Shown: positions 1 through 64,000 of the stretch, piece after piece
Layout of the letters: every line of letters starts with the position of its first letter
Numbering within the stretch: position 1 is the stretch's first letter
NCBI RefSeq assembly: GCF_014126825.1
Contig: NZ_CP059900.1
Span: forward strand, 682,001-746,000
Source of the DNA: Tomitella gaofuii
GTDB lineage: Bacteria > Actinomycetota > Actinomycetes > Mycobacteriales > Mycobacteriaceae
Direction: 5' to 3'
DNA: 64,000 nucleotides
Program-made: the position numbers and the translations under genes
Notes under the pieces: model-generated
Database searches by the model: none
What the model saw: only the letters and a program-made list of their open reading frames with translations
Told to the model about the DNA's origin: nothing

Positions 1-99
1 GAGCGGAGTGCCCCCATGGTCGACGCGTTCGAGTGGACGCTGCGCGGTGTCCTGGGGGCCGCGCGGCAGAGGCGGCAGGTCGCGGTCGTTCCCCGTCAC
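1..99 (-). CDS. 5' part of an unidentified gene downstream of tmsB
   Basis: A frame opens with GTG at 99, four bases after the tmsB stop, and stays open for 33 codons to the window edge. A GGAG lies inside the end of tmsB at ribosome-binding distance. The visible N-terminus is polar and proline-rich (starts MTGNDRDLPPLPRGPQ) and matches nothing I recognise. Position suggests a third gene of the branched-fatty-acid operon, because mycobacteria carry a membrane protein gene (Rv0446c) after ufaA1. That identity is inference; only the open frame and its spacing are seen. Confidence 0.4.
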   Translation of the reverse strand, partial: MTGNDRDLPPLPRGPQDTAQRPLERVDHGGTPL

Positions 100-103
100 G
101 GAA

Positions 104-1387
104 TCACCAACTCCACCAGGGTTGCAGCGGCACGCCGGCGTCGCCGTCCGGGAACGGCTTCGCCGCCAGAACCTGGTGCAGCTGGATGATGTTGGTCTCG
201 AACCCCAGGCGCGAGCCCGCCATGTAGAGCCCCCAGATCCGCGCGGTCCCCTCGCCGACCTCGCTCACGCAGAAGTCCCAGTTGTCCACGAGGTTGCGGC
301 ACCAGTCGCGCAACGTCATCGCGTAGTGCTCGCGGATGTCCTCCTCGTGTCGCACGTTGAACCCGGTGTCCTGCATGATCCGGATGATCGTGCCGGAGCC
401 GGTGAGCTCCCCGTCGGGGAAGACGTAGCGGTCGATGAACGCGCCGGCCTTGGCATTGCCGGCGTTTCCGGGGCGGGTGATGCAGTGGTTGAGGATCCGG
501 CCGCCGGGGCGCAGCTTGGAGTACAGGAACTCGAAGTAGGCGGGGTAGTTCTGCACGCCGATGTGCTCGGTGAGGCCGATCGACGAGACGCGGTCGAAGC
601 CGGTCTCGGGCACGTCTCGGTAGTCGCAGTGGCGCACCTCGGCGAGGTCTTGCAGACCTTCCTCCGCGATCGCCTTCTGCGCCCACTCCGCCTGGTTCTT
701 CGACAGTGTGGCGCCGATGACCCGTACCCCACGCCGCGCCGCGTAGCGGACCATGCCGCCCCAGCCGCAGCCGACGTCGAGGAGCCGCATCCCCGGTTCC
801 AGGCCCAGCTTGTCGAACACCAGGCGGTACTTGTCGTCCTGCGCCTGCTCCAGAGAGTCGTCGGCGTGCCGGTAGGTGGCGCAGGTGTAGGTCATCGACG
901 GCCCCAGAACCCGCTCGTAGAAGGCGTTGGAGACGTCGTAGTGGTGGCTGATGACCTCGGCGTCGCGTTCCTTTGAATGACGCAGGCCCTCCGCGATCCG
1001 TCGCCAGCGCGGCAGCGTCTCCTGCGGCGGCGGTGCGAGGATGCGCAGGCGGTCGCGGCCGAGCGAGCGGACGATCGCGGCGCCGTCGCGCAATGACGGA
1101 CGGTGCATCGAGATCGATTGCAGGCGCTTGAACACCTCGTACGGGTCGCCCGGGTGGGCTCCGACGAGGTCGAGGTCGCCGAAGGCGTAGGCGCGCGCCA
1201 TGCCGAGGTCGCCGGGGGCGGTGGCCACGAAGTTCGCGCCCCGGGGGGTCTTCAGGAGCAGCCCGTACGGCGAGTCGGGGTCGCCGGCGGTGCTGCCGTC
1301 GTAGGCGGTGAAGTGCAGGGGGATGGGGCCGTCGGTGACCTTCTCCAGCATCTCCGCCAGTGTCAGATCCGAAGGCACGCTGTTCAT
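104..1387 (-). CDS. tmsB: TmsB-type fatty acid methyltransferase (cyclopropane synthase family)
   Basis: This 427-residue protein belongs to the SAM-dependent cyclopropane-fatty-acyl-phospholipid synthase family. The SAM-binding motif LDVGCGWGG lies near residues 203-211, and the family signature HHYDVSNAFYERVLGPSMTY near 148-167. Paired with the FAD protein encoded 20 bases upstream, it most likely puts a methylene on oleoyl chains of phospholipids, the first step to 10-methylstearic (tuberculostearic) acid. The related mycobacterial pair is ufaA1 (Rv0447c) and Rv0449c. The ATG at 1387 is preceded by AAGGGAG. A longer open frame runs back through tmsA but is only a shadow. A plain cyclopropane synthase is the alternative; the tmsA partner argues against it. 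Confidence 0.87.
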   Translation of the reverse strand: MNSVPSDLTLAEMLEKVTDGPIPLHFTAYDGSTAGDPDSPYGLLLKTPRGANFVATAPGDLGMARAYAFGDLDLVGAHPGDPYEVFKRLQSISMHRPSLRDGAAIVRSLGRDRLRILAPPPQETLPRWRRIAEGLRHSKERDAEVISHHYDVSNAFYERVLGPSMTYTCATYRHADDSLEQAQDDKYRLVFDKLGLEPGMRLLDVGCGWGGMVRYAARRGVRVIGATLSKNQAEWAQKAIAEEGLQDLAEVRHCDYRDVPETGFDRVSSIGLTEHIGVQNYPAYFEFLYSKLRPGGRILNHCITRPGNAGNAKAGAFIDRYVFPDGELTGSGTIIRIMQDTGFNVRHEEDIREHYAMTLRDWCRNLVDNWDFCVSEVGEGTARIWGLYMAGSRLGFETNIIQLHQVLAAKPFPDGDAGVPLQPWWSW

Positions 1388-1407
1388 GGGGGCTCCCTTG
1401 AACGAGA

Positions 1408-2919
1408 TCACTGTTGTTTTACCGCCTTTGCGTACAGGTCGAGCAGACGCGATTCCGGGTCGTACCGCGTCTTGAGCCCGGCGTAGTCGGCTCCGCCGTA
1501 CATGCGGTCGAACTCCTCGCGCCCGTAGAACGACTCCGAGTAGAGCGACTTGTGCCCGCCGAGCTCGGCCACTGTGCGTTCGATGCGCCGGTTCATCGCG
1601 CCCACGGGCTCTCCGGGCACGATGGGGACGGACGACCAGAAGCCGATGTTGACGTAGATGCGTCCGGACTCGAGGGGGTACAGGGTCCAGGGTTCGGCAG
1701 GGGCGGCGACCGCATCGTCGCGACCGCCCCCGGCCGGACCGCTGCGCAACGCCAACGGGCACAACCACACCGGCTCGATGCCGGTGGCCGGAAGGAACCA
1801 CCGCGTGAACTCGGCGGTGCGCTCCAGGGGGACCTCGATGTCCTGCACGACGCGCTCGCGCGGGGGCAGGCCCTTGCGCTTTTCGAGCCGGTCGCCGATG
1901 TCGTACTTCTGGTCGAGGCCGATCAGCTTCCAGTAGAAGCTGCTGCGCAGATACCGGCGCGGCCAGAACCGCCGGATCCGCGGATTCTGCGTGCCGAACG
2001 CCCGCGAGCACCAGAACCAGTCGGTGTCCCAGCGCCACAAGTAGTCGCGGATCGTCAGCAGGTCGGTGCGCGGAGACGCCTCCGGCGGATGCTGGATGGA
2101 CCGGTAGTAGATGTCCATACCGGTGTAGTCGGAGGGGCGCTCGGTGCGGGACAGCTCGGATCCGTCGGTTTGCGTCCCCAGGATCAGGTATGCCTCGTCG
2201 GAGGTGAAGACGGCGCCGTCGAGGTAGTCGACCGCCACCGCGTCGCCGCCCGGCCCTTCCCAGGTGCCCGAGCCGGCGATCCTCCCCATCGTCTCCTGCA
2301 ACGCGTCGAGGTCGGTGAAGCGCACGTGGCGCAGCCGGACGTACGGCTTGACGGGCTCGAGCTCGATGCGCAGCCGCGTGGCGTAGCCGAGGGTGCCGTA
2401 CGAGTTGGGGAACCCGCGGAACAGGTCGGACGCCGCGCCGTCGGGGCGTGCGGTGACGATCTCGCCGGTGGGGGTGAGTACGTCCATCTCGAGCACCGAC
2501 TCGTGCGGCAGGCCGTTGCGGAACGAGGTGGACTCGATGCCCAGGCCGGTGACCGCACCGCCGAGTGTGATGGTCTTGAGCTGCGGGACCACCAGCGGCG
2601 CGAGACCGTACGGCAGCGTCGCGTCCACCAGGTCCTCGTAGGTGCACATGCCCTGCACGTCGGCCGTGCGCGCGGACGGGTCGACGGAGATCACCCCGCC
2701 GAGCCCGGACACGTCCAGCCCGGGCGCGCCCGTGGCGCTGCGCGCGCGGAACAGGTTGGACGTCTTCTTGGCCAGCCGCACGGGGGCGTCCGCGGGGATC
2801 GCGCGGAAGCTGGCGAGAAGCCGCTCCACGCCGGCCGCATGTGCGACGGTCCCCACGAGACGGGCGGGCGGCGGCACGGGCCCGCGCGGTGGTCTACGCA
2901 GAACCGGGATGGCATTCAC
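1408..2919 (-). CDS. tmsA: TmsA-type FAD-dependent 10-methylene fatty acid reductase
   Basis: This 503-residue flavoprotein has an N-terminal PCMH-type FAD-binding domain. The segments DVSGLGGVISVDPSART and PQLKTITLGGAVTGLGIEST are typical of this fold, which is shared with the delta-24 sterol reductase DHCR24. In known tms/bfa systems it reduces the 10-methylene group made by TmsB to a 10-methyl branch, using NADPH. The start is GTG at 2919 with GAAAGG upstream. It is the first gene of the visible minus-strand operon. Annotation as a generic FAD-binding oxidoreductase would also be correct; the specific role rests on the TmsB neighbour. Confidence 0.85.
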   Translation of the reverse strand: MNAIPVLRRPPRGPVPPPARLVGTVAHAAGVERLLASFRAIPADAPVRLAKKTSNLFRARSATGAPGLDVSGLGGVISVDPSARTADVQGMCTYEDLVDATLPYGLAPLVVPQLKTITLGGAVTGLGIESTSFRNGLPHESVLEMDVLTPTGEIVTARPDGAASDLFRGFPNSYGTLGYATRLRIELEPVKPYVRLRHVRFTDLDALQETMGRIAGSGTWEGPGGDAVAVDYLDGAVFTSDEAYLILGTQTDGSELSRTERPSDYTGMDIYYRSIQHPPEASPRTDLLTIRDYLWRWDTDWFWCSRAFGTQNPRIRRFWPRRYLRSSFYWKLIGLDQKYDIGDRLEKRKGLPPRERVVQDIEVPLERTAEFTRWFLPATGIEPVWLCPLALRSGPAGGGRDDAVAAPAEPWTLYPLESGRIYVNIGFWSSVPIVPGEPVGAMNRRIERTVAELGGHKSLYSESFYGREEFDRMYGGADYAGLKTRYDPESRLLDLYAKAVKQQ

Positions 2920-3139
2920 GTGGCGCTCGAACCTTTCGTCAACTCGGACTCTACTGGTGCACCTCGCACGGCGGTGCGCAATGCACCCGCGGTGAGGAAA
3001 GCAGTGTCCCCGCGGTGAGGAACGCTACGACTCGCGCCGCCGTGCCGTGCGCGCACCCCCGCCCACCGGCCGGGCGTGGCCGGCCGGGTGCGACGGCTAC
3101 GCTGGTGGCCGAGTTTCCCGACGAGAGGACCGCGCCGAA

Positions 3140-3490
3140 ATGCAACCTGGAGACCCGACGCAGCCCGGAGGAATGCCGGACATGCAGCAGCTCATGGCCC
3201 AGGCCCAGCAGATGCAGCAGCAGATGATCCAGGCCCAGCAGCAGCTGGCGGAGAGGCAGGTGGAAGGCCAGGCGGGCGGCGGGCTGGTCAAGGCGACGGT
3301 CACCGGCACAGGCGAGCTGCAGTCGATCCTCATCGACCCGTCCGTCATCGACCCGTCCGATGCGGAGACCCTGCAGGACCTCGTCGTCGGCGCGGTGCAC
3401 GACGCCTCGGCGAACGCGCAGAAGACGGCAGCCGAGCTCATGGGCCCGCTCGCGGGTCCGCTCGGCGACATCGGCCTGCCCGGCTTCTAG
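3140..3490 (+). CDS. ebfC: YbaB/EbfC family nucleoid-associated protein
   Basis: This 116-residue protein has the family's glutamine- and methionine-rich helix ([20 protein letters not shown]) followed by the core [20 protein letters not shown]. YbaB/EbfC proteins are dimeric DNA-binding proteins usually encoded next to recR, as here and in M. tuberculosis (Rv3716c). The ATG at 3140 is preceded by GAGAGGAC and gives the usual family length. An upstream in-frame start at 3047 would add a proline- and arginine-rich tail without support. recR follows 17 bases after the stop, so the two are likely cotranscribed. Confidence 0.92.
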
Positions 3491-3507
3491 CGACAGCGGG
3501 TCGCGGC

Positions 3508-4131
3508 ATGTACGAGGGTCCGGTACAGGATCTCATCGACGAGCTGGGCAAGCTGCCCGGTATCGGGCCCAAGAGCGCCCAGCGGATCGCCTTCCACATG
3601 CTCACCGTGGAGCCGGCGGACATCGACCGGCTCCTGGCGTCGCTGCGGAAGGTGCGCGAGGGCGTCCGGTACTGCGTCGAATGCGGCACGGTCGCCGACG
3701 GCGAACGCTGCCGCATCTGCCAGGACCCCCGCCGTGACCGCACCCGCATCTGCGTCGTCGAGGAGCCCAAGGACGTGCCCGCCATCGAGCGGACGCGCGA
3801 GTTCAAAGGGCTCTACCACGTGCTGGGGGGTGCGCTGAACCCGCTCGACGGCATCGGCCCCGACCAGCTGCGGGTACGCGAGCTGCTGCAGCGGCTCGGC
3901 GGCGCCGCGCCGGGGCCGGACGGTGTGACGGCGGAGGTGGCCGAGGTCATCATCGCCACCGACCCCAACACCGAGGGGGAGGCCACCGCGACGTACCTCG
4001 TGCGGATGCTGCGCGACTTCCCCGGGCTGTCCGTGAGCCGTCTGGCGTCCGGGCTGCCCATGGGATCCGATCTCGAGTACGCCGACGAGATGACGCTGGG
4101 ACGTGCGCTCACCGGGCGCCGGGTGCTCTAG
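3508..4131 (+). CDS. recR: Recombination mediator RecR
   Basis: RecR acts with RecO (and RecF) to load RecA on single-stranded gaps. The 207-residue product has all family parts in order: helix-hairpin-helix [14 protein letters not shown] (residues 16-29), a zinc finger with cysteines 56, 59, 68 and 71, and a Toprim domain with [13 protein letters not shown] and [14 protein letters not shown]. Length is normal. The ATG at 3508 begins [10 protein letters not shown], the usual RecR N-terminus. No strong Shine-Dalgarno sequence is visible, so coupling to ebfC is likely. Confidence 0.97.
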
Positions 4132-4139
4132 GCGCCCGC

Positions 4140-4658
4140 GTGGCTCTCCAAGTGTGGGCGGTCGACGGGCCGTCAGGGTCCGGCAAGACCGTCTTCGCCG
4201 ACGCCCTGGTCGCCCGGTTGCATGGCGAGGGGCGGGAGGTGGCGTTGGTGCGGGCCGACGACTTCGCGACGTGGGACGCCCCGGCCTCGTGGTGGCCGCG
4301 TCTGGCGACCGGGGTGCTCCGGCCCCTGGGGCAGGGGCGGCCCGGCGGATATCGGCGCGTCGAGTGGCGCAGGCCGTCGGAGCACGCACCCGCCGTGCCG
4401 CGGCCGGGGGCGTGGGTGGACGTGCCGGTGCCGGAGGTCCTCGTGCTCGAGGGGGTGACCACGGCCCGGCGCGCGATGGCCGGACGGCTGGACCGGGCGT
4501 TCTGGGTGCAGTGGGGCGACGAGGCCGCGCGCCTCGAGCGCGCGGTCGCCCGCGACGGCGAGGCGTGCCGGGCGCACCTGGAACGCTGGCAGCGGTTCGA
4601 GCGCGGCTGGTTCGCCGTCGACGACACGCGATCGCGGTGTGAGCGCGCGGAATCCTGA
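4140..4658 (+). CDS. Small P-loop kinase, uridine kinase-like
   Basis: This 172-residue protein starts with GTG eight bases after recR. A Walker A motif DGPSGSGKT sits near residues 9-17. An acidic RADDFATWD segment follows, where uridine kinases bind substrate, and VLVLEGVTT resembles a Walker B strand. It is therefore a nucleoside or nucleotide kinase-like ATPase. Similar short proteins are common in actinobacteria, but I know of no assigned substrate. It is likely the last gene of the ebfC-recR transcript and converges on gatD. Confidence 0.75.
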   Translation: MALQVWAVDGPSGSGKTVFADALVARLHGEGREVALVRADDFATWDAPASWWPRLATGVLRPLGQGRPGGYRRVEWRRPSEHAPAVPRPGAWVDVPVPEVLVLEGVTTARRAMAGRLDRAFWVQWGDEAARLERAVARDGEACRAHLERWQRFERGWFAVDDTRSRCERAES

Positions 4659-4694
4659 CATTCGCACGCCCTGGCCCAACTGTCCCGGCCGGCG

Positions 4695-5543
4695 CTACCG
4701 CGCTGCCAAACGCTCCGTGCGCAGCGCGTCGACAGCGGGGATCTCCAGCGGCGCAAGCGCGCTGGAGTCGACGCCCAGGGCTCGGGCGATGAGCAGATCC
4801 GCCAGTTCCGGGTTGCGCGCGAGCACGGGGCCGTGCATGTAGGTGGCGACGAGCGACCCCTGGACGGCGCCCTCGAACAGCGTCTCGTCCGTGCCCGACT
4901 CTTTCGTGCCCACCTGCTTGTTGCCGGTACCACGCCGGACCCGGCCGAGCGGTTGCGCGCCGGCCCCCAGAGTGGTGTTGCCGCCGTGGTTCTCGAACCC
5001 GGTGAGAGTGGCGGTGAGTCCGTCGACCAGCGGAGTCGAGGCGACCTCGCCGATGATGCGGCCCGGGGCGTGCCTGGGCGTCCTCAGCCCCCGGGCGACG
5101 AGGGCGCGCGAGACGCGGCCGCCCGCCTCCGGCTGCCCGGGCTCGGTGGTCGCATCCAGCAGGCCCAGGCCGTCGACCCTGCACACCGCCCCGCCGGGCC
5201 CGTCGGACGCAGTGAACCACTCGCCCATCACCTGCAGCCCGGCACACACAGCGAGAACGGGGGCGCCGCCGTGCGCCGCCCGCTGCAGGCCGGGGTGGGC
5301 GGTCATGTGACGGGCGGCCAGCCGCTGCGCCGCGTCCTCCCCGCCGCCGAGGGCGTAGATGTCGAGGGAGTCGGGGACCGGTTCGCCGAACCCGGTGGCG
5401 ACGATCTCCGCGCGGTATCCGCGCATCCGCAGCCGCTGGCGCAGCACCACCGCGTTGCCGCCGTCGCCGTAGGTGCCGAGCACGTCCGGCAGGATCAGGC
5501 CGATCCGGACGGTCGAGTCGCCTGTCGCCGTGCCACTGCTCAT
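4695..5543 (-). CDS. gatD: Lipid II isoglutaminyl synthase, glutaminase subunit GatD
   Basis: GatD releases ammonia from glutamine, and MurT uses it to amidate the D-glutamate of lipid II to isoglutamine. The 282-residue protein is a class I glutamine amidotransferase of the CobQ-like group. The nucleophile Cys100 lies in PVLAVCAGLQVMGEW, and the His in TYMHGPVLARNPELAD. The ATG at 5543 overlaps the murT stop by four bases (ATGA), which fits a 1:1 complex. This is Rv3713 in M. tuberculosis. Older annotations call it cobyric acid synthase CobQ2, but the murT partner makes that wrong. Confidence 0.93.
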   Translation of the reverse strand: MSSGTATGDSTVRIGLILPDVLGTYGDGGNAVVLRQRLRMRGYRAEIVATGFGEPVPDSLDIYALGGGEDAAQRLAARHMTAHPGLQRAAHGGAPVLAVCAGLQVMGEWFTASDGPGGAVCRVDGLGLLDATTEPGQPEAGGRVSRALVARGLRTPRHAPGRIIGEVASTPLVDGLTATLTGFENHGGNTTLGAGAQPLGRVRRGTGNKQVGTKESGTDETLFEGAVQGSLVATYMHGPVLARNPELADLLIARALGVDSSALAPLEIPAVDALRTERLAAR

Positions 5544-6847
5544 CGTGCCGTCTCCTCGCGCTTCAGCGCCCGGTCGAGTCCTGCCAGGGCCGTGTAGTTG
5601 GCGAGCACCTCGACCCGGCCGGGCGGGCACCGGTCGACCGCCCGCAGCGCGTTCTTCTCCAAGGTGTGCTCGACGCCCGCGTAGGCCAGGCGCACCGCCA
5701 GGTCGGTGCCGCGTTCGCCGGCCGCCACGATGGGGGCCGAGCCGCCTGCCAGCGCTTCGAAATCGACATCCCACAGCCAGGACAAGTCCTCGCCGTCGGG
5801 AATCCGGCCGTTGACGGCGATCACGAGGCCGTCGGCGGATGTGTCCGACATCGACAGGGCCTCCTGCCATCCGGCGGGGTTCTTGGCCAGAAGCATGCGC
5901 AATCGGTGGGGGCCGCGCTGCACCGTCCGGTAGCGGCCCGCGACCTCGGTGACCGTCCCGACGGCGCGCGCGGCGTCGGCGGGGGGCGCACCGACGGCGA
6001 CGGCGGCCGCCACGGCCTGCGCGGCGTTGCCCAGGTTCGCCCGCCCGGGGATCCGCAGTCGGAGAGTCGCGGTGAACCCGTCCGGCCCGGACAGCACGTC
6101 GCCGTCCACGGACCAGTCGGCCTGCGGCCGGGCGAGGGTGCAGCCGGAACAGTGCCAGGCGGGGTGCGGGTCGTGCGCGGTCCCGGCCTCCGGGGCCGGA
6201 CGGACGATCGGTTCGCCGCACCGCGGGCATCCGGCCGAGTCGTCGGTCCAGCCGGCGCCGGCCGCCACCCACACCACGTTCGGCGCGTCGAAGGCGACGG
6301 AGCTGACGAGGACGTCGTCGGCGTTGGCGACGAGGACGGTCCCGGGATGCCGGGCGAGTCCCTCGCGCAGGCGACGCTCCACGGCGTTGATCTCGCCGAC
6401 ACGGTCGAGCTGGTCCCGGCTGAGGTTGAGCAGGATGACGGCAGACGGTGCGACGGCGTCGGCGACGTGCGGGACGTGCAGTTCGTCCACTTCGAGGGCG
6501 GCCGTGGACGCCGCGGGCGCCTCGCCGAGCGCGGCCACCAGCCCCGCGTCCATGTTGGCGCCGTCGGCGTTGGTGGCCACCGGGCCCAGCGACGACAGCG
6601 CCGCGGCGACCATCCTGTTGGTGGTGGACTTGCCGTTGGTGCCGGTGACGAGCACCGTGCGTTTGCCCGCGCCGAGCTGCCCCATGATCGAGCGGTCCAC
6701 CTGCAGTGCGATGAGCCCGCCGATCATCGCCCCCTTGCCCCGCCCGGACTTGCGGGACGCCCAGGCGGCGGCTGATGCGATCCGCATCGCCGTCCGCCCG
6801 CGGAGAGTCAGTCCGGGAGCCGGGTTTCCGGGGGAGGCATCGGTCAT
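5540..6847 (-). CDS. murT: Lipid II isoglutaminyl synthase, Mur ligase-like subunit MurT
   Basis: MurT is the ATP-dependent half of the MurT/GatD complex that amidates peptidoglycan precursors in the cytoplasm. The protein has the Mur ligase P-loop GTNGKSTTNRM, a zinc-ribbon insertion with cysteine pairs (CPRCGEP and CSGC), and a C-terminal DUF1727 region. These are diagnostic for MurT against MurC-F. I place the start at ATG 6847 (435 residues). An in-frame start at 6889 is possible, and neither has a clear Shine-Dalgarno sequence. The stop overlaps the gatD start. Confidence 0.92.
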   Translation of the reverse strand: MTDASPGNPAPGLTLRGRTAMRIASAAAWASRKSGRGKGAMIGGLIALQVDRSIMGQLGAGKRTVLVTGTNGKSTTNRMVAAALSSLGPVATNADGANMDAGLVAALGEAPAASTAALEVDELHVPHVADAVAPSAVILLNLSRDQLDRVGEINAVERRLREGLARHPGTVLVANADDVLVSSVAFDAPNVVWVAAGAGWTDDSAGCPRCGEPIVRPAPEAGTAHDPHPAWHCSGCTLARPQADWSVDGDVLSGPDGFTATLRLRIPGRANLGNAAQAVAAAVAVGAPPADAARAVGTVTEVAGRYRTVQRGPHRLRMLLAKNPAGWQEALSMSDTSADGLVIAVNGRIPDGEDLSWLWDVDFEALAGGSAPIVAAGERGTDLAVRLAYAGVEHTLEKNALRAVDRCPPGRVEVLANYTALAGLDRALKREETAR

Positions 6848-6908
6848 GCCGCAAAGTCTGACACAGCGGCCGGCGCCCGCTGCGGGCACCGGTCGCCGTG
6901 TGCGCGTG

Positions 6909-9205
<2,297 letters not shown>

Positions 9206-10672
9206 ATGACCCCGACCGACGATCAGAAGGCCGATCCGACGACGCTGACCACCGCGGTCGGTGCGCCGGTGCCGAACAACCAGGACGTGCAGACGGCCGG
9301 CCCGCGCGGTCCGCAGCTGCTGCAGGACGTGTGGTTTCTGGAGAAGCTCGCGCACTTCGACCGCGAGGTGATCCCGGAGCGGCGCATGCACGCCAAGGGC
9401 TCGGGCGCGTTCGGCACGTTCACCGTCACCGGCGACATCACGCGCTACACCCGCGCGAAGATCTTCTCGGAGATCGGCAAGAAGACCGAGCTGTTCGCGC
9501 GGTTCTCCACCGTGGCGGGCGAGCGCGGCGCCGCCGACGCGGAACGCGACATCCGCGGCTTCGCCGTGAAGTTCTACACCGAGGAAGGCAACTGGGACCT
9601 CGTCGGCAACAACACCCCCGTCTTCTTCTTCCGCGACCCGCTCAAGTTCCCCGACCTCAACCACGCCGTCAAGCGCGATCCGCGCACCAACATGCGCAGC
9701 GCGGAGAACAACTGGGACTTCTGGACGCGGCTGCCCGAGGCGCTGCACCAGGTGACGATCGTGATGAGCGACCGCGGCATCCCCGACGGCTACCGGCACA
9801 TGCACGGGTTCGGTTCGCACACCTTCAGCCTCGTCAACGCCGACGGCGAGCGCTTCTGGGTCAAGTTCCACCACGTGTGCCGTCAGGGCATCAAGAACCT
9901 CACCGACGAGGAGGCCGCGGCCGTCGTCGCCGGCGACCGCGAATCCAGCCAGCGCGACCTCTACGAGGCGATCGAGCGCGGCGAGTTCCCCAAGTGGACG
10001 CTGTGCGTGCAGGTGATGCCGGAAGCGGACGCCGAGAAGGTGCCGTACCACCCGTTCGACCTGACCAAGGTGTGGCCCAAGGCCGACTACCCGCTGATCG
10101 AGGTGGGCGAGTGGGAGCTGAACCGCAATGCGGACAACTACTTCGCGGAGGTCGAGCAGGCCGCGTTCAATCCGGCGCACGTGGTGCCCGGCATCGGGTT
10201 CTCCCCGGATCGCATGCTGCAGGGGCGCCTGTTCTCCTACGGCGACGCGCAGCGTTACCGCCTGGGCGTGAACAACTACCAGATCCCGGTCAACCAGGCG
10301 CGCTGCCCGGTGGGCAACTTCCACCGCGACGGGACGATGCGGGTGGACGGCAACCAGGGGTCTACCAAGCACTACGAGCCGAACGGCGACGGACTGTGGC
10401 AGGAGCAGCCCGGATACGCCGAGCCGCCGCAGACGGTCGGGGCGGTGGCGGACCGGTTCGACTTCCGTGCCGATGACGACGACTACTACTCCCAGCCGCG
10501 GGCGCTGTTCAACCTGATGGATGCCGGGCAGAAGCAGGCGCTGTTCGACAACACCGCGCGCGCCATCAAGGGCGCGTCGCCGGCGACCGTCGAGCGGCAC
10601 ATCGCCCACTGCACGGCGTGCGACCCCGCCTACGGCGAGGGGGTGCGGGCGGCCATCGACGCGCTGGGGTGA
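9206..10672 (+). CDS. katA: Monofunctional haem catalase
   Basis: This 488-residue cytoplasmic enzyme breaks down hydrogen peroxide. It is a small-subunit typical catalase. The catalytic His62 lies in [15 protein letters not shown], the distal Asn in [14 protein letters not shown], and the haem-ligand Tyr region in [14 protein letters not shown]. The ATG at 9206 follows AGGAGG with nine-base spacing. An earlier in-frame ATG at 8999 also has AGGAGG before it, but would add 69 residues not seen in the family. The gene stands alone, converging on metA. Confidence 0.96.
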
Positions 10673-10693
10673 GCGCGCGGCCGGGGCGGCTCG

Positions 10694-11605
10694 TCACCCA
10701 GTGGGGTCGTACGGCGTCTCCTGGTACACGCAATAATTGAGCCAGTTCGTGAAAAGCAGCTGACCGTGCCCGCGCCACCGGTTCACCGGCGGGGCTGCGG
10801 GGTCGTCGTCCGGGAAGTAGTGCGCTGGGGCCGGCACCGGCAGATCCTGGCTCCGGTCACGCGCGTACTCACGGGCCAGCGTGTCCGCGTCGTACTCCGG
10901 ATGGCCGGTGACGAACACCTGGCGGCCGTCCGGGGTGGCCGCGAGGAACACCCCGGCCTCGTCGCTGCGCGCCAGAACTTCGACCTCGCCCGTCGCCTCG
11001 ATGTCGTCGGCCCGGACGTCGGTGTACCGCGAGTGCGGGGCCAAAAACTCGTCGTCGAAGCCGGTCGTCACCGCCGAACGGCCGCCGGTGAGCTGATGGC
11101 GGAACACTCCCGACAGCTTCCGGGGCATCTCGTACTTGCCCACCCGGTAGTGCCGGTACAACGCGGCTTGGGCGCCCCAGCACACGTGCAGGGTGGACTG
11201 GACGTGGGTACGCGACCAGTCCAGGATCCGGGTCAGCTCCGGCCAGTAGTCGACCTGTTCGAAGTCGAGCCGCTCGACCGGGGCTCCGGTGATGATCAGT
11301 CCGTCGAAGTGTTGCTCGGACACGTCGTCGAACGTCGAGTAGAACGCGTCGAGGTGGTCGGCCGAAGTGGTGCGCGAGACATGGCTGGCCATGTGCAGCA
11401 ATGTGATGTCGATCTGCAGCGGAGTGTTGCTGAGCAGCCGCAGCAGTTGCGTCTCGGCGACGACCTTGGCGGGCATGAGGTTCGCGATCGCGATCCGCAG
11501 CGGACGGATGTCTTGATGTCCGGCGCGTTCGTCGGACATGACGAAGATCCGCTCGGACTCCAGAATCGTCCGCGCCGGCAGGTCGCACGGCATGGTTACA
11601 GGCAT
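10694..11605 (-). CDS. metA: MetA-family homoserine O-acyltransferase, predicted acetyltransferase
   Basis: This enzyme activates homoserine for methionine synthesis. The catalytic residues fall at standard MetA numbers: Cys142 in LHVCWGAQAALY, and His235 and Glu237 in FVTGHPEYD. That numbering supports the ATG at 11605 (303 residues). Residue 111 is Glu (TGAPVERLDF). In this family Glu111 goes with acetyl-CoA and Gly111, as in E. coli, with succinyl-CoA. O-acetylhomoserine is therefore the predicted product, and the name homoserine succinyltransferase would mislead. Most mycolata use the unrelated MetX, so a MetA here is unusual. Confidence 0.92.
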   Translation of the reverse strand: MPVTMPCDLPARTILESERIFVMSDERAGHQDIRPLRIAIANLMPAKVVAETQLLRLLSNTPLQIDITLLHMASHVSRTTSADHLDAFYSTFDDVSEQHFDGLIITGAPVERLDFEQVDYWPELTRILDWSRTHVQSTLHVCWGAQAALYRHYRVGKYEMPRKLSGVFRHQLTGGRSAVTTGFDDEFLAPHSRYTDVRADDIEATGEVEVLARSDEAGVFLAATPDGRQVFVTGHPEYDADTLAREYARDRSQDLPVPAPAHYFPDDDPAAPPVNRWRGHGQLLFTNWLNYCVYQETPYDPTG

Positions 11606-11651
11606 CGACGACCACTGTATTCCGGTGTGTGCCCCGGATGCGCCGGACCGT

Positions 11652-12320
11652 TCACGCTTCGGCCGAGAACGGCGCCCCCCACCGCTCTCCGAACACCATG
11701 TCCTCCAGTGCCGGCCGCCGACGCGGCGCGCGGTCCCGCTCGACGATCCTCGGGTCCGCGCCGTCCTCGGTCCCGAGGTGCCCCAACGAGATCATCACCA
11801 GCGGCTCGAAGACGTCCGGGATCTGCAAGGCCCGCCGCGCTTCGTCCCGGTCGAATCCCGACATCGGATGCGCGACGAGTCCCATCGACACGGCCTGGAG
11901 CGACAGCTGCGCCGTCGCCAGGCCGGCGTCGAACATCGCGTACGGCAGATCGCCCTTGTCGTTGGCCGTCTGCACGACGCCCAGCAGCAGCGCCCCCGCC
12001 GACGCCGCCCAGCGCTTGTTCCCGTCAGAGAGCAACGAGGCGAGCGCCGTGTGCGCGGAGTCGCCGCGGAGCCCGGCGACGAACCGCACGGGGAACGTGC
12101 CGCCCCAGGAGGCGGCCACCCGAGCCGACTCGACGGCCGCGAGCAGCTCGTCGGGCGTCATCACGGCGTCAGGGTCGAGGTTGCGCGCGCTCCAACGCTG
12201 CGCGATCACCGGGTGGATCCGGACGCCGGCGTCCGCCGACCGGTCGGCATGCGGATGAAGCGGTTGCGCGGGCCTCGGCTCGTCGAAGATCTGCGGCACG
12301 GCCGCATGGTATCCACGCAC
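11652..12320 (-). CDS. Nitroreductase family protein
   Basis: This 222-residue protein has the FMN-dependent nitroreductase fold, with RWSARNLD near the N-terminus and the central helix-rich core (FDAGLATAQLSLQAVSMGLVAH). Proteins of this type reduce nitro groups, quinones or flavins with NAD(P)H; the substrate is unknown here. It lies 46 bases upstream of metA on the same strand, so the two may share a transcript. The start at ATG 12320 is tentative, since an in-frame GTG eight codons later is also possible. It is divergent from lysC. Confidence 0.82.
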   Translation of the reverse strand: MRGYHAAVPQIFDEPRPAQPLHPHADRSADAGVRIHPVIAQRWSARNLDPDAVMTPDELLAAVESARVAASWGGTFPVRFVAGLRGDSAHTALASLLSDGNKRWAASAGALLLGVVQTANDKGDLPYAMFDAGLATAQLSLQAVSMGLVAHPMSGFDRDEARRALQIPDVFEPLVMISLGHLGTEDGADPRIVERDRAPRRRPALEDMVFGERWGAPFSAEA

Positions 12321-12506
12321 GGGCCCGGCGCACCCGCGGCGGTGACCGACGCCTCACCCGCGTGACGTGACGCAGTGCACGCCCCCTGACGCCAACCTGA
12401 TGCTGCGGCCCGTTGATCGGTACCCTGGATCTCTGATTACGACCGATAGAAACAGTGACCGACCAACGACCTGTGATCGAACAGCACTGTCTGGAGGAAC
12501 CCTAGC

Positions 12507-14815
<2,309 letters not shown>

Positions 14816-14844
14816 CCGCAGGGCATCGCCTCGGGCACTGCACG

Positions 14845-14902
14845 CCGATCACGTACTTTCTGCCGATTCCGGGAGGAGAATCGACGGAAAGTACGTGATC
14901 GG
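14845..14902. repeat. Long near-perfect inverted repeat between asd and the patatin gene
   Basis: Arms 14845-14860 and 14887-14902 are perfect 16-base complements (CCGATCACGTACTTTC and its reverse complement). Inside, after a three-base mismatch on each side, a further six bases pair (14864-14869 with 14878-14883), leaving an eight-base loop. As RNA this is a very stable hairpin. There is no T tract, so it may be an actinobacterial U-less terminator for lysC-asd. It may instead be a regulatory or dispersed element, since the right arm ends 20 bases before the patatin start. Confidence 0.85.
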
Positions 14903-14922
14903 AGTTGTGTGCGAGGTGCGTC

Positions 14923-15903
14923 ATGACGGACAAGCGGGCCGACCTCGTCTGTGAGGGCGGGGGCGTGCGCGGAATCGGCCTTGTCGGGGCGGTGGACGTG
15001 CTGGCCGAGGCCGGCTACACGTTTCCACGCGTGGCGGGGTCCAGTGCGGGGTCGATCGTCGCGGCGTTCGTGGCAGCGCTGCAGAAGGCGGGCGAACCGC
15101 TCGGCCGCCTGCACGACATCGTCGACGCGATCGACTACACCAAGTTCCAGGACCGCAGCCTCGTCGGCCGCGTCCCCCTCGTCGGTTCCATGCTCTCGCT
15201 GCTCACCGCGGACGGCATCTACGAGGGCGCCTATCTTGAATCCTTCGTCGCGGGCGTGCTGAAGGACTTGGGGGTGCGGACCTTCGGTGACCTGCGGCTG
15301 GGCGAGGCCGACGATGCCGGCCTGGAACGCAAGTACGCCTGGTCGCTGGTGATCACGGCCAGCGACCTGTCCCGGCGCCGGCTGGTGCGCATCCCATGGG
15401 ACCTGCCCGCGTACGAGAAGGATCCCGACGAGTTCCCGGTGGCGAAGGCGGTGCGCGCCTCGGCGGCGATCCCGTTCCTGTTCCAGCCGGTGCGGGTATC
15501 GGGTGCGACGTGGGTGGACGGCGGGCTGGTGGACGATTTTCCCATCGAGCTGTTCGACAGGCCGAACAGCGCCGATCCGCTGTGGCCCACCTTCGGCATC
15601 CGGCTCAGCGCGCGCCCGGGCCTGGTGCCGCCGACGCACGCGGTGAGCGGGCCGTTCTCGATCGCCCTGGCGGCCCTCGGCACCCTGCTGAGCAACCAGG
15701 ATGCGGCCTACATGAACGACCCGTGCACGGTGCGCAGGACGATCTTCGTGCCGTCCGACGCGGTGAGCCCCATCGATTTCGACATCACCGCCGCACAGGT
15801 GGACGCGCTCTATGCCAGGGGCGCGGAGTCCGCGCGCGGATTTCTGGCCGGCTGGGACTTCGCCGAGTATGTGACGCAGTGCCGGCACGGATTCGGCGGA
15901 TGA
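14923..15903 (+). CDS. Patatin-like phospholipase
   Basis: This 326-residue protein is a patatin-family lipid acyl hydrolase with a Ser-Asp dyad. It has the oxyanion motif GGGVRGIG (residues 12-19), the nucleophile Ser41 in GSSAG, and the catalytic Asp in WVDGGLVDD. Patatins release fatty acids from phospholipids or other acyl esters; the physiological substrate is unknown. No signal peptide is visible, so it is probably cytoplasmic or membrane-associated. I chose ATG 14923, with GAGG eight bases before it, over an upstream in-frame start at 14905. Confidence 0.88.
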   Translation: MTDKRADLVCEGGGVRGIGLVGAVDVLAEAGYTFPRVAGSSAGSIVAAFVAALQKAGEPLGRLHDIVDAIDYTKFQDRSLVGRVPLVGSMLSLLTADGIYEGAYLESFVAGVLKDLGVRTFGDLRLGEADDAGLERKYAWSLVITASDLSRRRLVRIPWDLPAYEKDPDEFPVAKAVRASAAIPFLFQPVRVSGATWVDGGLVDDFPIELFDRPNSADPLWPTFGIRLSARPGLVPPTHAVSGPFSIALAALGTLLSNQDAAYMNDPCTVRRTIFVPSDAVSPIDFDITAAQVDALYARGAESARGFLAGWDFAEYVTQCRHGFGG

Positions 15904-15915
15904 TCGGGCGGTCGG

Positions 15916-16738
15916 TCAGCCGGTGAAGGCCTGCGCCACGTCGCCGGGCCGCGCGCCCGCGTCGGCGAGGTCGGCACCGCCGCCGCCGTAGTCGGCGAAG
16001 GCGGGACCGCACGGCACTCGGGTGGAGACGACGACAGCGACACCGGCGGCGATCGACTGGCGCACTGCCTGCACCACAGCGGCGTTGGCGTTGCCGGGCC
16101 CCATCGCCTCGAGCACGAGTCCGCGGGCGCCTACGGCGCACAGGGCGTCGATCGCGGTGGCGTCGACGCCGGGATACAGCGCCACGGTGTCCACCCGGGG
16201 GGAGCGGCCCCGCCGAGTCCGGGCGACCGGTCGCCGGTAGTGCGGCCAGCCCCCGTTGCCGCGCCGCGTCCGCCTCCCGCCCGTCCGGCCAGGTCTCGAA
16301 CCCTTCCAGTGCTGTGGTGCTCGTCTTGCGGGTCCCCCAGACGGGCAACGTCTTCCCGGCGAAAGCGATCCGCGCCCCCGGCGGTGCGGAACCGGGTGCG
16401 CCGCCCGCGATGTTCAGGGCGAGGAGCAGGTTCCCGGGTCCGTCGGGCTCGGGGTGGTCGGCGCCGCGCTGCGCGCCGGTGAACACCACCGGCGCGGCGA
16501 TCCGCGTCTGGGCGACAGTCAGATCGGTGACGAGCGCGGTCTCCTCCATCGTGTCGGTGCCGTGCAATACGACGACGCCGTCGGCGCCCGCGCGCGCCTC
16601 GGCCACCGTGCGGGCGGCGATGCCGGCGAGCAGATCGCCGGCGCTGCGCCCGGGTGCCAGTGCGCCGGTGGCGTCGCGCGTGGCCGCGATGGTGCCCCCG
16701 GTGGCGAGGACCACCACGCGTGTGTCGGGGCGGGTCAC
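15916..16738 (-). pseudogene. Decayed L-asparaginase (frameshift plus internal deletion)
   Basis: The N-terminal part (GTG 16738) reads VVVLATGGTIA and VVLHGTDTMEETALVTDLT, the two asparaginase signatures. The C-terminal part (VDTVALYPGVDA, GLVLEAMGPGNANAAV, GGADL) continues in another frame. The frames would join if the C6 run (G6 at 16197-16202 on the plus strand) were one base shorter. About 30 residues are also missing between LLAGI and AARTVAEARAGADGVVV. That stretch normally carries the substrate-binding Ser corresponding to Ser58 of E. coli AnsB. The start overlaps the pirin stop. Two lesions make a functional enzyme unlikely; a sequencing error could explain only the frameshift. Confidence 0.82.
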
Positions 16739-17733
16739 CGGTTGCGGCGGGGTGTGATGCGGGCGTGGGGCAGTGGTGGCGCGGGTAGGCGTTCGATGCT
16801 TGCAGGGGCGTGGCTCGCGGGTTCGTGGCCCCCGTACCCCTGCACGGCGCCGAAGCGCGGGGAGTGCTGCTGCCATTCCTCGCGGTATGCGGCGATGTCC
16901 TCGTGCGAGCGGCCCACGAAGTTCCACCACATGACGATTTCCTCGCCGAACGGGGGGCCGCCCAGCAGCAGCATGCGGGCGGGGACCTCGGCCAGGTTGG
17001 TGATCCGCAGCGTCGGCCTGCCCGCGGCCGCGAAGCCGAGGTCGGCGCGTTCCAGAACGGTCCCGCAGAGATCGACGGCGCCGGCGTCCACCATCAGGCC
17101 GTGCTCGAAAGCCGGTTCCACCGTGAACTCGGCGCTCGCGCCCACGGGCAGCAGCAGTTCGGCTCCCAGCAGCGGAGTCGCCGTCCGCACCGGCGACTCC
17201 GACCCCAGCAGCCCACCGAGGAACACCCGGGCGGTGAGCCGCCCGGCTCGGACCGGGTCGGGGACGTAGTGCGCGAAGTCGCGCGGGCCGTCGCGATGCG
17301 CCTCCGGCAGCGCGATCCACAGCTGCGTGCCGTGCAGCACCGTGGTGGACGGGGTGGACACCTCGGAGTGGCAGATGCCGCGACCCGCGGTCATCAGGTT
17401 CAACTCTCCCGGCCGCACCATCGCGTGCACACCCAGGCTGTCGCGGTGCTCGATCTCGCCGGTGAACAGCCAGCTCGCCGTCTGCAGTCCGGTATGCGGG
17501 TGCGGCGGGACGTCCATCCCGCCGGAGACGGAGACGTCGTCCGGCCCGTAATGGTCGAGGAAGCACCAGGCGCCGATCAGCGACCGTGTGCGCTGCGGAA
17601 GGGTGCGCCGCACCGTCATCGCGCGGGGCCCGCCCAGAGGGACGTCCCGCGGGGAGATGACCTCGATCGCGTGCGCGGCCGGTCCCTCCGCGCCGCACAC
17701 GACCTCCGGCGGATGCGCCTCGACGTTGCTCAT
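16735..17733 (-). CDS. Pirin family bicupin protein
   Basis: This 332-residue protein has the pirin N-terminal cupin. The metal ligands lie in MDVPPHPHTGLQTASWLFTG (two His), HRDS and CHSE (His and Glu). A second cupin (PARMLLLGGPPFGEEIVMWWNFVG) forms the C-terminal half. Pirins bind iron and act as quercetinases or redox-linked regulators; no specific role can be given here. The ATG at 17733 gives the expected N-terminus. Its stop overlaps the start of the decayed asparaginase, so they form one transcript. Confidence 0.9.
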   Translation of the reverse strand: MSNVEAHPPEVVCGAEGPAAHAIEVISPRDVPLGGPRAMTVRRTLPQRTRSLIGAWCFLDHYGPDDVSVSGGMDVPPHPHTGLQTASWLFTGEIEHRDSLGVHAMVRPGELNLMTAGRGICHSEVSTPSTTVLHGTQLWIALPEAHRDGPRDFAHYVPDPVRAGRLTARVFLGGLLGSESPVRTATPLLGAELLLPVGASAEFTVEPAFEHGLMVDAGAVDLCGTVLERADLGFAAAGRPTLRITNLAEVPARMLLLGGPPFGEEIVMWWNFVGRSHEDIAAYREEWQQHSPRFGAVQGYGGHEPASHAPASIERLPAPPLPHARITPRRNR

Positions 17734-17859
17734 GCCCCGATGCTGCCAGAGATCGCGGTGCGGGTGCGGCCGAAACCGGGCCCGCCGCGGCCGGGGCTGC
17801 CGTAGCGTCGGAGGAGAATGCTGCACGCTCCGGTCGATTCGCCGAGGAAGGTGATCACG

Positions 17860-18072
17860 ATGGGTTCAGAGGGGCACGTCTATCGGATGACGGAGGTCGT
17901 CGGCTCCTCGCCGGACGGCACCGACGCGGCCATCCGCAACGCCGTCGCCAAGGCGTCGGAGACCATCCGCAACATCGGATGGTTCGAGGTGGTGGAGACC
18001 CGCGGTTACGTCGAGGACGACGCGGTGGCGTACATGCAGGTGACGCTGAAGATCGGTTTCCGCGTGGACTGA
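17860..18072 (+). CDS. Dodecin flavin-binding protein
   Basis: This 70-residue protein matches dodecin, a dodecameric shell that stores and protects flavins (and CoA in some actinobacteria). The sequence VYRMTEVVGSSPDGTDAAI, the key Trp in NIGWFEVVETRG, and the ending QVTLKIGFRVD are typical. The ATG at 17860 has GAGGAAGG eight bases upstream. An in-frame ATG at 17818 is too early. The gene stands alone, 42 bases before the fluoride riboswitch. Confidence 0.93.
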   Translation: MGSEGHVYRMTEVVGSSPDGTDAAIRNAVAKASETIRNIGWFEVVETRGYVEDDAVAYMQVTLKIGFRVD

Positions 18073-18113
18073 CCGCCGCTGCGGTGGGCCGCCCGCAGCG
18101 GCTATGCTCGGAT

Positions 18114-18199
18114 GCGGCGATGGATCTCCGCCGAGGCCGCGCGTCGGCCTGAACCGCCCCGTCCGGGGCTGATGGCTCCTTCCCTTCAGAGGAAAGGAG
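18114..18199 (+). promoter_or_regulatory. Fluoride riboswitch (crcB motif) with translational switch
   Basis: The segment from GGCGATGG (18116) through GCCCCGTCCGGGGCTGATGG to CTCCT (18180) matches the crcB-motif aptamer: a 5' GGCGATG, a GC stem-loop, then CTGATGG and the pseudoknot strand. The last aptamer bases CTCCTTCCC (18176-18184) can also pair, with one mismatch, with GGAAAGGAG (18191-18199), the ribosome-binding site of crcB four bases before its GTG. Fluoride binding would hold the first strand in the pseudoknot and free the site. The aptamer carries an extra stem (about 18132-18152) compared with minimal examples. The pseudoknot pairing is imperfect by eye. Confidence 0.78.
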
Positions 18200-18203
18200 A
18201 CGT

Positions 18204-18668
18204 GTGTCCACACCACCGCACTCCCGGGCGGCGCTGGCAGCCCTGGTCGCCGTGGGCGGCGTCGTCGGCACCTTCGCCCGCCACGGCCTGGGCGTGCTCT
18301 TCCCCGATGCCCCGGGGCACTGGCCGGTGACGACGTTCGCCGTCAACATCACGGGGGCGTTCCTGCTGGGGATGCTGCTGGAGATGCTCACCCGGCACAA
18401 GCGTGCCGGCTCCGCCGGCCGCGCATCTACCCTCGCGCGACTGGGCGTGGGGACCGGAATGCTCGGCGCTTTCACCACCTACAGCACGCTCGCAGTGGAT
18501 ACCGACCTGCTGGTGCACCGCGGTCACACGGTCGCCGCCGCGTCGTACGCGCTCGCGACGGTCCTGGTCGGCGCCGTCACCTGTGCCCTCGGCATCGCGG
18601 TGGGGGCACGCATGCGGTGGCCCGCAGCCGTCGCGCCCGCCGAGCCCCCGGAAGGCGACCGGACATGA
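18204..18668 (+). CDS. crcB: Fluoride channel subunit CrcB/Fluc (first copy)
   Basis: This 154-residue membrane protein exports fluoride. It has four predicted membrane segments and the family motifs GTFARHGLG, TTFAVNITGAFLLG and the pore motif GMLGAFTTYSTL. Start is GTG 18204, directly after the ribosome-binding site controlled by the riboswitch. The stop overlaps the start of a second crcB (ATGA). Paired genes usually form an antiparallel heterodimer. Confidence 0.95.
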   Translation: MSTPPHSRAALAALVAVGGVVGTFARHGLGVLFPDAPGHWPVTTFAVNITGAFLLGMLLEMLTRHKRAGSAGRASTLARLGVGTGMLGAFTTYSTLAVDTDLLVHRGHTVAAASYALATVLVGAVTCALGIAVGARMRWPAAVAPAEPPEGDRT

Positions 18669-19033
18669 CGACGCTCTGGGTCGCGCTCGCCGGCGGCGGG
18701 GGAGCCACGGCGCGATTCCTCCTGGACGGCGCCATCACGTCCCGCCGCACGCTGCGGTTCCCGTGGGCGACGTTCGCGATCAACGTACTCGGTTCGCTGC
18801 TGCTCGGATATCTCACAGGGCTCGTCCTGTTCCAGGATGCTCCGACGGGTCTCACCGTCATCGCGGGCGCAGGATTCTGCGGCGGGTTCACCACGTTCAG
18901 CACCGCGAGCGTGGAAACGGTCCGCCTGCTGGAGGCGCGCCGCTACACGGCGGGGCTGGCGAACGTCGCCGGGACGCTCGCCGTCACGGCGGGCGTAGCG
19001 GCGTTCGGCCTGTGGCTCGCCTCGGTGTCGTAG
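18665..19033 (+). CDS. crcB: Fluoride channel subunit CrcB/Fluc (second copy)
   Basis: This 122-residue second subunit shares the motifs GGGGATARFLLDG, WATFAINVLGSLLLG and GFCGGFTTFSTAS with the first and has four hydrophobic segments. Its ATG lies inside the stop of the first copy, so the two are translated together in a likely 1:1 ratio under the same fluoride riboswitch. Length is normal for the family. Confidence 0.95.
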   Translation: MTTLWVALAGGGGATARFLLDGAITSRRTLRFPWATFAINVLGSLLLGYLTGLVLFQDAPTGLTVIAGAGFCGGFTTFSTASVETVRLLEARRYTAGLANVAGTLAVTAGVAAFGLWLASVS

Positions 19034-19089
19034 GGCGGACGGTGGGCGGCGGACGGCAAATGAGGTACGGAGCCGGAAGGAGTCACGGG

Positions 19090-19308
19090 ATGGACGGCGA
19101 CGACGGCGGGCACGACCAGTGCATCGTGGTGGGGTTCGACGGGCGGCCTGCCGGACGTGCCGCATTGGCGAAGGCTGCGGAGATCGCGGGGTTGCTGGGA
19201 GCGGGCCTGGCGGCGGCCATGGAGCGTCTTCTGGGCGACGCCGTCTCGGTGCAACTGCTCAGGCACGGCCACTGCCCGGTCCTTGTCGTCCCCGAGCTCT
19301 CCCGCTGA
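19090..19308 (+). CDS. Internally deleted universal stress protein (UspA) remnant
   Basis: The 72-residue frame joins a UspA N-terminus (CIVVGFDGRPAGRAALAKAA) to a UspA C-terminus (LLGDAVSVQLLRHGHCPVLVV). The roughly 70 residues that normally lie between them are missing, including part of the ATP-binding site. A GGAAGGAGT ribosome-binding site and the ATG are intact and the deletion is in frame, so a short protein may be made. It is best read as a gene remnant; a working mini-USP cannot be excluded. Confidence 0.7.
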   Translation: MDGDDGGHDQCIVVGFDGRPAGRAALAKAAEIAGLLGAGLAAAMERLLGDAVSVQLLRHGHCPVLVVPELSR

Positions 19309-19392
19309 GTCGGGGCGGGGCGGGCGCCCCGCCCGCATCAGCATTCCGGCGCACGGCCTGTGCAACCGGCGCGGGCAGGCCATGATGGGGAG

Positions 19393-20202
19393 GTGGCGGA
19401 TGACACGGACACCTCGGCGCGGCGCTGGACCTACCTCATGGACATGGACGGCGTACTCGTCCATGAGGAGACACTGATCCCGGGGGCGGACGAGCTCATC
19501 GCCGAGCTCACCGAGGCCGGGAACCCGTTCCTGGTGCTCACCAACAACTCGATCCGCACGCCCCGCGACCTGCGTGCACGCCTGGGACAGACGGGGCTGG
19601 ACGTGCCCGAGTCGGCCATCTGGACGTCGGCCCTCGCCACGGCGAGTTTCCTGGACTCGCAGCGTCCTCGCGGCAGCGCGTACGTCGTCGGCGAGTCGGG
19701 CCTGACCACGGCGCTGCACGACGTCGGCTACGTGCTCACCGATCGCGACCCGGACTACGTGGTGCTGGGGGAGACCCGCACCTATTCGTTCGAGGCGATC
19801 ACCACGGCGATCCGCCTGGTGGAGCGGGGTGCGCGGTTCATCGCCACCAACCCGGACCCGACGGGCCCGTCGCGCGACGGTTCGCTGCCCGCGACGGGCG
19901 CCGTGGCGGCGCTCATCAGCAGGGCGACGGGACGCGAACCGTACTTCGTGGGCAAGCCGAACACGCTGATGATGCGGTCCGCGCTGCGCGCGTTGGGGGC
20001 GCACTCGGAACAGACCCTGATGATCGGCGACCGGATGGACACCGATGTGGTGGTGGGCCTCGAGGCGGGCATGCGGACGATCCTCGTGCTCAGCGGCATC
20101 TCCACGCGGCAGACGATGGGCATGTACCCGTACCGGCCCACCCTCGTGGTGGACTCCGTCGCCGACCTCGTCGGCAGGACCGGCGACCCCTTCGCCGGCT
20201 GA
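19393..20202 (+). CDS. HAD-IIA (NagD/AraL-like) sugar phosphatase
   Basis: This 269-residue HAD-superfamily phosphatase has the nucleophile motif [10 protein letters not shown], the motif II region [14 protein letters not shown], and the acidic motif [17 protein letters not shown]. The C2B cap between them places it in subclass IIA with NagD and AraL, so it probably removes phosphate from sugar phosphates or similar metabolites. The sequence is close to a conserved mycobacterial family. The start is uncertain: GTG 19393 matches homologue length but has little room for a ribosome-binding site, and an in-frame start at 19360 is the alternative. Confidence 0.87.
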
Positions 20203-20349
20203 TCGGCACCGCCCCGCGCCGCGTGCCCCGGACGGACATCACGCCGCGGGATCCGCGGTCAGCCCATACGATCTACTTGCCGATGGATTATGGGCGGTTT
20301 CCAGCCGGGCGCACTATGCGACGGGACCAGGGCCGCCGTGGGAGTGGTG

Positions 20350-22509
20350 ATGGACAACGACGACGCAGGCGGGCCCCGCCCCGACGACCATGCACGCCCC
20401 GACGACCGCGCACATCGCCGGACCGAGCGGATGCGGGAGCCGGCCAAACGGCTGATCAAGCAGGTATCGGATCGCAGCCTGGTGCATCCGGCGCTCATCC
20501 CGGGGATCGGCGTGGAGCGCACGGGACGGGTGTTCAACACGAGCCCGCCGGTGTTCGTCGTCTCGGGACTGCTCATCGCGGCGGTCATCGTGTGGGCGTT
20601 CGTGGCGCCGGACAACATCAAGTCCGTCGGTGACGAGTCCCTTCAGTGGGTGACCACCAATTTCGGCTGGATGTACGGCGTGCTGGCCCTGGTGATCGCC
20701 GCGTTCATGCTCGTGCTCGGCTACAGTCGCACCGGCGGCGTGCGCCTGGGCGCGGACGACGAGGAGCCCGAGTTCACCACCGTGTCGTGGGTGGCGATGC
20801 TCTTCTCCGCCGGCATGGGCATCGGGCTGCTGTTCTACGGCCCGTACGAGCCGCTCACCTACTTCATGGACCCGCCGCACGGGTTCGAGGTGTCCCCCGA
20901 GACCGTCGACGCGGCGCAGACGGCGCTGGCGCAGACGATGTTGCACTGGGGCCCCATCGCGTGGGCGTTCTACGCGCTCGTCGGCGGCGCCATCGCCTAC
21001 AGCGCCTACCGTCGCGGCCGTCCCCCGCTGATCTCGGCGATCTTCGAACCGATCTTCGGCACCCGCACGCACGGGCCGCTCGGCGCCGTCATCGACATCT
21101 TCGCGATCATCGTGACCCTGTTCGGCACCGCGATCTCGCTGGGCATCGGAGCGATGCAGATCGCGCGCGGCACCGAGGTCGTCACCGGTGCGGGCCACCT
21201 GGGCAACACGTTCATCATCGGCACGATGGCGGTGCTCACCGCGGCGTTCATCGTCTCTGCGGTGTCGGGGATCAAGCGCGGCATCCGGATGCTGTCCAAC
21301 ATCAACATGGTCATCGCGGGGCTGCTCGCGGTGTTCGTCTTCATCGCGGGGCCCACGCTGTTCCTGCTCAACCTCATGCCGGCCGGGGTCGCGTCGTTCT
21401 TCAACGAGTTGGGCACCATGATCATCCGCAACGGCAACGAGGGTGGCGGCACTGCGGAGTTCATGTCCGCGTGGACCACCTACTACTGGGCGTGGTGGGT
21501 GTCGTGGACGCCGTTCGTCGGCATGTTCATCGCCAAGATCTCCCGCGGCCGGACGCTGCGTGAGTTCGTCACCGTCGTGATACTCGTGCCCGCGGGGGTC
21601 TGCTTCATGTGGTTCGCCGTGTTCGGCGGGACCTCGATGTGGCAGAAGATGAACGGCAAAAGCGTCGACGCCGGGGGTTCGCCGGAGGCGATGCTGTTCG
21701 GCATGCTCGACAACCTGCCGTTCGGCGCCGTCACCGCGGTGATCGCGATGATCTCCATCGTCGTGTTCTTCGTGACCTCCGCGGATTCGGCGTCGATCGT
21801 CATGGGGTCGATGAGTCAGCGTGGCAAGCCGGAGCCGTCCACCTGGGTGACGATCTGCTGGGGCGTCCTGCTGGGGCTCACCGCGGCGTCGCTGCTGCTG
21901 GCCGGCGGCTCCGATGCGTTGGGCGGGCTGCAATCGATCATGGTCGTGTCGTCGCTGCCGTTCGCGTTCGTCATCATGGGCATGATGGTGTCCTGGGGCA
22001 AGGACCTGCGCACCGACCCGTACATGCTGCGCCACAAGTACGCGCGTGCCGCGATCGCACAGGGGGTGCGCCTGGGCATCGCCAACCACGGCGACGACTT
22101 CGTCTTCGGCTCCAGCGCGGTGTCGTCCGACGCGGGCGCCGGAGCCTGGCTCGACAGCCGCGACCCGGACCTCGTCGAGTGGTACATCAAGGCGGCGGAG
22201 GAAGTGGGCGTGGTGGACGCGGACGACGTGCGCCGCACGCTCGACCCGGGCCGCATCCAGCCGAAGGGGCCGGACCGCCCGGACCTCACCGCGTCGGGCG
22301 ACCTGGCGTTGGCGACCGGCCGCAAGCTCGAGCGGCTGGCACGCAAACGCGAGGCCCTCGAGCGGGAACTGCTGGACAACCGGATGCGCGAACAGCTCGT
22401 ACGCCGGCAGGAGTCGGTTCGCGCGCGCGGGCGCGACGACGGAACCGGCGGGGCCGGAGACGACTCCCGCACGTCCGCAGACGAGGGGCCGCGGGACGAC
22501 GAGCAGTAG
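20350..22509 (+). CDS. BCCT-family betaine/carnitine/choline transporter
   Basis: This 719-residue secondary carrier has twelve membrane segments and the BCCT signatures GMGIGLLFYGPYEPLTYF and WWVSWTPFVGMFIAKISRGR, including the Trp-rich substrate box. An N-terminal acidic tail of about 70 residues and a long charged C-terminal tail (about 165 residues) resemble osmosensing members such as BetP. Substrates of the family are glycine betaine, choline and carnitine. Its 3' end faces cdhB across 23 bases, so uptake of L-carnitine or of the betaine made by the cdh genes fits. GTG codons just before ATG 20350 are alternative starts. Confidence 0.92.
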   Translation: MDNDDAGGPRPDDHARPDDRAHRRTERMREPAKRLIKQVSDRSLVHPALIPGIGVERTGRVFNTSPPVFVVSGLLIAAVIVWAFVAPDNIKSVGDESLQWVTTNFGWMYGVLALVIAAFMLVLGYSRTGGVRLGADDEEPEFTTVSWVAMLFSAGMGIGLLFYGPYEPLTYFMDPPHGFEVSPETVDAAQTALAQTMLHWGPIAWAFYALVGGAIAYSAYRRGRPPLISAIFEPIFGTRTHGPLGAVIDIFAIIVTLFGTAISLGIGAMQIARGTEVVTGAGHLGNTFIIGTMAVLTAAFIVSAVSGIKRGIRMLSNINMVIAGLLAVFVFIAGPTLFLLNLMPAGVASFFNELGTMIIRNGNEGGGTAEFMSAWTTYYWAWWVSWTPFVGMFIAKISRGRTLREFVTVVILVPAGVCFMWFAVFGGTSMWQKMNGKSVDAGGSPEAMLFGMLDNLPFGAVTAVIAMISIVVFFVTSADSASIVMGSMSQRGKPEPSTWVTICWGVLLGLTAASLLLAGGSDALGGLQSIMVVSSLPFAFVIMGMMVSWGKDLRTDPYMLRHKYARAAIAQGVRLGIANHGDDFVFGSSAVSSDAGAGAWLDSRDPDLVEWYIKAAEEVGVVDADDVRRTLDPGRIQPKGPDRPDLTASGDLALATGRKLERLARKREALERELLDNRMREQLVRRQESVRARGRDDGTGGAGDDSRTSADEGPRDDEQ

Positions 22510-22532
22510 CAACGTCGCCCCGCGGGTGCCCC

Positions 22533-23000
22533 TCAGACGCCGACGGCGCGGCCGCTCCACGCCGGCGCGGGCGTCTGCGCGCCGCGCGCGGCGGTGAGCA
22601 CCTCGTCCGGCAACGGCACCGCACCGCCCGCGTTCTGGTCCACGTGCACGCCCAGGATCTCCTCGGTGGACACGAGGGCCGGCTCCGCGCCGGCGAGCGC
22701 GGCGGACATGGAGTGGGCCAGGTGCAGCTTCTTGCCGGCGACCCCGACGACCTCGGTGTGCACCGTCAGCGGTGCGCCCAGCGGAACCTCCTGCAAGTAC
22801 CGGATGTGCGCCTCGACGGTGTAGAGCGAGCAGCCCGTGCGCTCGCGGTACCGCGGCCCCAGGCCGAGCACGTCCATCGCCTCGTCGGTGGCGTACCCGA
22901 ACACGAGAACGTAGAAGGCTTCGGACATGTGGCCGTTGTAGTCGATCCACTCCGGGCGGACCGCCGTCCGGTAGGTCGACAGTGCCGGGCGCGCGCTCAC
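22533..23000 (-). CDS. cdhB: Betainyl-CoA thioesterase CdhB
   Basis: This 155-residue hotdog-fold thioesterase has the 4-hydroxybenzoyl-CoA thioesterase-type motif PEWIDYNGHMSEAFYVLVF, followed by SLYTVEAHIRYLQEV. Proteins with this exact motif pattern hydrolyse betainyl-CoA to glycine betaine at the end of carnitine breakdown. The GTG at 23000 overlaps the cdhA stop (GTGA). It is the last gene of the operon tetR-cdhC-cdhA-cdhB. In isolation it would be called only an acyl-CoA thioesterase; the neighbours fix the role. Confidence 0.88.
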   Translation of the reverse strand: MSARPALSTYRTAVRPEWIDYNGHMSEAFYVLVFGYATDEAMDVLGLGPRYRERTGCSLYTVEAHIRYLQEVPLGAPLTVHTEVVGVAGKKLHLAHSMSAALAGAEPALVSTEEILGVHVDQNAGGAVPLPDEVLTAARGAQTPAPAWSGRAVGV

Positions 23001-23980
23001 TCCCGGCCGCCGGGGTAGTCGCGGCGGATGCCGGCGATGGCCTGGCGCACGGCGATCACCGAGGCGTCGCGCGCGCGGATCAGCTCGTCGATGGTGCGGC
23101 CCTTCGCCGCCTCGTCGACACTGTCGACCACCGCGTCGCGGAGCTCCTGGGTCAGCTCGGGGGCCTCGAGCCGGGTCCAGGGCGACTTGAGCGACGGGCC
23201 GAAGTGGTCCAGGTTGTGCGCCATGCCGCCCTGGCCGCCCGCCAGGTGGAAGGTGAGCATGGGGCCCAGCAGCGGCCACCGCAGGCCGGGGCCGTCGGTG
23301 ATCGAGCGGTCGATCTGCTCGGCGGTCGCCTCGCCGTTGTCGATCATGTGCAGGGCCTCGCGCCAGAGCGCCTCCTGCAGGCGGTTGGCGATGAAACCGG
23401 GCAGCTCGCGGTCCATGCGGATCACCGACTTGCCGATGAGTGTGTACCACTCGGCGGCCCGGTCGACCGCGGCCGCGGCGGTGTGCTTGCCGCCGACCAC
23501 CTCCACGAGCGGGATCAGGTAGGGCGGGTTGAACGGATGCCCGACGACGAGCCGCGCCGCGCCGTCCGGCGCCTCCGCGACGGCCGTCTGCGCCATCTCC
23601 GTCATGCTGTAGCCGGAGGTGGACGACCCGATCACGGCGTCCGCCGGGGCCGCGGCGGCGATGTCGGCGAGCAGCCGCTGCTTCATCTCGAGGTTCTCCG
23701 GCGCAGACTCCTGGACGAACCCGACACCGTCGAGCGCCTCGGCCAGGTCGGTGTGCACGGTCCAGGCGTCCTTGTCTGCGCCGTCGGCGAGACCGAGCGC
23801 GGTGAGGGCCGGCCAGGCGTTGTCGATGAGTCGCGCGAGCCGTTCGCCGGCCTCCGGCGCGGGATCCCACACGCGGACGCGCAGCCCGCGGGCGAGGAAG
23901 TAGGCGGCCCAGCCGCCGCCGATGACTCCGGCGCCCACGCAGGCGACGGTGTCGATGGTCTTCATGTCACGGAGTTCCAT
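22997..23980 (-). CDS. cdhA: L-carnitine 3-dehydrogenase CdhA
   Basis: CdhA oxidises L-carnitine to 3-dehydrocarnitine with NAD. The 327-residue protein is of the 3-hydroxyacyl-CoA dehydrogenase family without a hydratase domain. It has the Rossmann motif VGAGVIGGGWAAYF, IGSSTSGYSM with the catalytic Ser region, and GHPFNPPYLIPLVEVVGG. The stretch GFIANRLQEALWREALHMI and the later WPLLGPMLTFHLAGG are characteristic of carnitine dehydrogenases. I chose ATG 23980; an ATG 15 bases downstream is also possible. It lies 44 bases after cdhC. Confidence 0.9.
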   Translation of the reverse strand: MELRDMKTIDTVACVGAGVIGGGWAAYFLARGLRVRVWDPAPEAGERLARLIDNAWPALTALGLADGADKDAWTVHTDLAEALDGVGFVQESAPENLEMKQRLLADIAAAAPADAVIGSSTSGYSMTEMAQTAVAEAPDGAARLVVGHPFNPPYLIPLVEVVGGKHTAAAAVDRAAEWYTLIGKSVIRMDRELPGFIANRLQEALWREALHMIDNGEATAEQIDRSITDGPGLRWPLLGPMLTFHLAGGQGGMAHNLDHFGPSLKSPWTRLEAPELTQELRDAVVDSVDEAAKGRTIDELIRARDASVIAVRQAIAGIRRDYPGGRE

Positions 23981-24024
23981 GATCGCTGCTTTCAGTTCGG
24001 GGCGGAACGCGGTGCGGTGAGGGC

Positions 24025-24909
24025 TCAGTGCGGGCGGAGGCCGAGGAGCTCGCGGGTCTCGTCCGGGGTGGCGACCCGGGCGCCGAGAGAGTCGATGATC
24101 TCGCCGGCCCGCTGCACGAGCTGGGCATTGGTGGCCTTGACCCCCTTGGACAGGTACAGGTTGTCCTCCAGGCCCACGCGCACGTGGCCGCCGGCCAGCA
24201 CGGAGCGCGCGACCCATTCGAACTGGTTGCGTGAGATCGCGAACGCGGTGAACTCGGCCGTCTTCGGCAGCATCGCCACCTCGGCCTCCAGCAGGGCGCC
24301 GTCGGCGGGCGCGCCGTAGGGGATGCCCTGGCAGATCTGGTAGAACGGTGGGTCGTCGAGCAGGCCCTCCTGGTACATCACGTTGGCGAACCAGACGTTG
24401 CCGGTGTCGAAGCACTCCAGCTCCGGCTTGACGCCCAGCTCGCGGATGCGGGCCGCGCCCTCGCGCATCATGTCCGGGGTGGAGATGTAGGTGGAGCTGC
24501 CCTCGCCGAAGTTGAGCGTGCCGCAGTCGAGCGTGCAGATCTCCGGCCGCAGCGCCTCGACGTGCTCGAGGCGGGTGGCCTGGCTGACCAGGTCGGTGCC
24601 CTCCACGTGCTGCATCGGATTCTGCGGGTCGATCACGTAGTCGCCGCCCATGCCCGCGGTCATGTTGATCACCGGGTCCACATCCGATGCGGCGATGAGG
24701 CGCTGCACCTCGGCGTAGTACTCGGTCTTGCGGGAGCCGAGGGTGGTCTGCGGATCGCGCACGTGGATGTGGACGATGGAGGCGCCGGCGCGCGCCGCGT
24801 CGATGGCGGAGTCGGCGATCTGCTGCGGGGTGACGGGAACGTGCTCGGACCGGCCGGCGGTGTCGCCGGCCCCGGTGACGGCGCAGGTGAGGATGACGTG
24901 ACGGTTCAT
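24025..24909 (-). CDS. cdhC: BKACE enzyme CdhC, 3-dehydrocarnitine:acetyl-CoA cleavage
   Basis: This 294-residue protein is a beta-keto acid cleavage enzyme (DUF849). It transfers the trimethylglycyl part of 3-dehydrocarnitine to acetyl-CoA, giving betainyl-CoA and acetoacetate. Zinc ligands are visible in IVHIHVRDP (two His) and GLEDNLYL (Glu). The stretches ITC-like LTCAVTGAGDT, EICTLDCGTLNFG and GIPYGAPAD follow Pseudomonas CdhC closely. The ATG at 24909 overlaps the regulator stop by four bases, so regulator and enzyme are cotranscribed. Confidence 0.93.
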   Translation of the reverse strand: MNRHVILTCAVTGAGDTAGRSEHVPVTPQQIADSAIDAARAGASIVHIHVRDPQTTLGSRKTEYYAEVQRLIAASDVDPVINMTAGMGGDYVIDPQNPMQHVEGTDLVSQATRLEHVEALRPEICTLDCGTLNFGEGSSTYISTPDMMREGAARIRELGVKPELECFDTGNVWFANVMYQEGLLDDPPFYQICQGIPYGAPADGALLEAEVAMLPKTAEFTAFAISRNQFEWVARSVLAGGHVRVGLEDNLYLSKGVKATNAQLVQRAGEIIDSLGARVATPDETRELLGLRPH

Positions 24910-25802
24910 GGAACGGTCCTAACCGGTAGTGCGTGGGCGATGAGATTGCGGTCTATGAAGTTGTCCACCTGCTCGGCCATCTCCTGCGGGCCGAGCAGTC
25001 CGGTGAGCACGCGGATGCCGAGCCCGTCGATGTAGGCGGTGAGGACGTCGGCGGTCCGGTCGGGCGGGGCGTCCGTGAACGCGCCGGTGCGGGTGCCCTC
25101 GGCGATGACGCCGCGGACGGTCTCCCACCAGCGGCGGTAGCTGGGGCCGTGCTCGAAGCGGTCGCCGTCGACGGCGACGGCCGCCCACGTCTGCAGCCAG
25201 ATCGACCACTCGGCCCTGCGCAGGCGATCCGCCGGCATTTGCAGGCGCACAAGGGTCTTGAGCTGTGACGCCGGGTCGTCGACGTCGGTGAGGCGGGCGC
25301 TCTGGCGGTCGAACGCCAGCTTCACCGAGTAGCGCAGCACCTCGGCGAATACGTCGCGCTTGGAGGGGAAGTAGTAGTGCACGGACGCGCTGGAGGCGCC
25401 GGCGGCGTCGGCGATGTCACTGATGCGGACGCCGTCGTAGCCGTGCTCGGCGAACAGCCACCACGCCCGCTCGACGAGCGTGCGTCTGCGCAGCGCCTGC
25501 TCCTCGCTCTCCGGGTGACGGGAGGGGAGGGTCTCGGGTGGTGGTGTGGCGGACACGGATTCGACGTTCGAACCCGAGTCTTCGCCCCCCGTCAGCAGCC
25601 ACTGGACGGTGACGCCCGTGACGGTCGCCAACGCCAGCAGCTCGTCCGTGGAGAAGCGGCGCGTGCCGCCCAGCGACTTCGAAAGCTTGGTCTCGTCCAG
25701 GCCGATGCGACCCGCGACATCGCGCTGCGCCATCGCGGACCCCCGGATGGCGGTGCGTGCACGGCCGCCGACGGCTTCCGCCATCCCCTCCGACTTGCTC
25801 AC
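24906..25802 (-). CDS. XRE-TetR fusion regulator of the carnitine operon
   Basis: This 298-residue protein carries two DNA-binding domains. Residues about 20-75 look like a Cro/C1-type helix-turn-helix (MAQRDVAGRIGLDETKLSKS, then FSTDELLALATVTGVTVQWL). After a 30-residue Ser/Pro linker comes a complete TetR domain (ERAWWLFAEHGYDGVRISDI, ASSASVHYYFPSKRDVFAEV) with a ligand-binding C-terminus. Pseudomonas CdhR is of a different, AraC-like type. It leads the cdhCAB operon and is divergent from the ABC cluster, so control of both is likely. The GTG at 25802 is chosen; a TTG at 25838 is less likely. Confidence 0.85.
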   Translation of the reverse strand: MSKSEGMAEAVGGRARTAIRGSAMAQRDVAGRIGLDETKLSKSLGGTRRFSTDELLALATVTGVTVQWLLTGGEDSGSNVESVSATPPPETLPSRHPESEEQALRRRTLVERAWWLFAEHGYDGVRISDIADAAGASSASVHYYFPSKRDVFAEVLRYSVKLAFDRQSARLTDVDDPASQLKTLVRLQMPADRLRRAEWSIWLQTWAAVAVDGDRFEHGPSYRRWWETVRGVIAEGTRTGAFTDAPPDRTADVLTAYIDGLGIRVLTGLLGPQEMAEQVDNFIDRNLIAHALPVRTVP

Positions 25803-25821
25803 ACCTGAAGCATAGTCAGCA

Positions 25822-25840
25822 ACTTGCTTCCATCGCAAGT
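25822..25840. promoter_or_regulatory. Candidate operator palindrome upstream of the XRE-TetR gene
   Basis: ACTTGC (25822-25827) and GCAAGT (25835-25840) are perfect inverted repeats separated by seven bases. The 19-base element lies 20 bases before the chosen start of the regulator and in the gap shared with the divergent ABC operon. This is where a TetR-type protein usually binds to control itself and its neighbours. Binding is inference. Confidence 0.45.
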
Positions 25841-25880
25841 ATCTGATGATGTGTTAGAAATTGCATCGCGAATCGAAAGT

Positions 25881-25914
25881 CCTCCGGGGCGCCACGCCCG
25901 TGGCGCTCCGGAGG
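25881..25914. repeat. Fifteen-base-pair hairpin in the divergent control region
   Basis: The arms 25881-25895 and 25900-25914 pair over 15 bases with one G-T wobble and a four-base loop. The outer part is CCTCCGG/CCGGAGG and the inner part GCGCCAC/GTGGCGC. No T tract follows on either strand. It sits in the likely 5' leader of the ABC operon, 93 bases before the binding-protein ATG. It may be an RNA structure controlling that operon, a second operator, or a U-less terminator of stray transcription. Confidence 0.7.
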
Positions 25915-26006
25915 GCGGCTATTGCATGTCCCACTGTCGACTCGAGAACGGATCTGATGCGTAGCGCACGACGGAACCGGACCGGCACGTACCTGAAGGC
26001 GACAAA

Positions 26007-27599
26007 ATGAACAGTGAACAACGATCGGCCCCCGCCGGCGGGGCGGCCTTGAGCCGCCGCGGATTCCTCGGTGCGGGCCTCGGAATGGGGACCGCCCTCA
26101 TCCTCGCCGCATGCGGGAGCTCCGCCACCGCGGGCTCCTTCGATATGAGCGGCACCCCGACGCCCGGCGGCAGGCTCCGCGTGGGACTCACCGGCGGCGG
26201 TGCGACGGACACGCTCGACGCGCACTTGTCCGTGAACACCACGGACATCGCACGCGTCGTCAACCTGTACGACACGCTTCTCGAGCTCGACCACGAATAC
26301 GGCCTGCGGCCCGGACTGGCGACGAAGGCGGAGGTGACGCCCGACGGGCGCGTGTGGACCGTCCACCTGCGCGACGACGTGGTGTTCCACGACGGCAGGC
26401 CGATGACGGGCCGCGACGTCAAGGCGACGTTCCTGCGGATCACCGACCCGGACGACCCGAAGAACGGGGCCGTGGACCTGCAGCCTCTGCGGGAGATCGA
26501 GGTCGTCGGCGAGCACCTCGTGCGCTTCCACCTCGACACGCCGGTGTCGTACTTCGACCGGCTGCTCGCCGCGTACACCTCCGGGATCGTGCCCGTCGAT
26601 TACGACCCGCAACGTCCCGTGGGCACCGGGCCGTTCCGGTACAAGTCGTTCACTGCGAGCCAGCAGAGCACGTTCGCGCGCAACGAGCACTACTGGCACG
26701 ACGACCAGCCCTACCTGGACGAGCTGACGATCCTCAACTTCAACGACGACGACGCCCTGATCAACGCGCTGTTGTCGAACCAGGTGGACGCCATCGGCCA
26801 GATCCCGCCGGCGCTCGTCGAGGTGCTCGAATCCGACCCGCGCATCGACATCCTCAACTCGGAGACCGGGTCGTGGACGCCGTTCACCATGCGGGTGGAT
26901 CAGGCTCCGTTCGACGACAACCGGGTGCGCGAGGCATTCCGGCTGGCCGTCGACAGGGAGCAGATGGTCCGCCAGGTCTACAGCGGGCACGGGCGGGTCG
27001 GCAACGACATGTACGCGCCGTTCGACAGCGCGTACTCGAAGAACCTGCCCCAGCGCACCCAGGACCTCGACAAGGCCCGGCGTCTGCTGGCCGAGGCCGG
27101 GCACCCCGACGGGATCACCGTCGAACTGGTCACCTCCAACATCCAAGCGGGCGCGGTCGAGGCGGCGCAGGTGTTCGCGCAGCAGGCCAAGGGCGCCGGA
27201 ATCACCGTCGACATCCGGCGCGTGGAGCCGACGACCTTCTTCGGTGACGATTACCTCAAGTGGACCTTCGCGCAGGACTTCTACTACACGCGCGACTTCC
27301 TTCCGCAGGCGATGACCTGCAGCCTGCCGAAGTCGGCCTTCAACGAGACCCACATGGACAACCCCGAGCTGACGCGCCTGGTCAAGCAGGCCACCGCGAC
27401 GGTCGATGAGGGTCCGCGCACCGAGCTGATCCGGCGGGCCCAGAAGATCCTCTACGACGAGGGCGGGTACATCATCTGGGGCTTCGCCAACCAGATCGAC
27501 GCCTACCAGCGGTATGTGGGCGGACTGGTGCCCGACCGCACCGGGCTCGCGTTGTCCGGCTTCCGGTTCCGTCAAGTGTGGATGAGGGAGGCGCAGTGA
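26007..27599 (+). CDS. ABC transporter substrate-binding lipoprotein (peptide/nickel family)
   Basis: This 530-residue protein is a family 5 solute-binding protein (DppA/OppA type). The N-terminus has a Tat-like twin arginine (SRRGFLGAGLGMG) and a lipobox (LILAAC, Cys36), so it is an exported lipoprotein on the outer face of the membrane. Core motifs include TPDGRVWTVHLRDDVVFHDG, VGTGPFRYKSF and FRLAVDREQM. The family binds peptides but also many small solutes. Location beside carnitine genes suggests acylcarnitines or related amines, which is inference. The ATG at 26007 has GAAGGC upstream. The stop overlaps the first permease. Confidence 0.92.
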   Translation: MNSEQRSAPAGGAALSRRGFLGAGLGMGTALILAACGSSATAGSFDMSGTPTPGGRLRVGLTGGGATDTLDAHLSVNTTDIARVVNLYDTLLELDHEYGLRPGLATKAEVTPDGRVWTVHLRDDVVFHDGRPMTGRDVKATFLRITDPDDPKNGAVDLQPLREIEVVGEHLVRFHLDTPVSYFDRLLAAYTSGIVPVDYDPQRPVGTGPFRYKSFTASQQSTFARNEHYWHDDQPYLDELTILNFNDDDALINALLSNQVDAIGQIPPALVEVLESDPRIDILNSETGSWTPFTMRVDQAPFDDNRVREAFRLAVDREQMVRQVYSGHGRVGNDMYAPFDSAYSKNLPQRTQDLDKARRLLAEAGHPDGITVELVTSNIQAGAVEAAQVFAQQAKGAGITVDIRRVEPTTFFGDDYLKWTFAQDFYYTRDFLPQAMTCSLPKSAFNETHMDNPELTRLVKQATATVDEGPRTELIRRAQKILYDEGGYIIWGFANQIDAYQRYVGGLVPDRTGLALSGFRFRQVWMREAQ

Positions 27600-28555
27600 T
27601 GGCACGTTTCATCGCCAAGCGCCTCGCGATCAGCGTCGTCATCCTGTTCCTGGTCAGCGTGCTCGTGTTCATCGCGACGCTGCTCCTGCCCGGCGACCCG
27701 GCGCAGGCGATCCTGGGGCAGCAGGCGACGCCGGAACGGCTGGCGGCGCTGCGCGAACAGCTGAACCTCAACGACCCTGTGGTGCAACGGTATCTGGAGT
27801 GGCTCGGCGGCATCTTCACCGGCGACTTCGGCACGTCCACGGCCACGGGCGCGTCGGTCGGCGCCTACCTGGGGCCGAAGATCGTCAACTCGCTGGTGCT
27901 CATGCTGATCGCCGCGGTCGTCAGCATCCCCGTCGGCATCCTCATCGGAAGCTACAGCGCGATCCGCCGCGGCAAGGCCGCCGACAACGCCACCACGTAC
28001 GCGACGCTCGTCGTGGCCGCGCTGCCGGACTTCGTCATCGGCATCGTCCTGATCGCCGTGTTGTCGACCAACGTGTTCGACGTGCTGCCGGCGGTGACGA
28101 TGAACCCTCCGGGCACCCATGTGTGGGACTTCCCGCCGCAGCTGGTGATGCCGATCCTCACGCTCGTGATCGTGGTGCTGCCGTACATCGTCCGGATGAT
28201 GCGGGCGACGATGGTCGAAGCCCTCGACGGCGGCTTCGTCGAGATGGCCCGGCTCAAGGGCGTTCCGGAAAGGCAGGTCATCACCCGGCACGCCATGCCG
28301 CATGCGCTCGGCCCGGTCGCCCAGGTGATCGCCTTCCAGCTGGCGTGGCTCGCCGGCGGCATCGTGGTCGTCGAGTATCTCTTCCGCTACCCGGGGATCG
28401 GCGCCGCGCTGGTGGACGCCGTGCACAACCGCGACATCCAGGTGGTGCAGACCATCGCGCTGCTCATCGCCGCGGTGTACATCGTGGTGAACCTGCTGGC
28501 CGACGTCGTCGGCATCGTGACCAACCCGAAACTGCGGACGGAGCCGGCGAAATGA
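27599..28555 (+). CDS. ABC transporter permease (DppB type)
   Basis: This 318-residue inner-membrane permease has six membrane segments and the cytoplasmic EAA loop (FVEMARLKGVPERQVITRHA) that contacts the ATPase. The N-terminal segment ending LLPGDPAQAILGQQATPERL is typical of DppB/OppB proteins. Its ATG shares one base with the stop of the binding protein. It pairs with the next gene to form the channel. Confidence 0.93.
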   Translation: MARFIAKRLAISVVILFLVSVLVFIATLLLPGDPAQAILGQQATPERLAALREQLNLNDPVVQRYLEWLGGIFTGDFGTSTATGASVGAYLGPKIVNSLVLMLIAAVVSIPVGILIGSYSAIRRGKAADNATTYATLVVAALPDFVIGIVLIAVLSTNVFDVLPAVTMNPPGTHVWDFPPQLVMPILTLVIVVLPYIVRMMRATMVEALDGGFVEMARLKGVPERQVITRHAMPHALGPVAQVIAFQLAWLAGGIVVVEYLFRYPGIGAALVDAVHNRDIQVVQTIALLIAAVYIVVNLLADVVGIVTNPKLRTEPAK

Positions 28556-29442
28556 GTGCACAACCGGACGGCGTCATCAGCCAGGAGGCGCAGGCGTCCG
28601 CGCCCGCGAGCCTGTGGCGGCGGTTCATCGCGCAGCGGCAGGCGAAGATCGGCGTCGTGATCACCGGCATCGTCGTGGCGGTCGCCGTCTTCGGGCCGCT
28701 GCTGCTGCCGTGGGCCACGGGGTACACGAGCACGGAGTTCGCGGCCAAACCGTTCCAGGGCGACGGGGTGTTCGGCACGGACAACCTGGGCCGCGACGTG
28801 CTGAGCAGGTTCCTCGACGGCGGACTGCGCCTGCTCGTCTACGCCGCGCTCGCCACCGTCCTGGGCCTGGCGCTCGGCACGGTGCTCGGCATGGTCGCCG
28901 CCTACACCCGCGGCTGGGTGGACAGCGTCATCATGCGCGGCAACGACATCCTGCTGGCCCTGCCGCAGCTCGTGTTCGCGTTGCTGGCGATCACCGTGCT
29001 GGGGCCCCAGGGGTGGGTCCTCGTCGTCGTCATCGGCATCACCCACGCGCCGAGCGTCGCCCGCGTCGCCCGGTCCGCGACTCTGTCGGTGATCACTGAG
29101 GACTACATCACCGCCGCGGAGATGTACAACGTTCCGCGGTGGCGGATCCTCGCGCGCGAGGTGCTGCCGAACATCACCGGCCCGCTCATGGTGGAACTGG
29201 GCCTGCGGATGACCTATTCGATCGCCTACATCGCCTCGCTGTCGTTCCTGGGGCTCGGGCTCCAGCCGCCCGCCGCCGGCTGGGGCTTGATGATCAACGA
29301 GAACCGCATCGCACTGGCGGTGCAGCCGTGGGGCGTGCTGCTGCCGATCATCGCCATCGCCCTGCTGACCGTCGGCACGAACCTCGTCACGGACGCATTC
29401 GCGCGCGCCACGGCGAACCTGCACGTGGAGGACCAACAGTGA
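28552..29442 (+). CDS. ABC transporter permease (DppC type)
   Basis: This 296-residue second permease has an N-terminal cytoplasmic helix, the DppC-type segment FGTDNLGRDVLSRFLDGGLR, and the EAA loop ITAAEMYNVPRWRILAREVL. About six membrane segments are present. It overlaps the previous gene by four bases (ATGA) and the next by four (GTGA), which indicates strict co-translation of the transporter. Confidence 0.93.
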   Translation: MSAQPDGVISQEAQASAPASLWRRFIAQRQAKIGVVITGIVVAVAVFGPLLLPWATGYTSTEFAAKPFQGDGVFGTDNLGRDVLSRFLDGGLRLLVYAALATVLGLALGTVLGMVAAYTRGWVDSVIMRGNDILLALPQLVFALLAITVLGPQGWVLVVVIGITHAPSVARVARSATLSVITEDYITAAEMYNVPRWRILAREVLPNITGPLMVELGLRMTYSIAYIASLSFLGLGLQPPAAGWGLMINENRIALAVQPWGVLLPIIAIALLTVGTNLVTDAFARATANLHVEDQQ

Positions 29443-31133
29443 ACAACCAGACGACCACCGCGGGGCCTGTCGCCCTGCGCGCCCGGGACCTGAGGGTGGC
29501 GGCCACCGCCGGCGGCAAGGAAGTGCTGCACGGCGTCTCCTTCGACCTGCACGCCGGCGCGATGCTGGCACTGGTGGGCCAGTCCGGATCCGGCAAGACG
29601 ACGGCGGGTCTGGCCTGCCTCGGCCACTTCCGGCGCGGCCTGCGGCACACCGGCGGCGGCGTGGACCTGTACCAGGACGGGGAGCCCCTCGACGTGCTGG
29701 ACCTGCCCGAACCGGAGCGCCGCAAGCTCCGCGGCGGCCGCATCTCCTACGTGCCCCAGGATCCCGCGCTCTCGCTGAACCCGGCCATGCGGGTGGGCGA
29801 CCAGATCCTCGAGGTGCTGCGGGTCCACGGCTTCGGCGGGTCCGACGCCGAGCGCAAGGCCCGCGTGGCCGAGGTGCTGCCGGAGGTGGGGCTGCCCGGG
29901 GACCCCGGGTATCAGCGCCGGTACCCGCACCAACTGTCCGGGGGCCAGCAGCAGCGCATCGGCATCGCCATGGCGTTCGCGTGCAGGCCGTCGGTGATGG
30001 TGCTGGACGAGCCGACGACGGGACTCGACGTCACCACCCAGGCGCTCGTGCTCGAGACCATCCACGAGCTGACCCGCCGTCACGACGTGGCGGGCCTGTA
30101 CATCACCCACGACCTGGCGGTGGTCGCCGAAGTGGCCGACGCGGTGGCCGTCATGCTCACCGGCGACATCGTCGAACGCGGCGGGTGCTCGGAAGTGCTG
30201 TACCGCCCCCGGCACGAGTACACGCGGCGGCTGCTGCGGGCGGTGCCGGACCTGGAGGGGGAGCGCCGGATCGGGCACACCGAGGCCATCACCGGGGAAC
30301 ACCTCGCCGCGCCGGCGCCGGTCCGGGGGCGCTCCGCGCGCGTCATGACCGGACCGGATGCGGCGGAGACTCCGGCGGCGTCGGAGGCCCTGCTGCGGAC
30401 CAGGGATCTGCGGCTCTCCTACGGCAAGGCCCGGATTCTCGACGGCATCGACATCGCGCTGGGCGCCGGCGAATCCATGATGCTGCTGGGCGAATCCGGA
30501 TCGGGCAAGACGACCCTTTCCCGCTGCATCGCCGGCCTCAACAGCCGGTACCGCGGCGACGTCGTGCTCTCCGGCGGCGCTCTCGCCCGCGGCACCCGGC
30601 AGCGCACCGCGGAGGAGCGGCGCAGCATCCAGTACGTGTTCCAGAGCCCGTTCTCGTCGCTGAACCCCCGGCGCACCATCGGCGAGTCCATCGAGGTGCC
30701 GTTGCGGATGACGGGCGGCACCACCGGGCGGCAACGCCGGGAGATGGTCCAGGAGGCGCTCGACCAGGTGGAGCTGGGCCGCAGCTTCATCGACCGCCGC
30801 CCGGGCGATCTCAGCGGCGGCGAACGCCAGCGGGCCGCCATCGCCCGGGCCCTCGTCAACGCCCCGAGCGTGCTGGTGTGCGACGAGGTGACGTCCGCGC
30901 TGGACGTGTCCGTGCAGGCGGCGATCATCGACCTGCTGCGGACGTTGCAGTGGGAGACCGGCATGGCCATGCTGTTCGTCACGCACAACATCGCGCTGGC
31001 GCGCCACATCGCCCAGCGCCTGGCCGTGCTGCAGAGCGGCAGGATCGTCGAGAACGGCCCCGTGGACGAGGTGCTGGACGATCCGCAGCACCACTACACC
31101 CGCGAACTCATCGCCCACATCCCGCGCATGTGA
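29439..31133 (+). CDS. ABC transporter ATPase, fused DppD-DppF
   Basis: This 564-residue protein fuses two ATPase domains that are separate in E. coli Dpp. The first has Walker A GQSGSGKTT, signature LSGGQQQR and Walker B VMVLDEPTTGLD. The second has GESGSGKTT, LSGGERQR and VLVCDEVTSALD. The H-loop His is present in both (YITHDLA and FVTHNIA). The linker (residues about 270-310) includes the C-terminal extension typical of peptide importers. GTG 29439 overlaps the permease stop. Confidence 0.94.
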   Translation: MNNQTTTAGPVALRARDLRVAATAGGKEVLHGVSFDLHAGAMLALVGQSGSGKTTAGLACLGHFRRGLRHTGGGVDLYQDGEPLDVLDLPEPERRKLRGGRISYVPQDPALSLNPAMRVGDQILEVLRVHGFGGSDAERKARVAEVLPEVGLPGDPGYQRRYPHQLSGGQQQRIGIAMAFACRPSVMVLDEPTTGLDVTTQALVLETIHELTRRHDVAGLYITHDLAVVAEVADAVAVMLTGDIVERGGCSEVLYRPRHEYTRRLLRAVPDLEGERRIGHTEAITGEHLAAPAPVRGRSARVMTGPDAAETPAASEALLRTRDLRLSYGKARILDGIDIALGAGESMMLLGESGSGKTTLSRCIAGLNSRYRGDVVLSGGALARGTRQRTAEERRSIQYVFQSPFSSLNPRRTIGESIEVPLRMTGGTTGRQRREMVQEALDQVELGRSFIDRRPGDLSGGERQRAAIARALVNAPSVLVCDEVTSALDVSVQAAIIDLLRTLQWETGMAMLFVTHNIALARHIAQRLAVLQSGRIVENGPVDEVLDDPQHHYTRELIAHIPRM

Positions 31134-31158
31134 GCGGAAGCCCCGAGGAGAGGCAACG

Positions 31159-32226
31159 ATGACGCACGACACTTCCACGCACCCTGCTGCGACCCCCCGC
31201 GGCATCGACGACGTGCCCGGCCACGTGCGCGAGCGCCTCACCCCGCAGATGCGCCGGGTGGTGATCCACCAGCTGGCGCGGGCGGCCGCGGTGGCGGGCG
31301 GAGGCGACGTCCCCGCGGACCCGGTCGCGGCCATGCGCGCCGAATACCGCGATGAGCGGAGGTTCTGGAACGAAGGCGGGCCGAGGATGGCGGCGACCGA
31401 CGAGCTGCGGATCCGCGCTGCGGGCACGGACGTGCCGATCCGCATCCACCGCCCGACCTCCGCCGCGGAAACACCGGCGGTCGTGTACTTCCACGGCGGC
31501 GGGTTCACCGTGGGGGATCTCGACACGCACGACCGCATCATGCGGGTTCTCGCCGACAGGAGCGGCGCGGCCGTGGTCGGCGTGGAATACTCGCTGTCGC
31601 CGGAGGTCCGGTTCCCCCAGGCGCTGCACGAGTGCGCGGGCGTGGTCGCCGAGCTGGCGGTGCACGGCCGACGGCACGGGATCGACCCGACCAGGCTGGC
31701 GGTGGCGGGCGATTCCGCGGGGGCGATGCTGTCGATGGCGACGGCGCTGCTGCTGCGTGACCGCCCTGCGGCCCTGCCCGGCATCGACCTGCACGCGGCG
31801 GCCGCCGCCAGCGGGGCGCTGCGGGCGATGCTGCTCTACTACGGCGGGCACGGATTGCGCGACTCCGCCACGAGCAGGCAGTACGGCGGCTTCTGGGACG
31901 GCATGGCACCGCAGGATCTGCAGGGCTTCCAGAGCACCGTCTTCGACGACCCCGCCGACCGCGAAGGGCCCCTCGTCGACCACATCTCGGCGGATCTGGA
32001 CACGCCGCTGCCGCCCGCCTACGTCGTGGGCGCGGAGCTCGACCCGCTCGCCGACGATGCGCGGGCGCTCGCTGCGGCGCTCCGGCGGGGAGGCCAGGAC
32101 GTGCGGTTCCGCATGGTGCCCGGCGTGCTGCACTCGTTCCTGCACTTCGGCCGGATGCTCGACGAGGCGAACGAGGAACTCGCCTGCGGCGCGGAGTTCG
32201 TGCGGGCGCGCTTCCTGGCCGCCTGA
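31159..32226 (+). CDS. HSL-family alpha/beta hydrolase (esterase)
   Basis: This 355-residue esterase has the hormone-sensitive-lipase motifs: the oxyanion box YFHGGGF, the nucleophile in VAGDSAGAM, and Asp/His in ELDPLADDA and GVLHSFLHF. The family cleaves short-chain carboxyl esters. No signal peptide is visible, so it should act in the cytoplasm on imported substrate. It ends the ABC operon, 25 bases after the ATPase, with GAGGAGAGG upstream of ATG 31159. Beside cdhCAB, an O-acylcarnitine hydrolase role like that of Pseudomonas HocS is an attractive inference, not shown by the sequence. Confidence 0.88.
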   Translation: MTHDTSTHPAATPRGIDDVPGHVRERLTPQMRRVVIHQLARAAAVAGGGDVPADPVAAMRAEYRDERRFWNEGGPRMAATDELRIRAAGTDVPIRIHRPTSAAETPAVVYFHGGGFTVGDLDTHDRIMRVLADRSGAAVVGVEYSLSPEVRFPQALHECAGVVAELAVHGRRHGIDPTRLAVAGDSAGAMLSMATALLLRDRPAALPGIDLHAAAAASGALRAMLLYYGGHGLRDSATSRQYGGFWDGMAPQDLQGFQSTVFDDPADREGPLVDHISADLDTPLPPAYVVGAELDPLADDARALAAALRRGGQDVRFRMVPGVLHSFLHFGRMLDEANEELACGAEFVRARFLAA

Positions 32227-32252
32227 CCAGGCTTGGCGCTCGAGTACGACAG

Positions 32253-32290
32253 AAAAATGCCGGGACACCGTCTGAGCGGTGTCCCGGCAT
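32253..32290 (-). terminator. Intrinsic terminator after tRNA-Pro
   Basis: Arms 32257-32270 and 32277-32290 form a perfect 14-base stem (ATGCCGGGACACCG and its complement) with a six-base loop. On the minus strand it is followed by TTTTTC, so it ends the tRNA transcript. Facing the other way it may also stop the esterase operon. Confidence 0.88.
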
Positions 32291-32300
32291 CTTCATTGCG

Positions 32301-32374
<74 letters not shown>

Positions 32375-32437
32375 TGGCGGACCGACAGTGCACGCGGAAA
32401 ATCCTCCCCGGGCACTCCCGAACAAGCCTCGCTGAGT

Positions 32438-33472
32438 CTAGCGCACACCTGCCCCGGAGTGCGAAACGGCCTCCCCGTCGGCCGCCGCGCGGCTGTCGAC
32501 CTGCACGGGGACGAGTGTGAGCAGGGTGGCCTCCGGTCGGCAGAAGAAGCGGGCGGGGGCGTACGGCGAGGTGCCCAGTCCGGCCGAAACGTGCAACCGC
32601 ATGTGTTCGCCCCATTGCGACGGTCCTTTGACCCGTGAGCGGTCGATGCCGCAGTTTGTCACCAGCGCGCCGTACGCGGGGAGGCACAGTTGGCCGCCGT
32701 GGGTGTGCCCGCACAGGGCGAGGTCGTAGCCGTCGGAGGCGAAGTGGTCCAGCACCCGTGGTTCGGGGGAGTGGCTCAGGGCCAGGCGCAGGTCGGCGGA
32801 GGTATCGGCCTTGCCCTCGATCGTGTCGTAACGGTCGCGCTGCAGATGCGGATCGTCCACGCCGGCGACGCTGATCGTGTTGCCCCCGGCGGTGATCTCC
32901 TGCGTGCGGTGGGTGGCGTCGATCCATCCCCGTTCGATGAACGCGGCGCGCAGGTCCTGCCATGGCAGCGGGGGGCCGGGGACGCGCCGGTGATCGCGGT
33001 CGAAGTACTTGAGCGGGTTCTTCGCGACCGGGCCGAAGTAGTCGTTGCTGCCGAAGACGAACGCGCCGGGGCGGTCCAGGAGGCCGCCGAGCGCCTGCAC
33101 CACGGCGGGTACCGCGCGGGGGTGCGCAAGGTTGTCGCCGGTGTTGACCACGAGATCCGGCTCGAGCGCGTCGAGTTCGCGCACCCATGCCTGCTTGAGC
33201 TGCTGCCGGGGCAGCATGTGCAGGTCGCTGAGGTGCAGCACGCGGATGCTCGGCGAGCCCGGGGCGAGCACCTCGAGGGTGGCGGAGCGCAGCGCGAACG
33301 CGTTGCGCTCGATCAGCGTGGCGTAGCCGAGCGACGCCGCGCCCGCGGCGACCACCGCTCCGAGCGCCTTCCAGGCGGGGCCGCCGGGGACCCGCGGGCC
33401 GCTCGCGGGGCGAGGTGTCCAGTGCGTTCCAGAAGTTGTGCCCACGTCTGCCACGATACGGCAGGCGCCCAC
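32438..33472 (-). CDS. Metallophosphoesterase (Rv3683-like)
   Basis: This protein has the calcineurin-like metal-binding motifs in order: HLSDLHM, VVNTGDNLAH, VFGSNDYFG and the paired LCGHTHGGQLCLP. An N-terminal hydrophobic stretch (LGAVVAAGAASLGYATLI) suggests a membrane anchor with the enzyme domain outside. The gene lies next to ponA2 as in M. tuberculosis (Rv3683). YaeI/YkuE-type relatives act on cell-envelope phosphodiesters; the substrate is unknown. The start at GTG 33472 is uncertain, as another GTG lies six codons later. Confidence 0.86.
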   Translation of the reverse strand: MGACRIVADVGTTSGTHWTPRPASGPRVPGGPAWKALGAVVAAGAASLGYATLIERNAFALRSATLEVLAPGSPSIRVLHLSDLHMLPRQQLKQAWVRELDALEPDLVVNTGDNLAHPRAVPAVVQALGGLLDRPGAFVFGSNDYFGPVAKNPLKYFDRDHRRVPGPPLPWQDLRAAFIERGWIDATHRTQEITAGGNTISVAGVDDPHLQRDRYDTIEGKADTSADLRLALSHSPEPRVLDHFASDGYDLALCGHTHGGQLCLPAYGALVTNCGIDRSRVKGPSQWGEHMRLHVSAGLGTSPYAPARFFCRPEATLLTLVPVQVDSRAAADGEAVSHSGAGVR

Positions 33473-33561
33473 CGTCCGAACGGCTGTGCACAGGGCACGG
33501 GTGCAGGAAGCCAGGGTGCGCGGGCCGGGGTGCGCGTCCGGGGCGCGTACCGTTTCACGCT

Positions 33562-34032
33562 ATGGGAGAACTCAAGGATCAGATCCGCGGCGACCTCACC
33601 GCCTCGATGAAGGCCAAGGATCCGCTGCGTACCGGGACGCTGAGGATGGTGCTGTCCGCGGTGCAGGCGGAGGAGGTCGCGGGCAAGGAGGCGCGCACCC
33701 TCACCGACGACGAGGTGCTCAAGGTCATCGCCAAGGAGTCGAAGAAGCGCCTGGAGGCCGCGCAGGTGTTCGACGATGCCGGCCGGGCGGAACTGGCGCG
33801 CAAGGAGCGGGCCGAGGAGGAGATCCTCGCCGCGTACCTGCCGCGGCAGCTGGACGACGACGAACTGGGCCGGGTGGTCGACGAGGCCGTCGCGGAGGTG
33901 CGCGAGCAACTGGGCGCGGAGCCGGGGATGCGTCAGATGGGGCAGATCATGAAGGCGGCGACGGCCCGCGCCGCGGGACGCGCGGACGGATCCAGGCTGT
34001 CGAGTGTGGTGAAATCCCGCCTGGCGGGCTGA
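33562..34032 (+). CDS. YqeY/GatB-tail family protein
   Basis: This 156-residue protein is of the YqeY family, which resembles the tRNA-binding tail of GatB. It starts MGELKDQIRGDLTASMKAKD and contains RTGTLRMVLSAVQAEEVAGK and MGQIMKAATARAAGRADG. The function of free-standing YqeY is not settled; an effect on tRNA amidation is assumed from the GatB likeness. The ATG at 33562 has no strong ribosome-binding site. It is divergent from the phosphoesterase and converges on ponA2. Confidence 0.9.
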   Translation: MGELKDQIRGDLTASMKAKDPLRTGTLRMVLSAVQAEEVAGKEARTLTDDEVLKVIAKESKKRLEAAQVFDDAGRAELARKERAEEEILAAYLPRQLDDDELGRVVDEAVAEVREQLGAEPGMRQMGQIMKAATARAAGRADGSRLSSVVKSRLAG

Positions 34033-34050
34033 TCGGCGCCCGACCGGGGA

Positions 34051-36432
34051 TCAGTCCGCGTCGTCGCCCCGGTCGGCACCGCCGTTGTCTCCTCTGTCGT
34101 TGCTCCGGTCCTCGGATCGTGGGGTCGGCCGGTCTCCACGGTCGCCGCCGTTGTCGTCGGCGGGCTTACGGCTGCCGTCGCTGATGCTGATGGTGATCGT
34201 GGAGCCGGGGACGGCGGAGCCGACGGGGCTCACGGACACCACGTTGCCCTTCTGCTTGTCGGACGGCACCGTCACGGACTTGACCTGGAAACCCGCACCG
34301 CGCAGGCGGGCGGTGGCGCCGGCCTCCGTGCGGCCGACGACGTCCGGCACGACCGCGGAGGCGTTGCCCTTGACGTACTGGGGGTCCGGCTGCGGCAGCA
34401 CCGGCGGCGGGTAGTCGCCGAGGATGCGCCCCACCGCCTGATACCAGGCCAGCGCCGGTTCGGTGCCGCCGTACACGTTGCCCTCGGCGCACGAGCGCAG
34501 CGGCGAGGTGCAGATGGGTCCGGGGTTGGTGCCGTCGTTGTACACGTAGGAGAAGCCGGCGATGGACTGGGTGAACGCCAGGAAGGCCGACGAACGGTAG
34601 GTCTCCGTGGTGCCGGTCTTCGCGGACACCGGCGCTGTCCACCCGGCCGCCGCCGCGGAGCCCGCGGACGTGCCGCCGGGCAGATGGTCCTCGCCCAGGC
34701 CGACGGCCAGGGTGTTCGCGAGGCCCGGGTCGATGACCTGCTTGCACGCCTCCTGCGTGACCGGGACCGGTTTGCCGTCGCGGTCGAACACGGCCTCGAT
34801 GGGGGTGGGTGGGCACCAGACTCCGCCGGACGCGAGCGTGGCGGCCACGTTGGCCATCTCAAGCGGGTCCACCGGCGTGGGTCCCAAGGTGAACGACCCG
34901 CGGTTCTCGTCCTTGATGATCTGCGCCAGGCTGCGGTCGTCCACCCCGGACGTGCCGGGCTTGGTGTAAGAGCGCAGGCCCAGGCGCACGGCCATGTCCA
35001 CGGTGGGGTCCACGCCGACGTCCTTGAGCATCTTGACGAAGGCGGTGTTCGGGGAGGTGGCCAGCGCCTGCGTCAGCGACATGCTCGGGGGGTAGTCGCC
35101 CACGTTGCGCACGCAGTACGAGTCCGAGGGGCAGCCGGCGGCACCACCATGACCCATCCCCTGGGCGATGAAGAGCGGGGGGACCTGCACAGTCGTGTCC
35201 AGGCCCAGGCCCTTCTCCATCGCCACCGCAGTCGTGAAGATCTTGAAAGTGGAGCCCGCGCCGTCGCCGACCATGGTGAACGGCTGCGGCTGCACCGTCT
35301 CGTGCGCGGCCGCGTCGAGCCCGTAGGTGCGGCTGCTGGCCATGGCGACCACCTTGTGGGCGTCCTTGCCGGGCTCGATCAGGTTCATGACCTCCGCGAT
35401 GCCTTCGAGGTCGGGCGACGCGGTGTCGGTGAGTGCGCGCTTGACCGAGTCCTGGATCTCCGGCCGCAGCGTGGTGCGGATCAGGTAGCCGCCGCGCTTG
35501 AGCTGCTCGTCGGTGAAGCCGGCGTTGTTGAGGTAGTTGAGCACGTAGTCGCAGAAGAACCCGCGGTCGCCGGCGGCGATGCATCCGCGGGGGAGCGTGT
35601 TGGGCTCCGGCAGGATCCCCAGCGGCTGCTCTTTGGCCTCGGCGGCCTGCTGCGGGGTGATCGCCTCGGTGGACGCCATCGCGTCGAGCACCTCGTTGCG
35701 CCGCTTCGTGGTCTCGTCCGGATTGATGTACGGGTTGAGCCGGGACGGCGACTGCACCATGCCGGCCAGCATCGCCGACTGCGTCAGATTGAGGTCCTTG
35801 GCATCCACCCCGAAGTACGTGCGGGCGGCGTCCTGCACCCCGTAGCTGCCGTTGCCGTACGGAACCAGGTTGAGGTAGCGGGTGAGGATCTCGTCCTTGG
35901 AAAGCTGCTTGTCCAGCGTCAGCGCCATCCGGGCTTCGCGGAGTTTGCGCGAGATGGTCGTCTCGGTGGCCTCGCGGCGCTGAGCATCGGTCTGCGCCGC
36001 CACGAACACCAGGTAGTTCTTCACGTACTGCTGGTCGATGGTGGAGGCGCCTTGCTGCACCTCGCCGCTGCTGGTGTTGGTGAGCAGCGCGCGCAGCGTT
36101 CCCTGCCAGTCGACGCCCTTGTGCGTGGCGAACCGGCGGTCCTCGATCGAGACCTGGGCCAGCTTCATGTAGTTCGAGATCTGGTCGCTGGGCACCTCGA
36201 ACCGGCGCTGGTCGTAGAGCCAGGCGATGGGGTTCCCCGCTGCGTCGACGATGGTCGTCACCGCCGGTGCATCCCCCTCGAGCACCTGCGACGACGACGA
36301 GTCGACGGCGTCGCTGGCCTTGTTGACGACGACCCCTACGCCCCCGAATACGGGGAACAGGACGCCCGCCAGCACGACGCCTGCGAGCACGCAGATGCCG
36401 AGCAACTTCGCGATTGTCTTCCCGGACGGCAC
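34051..36432 (-). CDS. ponA2: Class A penicillin-binding protein with PASTA domain (PonA2)
   Basis: This 793-residue bifunctional enzyme polymerises and cross-links peptidoglycan. After one membrane anchor (residues 8-28) the glycosyltransferase domain has the catalytic Glu97 in VSIEDRRFATHKGVDW and GASTIDQQYVKNY. The transpeptidase motifs are STFK, SPN and KTGT. A single PASTA domain follows (about residues 690-755, VVPDVVGRTEAGATARLRGA), then a Asp/Arg/Gly-rich tail. Alignment by eye with M. tuberculosis PonA2 is close throughout. Start GTG 36432. Confidence 0.96.
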   Translation of the reverse strand: MPSGKTIAKLLGICVLAGVVLAGVLFPVFGGVGVVVNKASDAVDSSSSQVLEGDAPAVTTIVDAAGNPIAWLYDQRRFEVPSDQISNYMKLAQVSIEDRRFATHKGVDWQGTLRALLTNTSSGEVQQGASTIDQQYVKNYLVFVAAQTDAQRREATETTISRKLREARMALTLDKQLSKDEILTRYLNLVPYGNGSYGVQDAARTYFGVDAKDLNLTQSAMLAGMVQSPSRLNPYINPDETTKRRNEVLDAMASTEAITPQQAAEAKEQPLGILPEPNTLPRGCIAAGDRGFFCDYVLNYLNNAGFTDEQLKRGGYLIRTTLRPEIQDSVKRALTDTASPDLEGIAEVMNLIEPGKDAHKVVAMASSRTYGLDAAAHETVQPQPFTMVGDGAGSTFKIFTTAVAMEKGLGLDTTVQVPPLFIAQGMGHGGAAGCPSDSYCVRNVGDYPPSMSLTQALATSPNTAFVKMLKDVGVDPTVDMAVRLGLRSYTKPGTSGVDDRSLAQIIKDENRGSFTLGPTPVDPLEMANVAATLASGGVWCPPTPIEAVFDRDGKPVPVTQEACKQVIDPGLANTLAVGLGEDHLPGGTSAGSAAAAGWTAPVSAKTGTTETYRSSAFLAFTQSIAGFSYVYNDGTNPGPICTSPLRSCAEGNVYGGTEPALAWYQAVGRILGDYPPPVLPQPDPQYVKGNASAVVPDVVGRTEAGATARLRGAGFQVKSVTVPSDKQKGNVVSVSPVGSAVPGSTITISISDGSRKPADDNGGDRGDRPTPRSEDRSNDRGDNGGADRGDDAD

Positions 36433-36590
36433 GCACCACAGAGTACGCAGGGTGCCGCCCGTGCCGTGTACGCGGCGCGCGCACCGGCGTCGTCCATGCG
36501 ACCGCCGGAGCCGCCGCGGGAGCCGGAATCGCAGCGGCGGCGGCCGTTTACCTGGTGGACGGGGGTTGCAGACCGGTGTTCAGTCGCCTA

Positions 36591-36620
36591 AGTTAACAAT
36601 TACTGTGATGCAGTTAACAA
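36591..36620. repeat. Tandem AGTTAACAA boxes upstream of whiB4
   Basis: AGTTAACAA occurs at 36591-36599 and again at 36612-36620, 21 bases apart, so both lie on the same face of the helix. Each contains the palindrome GTTAAC. They sit 34-63 bases before the whiB4 ATG in locally AT-rich DNA. A regulator binding both boxes, or an AT-rich promoter element, is plausible. Confidence 0.55.
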
Positions 36621-36653
36621 ACTGAGGTTTTGCACGCGAAGGGGGCAGGTCAT

Positions 36654-37088
36654 ATGCGCACTTCAGCCCATATGTCGGAATCCGCAAGCGTACGGAAGAG
36701 CACGGGCGGCGAGGACGCGGCCCGTGCGCGCGCCAGGACCACCGGGCACGGTGCCTCGGTGCCGAAGCTCCGCAAGACCGGGATCCCGCCGTTGTCGGTG
36801 GATTCCAGCGAGGCACGGATGGCGTGGACGTCGCAGGCACTGTGCCGCAACATCGACCCCGACGAGCTGTTCGTCCGGGGCGCGGCACAGCGCAAGGCCG
36901 CCACGATCTGCCGGCACTGCCCCGTCATGCTCGAATGCGCGGCGGACGCGCTCGACAACCGGGTGGAGTTCGGCGTGTGGGGCGGTATGACGGAACGCCA
37001 GCGCAGGGCGTTGCTTAAGGAGCACCCCAACGTGACGTCCTGGGCCACCTTCTTCGAAGCCGCCCGGCGACGCCGTTCGGTCGGCTGA
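36654..37088 (+). CDS. whiB4: WhiB4-like iron-sulfur transcription factor
   Basis: This 144-residue Wbl protein has the four cluster-binding cysteines 64, 86, 89 and 95, in ALCRNIDPDELF and ICRHCPVMLEC. The turn motif GVWGGMTERQRRALL and a basic C-terminus for DNA contact follow. WhiB4 senses oxygen and redox state in mycobacteria and controls antioxidant genes. The location between ponA2 and the anion ATPases matches Rv3681c. The ATG at 36654 follows AAGGGGGCAGG; a TTG at 36630 is less likely. Confidence 0.94.
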   Translation: MRTSAHMSESASVRKSTGGEDAARARARTTGHGASVPKLRKTGIPPLSVDSSEARMAWTSQALCRNIDPDELFVRGAAQRKAATICRHCPVMLECAADALDNRVEFGVWGGMTERQRRALLKEHPNVTSWATFFEAARRRRSVG

Positions 37089-37113
37089 CCGCGCGACGGC
37101 CGCCGCCGCGCGG

Positions 37114-38265
37114 TCAGGAGCCGTCGGCGACGAGCTGGTCGCCGACGGCGCGCAGCGCGTCGAGGCTGGAGACCTCGAACGGCAGCGACGGCACACCGAC
37201 GACGGGTACGCGCGGGTGCGCACCGGTGAAGCGGCCGAGCAGCCGCACCTCGCGCTTCGCCGTCGCACCCCGCTCGGCGTGGATGCGCAGCACCGCGCCG
37301 GCCACCGGCGGAAGGGACGGTTGCCGTGGTTCGCCCTCCGGGGCTCCGCGCTCCTCATCGAGTCGGTCGGCTGCGGCCAGCGCCTTCTCCACCGGCAGCG
37401 GGGACAGCATCGGGTGCGTGCGATTGAGCACCAGCCCGGCCAGCGGCATGTTCTCGTCGGTGAGGCGCTCGACGAAGAACGACGCCTCCCGCAGCGCGTC
37501 GGGCTCCGCGGCGGAGACCACGAGGAACGCCGTGCCGGGCCTGCGCAGGAGCTGGTAGGTGCGGTTGGCGCGTTCACGGAAGCCGCCGAACATCTCCTCG
37601 AACGACTGCACGAACAGCGAGGCGTCGGCGAGCATCGAGCTGCCCACCACCGTCGACACCGCGCGCATCGCCATGCCGACGGCGCCGCTGACGATCTTGC
37701 GGATCCCGCGGCCCGGGGCCATGAACATGCGGATCATGCGGCCGTCCAGAAACGCACCCAGCCGTTGCGGGGCGTCGAGGAAGTCGAGCGCGTTGCGCGA
37801 CGGCGGGGTGTCCACCACGATGAGGTCCCACGCGTCCTCGGCGACGAGCTGCCCCAGCTTCTCCATCGCCATGTACTCCTGCGTACCGGCGAAGGACGAG
37901 GCGACGGTCTGATAGAAGGGGTTCGCCAGTATCTCCCGCGCGCGCTCCGGCGTCGCGTACTGCACCACCATGTCGTCGAAGGTGCGGCGCATGTCCAGCA
38001 TCATCGCGTGCAGGCCGCCGCCGGAGGCGTTGTCCGGCAGGGGCACAGGCTGCGGCGTGTTGCTCAGGTCGCCCACGCCCAATGCCTGCGCCAGCCGCCG
38101 CGCCGGGTCGATGGTCAGTACGACGACGGAGCGGCCGGATTCGGCGGCGCGCAGGGCGAGCGCTGCGGCCGTCGTCGTCTTGCCCACGCCGCCGGCGCCG
38201 CAGCACACGACCACGCGGGTGGTGCCGTCGGCGAGCAGTGCCGCAACGTCCACGGTGCCGGTCAT
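37114..38265 (-). CDS. GET3/ArsA-like anion-transporting ATPase (Rv3680-like)
   Basis: This 383-residue P-loop ATPase has the deviant Walker [16 protein letters not shown], switch [15 protein letters not shown] and [18 protein letters not shown]. It is the Rv3680 (BagB) type. Its start overlaps the stop of the partner ATPase (ATGA). In M. tuberculosis the pair is linked to resistance to glycerol-derived, nitric oxide and hypochlorite stress. It lacks the cysteine pair of eukaryotic Get3, so a tail-anchor role is not implied. Confidence 0.92.
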
Positions 38266-39290
38266 CGGACCCCCTGTCCCGCCAGCTGTTCGGCCAATTG
38301 GTAGACGCCGCCGAGGTCCATGCCGTCGGGCACCTCGCCCAGCTCGAGCTGCGCCACGTGCAGCCCCGCGAGCTCTCGGGCGCTCTCGCGCTGTGCCCGG
38401 CACCGGATGGCGTGCTCGATCGTCTCGGTCAGCAGTCCCGCGAAGTCCTCGTCGGAGACGATGAGATGCACGCGCGCGAAGTCCGCACGGATGGACTCGG
38501 CGTCGATGCCGCCCTCCGCGGCCGCGGCGATGGTCTCGTCGTCGAGGAAGGTGGCCTCGGTGCGGTTGACGATCACCGTGCCGGGCTGCAGGTCCAGGCG
38601 CTGCAGCTCGGCCATCGCGTCGGCGGTTTCCTGGACCGGAAGCGCCTCGAGGAGCGTCACCAGGTGCACCACCGTCTGCGGTGAGTGCAGCAGATCCACC
38701 ACGCCCTCCGACTGCGACCGGATGGGGCCGCCCTTGGCGAGGTCGGCCATCGCTTTGGTGACGTCGAGGAAGCTGCCGATGCGGCCGGTGGGCGGCGCGT
38801 CGACCACGACCGCGTCGTAGAGGTACCGGCCGTCCTCGGTACGGCAGGCCGCCTCCTTGATCTTGCCGGTGAGCAGGACGTCTCGAAGGCCGGGCGCGAG
38901 CGTCGTGGCGAACTCGACGGCGCCGATGCGCTTCATCGCCTTGCCCGCAAAGCCCAGGTTGTAGAACATGTCGAGATATTCGAGGAAGGCGGCCTCGATG
39001 TCGATGGCCAGCGCGTGCACCTCGCCGCCACCGTCGGCGACGGCGACCTTCGTCTCCGCGTACGGCAGCGGGGCGGTGTCGAAGATCTGGGCGATCCCCT
39101 GGCGCTCCTCGACCTCGATGAGAAGAACCCTGCGTCCCCCCGCGGCGAGGGAAAGGGCCAGCGCGGCGGCCACGGTGGTCTTACCGGTACCGCCCTTGCC
39201 GCTGACGAAGTGCAGGCGCGCCTGCGCGGCGGTTTCCGGCCACGTGGATGTCAGTCCCTCCACCGTGGAGCGGGCATGTGTAGTGGGCAC
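38262..39290 (-). CDS. GET3/ArsA-like anion-transporting ATPase (Rv3679-like)
   Basis: This 342-residue partner has [20 protein letters not shown] near residue 28, [15 protein letters not shown], and [19 protein letters not shown]. The signature Lys of the deviant P-loop is present. It is the Rv3679 (BagA) type and precedes the second ATPase in a coupled operon, which suggests a hetero-complex. The start is GTG 39290 with no clear ribosome-binding site; a leaderless message is possible. Confidence 0.92.
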
Positions 39291-39407
39291 CGCCCGAGTC
39301 TATGAGGTGAGATGACGGCGCAGGAGCGTTAGGCCCGTCGCGGCGCCGGGCGTACCACGCTTCGCCGTGCACACGGGTGGCGACGGCGGCGGGGATATGG
39401 TGTCTTC

Positions 39408-39578
39408 ATGAGTGAATCCGAGCAGGCAGTGCAGTGGGAGTACGCGGTGGCGCCGCTGCTCATCCACAATCCCAAAGCCATTCTCGACAACTTCGGCGCC
39501 GACGGGTGGGAGCTGGTCTCGGTGCTGCCCGGGCCCACCGGCGAACAGCACGTCGCCTACCTGAAGCGCCGCAAGTGA
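39408..39578 (+). CDS. DUF4177-type small protein (Rv3678A-like)
   Basis: A 56-residue protein starts at ATG 39408 and reads WEYAVAPLLIHNPKAILDNF, then GADGWELVSVLPG. The pattern WEY...LN..GxxGWELV is that of DUF4177 proteins. The matching mycobacterial gene lies at the same place before the RidA-like gene. Function is unknown. The stop overlaps the next start (GTGA). Confidence 0.87.
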   Translation: MSESEQAVQWEYAVAPLLIHNPKAILDNFGADGWELVSVLPGPTGEQHVAYLKRRK

Positions 39579-40042
39579 GCACGGCGACGCCCACCGCCCG
39601 GCTGGCCGAGCTGGGGCTGGTGCTGCCGCCGGTGGCCGCGCCGCTGGCCGCGTACGTGCCGGCCGTGCGCAGCGGGTCGTTCGTGTTCACGTCCGGCCAG
39701 CTGCCCACGGTGGACGGCGAGCTCGTGCGGACGGGAAAGGTGGGGGCCGACGTCACGCCGGAGGACGCCAAGGATCTCGCGCGTGTCGCGGTGCTCAACG
39801 CCCTGGCCGCCGTCGATTCCGTCGTGCGGCTCGACGACATCGTGCGCATCGTCAAGGTCGTCGGATTCGTCGCGTCCGCGCCGGGTTTCGGCGGGCAGCC
39901 CGGCGTCGTCAACGGTGCCTCGGAGCTGCTCGGCGCGGTGTTCGGGGATGCCGGGCGGCATGCGCGCAGCGCCGTCGGCGTCTCGGATCTGCCGATCGAC
40001 TCGCCGGTCGAGGTGGAGCTGCAGGTGGAGGTGCGGTCGTGA
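39575..40042 (+). CDS. RidA family protein
   Basis: This 155-residue protein is of the RidA/YjgF family, which hydrolyses reactive enamine and imine intermediates of amino acid metabolism. It begins TARLAELGLVLPP and has FTSGQLPTVDG and ALAAVDSVVRLDDIVRIVKV. The active-site Arg typical of true RidA near position 105 is not clear here, so it may belong to a RidA-like subgroup of different activity. Start GTG 39575 and stop both overlap neighbours by four bases. Confidence 0.9.
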   Translation: MSTATPTARLAELGLVLPPVAAPLAAYVPAVRSGSFVFTSGQLPTVDGELVRTGKVGADVTPEDAKDLARVAVLNALAAVDSVVRLDDIVRIVKVVGFVASAPGFGGQPGVVNGASELLGAVFGDAGRHARSAVGVSDLPIDSPVEVELQVEVRS

Positions 40043-40839
40043 CCGCCCCGGCCCACCCGGCCTACGGGGTGCTGCGTCCGGTGACCGCCGCCGCCGGCGT
40101 CGTCCTGTGCCACAACCCGGGGATCATGGAACTCGACGGCACCAACACGTGGATCCTGCGCGCTCCGGGCGCGGACGCGGCCGTCGTCGTGGACCCGGGG
40201 CCCGATGACGCGGAGCATCTCGCGAGGGTTGCGGCGCTGGGCCCTGTGGCCGCCACCGTCGTCACCCACCGGCACGAGGACCACACCGGGGGGATCGACA
40301 GATTCCACGCGCTCACCGGAGCCGACGTGCACGCGGTGCTCCCGGAGCACCGCCGCGGCGGCGGCGGCGCACTGGAGGACGGCGCGGTGCTGGACGCGGC
40401 GGGGGTGCGCCTGCGCGTGCTCGCGACGCCCGGGCACACCGCGGACAGCGTCTCGCTCCTCATCGAGCCGGACGGCGACCGCCCCGGGGCGGTCCTCACC
40501 GGCGACACCATCCTGGGGCGGGGCACCACCGTGATCGACCCCGAGGACGGGTCGCTGCGCGACTACCTCGGTTCGCTGGAGAAATTGATCGCAGTGGGGG
40601 AGGGGGCGGCATGCCTTCCCGCGCACGGGCCCGACCTGCCGGACACCGCCGCCGTGGCCCGCGAGTACCGGGCGCACCGGCAGCAGAGGCTGGGCCAGGT
40701 CCGCGATGCGCTCGCGGTGCTGGGGGAGCAGGCGACGGCGCGGCAGGTGGTCGAGCACGTCTACCGGGACGTCGACGAATCGCTGTGGCCCGCCGCCGAA
40801 TGGTCGGTGGCCGCGCAGCTGGACTACCTGCGCGGCTGA
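40039..40839 (+). CDS. MBL-fold metallo-hydrolase (LACTB2-like)
   Basis: This 266-residue hydrolase has the zinc-binding motif VVTHRHEDHTGGI, further ligands in TPGHTADSVS, LTGDTI and AHGPDL, and a C-terminal winged helix typical of LACTB2-like proteins. Such enzymes cleave RNA or small esters; the substrate is not known. It is Rv3677c-like in position. GTG 40039 overlaps the RidA stop. The 3' end faces crp. Confidence 0.92.
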   Translation: MTAPAHPAYGVLRPVTAAAGVVLCHNPGIMELDGTNTWILRAPGADAAVVVDPGPDDAEHLARVAALGPVAATVVTHRHEDHTGGIDRFHALTGADVHAVLPEHRRGGGGALEDGAVLDAAGVRLRVLATPGHTADSVSLLIEPDGDRPGAVLTGDTILGRGTTVIDPEDGSLRDYLGSLEKLIAVGEGAACLPAHGPDLPDTAAVAREYRAHRQQRLGQVRDALAVLGEQATARQVVEHVYRDVDESLWPAAEWSVAAQLDYLRG

Positions 40840-40941
40840 GACACGGCGGCTGAGACACGCCTGCGGGCGGCGGCCACGCGGTCCGGGCGCATCCCGGCCG
40901 GTGTGCCGCCGCCCGCAGGCGCGGAAGTTCGACCCGTCGGG

Positions 40942-41616
40942 TCAGCGTGCGCGGCGCGCGAGCCGCTCGGAATCGATGATGAGCACGCTCTTGCCCTCGA
41001 GGCGCAGCCAGCCGCGGTGCGCGAAATCGGCGAGCGCCTTGTTGACGGTCTCGCGCGAGGCACCGACGAGCTGCGCGATCTCCTCCTGCGTGAGGTCGTG
41101 CGTGACGCGCAAGGCGCCGGCCTCCTGGGTGCCGAAACGCTGGGCCAGCTGGAGCAGCGCCTTGGCGACGCGGCCGGGGACATCGGTGAAGATGAGGTCG
41201 GCCAGCGAGTTGTTGGTGCGGCGCAGGCGCCGGGCCAACACGCGCAGAAGCTGCTCGGCGATCTCCGGGCGCTGCGAGATCCAGTCCTTGAGGGCCTCGC
41301 GGTCCATCGAGACCGCTTTGACCTCGGTGACCGTGATGGCGCTGGACGTGCGCGGGCCGGGGTCGAAGATGGAGAGCTCGCCGAACATGTCCGATGGGCC
41401 CATGATCGTCAGCAGGTTCTCGCGGCCGTCCGGCGAGCGCCGCCCGATCTTGATCTTGCCGGAGCCGATGATGTACAGCCGGTCGCCCGGCTCACCTTCG
41501 TGGAAGATCGTGTGGCCTCGCGGAAACTCGACCGGCTGAAGCTGCTTGATCAGGGCGGAAACTGCGGAGGGTTCTACTCCCTGGAAGATTCCGGCTCTGG
41601 CCAGGACCTCGTCCAC
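40942..41616 (-). CDS. crp: CRP/GlxR global transcription regulator
   Basis: This 224-residue regulator binds cAMP and controls carbon metabolism genes. The cyclic nucleotide domain has [20 protein letters not shown] and [16 protein letters not shown]. The helix-turn-helix is [20 protein letters not shown] near residues 173-192. The match to mycobacterial Crp (Rv3676) and C. glutamicum GlxR is close. GTG 41616 follows GAGGAG at good spacing. A TAGACT -10 box and a CRP-like palindrome lie upstream. Confidence 0.97.
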
Positions 41617-41725
41617 GTGGGCTCCTCATGGTCTGTGCTGTGTGTGTCTGCGCCGTGCGAATCTGTTGTGCGCCGCGCGGCTTCCGGTACCCGCGCTTGC
41701 CCGGGCACGCGGTGCATCACGACGT

Positions 41726-41767
41726 AGTCTAGTGACCGGCGCGTAATGCCCTGTGACCGAGGCTACA
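41726..41767 (-). promoter_or_regulatory. Candidate crp promoter with CRP autoregulation site
   Basis: Read on the minus strand, TAGACT (41726-41731) fits a -10 box. Upstream is TGTGACCGAGGCTACA (41752-41767), which resembles the TGTGA-N6-TCACA CRP/GlxR site with two changes. The site would be centred about 40 bases before the predicted start of transcription, the place where CRP-type activators contact RNA polymerase. Binding is inference. Confidence 0.42.
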
Positions 41768-41909
41768 GGCACGCCGCGCCGTGCGGCGGGATTTGGCGGC
41801 GGACAGGCGCCGGAAATCCGCCGGGGCGGTGCATTGCCCCGACGTTACAGTGTGCGGTCCCGGCGCCCGCGTGAGCCTCCTCGCAACGGGCGCGGGGCGG
41901 CCGCGGCGG

Positions 41910-42089
41910 TCACGGCACCCGCGCGTGGGCGGGCTCGGTGAGCAGGTCGCTGGGGGTGTGCGATTCGATGAACTCCTGCGGATCGCCGACATGGTCCGTG
42001 CGGCGTTTGAGCAGGGTCTCGATGTGTTCCATCGCCATCGCGAATGCGATCACGATCACCGGCGCGAGGACGACGAGGACTACCTGCAT
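41910..42089 (-). CDS. Small single-pass membrane protein
   Basis: This 59-residue frame starts at ATG 42089 with one strong membrane segment (VVLVVLAPVIVIAFAMAM), followed by a charged helix EHIETLLKRRTDHVGDPQEF and a polar tail. A small membrane protein gene (Rv3675) also lies between crp and nth in M. tuberculosis, though the sequences were not compared. The ribosome-binding site is weak. Function is unknown. Confidence 0.55.
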   Translation of the reverse strand: MQVVLVVLAPVIVIAFAMAMEHIETLLKRRTDHVGDPQEFIESHTPSDLLTEPAHARVP

Positions 42090-42235
42090 GCACGTGAGTA
42101 AACACCGTCGATGTCTCGTTCGGGACACGAACCCGCCGCGGGTTGTCGTACGTCACACCCAGTACGGCCGCCGCCGGGACAGATGCACCAGTGCGGTGTC
42201 CGCGGCGGTGGGGGGCGGTCCGTAGTCTGGTCGGC

Positions 42236-43036
42236 GTGGTGGTGAGTGGAGGCGCCGGCGGCCGGCGCGGTCGGCGCTGGTCCAAGCCGGAGAGCCGGCT
42301 GGCGCTCGTGCGGCGTGCACGGCGGATGAACCGCACGCTGGGGGAGGCGTTCCCGCACGTGTACTGCGAACTCGACTTCACCACCCCCTTGGAACTCGCG
42401 GTCGCGACGATCCTGTCCGCGCAGTGCACCGACAAACGGGTGAACATGGTGACGCCCGCACTGTTCGCGCGGTACCGCTCCGCGCAGGACTACGCGGCGG
42501 CCGACCGTGCGGGACTCGAAGAGATGATCCGCAGCACCGGCTTCTACCGCAACAAGACGGATTCGCTGATCAAGCTGGGCCAGGCGCTGGTGGATGAGCA
42601 CGGCGGCGAGGTCCCGGCGACCATGACGGAGCTCTCGAAGCTGCCGGGGATCGGACGTAAGACGGCCAACGTGATCCTGGGCAACGCCTTCGACGTGCCC
42701 GGGATCACGGTGGACACGCATTTCCTGCGGCTCGTGCGCCGGTGGCGCTGGTCCGAGTCGACCGATCCGGTCAAGGTGGAACACGAAGTGGGCGGCCTCA
42801 TCGAGCGGCGCGAGTGGACGCTGCTGTCGCACCGGGTGATCTTCCACGGCCGCCGCGTATGCCATGCGCGCCGTCCCGCATGCGGGGTGTGCGTGCTCGC
42901 CGCCGACTGCCCTTCCTACGGCGAGGGTCCCATCGATCCTTCCGAGGCCGCGGCGCTCGTGCGGGGCCCGGAGACCGCTCACCTGCTCGAACTCGCGGGC
43001 ATGGCGCCGGACGCGGATGCGGAGCCGTCCCGTTGA
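42236..43036 (+). CDS. nth: Endonuclease III
   Basis: Nth removes oxidised pyrimidines from DNA and nicks the abasic site. The 266-residue protein has the helix-hairpin-helix [13 protein letters not shown] with the catalytic Lys, the catalytic Asp in [12 protein letters not shown], and the cluster cysteines C-X6-C-X2-C-X5-C ([17 protein letters not shown]). Three GTG codons (42236, 42239, 42242) could start it. TAGTCT at 42223-42228 would place transcription at about the first GTG, so a leaderless message is likely. The stop overlaps the next gene. Confidence 0.94.
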
Positions 43037-43650
43037 GTCGGCTGAGCGCCTCGGCCAAGACCGGCATCGGCGTGTTCATCGTGCTCGTCGCGCTCATCGT
43101 CGCGATGGTCATGACGCTGCTGGGCGACGACGGCGGTCCCGCCGCGTCCGCCCCGGCCGCGGCCGGCCCCACGGCATCCGGCTCCGCGTCCACCTCGCCG
43201 ACGGCTCCGGTGGCGGAATCCGCCACGCCGTTGCAGGGGTTGACCCTCGCCGACCTCTACGACGGGCACCCGGTGGACGTCGGTGCCTCCTTGGCCGGCA
43301 GACCCGCGGTGATCAACCTGTGGGCGTACTGGTGCGCGCCGTGCCGGGAGGAGCTGCCCGCGATGGAGCGGTTCGCGCGGCGGGCCGGCGACGCCGTCAC
43401 CGTGCTCACCGTGCACAGCGACCAGCACGCGGACAAAGGACGCGCGTTGCTGGAGGACCTGGGCGTCGACCTGCCGTCGGTGGCGGACCCGGAGCGCAAG
43501 GTGGCGGCGGCGGTACGGGCGCCGCAGGTGCTTCCGGTGACGGTGCTGGTCCGGCCCGACGGAACCATTGCGCGGGTGGTGGCGATACCGTTCACGGACG
43601 CCGACCATATCGCGGAGGTCGTGGAAGAGACGCTGGGAGTGACGCTGTGA
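43033..43650 (+). CDS. Membrane-anchored thioredoxin-like protein (Rv3673c-like)
   Basis: This 205-residue protein has an N-terminal membrane anchor ([18 protein letters not shown]) and an Ala/Ser/Pro linker, then a TlpA-like thioredoxin domain with the redox motif [13 protein letters not shown]. It should face the outside and reduce or transfer disulfides in exported proteins. The start is TTG 43033, inside the nth stop (TTGA). The stop overlaps the Nudix gene. The order nth-thioredoxin-Nudix-marP is the mycobacterial one. Confidence 0.9.
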
Positions 43651-44384
43651 GTATCGCCGACGAGGGAGCGTCAGCGTCCTGCGCCGACGGCTCGGTGCCG
43701 GACTGGCTGGCAGGCCTGGCGGAGCGGTTGCATGAGGGCGGTGCGCAGCGCCGCCCCCTCCTGCCGCGGGTGCTGCAGTCGCGCGCCGTGCCGCCGGGCG
43801 TCCGCACCCGCCCCGCGTCGGTGCTCATGCTCTTCGGTGACAGCGCGACCGGAGACGGGGCCGCAGGTGACGTGCTCCTCACCCAGCGGGCGGCCACGCT
43901 GCGCCACCACAGCGGCCAGGTCGCGTTCCCGGGCGGCGCGGCGGACCCCGGCGACGGGGGCCCTGTGCAGACGGCCCTGCGTGAGGCGGAGGAGGAGACC
44001 GGGCTGCGCCCCGACGGGGTGCAGCCGCTGGCGGTGATGCCGCAGCTGTTCGTTCCGCCGTCGAAGTTCCTGGTGAGCCCCGTCCTCGCCTATTGGCGCG
44101 AGCCGTGTCCCATCCGGGTTGTCGACGAGGCAGAGACCTCGCGCGTCGCCCGCGTTCCGGTGGCGGACCTCGTGGACCCTGCGAACCGTTTTCAGGTGCG
44201 GTATCGCCAGGTGTTCACCGGTCCCGCCTTCATGGTCGACGGGATGCTCGTGTGGGGCTTCACCGCGGGTCTGCTGTCGGCGCTCATCACCGAGGCGGGG
44301 TGGGAGCGCGAGTGGGACGCAGGTGACATCCGCGAGTTGGACGTGACCCTCGCAGAGGTCGACGAGCAGGCCACGCGCGGGTGA
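43647..44384 (+). CDS. Nudix hydrolase, CoA pyrophosphatase type
   Basis: This 245-residue protein has a complete Nudix box starting GGAADPGDGG and ending REAEEETGL. Before it lies the segment LPRVLQSRAVPPGVRTRPAS, similar to the region before the Nudix box in CoA-cleaving members. It may hydrolyse CoA or its derivatives to remove damaged forms; substrate assignment is by likeness to Rv3672c-type proteins. GTG 43647 and the stop overlap both neighbours. Confidence 0.88.
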   Translation: MSIADEGASASCADGSVPDWLAGLAERLHEGGAQRRPLLPRVLQSRAVPPGVRTRPASVLMLFGDSATGDGAAGDVLLTQRAATLRHHSGQVAFPGGAADPGDGGPVQTALREAEEETGLRPDGVQPLAVMPQLFVPPSKFLVSPVLAYWREPCPIRVVDEAETSRVARVPVADLVDPANRFQVRYRQVFTGPAFMVDGMLVWGFTAGLLSALITEAGWEREWDAGDIRELDVTLAEVDEQATRG

Positions 44385-45571
44385 CCGGCTCGCTCTGGCT
44401 CGACGTCGCGGTCGTCGCCGTGGCGGTGCTCGCCGCGATGTCCGGCTGGCGGTACGGCGCGATCGCCTCGGCGCTCGCCTTTCTGGGCGTGCTCGGGGGA
44501 TTGGCCGCCGGCATCGAGTTGACCCCGCACTTGGTCGGCGGGGTGGACGACGCCCGCGGTCGGCTGCTCCTCGGCATCCTCGTGATCGTGCTGCTGGCGG
44601 TCTGCGGCGAGATCATCGGTGTCACCATCGGCCGGTTCGCGCGGCGTTTCATCCAGCACCATGCGGTGCGCCTGGTCGATTCTGCCGTCGGGGCGCTGTT
44701 CCAGGCTGTGGCGGTCCTGGTCACCGCCTGGCTGCTCGCCGTCCCGGTCGCGACGAACACCCAGACCACCGCCGCCGCGGCGGTACGCGACTCATGGGTG
44801 CTCAGCAACGTCGACGCGCTCGCCCCGTCGTGGCTGCGGGCCGTGCCGGGCCGGCTGTCCGCGTTGCTGGACACCTCCGGGCTGCCGGATGTGCTCGGGC
44901 CGTTCGCCCGGACCCCCATCACGGACGTGGACCCGCCCGCCGAGGGATCGGTGTCGGCCCCGGGGGTGGTCGCCGCGTCGGAGAGCGTGTTCGAGATCCG
45001 GGGCAGGGCCCCAGGATGTCAGCGCACGCTGGAGGGCAGCGGCTTCGTCGTCGCGCCGCAGCGGGTCATGACCAACGCGCACGTGGTGGCCGGTACGTCG
45101 TCGGTGTCGGTGATGACCGGTGACGGCGCTCTGCCGGCGACGGTGGTGCTGTTCGACCCCACCACGGATGTGGCGATCCTGGACGTGCCGGAGCTCGGAG
45201 CCGAGGCGCTGCGCTTCGCCCCCGATCCGGCCCACAGCGGCCAGGAGTCCGTCGTCCTCGGCTATCCGGGAGGAGGGCCGTTCACCGCCAGCCCCGCCCG
45301 CGTCCGCGACAGGATCATGCTGAGCGGACCGGACATCTACCATTCGACGACGATCAAGCGCGAGGTCTACACCATCCGCGGCAAGGTGCGGTCCGGCAAC
45401 TCGGGCGGCCCGCTGGTGGCCACCGACGGCAGCGTGCTCGGCGTGGTGTTCGGTGCAGCTGTGGACGACCCGGACACCGGGTTCGTGCTCACCGCGGACG
45501 AGGTGGAAGCCCAGGTGGGCTCGGCCGAACAATGGTCGCAGGCCGTCGGCACGGGTGCCTGCGTGGCGTAG
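44381..45571 (+). CDS. marP: Periplasmic acid-resistance serine protease MarP
   Basis: MarP is a membrane-bound protease needed for pH homeostasis in M. tuberculosis (Rv3671c). The 396-residue protein has four N-terminal membrane segments (CvpA-like, residues 5-125) and a chymotrypsin-like domain. The catalytic triad is His234 (TNAHVVAG), Asp263 (TTDVAILD) and Ser341 (RSGNSGGPL). Cys213 and Cys394 match the redox-regulating disulfide of the known enzyme. GTG 44381 overlaps the Nudix stop. Confidence 0.95.
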   Translation: MTGSLWLDVAVVAVAVLAAMSGWRYGAIASALAFLGVLGGLAAGIELTPHLVGGVDDARGRLLLGILVIVLLAVCGEIIGVTIGRFARRFIQHHAVRLVDSAVGALFQAVAVLVTAWLLAVPVATNTQTTAAAAVRDSWVLSNVDALAPSWLRAVPGRLSALLDTSGLPDVLGPFARTPITDVDPPAEGSVSAPGVVAASESVFEIRGRAPGCQRTLEGSGFVVAPQRVMTNAHVVAGTSSVSVMTGDGALPATVVLFDPTTDVAILDVPELGAEALRFAPDPAHSGQESVVLGYPGGGPFTASPARVRDRIMLSGPDIYHSTTIKREVYTIRGKVRSGNSGGPLVATDGSVLGVVFGAAVDDPDTGFVLTADEVEAQVGSAEQWSQAVGTGACVA

Positions 45572-45579
45572 GGGCGGGC

Positions 45580-46518
45580 TCAGTCGCGAAGGAACCGGAG
45601 GATCGCCGCACTGGTCTTGGCGGGCGCTTCCTGGTGCGGGAAGTGCCCCGTATTCACGGCCTCCAACCGTCGTTGCGGGGCCCAGCGTGCGCAGCGGCGG
45701 AACGTCGCCGGCGGCACGTGCCCGTCGTCGGTGCCGTGTATCTGGAGCACGGGGGCGCCGGGGGCGGTGCGCATCGCGGCACGGAATCGGGCACCGTCCG
45801 GCCGGAACTGGCTCCGGAACGCCCAGCGGTGGTACTCCAGCGCGCAGTGCGCAGTGCCGTCGATCCTGATGGCGGAACGCACGCGCCGCTCCGTCTCGGC
45901 GAAGTCCGCAGTGCGCGCCCAAGCGGCCCCCGCACGCTCCCGCAACACCGCGGCCGCGCCCGCGCCGTCGTCCGCGGTGAGCCTGCGCTCGCCGAGGCGC
46001 GGAACCTGGTCGGCCAGCAGACGGGGCGCGAGTGCGGAGCGCTGTGCCGCGTCGGCGATCGCCGCCCGTCGTAGCGCGAGCGGATGCGGGGCGGAGACGG
46101 TGACGATGCCGCGGACGTGGGCCGGATACAACACCGAGGCGGCCCAGCAGATCTGGCCGCCGTCGCCGTGGCCGACCAGGAAGGCGTCGTCGTGCCCGAG
46201 ACCGCGGATGAGCCCGGCCAGGTCGCCGGCGAGGGTCCAGCCGTCGTAGCCGCGCGGCGGCTTGTCGCTGTCGCCGTATCCGCGCAGGTCCACCGCCACG
46301 GTCCGGTAGCCGACGTCGCCGAGAGCGGTGAGCTGGTGGCGCCATGACCACCAGTACTGGGCGAAGCCGTGGACGAGGACGACGAGTGGCGCGGCGGCAT
46401 CCTCCGGGCCGGCCTGCGCGGCGTGCAATCGGATGCCGTTGCCCCGGACATCGATATGCCGCCACGGCCCGTCGTGGCGAACCGTCGACGGGTCCGGCCC
46501 GGTGCGGCTATCGGCCAT
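45580..46518 (-). CDS. ephE: Epoxide hydrolase-type alpha/beta hydrolase (EphE-like)
   Basis: This 312-residue protein has the oxyanion region VLVHGFAQYWWSWRHQL and an Asp nucleophile in LVGHGDGGQICW, as in epoxide hydrolases and haloalkane dehalogenases rather than serine esterases. RGYGDSDKP and the catalytic His in NTGHFPHQEAP complete the pattern. The gene follows marP as Rv3670 (ephE) does. Substrate unknown; the Asp makes an epoxide or haloalkane more likely than an ester. Confidence 0.87.
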   Translation of the reverse strand: MADSRTGPDPSTVRHDGPWRHIDVRGNGIRLHAAQAGPEDAAAPLVVLVHGFAQYWWSWRHQLTALGDVGYRTVAVDLRGYGDSDKPPRGYDGWTLAGDLAGLIRGLGHDDAFLVGHGDGGQICWAASVLYPAHVRGIVTVSAPHPLALRRAAIADAAQRSALAPRLLADQVPRLGERRLTADDGAGAAAVLRERAGAAWARTADFAETERRVRSAIRIDGTAHCALEYHRWAFRSQFRPDGARFRAAMRTAPGAPVLQIHGTDDGHVPPATFRRCARWAPQRRLEAVNTGHFPHQEAPAKTSAAILRFLRD

Positions 46519-46557
46519 CGCGGTGCCCCGGGGACGGCGTGCGCGGGCGCACGGGGG

Positions 46558-47121
46558 TCAGCGGGCGTGCCTACCGGACGCCGCGGCTGCGGCCTCGGCC
46601 ATCGACCGCTCGTGCACGGACGCGCCGGCGGGCGCGGGCGTCGGCGCGTCCTGCTTACCGCCCGACGGCAGCACGGAGGAGATCTCCTTGACGGAATCGA
46701 TCGTCTTGTTGGGCGCGCGCAACTTGCGCACGCGCAGATAACCGAGGAACCCGGCGAGCGCCGCGGCGAACACCTGGATGCCGAAGACGATGAGGAATGC
46801 CGCCCACCTCGGCAGCCACTCGCTGAGCAGCTCGCCGAGGAAGAAAAAGAAGAAGAACGCGCTGAACAGCAGGATCGTCGCGGCCACGATGAAGAACACG
46901 CTGCCCTGCAGGGCCTTCTTCACCTCGCCGGTGACCTCGGCCTTGGCCAGCTCGACCTCGGAGCGCACCAGCGTGGACACCTGGCTGGTCGCGTTCTTGA
47001 CCAACGCGCCGATGGAGGCGTCCTGTGCGGCCGGGTCCAGGTCCGACAACGGGATCGACGCCAGGGACGCGGGCGCCCCGTCGCCGGCGCCGCGGCCAGT
47101 GGTGCGGTCGGTGAAGCTCAC
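46558..47121 (-). CDS. Phage holin-like (Act_Holin) membrane protein
   Basis: This 187-residue protein has two strong membrane segments (about residues 70-90 with a run of phenylalanines, SAFFFFFFLG, and about 103-125). Before them is the helix VSTLVRSEVELAKAEVTGEV typical of the actinobacterial putative holin/Act_Holin-LLPH family. The tail is cytoplasmic. It corresponds to Rv3669. Despite the family name there is no sign of prophage. GTG 47121 has GGAGGG seven bases upstream, better than the in-frame start at 47166. Confidence 0.85.
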   Translation of the reverse strand: MSFTDRTTGRGAGDGAPASLASIPLSDLDPAAQDASIGALVKNATSQVSTLVRSEVELAKAEVTGEVKKALQGSVFFIVAATILLFSAFFFFFFLGELLSEWLPRWAAFLIVFGIQVFAAALAGFLGYLRVRKLRAPNKTIDSVKEISSVLPSGGKQDAPTPAPAGASVHERSMAEAAAAASGRHAR

Positions 47122-47299
47122 GTCAACCCTCCGTATTACGTCTGCATACGTCTGCGTCCGTGCCACCGTGCGGTCCGTGCGGCTGTGCGCACATGCGTGG
47201 CGGCCGCATCGGCCTCAGTGAATCATCGTGCCATGCGCGGCGGACTCCCACATGCCGGGTGCCGCAGAACGACCGGGCCGATGTCGCGGACGAGCGCGC

Positions 47300-48532
47300 T
47301 CACCCGACCGGGTCGGGCCGCCCGGCGTCCGCGTCGACCCGCTGGTGGTGTCGCCCGCGCAGGACCATCGCGATCGACCCGAGTATCGCGGCGATCACCG
47401 ACCCTGCCAGGACGGCGATCTTGGCCATCTCCGCCGCGTCGCCGGCCAGCGAGAGTTCGGCGATGAGCAGGCTCACGGTGAAGCCGATGCCGCCGAGAAC
47501 GGCCAGCGCAAACATGTCCATGTATTGCAGGCCCCGGGGGATCTGTGCCACGCCGAGCCTGATGGCGAGCCACGACGCGCCGAAGATCCCGATCGTCTTG
47601 CCCACCACCAGGCCCACCACGATGCCCAGGGCGATCCGATCCGATCCGAGCTCTCCGAGGAGCTCGCTGTCCACGTGCACACCGGCGGCGAAGAACGCGA
47701 AGATCGGCACGCACAGTCCCGCGGACCACGGAGTGATCCGCTCGGCGAGCCGTGTGGCGGGGGGCTCCTCCTCGCCGGGGTCGCTGCGCACGCGGGTCAG
47801 CAGGCCCAGGGCGACGCCCGCGATGGTCGCGTGGATGCCCGAGCTGTGCATGAACACCCAGGTGAGCACCGCCAGCGGAACGTACAGGAACGGCGTCGTG
47901 ATGCGGCGGTACTGCGCGAACCAGTAGACGGCGAGACTGGCGACGGCGGCGAGCAGCCAGCCGATGGCGATGCCGGACGCGAAGACGAACGCGATGACCG
48001 CGATGCCGATGAGATCGTCGACCACGGCCAGGCTCAGCAGGAACACGCGTGCGGTGGCCGGGACGTTCTTGGCCGTCAAGGAAAGCACGCCGAGTGCGAA
48101 CGCGATGTCGGTCGCGATCGGGATCGCCCATGCCTGGTCGACCCCGGGGGTGCCCCAGCCGATTCCGAGCAGGATCGCGGCGGGTACGACGACACCGCCG
48201 ACCGCGGCGATGATGGGGAGCACCGCCTTCCTGCGGTCGGACAGTTCTCCCAGGACCATCTCGCGCTTGAGCTCGACGCCGGCGATGAAGAAGAACACGG
48301 CGAGCAGACCGTCCTTGGCCCAGTCGCCCAGAGTGAGGTCGAGGTGCAGCGCCGACGGGCCGACGGTGAAGTCCCGCAGCGACACGTAGGCGTCGAACAA
48401 GGGGGTGTTGGCGGCGATGAGGGCCAGAACTGCGGCGCCGAGGAGGGCCAGTCCGCCGACGGTCTCCTTGCGGAAGAAGTCGCCGGTTCGGGAAGCGAGG
48501 CCGGGGGCGGGAGTCATCGGACTGTGGGGCAT
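47300..48532 (-). CDS. nhaA: Na+/H+ antiporter NhaA
   Basis: This 410-residue membrane protein exchanges sodium for protons. The ion-binding aspartates are Asp172 and Asp173 (LAVVDDLIGIAV), with Asp142 in IATDIAFALGVL and the functional Lys in GLVVGKTIGIFG. Twelve membrane segments are predicted and the length is normal. ATG 48532 and an ATG five codons later are both possible starts. Nothing obvious regulates it in the 5' region. Confidence 0.95.
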   Translation of the reverse strand: MPHSPMTPAPGLASRTGDFFRKETVGGLALLGAAVLALIAANTPLFDAYVSLRDFTVGPSALHLDLTLGDWAKDGLLAVFFFIAGVELKREMVLGELSDRRKAVLPIIAAVGGVVVPAAILLGIGWGTPGVDQAWAIPIATDIAFALGVLSLTAKNVPATARVFLLSLAVVDDLIGIAVIAFVFASGIAIGWLLAAVASLAVYWFAQYRRITTPFLYVPLAVLTWVFMHSSGIHATIAGVALGLLTRVRSDPGEEEPPATRLAERITPWSAGLCVPIFAFFAAGVHVDSELLGELGSDRIALGIVVGLVVGKTIGIFGASWLAIRLGVAQIPRGLQYMDMFALAVLGGIGFTVSLLIAELSLAGDAAEMAKIAVLAGSVIAAILGSIAMVLRGRHHQRVDADAGRPDPVG

Positions 48533-49201
48533 GGGAGGCGGGAGACCTTCCGTCGGATGTCGTCATCGGAGCCGAACCCGGACAGGCCCCACGTGGACGG
48601 CCACCCTGCATCGTGTGCGGCGCGCGGATGCGACACCGCCGAACGCGGATCAGTCATGGCAGAACCATACGTAGACCGATGCCCGTGCATCGACTGCCGA
48701 CCAGACTTCCCGGCACACCGCGGACGAGTCTACCGTGCCGTGCGGACCGGCCCCCGGCGGCCCGGCCGGCGCGGCGGTTCTGTGAGTCGCGGATTTTCAC
48801 TGAGCTCCAACGCTTTTCAGTGTCGCGCGGGGCGGCGTCCCCGTCATGGCCGTGGGGGCGGGCAACAAAACGATTGTCATGATCGGTTGAACATGTAACA
48901 AAAATCCTGCGTTACGAGATGCCCATTGGTGGGGGATGGCTAAGGTTCAACTCGATGATGAGGATGCTAAATACAGCTATACCGTTCGAATGACAGCCGT
49001 TGAATCTCATACCTTCCCCTGGGGTCGCTCCACTGCTACTCGCGAGTCATTCAGTGCTACTGTGATGCGCATCAACGGGGTAACCAGTGCAATCCGTGGC
49101 GAGAGGCCGTCGGGGCGCGCGGGAACCGTGCGGCGTACTGCATCGGGGAAGTGCGCACTCCGGGATCGCCCTGAATGGAATCAATGTCGAGGTGGGTATC
49201 C
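48533..49201. other. Intergenic region with locally low GC
   Basis: This 669-base gap separates nhaA (minus) from the Ser/Gly repeat gene (plus). From about 48860 to 49070 the DNA is clearly richer in A and T than the rest of the window (for example 48891-48915), and it contains a perfect 10-base palindrome ACTCGCGAGT (49038-49047). It probably holds the repeat gene's promoter and 5' leader. A frame at 48936-49301 overlaps the repeat gene and has no convincing ribosome-binding site. I see no RNA motif I can name. Confidence 0.5.
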
Positions 49202-51286
49202 ATGCAAGGTGGAAGAAGGCGTGAATGCAGTGCGCGTTCACGCGGGGGAAGTAAAAGGATCGTCGGAGGTGCGGCTGCATTCGCGACGCTCGCGTGGATG
49301 ACGATTCCGGGAATCGCCATCGCCGATACGCCCGGTCAGCAATCCGAGCAGGACAGCCAGGGTCGATGCGAGCAGAAGACCGAGATCGGCGGCGGCGAGG
49401 TGTACGTCGGGAGCTCGTGCGACGTCGACATCAACATCCCCGGCGTCGACCGGCAGTGGGCCAGTCAGACGGTGACGGACATCATCGCGTCGGCGAACGC
49501 CATGATCCCCGATGGCTGGGTCAGCGCCGGGGTGAACGGCCAGCTCACGGTGACGATCCCGGGCCTTCCGGTGTTCGAGGTGCCCGAGTTCAATGCCGGC
49601 AGCGCGGTCGGCGTGGCCGTGGGAAGCGCGGCACTCGGCAGCGTGACCCTGGGCAGCTCCGCGCTGCTGCCGATCCTTGCGGCCGGCAGCATGGGCGCGT
49701 TCGGCAGCAGCGGCTCGGACAGCGGCGGCGCGGGGAGCTCGAACCTCGACTTCGGGAGCGGCGACATCACCCTGCCCGGGAGTTCGGCGGGCAGCTTCGC
49801 CGACATCCTGCTGGCGCTGGGGAGTTCCAGTGGTGGCAGCGGTTCGGAGTCCGGTGGCAGCTCGGGCAGCGATTTCGGAAGTGCGGACCTGACGGGCAGC
49901 TTGGGTGGTTTCGAGACGAGCATCGGTGATCTGGTCTCCGGCAGCACGGGGTCGTCCGGTTCTGAGGGCGGCACGGGCAGTGAGGCCGGGCTCGAGCTGG
50001 GTCTGCAGTTCCTCCTGGGTAGTGCGGCGCTGCCGTTCGCGAGTCTGGCGGGCAGTGTCGATGGTGGCAGCCTGCCGGGGGCCGGGAGCAGCGGTTCGGA
50101 GGCCGGTGGCAGCAGTGATCTGACCGGCAGCCTGGGCGACATTCCGGGCAGCGTCGAGGGCAGCATCGGTGAGCTGGTCACGGGTAGTACGGGGTCGTCC
50201 GGTTCTGAGGGCGGCACGGGCAGTGAGGCCGGGCTCGAGCTGGGTCTGCAGTTCCTCCTGGGTAGTGCGGCGCTGCCGTTCGCGAGCTTGGCGGGCAGTG
50301 TCGATGGTGGCAGCCTGCCGGGGGCCGGGAGCAGCGGTTCCGAGTCCGGCGGCAGCAGTGATCTGACCGGCAGCCTGGGCGACATTCCGGGCAGCGTCGA
50401 GGGCAGCATCGGTGAACTGGTCACGGGTAGTACGGGGTCGTCCGGTTCCGGTGGCAGCTCGGGCAGCGATTTCGGAAGTGCGGACCTGACGGGCAGCTTG
50501 GGTGGTTTCGAGACGAGCATCGGTGATCTGGTCTCCGGCAGTACGGGGTCGTCCGGCTCCGATGCCGGCACGGGCAGCGAGGCCGGGCTCGAGCTGGGTC
50601 TGCAGTTGATCCTGGGCAGCGCTGGACTGCCCTTCGCGAGCCTGGCGGGCAGTGTCGATGGCGGCAGCCTGCCGGGGGCCGGGAGCAGCGGTTCCGAGTC
50701 CGGCGGCAGCAGTGATCTGACCGGCAGCCTGGAGGACATTCCGGGCAGCCTCACGGATCTGTTCACCGGGTCCAGCGACAGCCTCGGGGACGGCGGAAGC
50801 CTTGACTCCATCACGTCGAGCCTCGGACAGCTGACCACCGGATCCGGCGACAGCCTCGAGGGCAGCCTCGATCCGGGCAGCATGGATGCCGGCAGCGCGG
50901 CGGAGATCGTCGGTCAGATCACCGCCGGTTCCAGCGACAGCCTCGAAGGCAGTCTCGACCCGGGCAGCCTGGACGCCGGAAGCATGAGCGAGAGCCTGGG
51001 GCAGATCACTGCGGGCTCCAGCGACAGCCTCGAGGGCAGCCTGGACCCGGGCAGCCTCGACCCGTCGAGCGTGAGCGGCAGCGTCAGCGAGAGCCTCGGT
51101 CAGGTGACGGCGGGCTCGACCGGCAGTCTGGGTGAGGACAGCAGTCTGCAGCCGCCGGAAGCCGGTGGCGGCGGTGGATTCCACATCACCGGCAGCCTCG
51201 GCAACACCTTCGGCAGCGGGACGGGAGGCGGAGTCGGCCCGTTCGGCAGCATCGGTGGTGCCGGCCTCCAACTTCCCGGCAGCTGA
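49202..51286 (+). CDS. Secreted Ser/Gly-rich tandem-repeat protein
   Basis: This 694-residue exported protein has a signal peptide (KRIVGGAAAFATLAWMTIPG, cut likely after AIA). A possible folded N-terminal domain of about 100 residues follows, with two cysteines (GRCEQ and SSCDVDINIPG). Then come about 530 residues built almost only from Ser, Gly, Asp, Leu, Thr, Ala and Glu, with no Lys or Arg in the repeats. Two repeat types (35 and 81 residues) are arranged A-B-B-A-B, followed by 29-residue units. No LPXTG, membrane tail or peptidoglycan-binding motif is visible. I do not recognise the family. A cell-surface, biofilm or matrix role is a guess. ATG 49202 follows GAGGTGGG. Confidence 0.88.
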   Translation: MQGGRRRECSARSRGGSKRIVGGAAAFATLAWMTIPGIAIADTPGQQSEQDSQGRCEQKTEIGGGEVYVGSSCDVDINIPGVDRQWASQTVTDIIASANAMIPDGWVSAGVNGQLTVTIPGLPVFEVPEFNAGSAVGVAVGSAALGSVTLGSSALLPILAAGSMGAFGSSGSDSGGAGSSNLDFGSGDITLPGSSAGSFADILLALGSSSGGSGSESGGSSGSDFGSADLTGSLGGFETSIGDLVSGSTGSSGSEGGTGSEAGLELGLQFLLGSAALPFASLAGSVDGGSLPGAGSSGSEAGGSSDLTGSLGDIPGSVEGSIGELVTGSTGSSGSEGGTGSEAGLELGLQFLLGSAALPFASLAGSVDGGSLPGAGSSGSESGGSSDLTGSLGDIPGSVEGSIGELVTGSTGSSGSGGSSGSDFGSADLTGSLGGFETSIGDLVSGSTGSSGSDAGTGSEAGLELGLQLILGSAGLPFASLAGSVDGGSLPGAGSSGSESGGSSDLTGSLEDIPGSLTDLFTGSSDSLGDGGSLDSITSSLGQLTTGSGDSLEGSLDPGSMDAGSAAEIVGQITAGSSDSLEGSLDPGSLDAGSMSESLGQITAGSSDSLEGSLDPGSLDPSSVSGSVSESLGQVTAGSTGSLGEDSSLQPPEAGGGGGFHITGSLGNTFGSGTGGGVGPFGSIGGAGLQLPGS
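49853..51119 (+). repeat. In-frame tandem repeats coding for the Ser/Gly protein
   Basis: Type A (105 bases) occurs at 49853-49957 and 50450-50554. Type B (243 bases) occurs at 49958-50200, 50201-50443 and, more diverged, 50555-50797. B1 and B2 are nearly identical at the DNA level. A third type of 87 bases starts at 50834, 50921 and 51008, the last stretched to 99 bases. All lengths are multiples of three, so recombination between copies would change protein length without breaking the frame. Confidence 0.9.
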
Positions 51287-51421
51287 CCGGCGGAAGACGC
51301 CAGACCAGCGACGCCCCGCGGCAGTTCGCCGCGGGGCGTCGCTGCGTGCGCGCCAGACCCCCAGAAGAAAACAGGGTCGGCACCGGCCGGCCCGTGAACG
51401 GACGGACGGTAACCTGCGGCT

Positions 51422-52192
51422 GTGACAACGAGTCGACACTCTGCGCCCGACCCCCTCGCCCCGCTGGCGGCGCTCCCCGGAGTCGCCGACGCTGCGGACC
51501 GGGCACGTGCGGCGCTCGAAGAGGCGCACCGGCACAAGGCCAACCGTCGCGGCTGGCCGACATCTGCGACGGAGGCCTCGCTGCGGGCCGCCCGCAACTC
51601 GGCGGCCCTCGACGGTGCATCCATCGCGTTGCCCGAAGACGGGGACATCACCGATCCGCTCCTCGCGGGAGCCCTTCGCGTGTCCGCCATGCTCGACGGG
51701 GACGCACTCACCAACACCCTCGGCACGTGGGAACGGGCGCCGCTGCAGGTGATAGCCCGCCTCCACACAGTCGCGGCGGCCGGCGTCGTCGACGATCCCG
51801 ATGCACTGGGACGCCCCCGCGCGACGCCGGGGATCAGCGAGCGCCTCGACGCGCTGGCCGAGCTCGCCACCGGCGGTACGAGTGTCGCCGCGCCGCTGCT
51901 GGCGGCCGTCGTCCACGGAGAGCTGCTCACGCTCCGGCCCTTCGGAACCGCAGACGGCATCGTCGCGCGCGCGGCGTCGCGGCTCACGTGCACCGCGACG
52001 GGACTCGACCCGCACAATCTGGGCGTGCCGGAGGCTTACTGGCTCAAGCGGCGCAACGCCTATCGGCAAGCCGCCGACGGGTACGCCGCGGGAACCGCGG
52101 AGGGCGTCGCAGGGTGGATCATCACCTGCTGCGCGGCATTGGAAACAGGCGGACACGAGGCCGTGAAAATCGCCGAAGCGCATTCGGGATAG
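51422..52192 (+). CDS. Fic-like domain protein with degenerate motif (Rv3662c-like)
   Basis: This 256-residue protein resembles Fic/DOC proteins. EASLRAARNSAALDGASIAL matches the N-terminal inhibitory-helix region, and HGELLTLRPFGTADGIVARA takes the place of the catalytic HPFxxGNGRxxR. The first His of that motif is Arg and the GNGR core is ADGI, so AMP transfer is doubtful. The same family sits next to the HAD phosphatase gene in mycobacteria (Rv3662c). The start is GTG 51422. Function is unknown. Confidence 0.78.
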   Translation: MTTSRHSAPDPLAPLAALPGVADAADRARAALEEAHRHKANRRGWPTSATEASLRAARNSAALDGASIALPEDGDITDPLLAGALRVSAMLDGDALTNTLGTWERAPLQVIARLHTVAAAGVVDDPDALGRPRATPGISERLDALAELATGGTSVAAPLLAAVVHGELLTLRPFGTADGIVARAASRLTCTATGLDPHNLGVPEAYWLKRRNAYRQAADGYAAGTAEGVAGWIITCCAALETGGHEAVKIAEAHSG

Positions 52193-52212
52193 AGAATTCC
52201 CTTGTGCGGACA

Positions 52213-52590
52213 TGAAGCGGGCGACGGCATCACCCAACTATCGAGTGCCGTCGCCCGCTAACACAGACTGCCAGTTGCCATGCGTGCATCAATGGGTTGT
52301 GTGGGTGGCCTCGGCGCATTGGCTCCGGCTGCGTGGGGGCCCCTACCCAAAGAGACCAGCAACCCAGCTAATCCGGAACAATTACGCAGGCCCACAACGC
52401 TTTTGCCTCCTGCGGCGTGCTCTGCGTGGTGAGTCTGGTTGTCCATGTTGGGAAACAACAACCGGGAGAGCGACCCTTCTCTTCTGGATCGACCTTGGCC
52501 TGCTGTGCTTCCGTGACTTCTTTCTACCCCCTATGCGCTGCTGTTGCAAGGGGTTCCGACGAAGTTCCTAACGGTGGAGAAATACTGTCT
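52213..52590 (-). ncRNA. Candidate Ms1/MTS2823-type 6S-like RNA
   Basis: The 475-base gap between the Fic-like and HAD genes has no good frame and is less GC-rich than its flanks. In M. tuberculosis the abundant 300-base RNA MTS2823 (Ms1, which binds core RNA polymerase) lies between the same two genes and is transcribed in the direction of the HAD gene, here minus. On that strand a TCGACA and AGTATT pair (about 52588-52615) could be a promoter, and the strong hairpin at 52216-52259 would end it. Interior GGGTTG/CAACCC pairing fits a rod. The primary sequence was not compared, so ends and identity are provisional. Confidence 0.5.
52216..52259. terminator. Fourteen-base-pair terminator-like hairpin
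   Basis: AGCGGGCGACGGCA (52216-52229) and its exact complement (52246-52259) enclose a 16-base loop. It lies 23 bases after the Fic-like stop and could end that gene on the plus strand and the candidate Ms1-type RNA on the minus strand. There is no clear T tract on either side, which is common in this group. Confidence 0.75.
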
Positions 52591-52667
52591 CATCAGCGAT
52601 AATGTCGACGTCGATCGTGTGTTGAGCTGACTGATCGAAATCCTTTCCGGTCGCCGCCGGCCGGCGG

Positions 52668-53498
52668 TCAGCGTTTGCTTCGCAGCAGCTTGAAGGCGAC
52701 GGCGCCCGCCGTCACCGCGCTCAAGCCTGCGGCGGCTCCGGCCACGGCGTACGGCGATCCGCGCCGCCTGCGCCCCCGCCGGATCGCGACGGCATCGACG
52801 AAAGTCAGGACAGGCCACCCCCGCTCGGCCGCGGCCTTCCGCAGTTTCCGATCGGGATTGACCGCGGTGGGATTGCCGACGCACTCGAGCATCGGCAGAT
52901 CGGTGCTCGAATCGGAGTACGCGTGGGACCGGGACAGGTCGTACCCGTGCTGTTCGGCGAGCCGACGGATCGCCTCCACCTTGCCGGTGCCGAAACAATA
53001 GAAGTCGACCTCGCCGGTGTACTTCCCCTCGCTGACCTCCATGCGGGTGGCCACGCTGTGGTCGGCGCCCAGTGCGGCGGCGATCGGCGCGACGACCTCC
53101 TCGCCGGAGGCGGAGACGACGACCACGTCGTGGCCCAGTGCGGTGTGGTCGGCGATCAGCTCGGCCGCCTCGGCGAACACGAGCGGGGTGACGATGTCGT
53201 CGAGAGTCTCGTCGACGATGGACCGGATCTGCTCGACGTCCCACCCCGCGCACATTGCCGTGATGTGCCGTCGCATGCGGTCGATCTGGTCGGCGTCGGC
53301 GCCGGAGAGCAGAAACAGGAACTGTGCGTAGCTGCTCTTGAGTACGGCGCGGCGATTCAGCAGACCCTCATCGAAGAACGGGCGGCTGAACGCGAGCGTG
53401 CTCGACTTGGCGATCAGGGTCTTGTCCAGATCGAAGAAAGCGGCGACCCGCCGCGGCGGCATTGCCACTGAAGGATCAGGTTGCGCGGACACACTCAC
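52668..53498 (-). CDS. HAD phosphatase, SerB-like (Rv3661-like)
   Basis: This 276-residue protein has the HAD-IB motifs FFDLDKTLIAKSS, VVVVSASGEEVVAP and YSDSSTDLPMLECVGNP, as in phosphoserine phosphatase-like enzymes. The C-terminus has a basic stretch (IRRGRRRRGSPYAVAG) and a hydrophobic segment that may attach it to the membrane. It sits beside ssd and the pilus locus as in mycobacteria, where a link to septum or pilus formation has been suggested from position only. Start ATG 53498; the true substrate is unknown. Confidence 0.88.
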   Translation of the reverse strand: MSVSAQPDPSVAMPPRRVAAFFDLDKTLIAKSSTLAFSRPFFDEGLLNRRAVLKSSYAQFLFLLSGADADQIDRMRRHITAMCAGWDVEQIRSIVDETLDDIVTPLVFAEAAELIADHTALGHDVVVVSASGEEVVAPIAAALGADHSVATRMEVSEGKYTGEVDFYCFGTGKVEAIRRLAEQHGYDLSRSHAYSDSSTDLPMLECVGNPTAVNPDRKLRKAAAERGWPVLTFVDAVAIRRGRRRRGSPYAVAGAAAGLSAVTAGAVAFKLLRSKR

Positions 53499-53577
53499 AG
53501 GATAGGGCCGACGACACGGTGAAGTCGCTCATGAGAATTTCCGCCGTCGTCGCGTCGCACGGGTGTAGCATGAAGAT

Positions 53578-53665
53578 GCTCGGCCAAGCCGAGTGCCTTC
53601 AGCCCAACCCCCCGGGGCTGGACGCAACGGCCCCCACTCACTCCCCCCTGGTGGGGGCCGTTCCA
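53578..53665 (+). ncRNA. 6C small RNA
   Basis: Three hairpins occur in a row: CTCGGC/GCCGAG (53579-53593); CAGCCC/GGGCTG (53600-53620) whose loop holds six consecutive C; and a 12-base stem (53626-53637 with 53651-53662) whose loop again holds six C. Two C6 loops define the actinobacterial 6C RNA, called B11 in M. tuberculosis, which lies between the same genes. TAGCAT at 53566-53571 is a good -10 box about seven bases before the first hairpin. The RNA regulates mRNAs through its C-rich loops in mycobacteria. Confidence 0.92.
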
Positions 53666-53847
53666 TGTCGTGGCCGGGTTGTGCGGTGCGACTCCGCGGG
53701 AGCTGTCGCATTCGGGAGTTGTCCACAGGCCCGGATTCTCCACAGGTTTCTGCATATCGCCAGGTCGCGCGATCCTCATCGGAGCCGGTGGTGGGCGGGG
53801 GTCCGGCAAAGTCGTCCTCGATGCGGAAGCAGACGGCAGGGGGCGTG

Positions 53848-54984
53848 ATGGTGGCAGCAGCAGCGACGCACGCGGTCGGGGTGTGGGTGGCGAGCACAGA
53901 GTTGCGGGTGGAGGTGGAGCGGGCCGCTGCGGCGTCCGGGGTGGGGTTGTCCCGGCCCGGTGCGCAGGATGGCGGCCGGGGGCTGTCGGACGAGCAGTCG
54001 GTTGCGCCACCCACGGAGGCAGAGTGGGGCCGCTGCCCGATCATCGTCCTCGACGGCGATGCGGCCGCGGCGTGTGAGCGTGCCGGGCTTCCACGACGTC
54101 GGGCGGTGCTGGTCGTGGCACCCTCGGGTGCAGCCGATGCGCGCTTGTGGCAGCGCGCGGTGCGGATCGGGGCGGAGGACGTCCTCGAACTGCCGGCCGA
54201 CGAGCACGCCTTGCTGGCAGCGCTCAACCGTCATGCGGTCGACGGGCGGCCCGGCGACGGTGGCGTTATCACCGTCGTTTCAGGGCACGGCGGCGCCGGC
54301 GCGTCGGTCCTCGCCTCCGCGCTCGCGCTCACCGCTGATACGCCGACACTGCTCGTGGACCTCGATCCGGACGGTCCGGGCCTGGACCTTCTGCTGGGGC
54401 TCGAACGGGACGAGGGCCTGCGCTGGCCGGAGTTGCGGGTGCAGGACGGCCGTGTCGACCCGGAAGCGTTGCACCGTGCGCTTCCTCGCCGCGAAGCGAC
54501 GACGGTCCTGTCCTCGTCGCCCCCGTCGGCCACCGCGGACGTGCCGTGGAAAGCGCTGCGGGCAGGCGCCGTGCGGTCGGTGCTCCGTTCCGGCCACGAC
54601 GGGGGGATGACGGTGGTCTGCGATGCGTCGCATCAGCGGTCCGAAGCCACCGAGGCGGCGATCGAGACGGCCGATCTGACGGTTCTCGTTGTCGCGGCGG
54701 ACGTTCCGGCCTGTGCGTCGGCGGTCCGATGCTCCGCGTGGGTCCGTCGGCACACCGACGACATCGCGCTGGTGGTGCGGGGGCCGTCGCCCGGCGGCCT
54801 GCGCGGCGGCGACGTGGAGGCGGCGTTGGGGCTGCCGCTGCTGGCGTCTATGCGCCCGGAGCCACGTATTGCCAAGGCGCTCGAACGCGGGGGCCTGACG
54901 CTCTCGCGCAGGTCGCCGTTGGCGGACACGGCGCGGGCGGTCCACCGCCTCCACGCACGGCGCCCGCAGGCGGGCACGGCATGA
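53848..54984 (+). CDS. ssd: Septum-site-determining protein Ssd-like ATPase
   Basis: This 378-residue protein is MinD/CpaE-like. The C-terminal ATPase part has a degenerate P-loop VVSGHGGAGASVLASALA, TLLVDLDPDGPGLDLLLG and LTVLVVAADVPACASA. The N-terminal part is receiver-like. CpaE proteins place Flp pilus machinery, and M. tuberculosis Ssd (Rv3660c) affects cell division when overproduced. The usual P-loop Lys is replaced (GGAGAS), a feature of this group. ATG 53848 has GGGGG just upstream; an ATG at 53821 is also in frame. It overlaps tadA by four bases. Confidence 0.88.
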   Translation: MVAAAATHAVGVWVASTELRVEVERAAAASGVGLSRPGAQDGGRGLSDEQSVAPPTEAEWGRCPIIVLDGDAAAACERAGLPRRRAVLVVAPSGAADARLWQRAVRIGAEDVLELPADEHALLAALNRHAVDGRPGDGGVITVVSGHGGAGASVLASALALTADTPTLLVDLDPDGPGLDLLLGLERDEGLRWPELRVQDGRVDPEALHRALPRREATTVLSSSPPSATADVPWKALRAGAVRSVLRSGHDGGMTVVCDASHQRSEATEAAIETADLTVLVVAADVPACASAVRCSAWVRRHTDDIALVVRGPSPGGLRGGDVEAALGLPLLASMRPEPRIAKALERGGLTLSRRSPLADTARAVHRLHARRPQAGTA

Positions 54985-56210
54985 CGGGCGAATCGGCGGT
55001 CGCCGCGGTGGTGGACGGGCCGCTGCTCGCGCGCGTGCGTGAGCGTCTCGCCGGGTCGGCCGGAGTGCCGGCGCCGGCGGCTGTGGCGGCGGCCGTCCGC
55101 GCGGAAGCGCAGGGCGTCATCGGCGACGCGGACATGCTGCAGGCGCTGCGCGAGCTGGAGACCGAACTGGTGGGCGGCGGACCCCTGGCCCCACTTCTCG
55201 CCGCCCCGGACGTGTCCGACGTGCTGGTCAACGCCCCGGACGAGGTGTGGGTGGACAGGGGAGGCGGGCTGCAACGGACGGCGGTGCGTTTCGCGGACGA
55301 GGCTGCGGTGCGCAGGCTCGCCCAGCGGCTTGCGCTGGCGGCGGGACGGCGGCTCGACGATGCGCAACCCTGGGTCGACGCACACCTGGAAGCCGTCGAT
55401 GGAGGCCCCCACATGATCCGCGTCCACGCCGTGCTGTCGCCGGTGGCGCGCCACGGCACCGCCCTGTCGCTGCGGGTGCTCCGGCCTGCCGTGCAGAGCC
55501 TCGACGCGCTCGCGGCGGGCGGCTCGATTGCGCCCGAGGCCCTGCATCTGCTGCGGCGGATCGTCGGGGCGCGGCTGTCCTTCCTCGTCGCGGGCGGCAC
55601 CGGGTGCGGCAAGACGACGATGACGTCGGCGCTGCTCGGCGAGGTGGATCCGGCCCAGCGGATCGTGTGCGTCGAGGACGCCCCGGAACTCGCGCCGCGC
55701 CACCCGCACGTGGTGAATCTGGTCGCGCGCCCGGCCAACGCGGAAGGCGCCGGCGCCATCACCCTGCGCGACCTGGTGCGTCAGGCACTGCGGATGCGCC
55801 CTGACAGGATCGTCGTCGGCGAGGTGCGCGGGCCGGAAGTGCTCGACATGCTGGCCGCGCTGAACACGGGACACGAAGGCGGTGCGTGCACCGTGCACGC
55901 CAACTCCCCGCGCGAAGTGCCGGCGCGGATCGAGGCACTCGCGGCCACCGCCGGAGACGGCGCCCATGCCGGCAGCCCCGGCCTGCACCGTCAGCTGTAC
56001 GCGGCGGTCCAGGTGGTGCTGCACGTGCGGCGTGCCGCGGACGGCCGCCGCGAGCTGGCCGAGATCGCGGTGCTCCGGCACGGTCCCGGCGGCTGCGAGG
56101 TGGTGCCCGCGTGGAGCGGGGAAGGGCTGCGCGAGGGCATCGGCCGGCTACGGGAACTGTTGGGGCGGGAGGGGACCCGTGTGGACACCGGGCTGAAGGG
56201 GGGTGCGTGA
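54981..56210 (+). CDS. tadA: Flp pilus assembly ATPase TadA
   Basis: This 409-residue secretion ATPase (CpaF/TadA type) powers Flp pilus assembly. It has the Walker A motif [17 protein letters not shown], the Asp box [11 protein letters not shown], the Walker B region [18 protein letters not shown] and the His box [14 protein letters not shown]. Length and motifs are intact. It overlaps ssd (ATGA) and tadB. Its membrane partners downstream are frameshifted, so an intact motor may serve a broken pilus. Confidence 0.94.
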
Positions 56211-57079
56211 GGTGGACGCGGGCGCCGCGGTGGCGGCACTCCTGGGCCTCGCCTTGTGGATTGCGCCGGGGCCGCCGTCGCTGCAGCGGCTGCGTGCCTG
56301 GGGCCGGAGTACCCGGCCCGCCGCGGGCGGTCGGCGGATCATCGTCGCCTGCGCCGTGGTGTCCGCCGTCGCCGCGGTCGTGCTGTGGGGTGCGGCGTCC
56401 GCGGTGTGCATCGTCATGGGAACGGCGACCATCATGCATCTGCGGTCGCGGCGTGCGGCCGTGGCACGGGGCCGTGCTGCGGCCGCTGAGCTGGCCTCGG
56501 CGCTCGAGATCGTCGTCGCCGAGTTGCGCGTGGGGCGCGCACCCCGGCCGGGCGTGTGCGGTGGCGGCGCTGCATGCACGGAGGGGGGCGGTGTCCGGGC
56601 GCCTCGCCAGGGCGGCGGCGCAGGCGCAGCTCGGCGGAGCGATCTCACGCGTGCTGGCCGCCGGGGACGGGGCGACGGCCGGGGCACGACGCACCGGCCA
56701 GTCCTGGCCGGCGGGCGGCCGGAACGCGGAAGCCTGTGGTCCGGACGCCGATTGGCGGCGGATCGCCGTGGTGTGGGCGGTCGCGGAACGCCGCGGCATC
56801 GCGCTGGGTGGCCTCCTCGATGCGGCGCGCGCGGATCTGGCCGTGCGGGTGTCATTCCGGCGACGGGCGGAATCCGGGCTGGCGGGCGCCCGATCCACCG
56901 CCACGATCCTCGCGGCGTTGCCGGTGGTGGGAGTCGGTTTCGGACACCTGATGGGCGCGGCCCCGCTGGCGGTGCTCACCGGCGGCGGCGCCGGGGGGTT
57001 TCTGCTCGTCGCGGGGGTGCTGCTCGATTGTGCCGGGCTGGTGTGGGCGGAGCGGATCATGTCGGGGACCGCCCGGTGA
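56203..57079 (+). pseudogene. tadB: TadB pilus membrane protein, frameshifted
   Basis: The N-terminal part from GTG 56203 has two membrane segments and ends in good TadB sequence ALEIVVAELRVG. The continuation GAHPGRACAVAALHARRGAV, then AVAERRGIALGGLLDAARAD and three membrane segments, lies in another frame up to 57079. Removing one G from the run of four at 56532-56535 would restore a protein of about 291 residues. TadB forms the inner-membrane platform of the Flp pilus with TadC. This is a single-base event, so sequencing error is possible. Confidence 0.82.
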
Positions 57080-57899
57080 GCCTGTGGGTGCCGCTGCTGT
57101 TGCTGGGCGTGCTCGCCGTCCTCCCGGGCCATGCGAGCCGGCTTCGGGCGGTCGTGCCTCGGCCGAAGCCGGCGGCCGGCGCCGCGGAACAGGGAAGTCT
57201 GCGGGCTCTCGCCGCCCTGGGCACGGCCAAGCTGCGGCGTGAGGATCTGCTTGCGCTGGCCGGCGGCGCGGCGGTCGCAGCGGTGTCGGGCGGGGCCCTC
57301 GGCGTCTGCGTCGGCGCGGCGCTTACCGCGGCGGGAATGTGGGGAGCACGGCGGTGGGCGGGGCGCGCGGTCCCCGACGACCCGCTGGCGGTGGCGGGGG
57401 CCCTCGATTGCTGGCCGCCTGCTTGCAAGCCGGCCTCGCGGTGCCGGACGCCGCCGTCGCCGCAGCACAGGTGTGCGATCCGGGGCCGCCGCACGATGCC
57501 GAGGGGGATCGCCGCACCGTTGCGCCCGCCGCACCGACCGGGGCGGCGCCGCGGTTGGGGGTCGCGCTGCGCCGGGTCGCCGACCTGCTCGCGCTGGGCG
57601 GCGACCCCACCGACGCGTGGGAGGTGCTCGCCGGGGAACCGGGCTTGGAACCGTTGGCCAGGCTGGCACGGCGGAGCGCGGATTCGGGGTCCTCGCTGGC
57701 TGGCGAGGCCGGGCGGCTGGCGGAGGCGTTTCGTGCGCGCGCCGCCGACACGGCGGTGGCATCGGCGGAGAAGGCGGGCGTCGCGATCGCGGGGCCGTTG
57801 GGCGTCTGCTTCCTGCCGGCGTTCGTGTGTCTCGGCATCGCGCCGGTGATCGTCGGGCTCGCCGGCGACATCCTCGGCGGGGGACCGGGTGCGGGGTGA
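57076..57899 (+). pseudogene. tadC: TadC pilus membrane protein, frameshifted
   Basis: The first part from GTG 57076 reads MSLWVPLLLLGVLAVLPGHA and runs in TadC style to DDPLAVAGALD near 57408. The rest (LLAACLQAGLAVPDAAVAAA, LGVALRRVADLLALGGDPTD, then two membrane segments) is in another frame to 57899. Adding one T at GATTG (57406-57410) would restore GAL-DLLAAC and a protein of about 275 residues. The start overlaps the tadB stop (GTGA). Function as for TadB if intact. Confidence 0.82.
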
Positions 57900-58017
57900 G
57901 CGCCCGGGCGACAGCGTGCGACGCGGCTGCACGCGGAACGCGTAGCGGCAAAGACTTCCGCCGGATGCGTTGCGCCGGCGGGAAACAGGAAGCGGACTAT
58001 CGCGGGAGGGGAGATCG

Positions 58018-58377
58018 ATGGCAGTCACGACCGGAGTGGTGATCGACGAAGCACCGGAGGAGGGGGTGCCGCCGGGGGACCAGGTCTACGACGAGGAGGC
58101 GCAGTGCGGCTGCGTCGGCCCCGGCGGAGGCGATGAGCGCGCGATGCGCGGGCTGGTGCGCACCGCTGTGGGCAAGGCGCGCGACGTGACCGACGAGGTG
58201 CGGCTGCGGCTGATGCTCGCGGCGGCCGGGGACGACGGGATGAGCACCGTCGAGTACGCGATCGGAACGATCGCCGCCGCCGCCTTCGGCGCGGTGCTCT
58301 ACCAGGTGGTCACCGGCGACGACATCGTCTCCGCGCTGACCGGGATCATCGACGACGCGCTCGCCACCAGCGTGTGA
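58018..58377 (+). CDS. DUF4244 prepilin-like protein (Rv3656c-like Flp pilin)
   Basis: This 119-residue protein ends in a class III prepilin-like segment: GMSTVEYAIGTIAAAAFGAV. The Gly before MSTVEY and the Glu-Tyr at +5/+6 match the TadV-type processing site. The long N-terminal leader (about 75 residues, with CGC) is unusual for Flp but typical of the DUF4244 family in this locus. It is probably the major pilin. ATG 58018 follows GGGAGGGGAG. The stop overlaps the TadE gene. Confidence 0.88.
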   Translation: MAVTTGVVIDEAPEEGVPPGDQVYDEEAQCGCVGPGGGDERAMRGLVRTAVGKARDVTDEVRLRLMLAAAGDDGMSTVEYAIGTIAAAAFGAVLYQVVTGDDIVSALTGIIDDALATSV

Positions 58378-58793
58378 GAGGCATCGTCCGGCGGGGAAGC
58401 GCGTCCACTGCGGCGCGCCTCCCCGCCCGCAGGCGGGGCCCGCGCCGGCGTGGCCGCCACGGTCCGGGCGGCGAGAGCGGTATGGCCACCGTGGAAGCCG
58501 CGATCGCGCTGGCCGCGCTCGTGCTGGTGGTCGCCGCCTGCGCGGCGGCGGTGATGACGGTGGTCACGCAAGTGCGCTGCGTGGACGCGGCGCGCGAAGT
58601 GGCGCGGCTCGCCGCGCGGGCGGACGGTCGCGCCGTGGACGCGGGGCGCCGGATGCTTCCCGATGCGCGGATCGACGTGACGACGTCCGAGGGGATGGTC
58701 GTCGCGGTCGTGTCCGTGGATGCGCCGGTGCTGCCGATGTCGCTGTCCGCGACGTCGGCAGCCGTGGTCGAACCCGGGAGCGACGCAGGATGA
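58374..58793 (+). CDS. TadE-like pseudopilin (Rv3655c-like)
   Basis: This 139-residue protein has a prepilin-type site GMATVEAAIALAALVLVV followed by one membrane segment and an outside domain (VRCVDAAREVARLAARADGR). This is the TadE pattern for a minor Flp pseudopilin. GTG 58374 overlaps the previous stop. The first 36 residues are Arg-rich, and an ATG at 58482 would remove them along with the processing site. The stop overlaps the next gene. Confidence 0.86.
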   Translation: MRGIVRRGSASTAARLPARRRGPRRRGRHGPGGESGMATVEAAIALAALVLVVAACAAAVMTVVTQVRCVDAAREVARLAARADGRAVDAGRRMLPDARIDVTTSEGMVVAVVSVDAPVLPMSLSATSAAVVEPGSDAG

Positions 58794-59178
58794 CCGCTGG
58801 GCGTCGTGCGCACGGGGACGCCGGGTCGGCCACGGTGTTCGCGGCGTTCGGCATGCTGGCCCTGCTCACGTTCACCGTGCTGTGCGTGCAGGTGGGAGGG
58901 GCCATGGTGGCCCGGCATCGGGCGCAGCGGCGGCGGACCTGGCCGCGCTCGCAGCGGCGACGGCCCTGGCGGACGGCGGCGGCGCATGCGCGGCCGCTCG
59001 CACGGTGGCGGGGCGCAACGGTGCACGGGTCTCCGCGTGCACGGTCGACGGGCGGACGGTCCTGGTGCACGCGACGGCGCCGCTTCCGCTGCGCGGACTG
59101 CCGGGCCCTTCGGATGCCGAGGCGGTGGCGCGCGGCGGCTGGAGCGTCGACCGGCCGCTCGGCGGGGGCGCGCGGTGA
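58790..59178 (+). pseudogene. TadE/Rv3654c-like pilus protein, frameshifted
   Basis: The start (ATG 58790) reads GDAGSATVFAAFGMLALLTF, a second prepilin-like segment, and continues to MVARHRAQ. The expected ADLAALAAATALADGGGACA, VSACTVDGRTVLVHATAPLP follows in another frame to 59178. One G added at GCAGCGG (58925-58931) would restore a protein of about 130 residues, like Rv3654c. This is the third one-base frameshift in this pilus locus. Confidence 0.8.
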
Positions 59179-59231
59179 CCCATCGGCGTCTGCGTATGCA
59201 TCCGTGTTCGTGCCGGCACCGACACCCTGGC

Positions 59232-61604
59232 CTACCGCTGCCGGTGGCCCAGCTCTCCCAGCACTGCCTGCAGCAGCGCGACGGCCCCGGCCTTGGACAG
59301 CGGCTCGTTGCCGTTGCCGCACTTGGGCGACTGGATGCACGACGGGCAGCCGGAGGCGCACTCGCAGGCCGCGACGGCGTCGTGCGTGGCGCGTAGCCAG
59401 CGTTCCAGCTCGGCGTGCCCCCGGTCGGCGAACCCGGCGCCGCCCGGGTGCCCGTCGTAGACGAACACCGTCGGCAACCCGGTGTCGGCGTGCAGCGCCG
59501 TCGACACCCCGCCGATGTCCCACCTGTCGCACGTGGCGACGAGCGGCAGCAGACCGATCGCGGCGTGCTCGGCGGCGTGCAGAGCGCCGGGGAAGTCGGC
59601 CTCCGCCAGGCCGGCGTCCGCCAGCAGCTCCGGCGTCACGGTGTACATGACCGCGCGGGTGGGGAGCACGCCCGGCGGCATGTCGAGGTCCACCTGATCG
59701 AGCACCTCCCCGCTGTGCAGGGTGCGCAGGAACCCCACCACCTGGTGGGTCACCTCCACGGAAACGGAAGCCACCGTCACTGCACCGAAGGATTCCCGCG
59801 CGTGCACCTCGGTGATCTCGATGGAGGTGTCCTCGCGTGCATGGGTGGTCCAATCCGGCTCCTCGGCGTGCACCAGGGCGACCCCGTCGTCCAGGTCCAG
59901 CTCGTCGACGACGAAGGACTCGCCCTGGTGGATGTGCACGGCCCCGGGATGGATCGTCGCGGGCGCGCGCCCGGAGTCCACCGTGCCGAGCAGCCTGCCG
60001 GTCTCCGCGTCGACGATCGCGACCTCGCGCCCGCCGGATCCGCGGATGTCGACCTCGCCGTGGGGCCGGACGTCGGCGGTGGGGTACCAGCCGTCGCGGC
60101 GGCGGCGCAGCAGGCCGTCGTCGACCAGGGCCGCGACCACCTCGTCGGCTCCCAGCTCGGCGACCTCCGCCGCGGTCAGCGACGATTCCACCGCCGCGCA
60201 CAGCAACTGCGGGCCCAGCACGTACGGGTTGGCCGGGTCGGTGACGGTGGCTTCGACAGGCCGCTCGAGCAGCGCCTGGGGGTGATGCACCAAGTAGGTG
60301 TCCAGCGGATCGCCGCGGGCCACCAGGACCACCAGCGACCCCTCCCCGCGGCGGCCCGCCCGGCCCGCCTGCTGCCAGAACGACGCGACCGTCCCCGGGT
60401 ACCCGGCCACCACGACCGCGTCGAGGCCCGCGATATCGACCCCGAGCTCCAGCGCGTTCGTCGTCGCCACGCCGAGAAGCGCGCCGTCGGCCAGCGCGGC
60501 CTCCAGCGCACGCCTGTCGTCGGCGAGGTACCCGGCGCGGTAGGCGGCGATGCGGTCGGCGAGCTCGGGGACCGCATCGCCGGCGAGGCCGGCCGCGGTG
60601 AGGGCGGTGATCTCGGCGCCGCGCCGCGACCGGACGAAGGTGAGCGTGCGCGCGCCCTCCACCACGAGGTCGGCCATGATGCGCGCCGCCTCCGCGCCCG
60701 CCGACCTCCGGACCGGGGCCCCGTTCTCGCCGGTGACCTCCGGCAGCAGCGGCGGCTCCCACAGGGCGACGGTCCGTGGACCGTGCGGCGATGCGTCGTC
60801 GGTGACCTCGACGACGTCGGCGCCCACCAGCCGCGACGCCGCCGCGCCGGGTTGCGACGTGGTGGCGCTGGCGAGCACGAACACCGGCGCCGAACCGAAC
60901 CGTGCGCACAGGCGCCGGAGCCGCCGCACGATGAGCGCGACATTCGATCCGAACACGCCGCGATAGGAGTGGCACTCGTCGATGACGACGAAGCGGAGGC
61001 GACGGAAGAACGGGCTCCACCGGGCGTGCCCGCCGAGCAGGCCGAGGTGCAGCATGTCCGGATTGGTGAACACCCACCGCGAATGCGCGCGCACCCACTC
61101 GCGGACCTCGCGGGGGGTGTCGCCGTCGTACGGGGCGGGGTTGACGGGTGCAACGGGCGCGACAGGGGAAGCGGGGGACGCGGCGGGTGCGGCGCCGGGG
61201 GCCGCCGACTCGATCTCCCCGCACAAGGCGCGCACCGACCGCAACTGGTCGGCGCCGAGTGCCTTGGTGGGGGAGAGATACAGCGCGGTCGCCCGCGGGT
61301 CGGCATACAGCGCGCTGAGGACGGGCAGGTGATACCCCAGCGACTTTCCCGACGCCGTGCCCGTGGACACCACGACGTGCCGGCCCGCGAACGCGTGCTC
61401 GGCCACTGCCGCCTGGTGCTGCCATGGCCGCGGGATGCCGGTGGCCTGCAGCGCCGCGACGACGTCGGGGTGCGCCCACTGCGGCCAGGAGGCATGACGG
61501 GCCTCGCGCCCGGGGAGGTCGACCGCATGGGTGAGCACCTCCGGCGCCGCGGCGCCCGCGAGTACGTGGTCGAGCAGTTCGCGTCCGAAGTTCGTCGCCG
61601 TCAC
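59232..61604 (-). CDS. DEAD/DEAH helicase with DUF1998 domain (MrfA-like)
   Basis: This 790-residue superfamily 2 helicase has Walker A TGTASGKSLGYHLPVL, Walker B FVVIDECHSYRG, motif III LASATTSQP and motif VI QQAGRAGRRGE. The C-terminal DUF1998 domain has four cysteines (CECASGCPSCIQSPKC) that bind zinc. Bacillus MrfA of this family repairs mitomycin-type lesions, a likely role here. It matches Rv3649, upstream of topA. I chose GTG 61604, preceded by GGAAGGCGGCAGG; ATG 61646 would add 14 residues. Confidence 0.92.
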   Translation of the reverse strand: MTATNFGRELLDHVLAGAAAPEVLTHAVDLPGREARHASWPQWAHPDVVAALQATGIPRPWQHQAAVAEHAFAGRHVVVSTGTASGKSLGYHLPVLSALYADPRATALYLSPTKALGADQLRSVRALCGEIESAAPGAAPAASPASPVAPVAPVNPAPYDGDTPREVREWVRAHSRWVFTNPDMLHLGLLGGHARWSPFFRRLRFVVIDECHSYRGVFGSNVALIVRRLRRLCARFGSAPVFVLASATTSQPGAAASRLVGADVVEVTDDASPHGPRTVALWEPPLLPEVTGENGAPVRRSAGAEAARIMADLVVEGARTLTFVRSRRGAEITALTAAGLAGDAVPELADRIAAYRAGYLADDRRALEAALADGALLGVATTNALELGVDIAGLDAVVVAGYPGTVASFWQQAGRAGRRGEGSLVVLVARGDPLDTYLVHHPQALLERPVEATVTDPANPYVLGPQLLCAAVESSLTAAEVAELGADEVVAALVDDGLLRRRRDGWYPTADVRPHGEVDIRGSGGREVAIVDAETGRLLGTVDSGRAPATIHPGAVHIHQGESFVVDELDLDDGVALVHAEEPDWTTHAREDTSIEITEVHARESFGAVTVASVSVEVTHQVVGFLRTLHSGEVLDQVDLDMPPGVLPTRAVMYTVTPELLADAGLAEADFPGALHAAEHAAIGLLPLVATCDRWDIGGVSTALHADTGLPTVFVYDGHPGGAGFADRGHAELERWLRATHDAVAACECASGCPSCIQSPKCGNGNEPLSKAGAVALLQAVLGELGHRQR

Positions 61605-61776
61605 CCTGCCGCCTTCCCCGTCGCCGCTACGAATATTTCGTTCCATTGACCGTGTGATCGACGCCTCTGTACTATCCGCCTTGAGATGACAGTCACATGA
61701 GCAACATTGGTCACATCAATCACACGATCCGGATCGACGGTCGCGTCGCCGGAACGTCGCTTGCATGGAGGTCCCC

Positions 61777-62277
61777 ATGAGTATCACCCGTACTCGCAGC
61801 GCCGTCGCAGGCGGCGCCGCGCTCGCTGCCGTTGCGGCGCTGGCGCTGCCGGCGGTGGCCTCGGCGGCACCGCAGAACAACAGTCCCCTCGGCAGCATCA
61901 TCGACGCGGGGTCGTCGCAGTCGGCGATGCCGGACCTGGGCTCGCTGCAGTCGTCGCTGGGCAGTGCCGTCGCGCCGGTCGCCAGCCTGGCCGCACCGCT
62001 GGGGAGCCTGCTGTTGCCGGTGGGCAGCCTCGCCGGTTCGCTGGGTTCGGTGGTGCTGCCGGCGGGCAGTCTGATGGAGCAGCTCGGCAGCGCCGTGCCG
62101 GGAAGCTCCGGCAGCGCGGCGCCCGACTCGTCGGGCAGCGCACCGCCGCTGCCGGACACGGGCAGCGCGCAGTCGTCCGGGGCCACGGACGCGCCCGCCG
62201 GGAGCAGAAGCGCCGACGGCAATCCGTTCGACGACCTCATCGCGACGCTCGCGAGCCTGTTCACCGGGATGTCCTGA
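61777..62277 (+). CDS. Small secreted Ser/Gly/Leu-rich protein
   Basis: This 166-residue exported protein has a clear signal peptide (SAVAGGAALAAVAALALPAV, cut after ASA). The mature part is rich in Gly-Ser-Leu units (LGSLLLPVGSLAGSLGSVVL) and Ser/Ala/Pro, ending DDLIATLASLFTGMS. Style and composition resemble the large repeat protein at 49.2-51.3 kb, and both lack Cys in the low-complexity part. GGAGG at 61767-61771 favours ATG 61777 over ATG 61765. In mycobacteria cspA occupies this place. No known function. Confidence 0.85.
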   Translation: MSITRTRSAVAGGAALAAVAALALPAVASAAPQNNSPLGSIIDAGSSQSAMPDLGSLQSSLGSAVAPVASLAAPLGSLLLPVGSLAGSLGSVVLPAGSLMEQLGSAVPGSSGSAAPDSSGSAPPLPDTGSAQSSGATDAPAGSRSADGNPFDDLIATLASLFTGMS

Positions 62278-62322
62278 CCGGGACCGGCGCGGCACAGCGG
62301 TGTGCGACGCTACTATTCGCGG

Positions 62323-62949
62323 GTGCACCAGCTGTCCCTCTTCGCGGCGGAGTCCGAGGAACCCGCGCCGTCCGACCTTGCCGGGCTGCTCGCCGCGGGC
62401 GGGCACGCGGTGGTGACCGGCGCGGGCGCCCGTGTCTCCATCATCGTCGACGCCCCGTGGCGTGCCCGCGCCGTCCTGCAGATGATGCAGCAGGCACTGC
62501 GGGCAGGACACCCGCAGGCGGTCGAGGCCCTCGAGGCGGCGGAGATTCTTGGAACGGCGGAGATCCTCGAAACGGATGAGGGGCGCCCGCTTGTGCGCAC
62601 GGCTCCCGCGCCGGAACTGCTGCCGCTCGCCAGGGCGTGGCAGCGCGGCGCGATCAAACGCGTCCCCGACGGGTGGGTCCCCTCGGCGCGAGCACTGCGA
62701 GCATGGTCCCTCGCCGCCGGGCGGGCGGTGGACGGGCATTACCTGCTGGGCCTCGATCCGCATGCCGAGCAGACGCACCAACCGTTGGCCGCGGCGCTCG
62801 CGGGCGCCGGGATCGCCGTCACCGTGATCGGCCCGCGCGGCGGCGGGCCTGCCGTGCGGGTGACGGGTCGGCGCCGGCTCTCGCGGCTTCGCGAGAACAT
62901 CGGCGAGCCGCCGCAGGACGGCCCGCCCGACGCGTGGCCGCCGGAATGA
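62323..62949 (+). CDS. Conserved actinobacterial protein (Rv3647c-like)
   Basis: This 208-residue protein has the position of Rv3647c, between the helicase and topA. It begins HQLSLFAAESEEPAPSDLAG and contains RVSIIVDAPWRARAVLQMMQ and GHYLLGLDPHAEQTHQPLAA. No catalytic motif is obvious. TACTAT at 62311-62316 is a good -10 box, seven bases before GTG 62323, so the gene is probably leaderless; the in-frame start at 62302 would lie upstream of that promoter. Confidence 0.8.
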   Translation: MHQLSLFAAESEEPAPSDLAGLLAAGGHAVVTGAGARVSIIVDAPWRARAVLQMMQQALRAGHPQAVEALEAAEILGTAEILETDEGRPLVRTAPAPELLPLARAWQRGAIKRVPDGWVPSARALRAWSLAAGRAVDGHYLLGLDPHAEQTHQPLAAALAGAGIAVTVIGPRGGGPAVRVTGRRRLSRLRENIGEPPQDGPPDAWPPE

Positions 62950-63029
62950 TCGGAACCGACGGTGAGACGTGCCCGTGCCGGGTGTGCAAGTCTGGTGGCG
63001 ATGACGGACGGGCGCATCGGCGGTCGGCC

Positions 63030-63060
63030 TTGCACACGGCCGACGGTTGCTGAGTATGGT
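63030..63060 (+). promoter_or_regulatory. Candidate topA promoter
   Basis: TTGCAC (63030-63035) and TATGGT (63055-63060) are a plausible -35/-10 pair with 19-base spacing, about 70 bases before the topA start. The spacing is longer than ideal. Confidence 0.4.
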
Positions 63061-63130
63061 CGTGTTCCGATAGCGGCGGCTTCGGTGCGCCGATTCGGGC
63101 GGCGCGACGCGGAAAGGGTTTGGTCAGCAG

Positions 63131-64000
63131 GTGGCAAGCACGAAGCAGGGCTCCGGTGCGAAGAACGGATCGGGCGACGCGGTCACGCGCCGGCTCGTGA
63201 TCGTCGAGTCTCCGGCCAAGGCCCGGACCATCGCCAACTACTTGGGTTCCGGTTACGTCGTCGAATCGTCTCGCGGCCACATTCGCGACCTTCCGCGCGG
63301 CGCCGCGGACGTCCCCGCCAAGTACAAGGGGGAGAAGTGGGCGCGCCTCGGCGTCAACGTCGACCATGACTTCGAGCCGCTCTACGTGGTGAGCCCGGAC
63401 AAGAAGTCCACCGTCACCGAGCTGAAGTCTCTGCTCAAGGATGTCGACGAGCTCTACCTCGCCACAGACGGCGACCGCGAGGGCGAGGCGATCGCGTGGC
63501 ATCTGCTCGAGGCGCTCAAGCCCAAGGTGCCCGTCAAGCGCATGGTGTTCCATGAGATCACCAAGCCCGCGATCCTCGCGGCGGCCGAGAACCCTCGCGA
63601 CCTGGACCAGGACCTGGTGGACGCGCAGGAGACGCGGCGGATCCTCGACCGCCTGTACGGCTACGAGGTCTCGCCGGTGCTGTGGAAGAAGGTGATGCCC
63701 AAGCTCTCCGCCGGCCGTGTGCAGTCGGTGGCAACGCGCATCATCGTCCAGCGTGAACGTGAGCGGATGGCGTTCACCGCCGCCGATTATTGGGACATCG
63801 CCGCCACGCTCGACGCGGGTGCCGATGCCGCACCGCGGTCGTTCGGAGCCAAGCTGCAGTCGATCGACGGCAAGCGGGTGGCCACGGGGCGCGACTTCGG
63901 CCAGGACGGGCGGCTCAAGGCGGCCAAGCCCGGCAACGTCGAGGTCACCCTGGTCGACGAGGCCCGCGCCCACGCGCTCACCGAGTCGCTGCGGGGCACC
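63131..64000 (+). CDS. topA: DNA topoisomerase I (5' part)
   Basis: TopA relaxes negative supercoils. The 290 residues visible start at GTG 63131. After a Lys/Ser/Gly-rich tail the Toprim domain reads RRLVIVESPAKARTIANYLG and LYLATDGDREGEAIAWHLLE (acidic metal site), followed by AGRVQSVATRIIVQRERERM. The active-site Tyr and the C-terminal repeats lie past the window edge. Gene order helicase-Rv3647c-like-topA is the mycobacterial one. The frame is open to the last base. Confidence 0.96.
   Translation, partial: MASTKQGSGAKNGSGDAVTRRLVIVESPAKARTIANYLGSGYVVESSRGHIRDLPRGAADVPAKYKGEKWARLGVNVDHDFEPLYVVSPDKKSTVTELKSLLKDVDELYLATDGDREGEAIAWHLLEALKPKVPVKRMVFHEITKPAILAAAENPRDLDQDLVDAQETRRILDRLYGYEVSPVLWKKVMPKLSAGRVQSVATRIIVQRERERMAFTAADYWDIAATLDAGADAAPRSFGAKLQSIDGKRVATGRDFGQDGRLKAAKPGNVEVTLVDEARAHALTESLRGT

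Follow-up and report, generated by a model that had tools for sequence, protein, structure and literature searches.

The divergent gene cluster described here probably equips Tomitella gaofuii to utilise acylcarnitines (carnitine esters), by coupling an ABC importer to deacylation and carnitine catabolism. It lies in a stretch of 64,000 nucleotides, which we refer to as the window. Acylcarnitines are abundant in animal tissues, and the chemistry of the cdh-encoded enzymes leads stepwise from carnitine to glycine betaine. In the proposed pathway, a solute-binding protein (SBP) would capture carnitine esters outside the cell, two permeases and a fused ATPase would import them, and a cytoplasmic esterase would split them into L-carnitine and an acyl acid. 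CdhA would then oxidise carnitine to dehydrocarnitine, CdhC would convert dehydrocarnitine and acetyl-CoA to betainyl-CoA and acetoacetate, and CdhB would release glycine betaine from betainyl-CoA. The proposal is built on the gene families present, their conserved linkage, the exchange of the acyl-removing enzyme among loci and a conserved palindrome; we infer from this genomic context that the cargo is an ester. Further, we lean, with less confidence, toward a broader reading, namely that Dpp-type ABC transporters dedicated to O-acylcarnitines form a widespread family in actinobacteria, each with an exchangeable acyl-removing enzyme and, in most cdh-linked genomes, with an XRE-TetR-like regulator and the operator TTGCGAT-N-ATCGCAA.

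Gene content of the locus

The first-pass annotation had described a carnitine-to-betaine gene set with a BCCT carrier gene converging on it and, divergent from it, an operon of a lipoprotein SBP, two permeases, a fused ATPase and a hormone-sensitive-lipase-family esterase, with one regulator in between. Pfam and NCBIfam matches confirm that all of these genes are present and so arranged, and the coordinates and strands place the BCCT gene convergent with cdhB:

20290..22509, plus strand: BCCT-family carrier (betaine/carnitine/choline; PF02028, E 1e-166, Pfam)
22533..23000, minus strand: cdhB, predicted betainyl-CoA thioesterase (4HBT_2, PF13279, E 9e-27; predicted start)
22997..23980, minus strand: cdhA, predicted L-carnitine 3-dehydrogenase (3HCDH_N/3HCDH, PF02737/PF00725; predicted start)
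24025..24909, minus strand: cdhC, predicted beta-keto acid (dehydrocarnitine) cleavage enzyme, BKACE (PF05853, E 1e-91)
24906..25784, minus strand: XRE-TetR-like regulator with BetI-type C-terminal domain (TetR_N, TetR_C_6; predicted start)
25824..25838, between both divergent operons: proposed operator, 15-bp palindrome TTGC-N7-GCAA
25881..25914, intergenic: GC-rich inverted repeat (16-nt arms, 94% complementary, 2-nt spacer)
26007..27599, plus strand: family 5 solute-binding lipoprotein, the SBP (PF00496, SBP_bac_5, E 6e-84)
27599..28555, plus strand: permease 1, DppB/OppB type (PF00528, BPD_transp_1; PF19300; predicted start)
28552..29442, plus strand: permease 2, DppC/OppC type (PF00528, BPD_transp_1; PF12911; predicted start)
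29439..31133, plus strand: fused DppD-DppF-type ATPase (two PF00005, ABC_tran, stretches; oligo_HPY)
31159..32226, plus strand: hormone-sensitive-lipase-family esterase, proposed O-acylcarnitine hydrolase (PF07859, Abhydrolase_3, E 1e-49)

A single intergenic region thus gives rise to the regulator-cdhCAB operon, of which the regulator gene is the first, and to the divergent SBP-permeases-ATPase-esterase operon. The same arrangement is found in T. cavernea (locus L056), and 40 of 84 related loci pair cdhC with the ABC genes; the arrangement is therefore not attributable to chance.

The earlier assignment of cdhCAB to the conversion of carnitine to betaine stands insofar as genes of the three expected families (BKACE, carnitine 3-dehydrogenase and betainyl-CoA thioesterase) are adjacent, as judged by Pfam and NCBIfam; the substrates are predicted, and the dehydrogenase and thioesterase fall short of NCBIfam equivalog cut-offs. 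At 330 bits, against a cut-off of 414, the best such match of CdhA is L-carnitine dehydrogenase (NF005471); CdhB reaches 103 bits with the C-terminal portion of carnitine 3-dehydrogenase NF005716, the cut-off of 592 applying to the whole fusion. The search of the window's proteins gave no hit to an NCBIfam model of CdhC itself. Translation of cdhB presumably begins at a GTG overlapping the cdhA stop, and that of cdhA at the ATG at 23980 or, alternatively, at 23965. The BCCT carrier, one of five encoded in the host genome, is a likely entry route for free carnitine or glycine betaine, which it would import separately from the ABC system; BCCT genes are also present in the cdh loci L056, L060, L180 and L185.

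The importer shares with the Dpp/Opp/Gsi/Nik systems of family 5 an SBP_bac_5 protein, two BPD_transp_1 permeases and a DppD/DppF-type ATPase with oligo_HPY. A twin-arginine, lipobox-like signal stands at the N-terminus of the SBP (judged by eye). The window's importer differs from those systems in its carnitine gene context and in its SBP and permeases, which score far below the listed NCBIfam equivalog cut-offs, nickel and peptide included. The fused ATPase does exceed the cut-offs for nickel NikD and NikE, with a score that sums two domains.

Linkage of the importer to carnitine genes and a shared palindrome

Among 200 genomes of the order, a close SBP occurs in seven (the window's included). 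All seven carry CdhC, which is found in only eight of the 200, and in the window and the six other genomes the CdhC gene adjoins the ABC genes. The cdhC orthologs within the order are 60-66% identical, and cdhA adjoins them in six of seven cases. SBP orthologs adjoin cdh genes across many genera and in differing gene orders. The locus counts given here (40 with cdhC among 84, of which 38 could be judged for the gene after the ATPase) leave out L036 and L037, which duplicate the contigs of L070 and L072. In the Kocuria family (149 genomes), 28 genomes have the SBP; CdhC is present in 16 of these 28 versus 2 of the 121 genomes lacking it (Fisher 3e-12, kinship ignored), and in those 16 CdhC and the SBP share contig and strand and lie 1.5-2.0 kb apart.

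The regulator carries TetR_N and a BetI-type TetR_C_6 domain, both above cut-offs, and an XRE-type HTH_31 below it (23.3 of 27 bits). Its homologs adjoin the equivalent genes in most cdh-linked loci. Of 74 regions upstream of regulator homologs, 50 contain the motif TTGC-N7-GCAA, where 0.0017 would be expected per 280 bases (counted with N7 spacing only). The window contains a single such site in its 64 kb, and TTGC-N5-TCGCAA has a single match in the 4.35-Mb genome. This conserved palindrome occupies 25824-25838; the probable start of the regulator is therefore the ATG at 25784, not the TTG at 25838. The exact palindrome was found in just two of ten regulator-cdh regions that have no ABC genes, and was absent from the Corynebacterium and L107-type loci examined. 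We suggest that the XRE-TetR-like protein would control both divergent operons through this one operator; its binding to the palindrome, and its inducer, are predictions from gene context. The regulator, its operator and the presence of a Dpp-type importer at a carnitine locus appear to be new.

The conserved adjacency, the co-occurrence and the shared palindrome (a putative operator) strongly support assigning the ABC operon to carnitine catabolism. That an unrelated importer, for peptides, nickel or something else, came to lie beside the cdh genes by chance is the least probable explanation we considered. The transporter does belong to the peptide/nickel (Dpp/Opp/Nik) superfamily, and its ATPase scores lend that idea some substance, but it is at odds with a linkage kept through many genera and gene orders together with the palindrome, and with the low nickel and peptide scores of the SBP and permeases.

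The acyl-removing gene and the nature of the cargo

The gene-neighbourhood comparison that the first-pass annotation had proposed for the ABC, esterase and cdhCAB genes was carried out. A gene of an ester-hydrolase family directly follows the ATPase gene in 34 of the 38 judged cdhC loci. By type, 29 are PF00144-type, four are PF07859-type (the type of the window) and one is Abhydrolase_1-type; Pfam was run on seven of the 34 proteins, and the remainder were assigned by tblastn. A gene was taken to follow if its tblastn match began between 30 bases before and 1100 bases after the ATPase stop; a script found 31 of the 34, to which L069, L072 and L092 were added for a PF00144-type match right after that stop. 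Fourteen non-orthologous family 5 ABC loci served as a control searched for these gene families only, and none of the 12 that were judged (among them L054, its ATPase region unresolved by the gene caller) had one after the ATPase.

The window's esterase bears the hallmarks of the hormone-sensitive-lipase family: an HGGG oxyanion motif (112), a GDSAG nucleophile motif (Ser186), and the Asp and His of the triad in columns (Asp295 and His325) that are invariant in 9/9 aligned relatives. Its nearest NCBIfam model is acetyl esterase (341 bits, below the cut-off of 389), its nearest solved structures are likewise acetyl esterases, and no signal peptide is evident in its sequence.

That the hydrolase instead serves the cdh pathway itself, as an additional betainyl-CoA thioesterase or in another step, and has nothing to do with imported esters, is highly unlikely. 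L041 and L092 would fit it, in that they have a hydrolase and no detected CdhB; yet the other 32 of the 34 hydrolase loci also have a CdhB match, it is the transporter genes, not the cdh genes, that the hydrolase gene follows, and in Corynebacterium its place is taken by an acyltransferase in genomes that lack CdhC (none found in the four tested).

This Corynebacterium variant has a PF00755 carnitine O-acyltransferase gene after the ATPase gene (L122, L123 and L129, E about 1e-90); in L124 and L126 the gene starts about 0.9 kb past the ATPase stop. Of 151 Corynebacterium genomes, nine have the SBP, four of which were known before the survey. PF00755 is present in 9/9 of these, sharing contig and strand with the SBP and lying 3.7-4.7 kb beyond it, versus 15 of the 142 without the SBP (Fisher 1.5e-8, kinship ignored); conversely, the SBP is missing from 15 of the 24 genomes with PF00755. 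The variant is seen in Corynebacterium and Enteractinococcus loci, and no carnitine acyltransferase was found in the window's genome. The exchange of esterase for acyltransferase appears to be new.

Might the imported ester instead be that of a different quaternary ammonium compound, such as choline, with only the end product shared with the cdh genes? The BetI-like C-terminal domain of the regulator and the formation of glycine betaine as end product are in keeping with this idea, which we regard as very unlikely, given that the conserved neighbours CdhA and CdhC are of carnitine-pathway families. Further, the L129 acyltransferase, the one protein covered by the structure comparison, is closer to carnitine acetyltransferase (its best solved relative, 2e-38) than to choline acetyltransferase (1e-29). 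The PF00755 gene models examined have a GRT motif in 14/14 cases and a DRH motif in 9/14 (one gene appears twice), motifs that we take to mark the use of carnitine over choline.

The acylcarnitine reading draws its support from the fact that unrelated hydrolase families and, in Corynebacterium, a carnitine O-acyltransferase fill the same operon slot. On the SBP tree, at least five changes between the four acyl-removing types are required (five also without L088). Across the family, the three unrelated esterase types would feed carnitine into cdhCAB, and the Corynebacterium enzyme would transfer the acyl group directly to CoA. To this extent the original ester proposal is supported; many loci without an attached gene, and Kocuria genomes without CdhC, speak against it. 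The first-pass annotation had named ABC-esterase genes occurring without cdh genes as counter-evidence, and five Kocuria loci (L085, L091, L094, L095 and L128) are of this kind to the letter: a PF00144 gene comes after the ABC genes, and CdhC was not found in the genome. The three of these genomes that were checked for a carnitine acyltransferase all have one. At the Kocuria loci examined, no linkage of PF00755 to the ABC genes was seen. In the Kocuria family overall, its association with the SBP is weak (8/28 with versus 12/121 without, p 0.03); once genomes with CdhC are set aside, it is found in 8/12 versus 12/119 (p 2.5e-5; kinship is ignored in both comparisons).

Four of the 38 judged cdh-linked loci (L087, L100, L110 and L113) have no attached hydrolase. 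Among the 44 loci without cdhC, 39 were judged, and 25 of these have none of the searched acyl-removing genes directly after the ATPase, including 13 of the 14 judged in Brevibacterium. The importer may therefore also carry free carnitine. A stronger form of this idea is that the ABC system is a high-affinity importer of free L-carnitine, perhaps of gamma-butyrobetaine, and that the hydrolases act on carnitine esters whose entry route may be this one or a different one, or serve some other purpose. We consider it possible but unlikely. In its favour are L087, L110 and L113, the Brevibacterium loci without an attached gene, and the presence of CdhC elsewhere in 12 of 15 tested Brevibacterium genomes with a cdhC-free ABC locus. 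Distant SBP relatives also adjoin acyl-CoA ligase and acyl-CoA dehydrogenase genes; the cargo may thus include gamma-butyrobetaine. However, free-carnitine import is hard to square with the recruitment of three hydrolase types and an acyltransferase through those changes on the SBP tree, and several Brevibacterium loci (L100, L104, L106 and L112) have a PF07859-type gene nearby on the opposite strand. In a sample of 185 genomes from the class of Castellaniella, CdhC was found in seven, and no searched hydrolase was labelled in those seven regions.

Relation to known carnitine systems

Acylcarnitine hydrolases beside carnitine genes are already known in Pseudomonas and Acinetobacter. The P. aeruginosa operon caiX-cdhCAB-hocS combines the cdh genes with a gene for a short-chain acylcarnitine hydrolase and one for a component of an importer (PMC5806209). 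The window likewise links cdhC, cdhA and cdhB to importer genes and a proposed hydrolase of this kind; the window's esterase would be a functional counterpart of HocS. Import in P. aeruginosa relies on CaiX and the CbcWV ABC transporter, and the regulator there is the AraC-type CdhR (PMC5806209), whereas the window has a family 5 SBP (PF00496, not CaiX-type), dedicated permeases and a fused ATPase encoded alongside it, and a TetR_N-TetR_C_6 regulator with a weak XRE-type HTH and its own palindrome. In Acinetobacter baumannii, an acylcarnitine hydrolase gene lies directly beside a carnitine BCCT transporter gene, a pairing of BCCT and (proposed) hydrolase genes that the window shares; its degradation route differs, leading to malic acid, and the available text of that report mentions no family 5 ABC importer (PMC6562126).

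Among the matches listed from the open-licence literature, we found no dedicated bacterial acylcarnitine importer. If our proposal is correct, one subfamily within a very large transporter family, whose members are otherwise annotated as importers of peptides or nickel, would have its cargo identified, esterases so far named by fold alone would gain a likely function, and the carnitine acyltransferases of bacteria would be placed in a physiological context; the locus would also offer a directly testable, putative regulator-operator pair. In combining an importer with a PF00755 enzyme, the Corynebacterium variant resembles the carnitine acetyltransferase of eukaryotes and their mitochondrial acylcarnitine shuttle, of which it would be a bacterial counterpart; the bacterial version uses ABC import, whereas the shuttle uses a mitochondrial carrier.

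The carnitine locus and its relatives in the order

The linkage, hydrolase/acyltransferase and palindrome data together point to uptake of carnitine esters, the putative cargo: the importer would take up the esters, and the acyl group would then be removed. Pfam and NCBIfam supplied the gene families in the window, and start and stop codons were checked in the sequence.

20290-22509, + strand: BCCT carrier
25784 down to 22533, - strand: operon of the XRE-TetR-like regulator, cdhC (BKACE), cdhA (L-carnitine 3-dehydrogenase) and cdhB (betainyl-CoA thioesterase), converging on the BCCT gene
26007-32226, + strand: family 5 solute-binding lipoprotein (SBP), two permeases, fused ATPase (together the ABC genes) and esterase, divergent from the regulator

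Neighbouring genes in each set either overlap or are separated by no more than about 45 bp, so the two sets are likely to be divergent operons. Five BCCT genes are present in the genome, a single 4.35-Mb contig. Tomitella cavernea, the nearest relative found, has an SBP 95% identical to the window's and the same locus arrangement. Nearby, a tRNA-Pro(cgg) (32300-32374, -) lies shortly downstream of the esterase gene, and the ORF spanning it is probably a read-through artefact; CrcB-family genes (fluoride channel type) form a tandem pair at 18204-18668 and 18617-19033, both +.

In an SBP search of 200 genomes of the order, seven had close matches, namely the window's and six at 52-60% identity; after a gap, the next matches were at 39% and lower. 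The regulator, cdhC and cdhA adjoin the ABC genes in all six relatives, as does cdhB in five; no cdhB match was found in the locus L041. All of these genes run in one direction in loci L036-L040, and in L041 the cdh and ABC sets are divergent, like the window's. At E up to 1e-60, CdhC occurs in all seven genomes with the close SBP and in just one other of the 200. In this eighth genome, G104, a BCCT gene adjoins regulator-cdhCAB (locus L185) in place of the ABC genes; this carrier matches the window's at 28%, the palindrome is present, and the genome has no close SBP. Neither cdhC nor cdhA was found near the weaker SBP matches in any of 14 regions fetched (L042-L055).

Hydrolases after the ATPase gene

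For a wider sample, genome contigs were scanned with an SBP alignment; the best 80 of 568 loci were kept and joined with L038-L041 (L036 and L037 being excluded as duplicates). Forty of these 84 loci contain cdhC, and in 38 of the 40 the sequence extends far enough past the ATPase gene for a judgement. A hydrolase gene follows the ATPase gene in 34 of the 38 (L069, L072 and L092 included): 29 of type PF00144, four PF07859, as in the window, and one Abhydrolase_1. Pfam was run on seven hydrolases (L036, representing its duplicate L070, L040, L041, L057, L058, L116 and Kocuria L085, the last not cdh-linked), the others being assigned by tblastn. No hydrolase gene was found after the ATPase gene in L087, L100, L110 and L113; L100 has a PF07859-type gene, 64% identical, upstream on the opposite strand. 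Among the 44 loci of this sample that lack cdhC, six have a PF00144-type gene in that position, five a carnitine acyltransferase and three a short-chain dehydrogenase; 25 have none of these, and five could not be judged. Fourteen non-orthologous family 5 ABC loci, treated alike as controls, had such a gene in none of the 12 judged; their gene lists, read by eye, show none either, with L054 unresolved.

The cdh-linked hydrolases belong to different families. The window esterase is of the hormone-sensitive-lipase type, nearest to acetyl esterases. PF00144 proteins carry the beta-lactamase name; among solved structures, the L036 protein is closest to carboxylesterases and esterase A. In the L041 Abhydrolase_1 protein, the likely nucleophile lies in SxSGGG, not GxSxG, and L107, L108 and L117 have a gene 50-62% identical to it, roughly 5-6 kb past the ABC genes. 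By eye, no signal peptide was evident in the hydrolases inspected, so cleavage probably takes place in the cytoplasm. A tree of 66 SBPs, built by a quick method, requires at least five changes among the four acyl-removing types, and still five after leaving out L088.

CdhC is encoded elsewhere in 16 of 43 genomes whose ABC locus has no adjacent cdhC: 12 of 15 Brevibacterium, two Nocardiopsis, one Streptomonospora and one Solirubrobacterales genome. Five Kocuria loci combine the ABC genes with a PF00144-type gene in genomes where CdhC was not found; the fate of carnitine would be a different one there, perhaps osmoprotection. In L079 (Brevibacterium ravenspurgense), a lone cdhB match precedes the SBP gene, where the related L087 has cdhC-cdhA-cdhB; CdhC was not found in the L079 genome at the threshold used.

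The acyltransferase variant

A carnitine O-acyltransferase family gene (PF00755, E about 1e-90) directly follows the ATPase gene in Corynebacterium L122, L123 and L129, and lies about 0.9 kb beyond it in L124 and Enteractinococcus L126. Of the solved proteins, carnitine acetyltransferase matches the L129 protein best (2e-38); choline acetyltransferase matches it at 1e-29. Among 151 Corynebacterium genomes, 9 have the SBP and 24 have PF00755, and all nine SBP genomes have both, 3.7-4.7 kb apart on the same contig and strand (Fisher 1.5e-8, kinship ignored). The intervening stretch was read only in G223, G224, G225 and G227, the four of these nine genomes that were already known before the count. 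Fifteen of the 24 lack the window-type SBP.

Of 149 Kocuria-family genomes, 28 have the SBP: 16 with CdhC, eight with PF00755 and four with neither; CdhC and PF00755 occur together in none of the 149. Over all 149, the SBP-PF00755 link is weak (p 0.03); without the CdhC genomes it is stronger (8/12 vs 12/119, p 2.5e-5; both Fisher, kinship ignored). In the Kocuria regions that were read (L186-L191), PF00755 is separate from the ABC genes. PF00755 was found in 14 of 34 locus-derived genomes (eight Kocuria, four Corynebacterium, Auritidibacter and Enteractinococcus), in none of 14 control genomes and not in the window's genome. L193 (Enteractinococcus helveticum) has two tandem units of permease/ATPase and carnitine acyltransferase genes.

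Palindrome, precedents and cargo

An inverted repeat between the window's two divergent gene sets prompted a search upstream of regulator homologs. TTGC-N7-GCAA, usually as TTGCGAT-N-ATCGCAA, occurs in 50 of 74 such regions (48/72 with both Tomitella left out); the 1.47 Mb outside these regions hold 9 sites, or 0.0017 per 280 bases. It is present in 48 of 64 regulator regions beside ABC genes; the exact form is in only two of ten regulator-cdh regions without them (L180, L185), and L181, L182 and L183 have one arm changed at one base. The ABC genes lead in L075 and L092, and there the palindrome precedes the SBP gene; in L100 one exact and one near-exact site each precede one of two regulator genes. 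In Corynebacterium and L107-type loci, the search upstream of the regulator gave no exact palindrome. The window has a single site (25824-25838), and TTGC-N5-TCGCAA has one match in its genome vs four for the reversed control pattern. Searches of six other genomes gave 2 to 10 matches each, not always above control, and a single-site regulator is therefore claimed for the window's genome alone. The regulator-SBP intergenic region also holds a second, near-perfect GC-rich inverted repeat (25881-25914).

P. aeruginosa (caiX-cdhCAB-hocS; PMC5806209) and A. baumannii (PMC6562126) are known to have an acylcarnitine hydrolase beside carnitine genes, and a review mentions Corynebacterium acyl-L-carnitine esterases along with others (PMC2131755). 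As far as those accounts go, the present loci differ from the P. aeruginosa and A. baumannii systems in the importer, the regulator with its palindrome and the acyltransferase replacement.

Distant SBP relatives adjoin acyl-CoA ligase and acyl-CoA dehydrogenase genes (L107, L120; NCBIfam), and a similar pair, judged by eye, lies beside cdhC-cdhA in gammaproteobacterial L202 and L205. From these neighbours, gamma-butyrobetaine may be a cargo of the distant SBP branch, and L107, L108, L117 and L120 perhaps represent a gamma-butyrobetaine route. SDR genes are also present in L107, L108 and L117.
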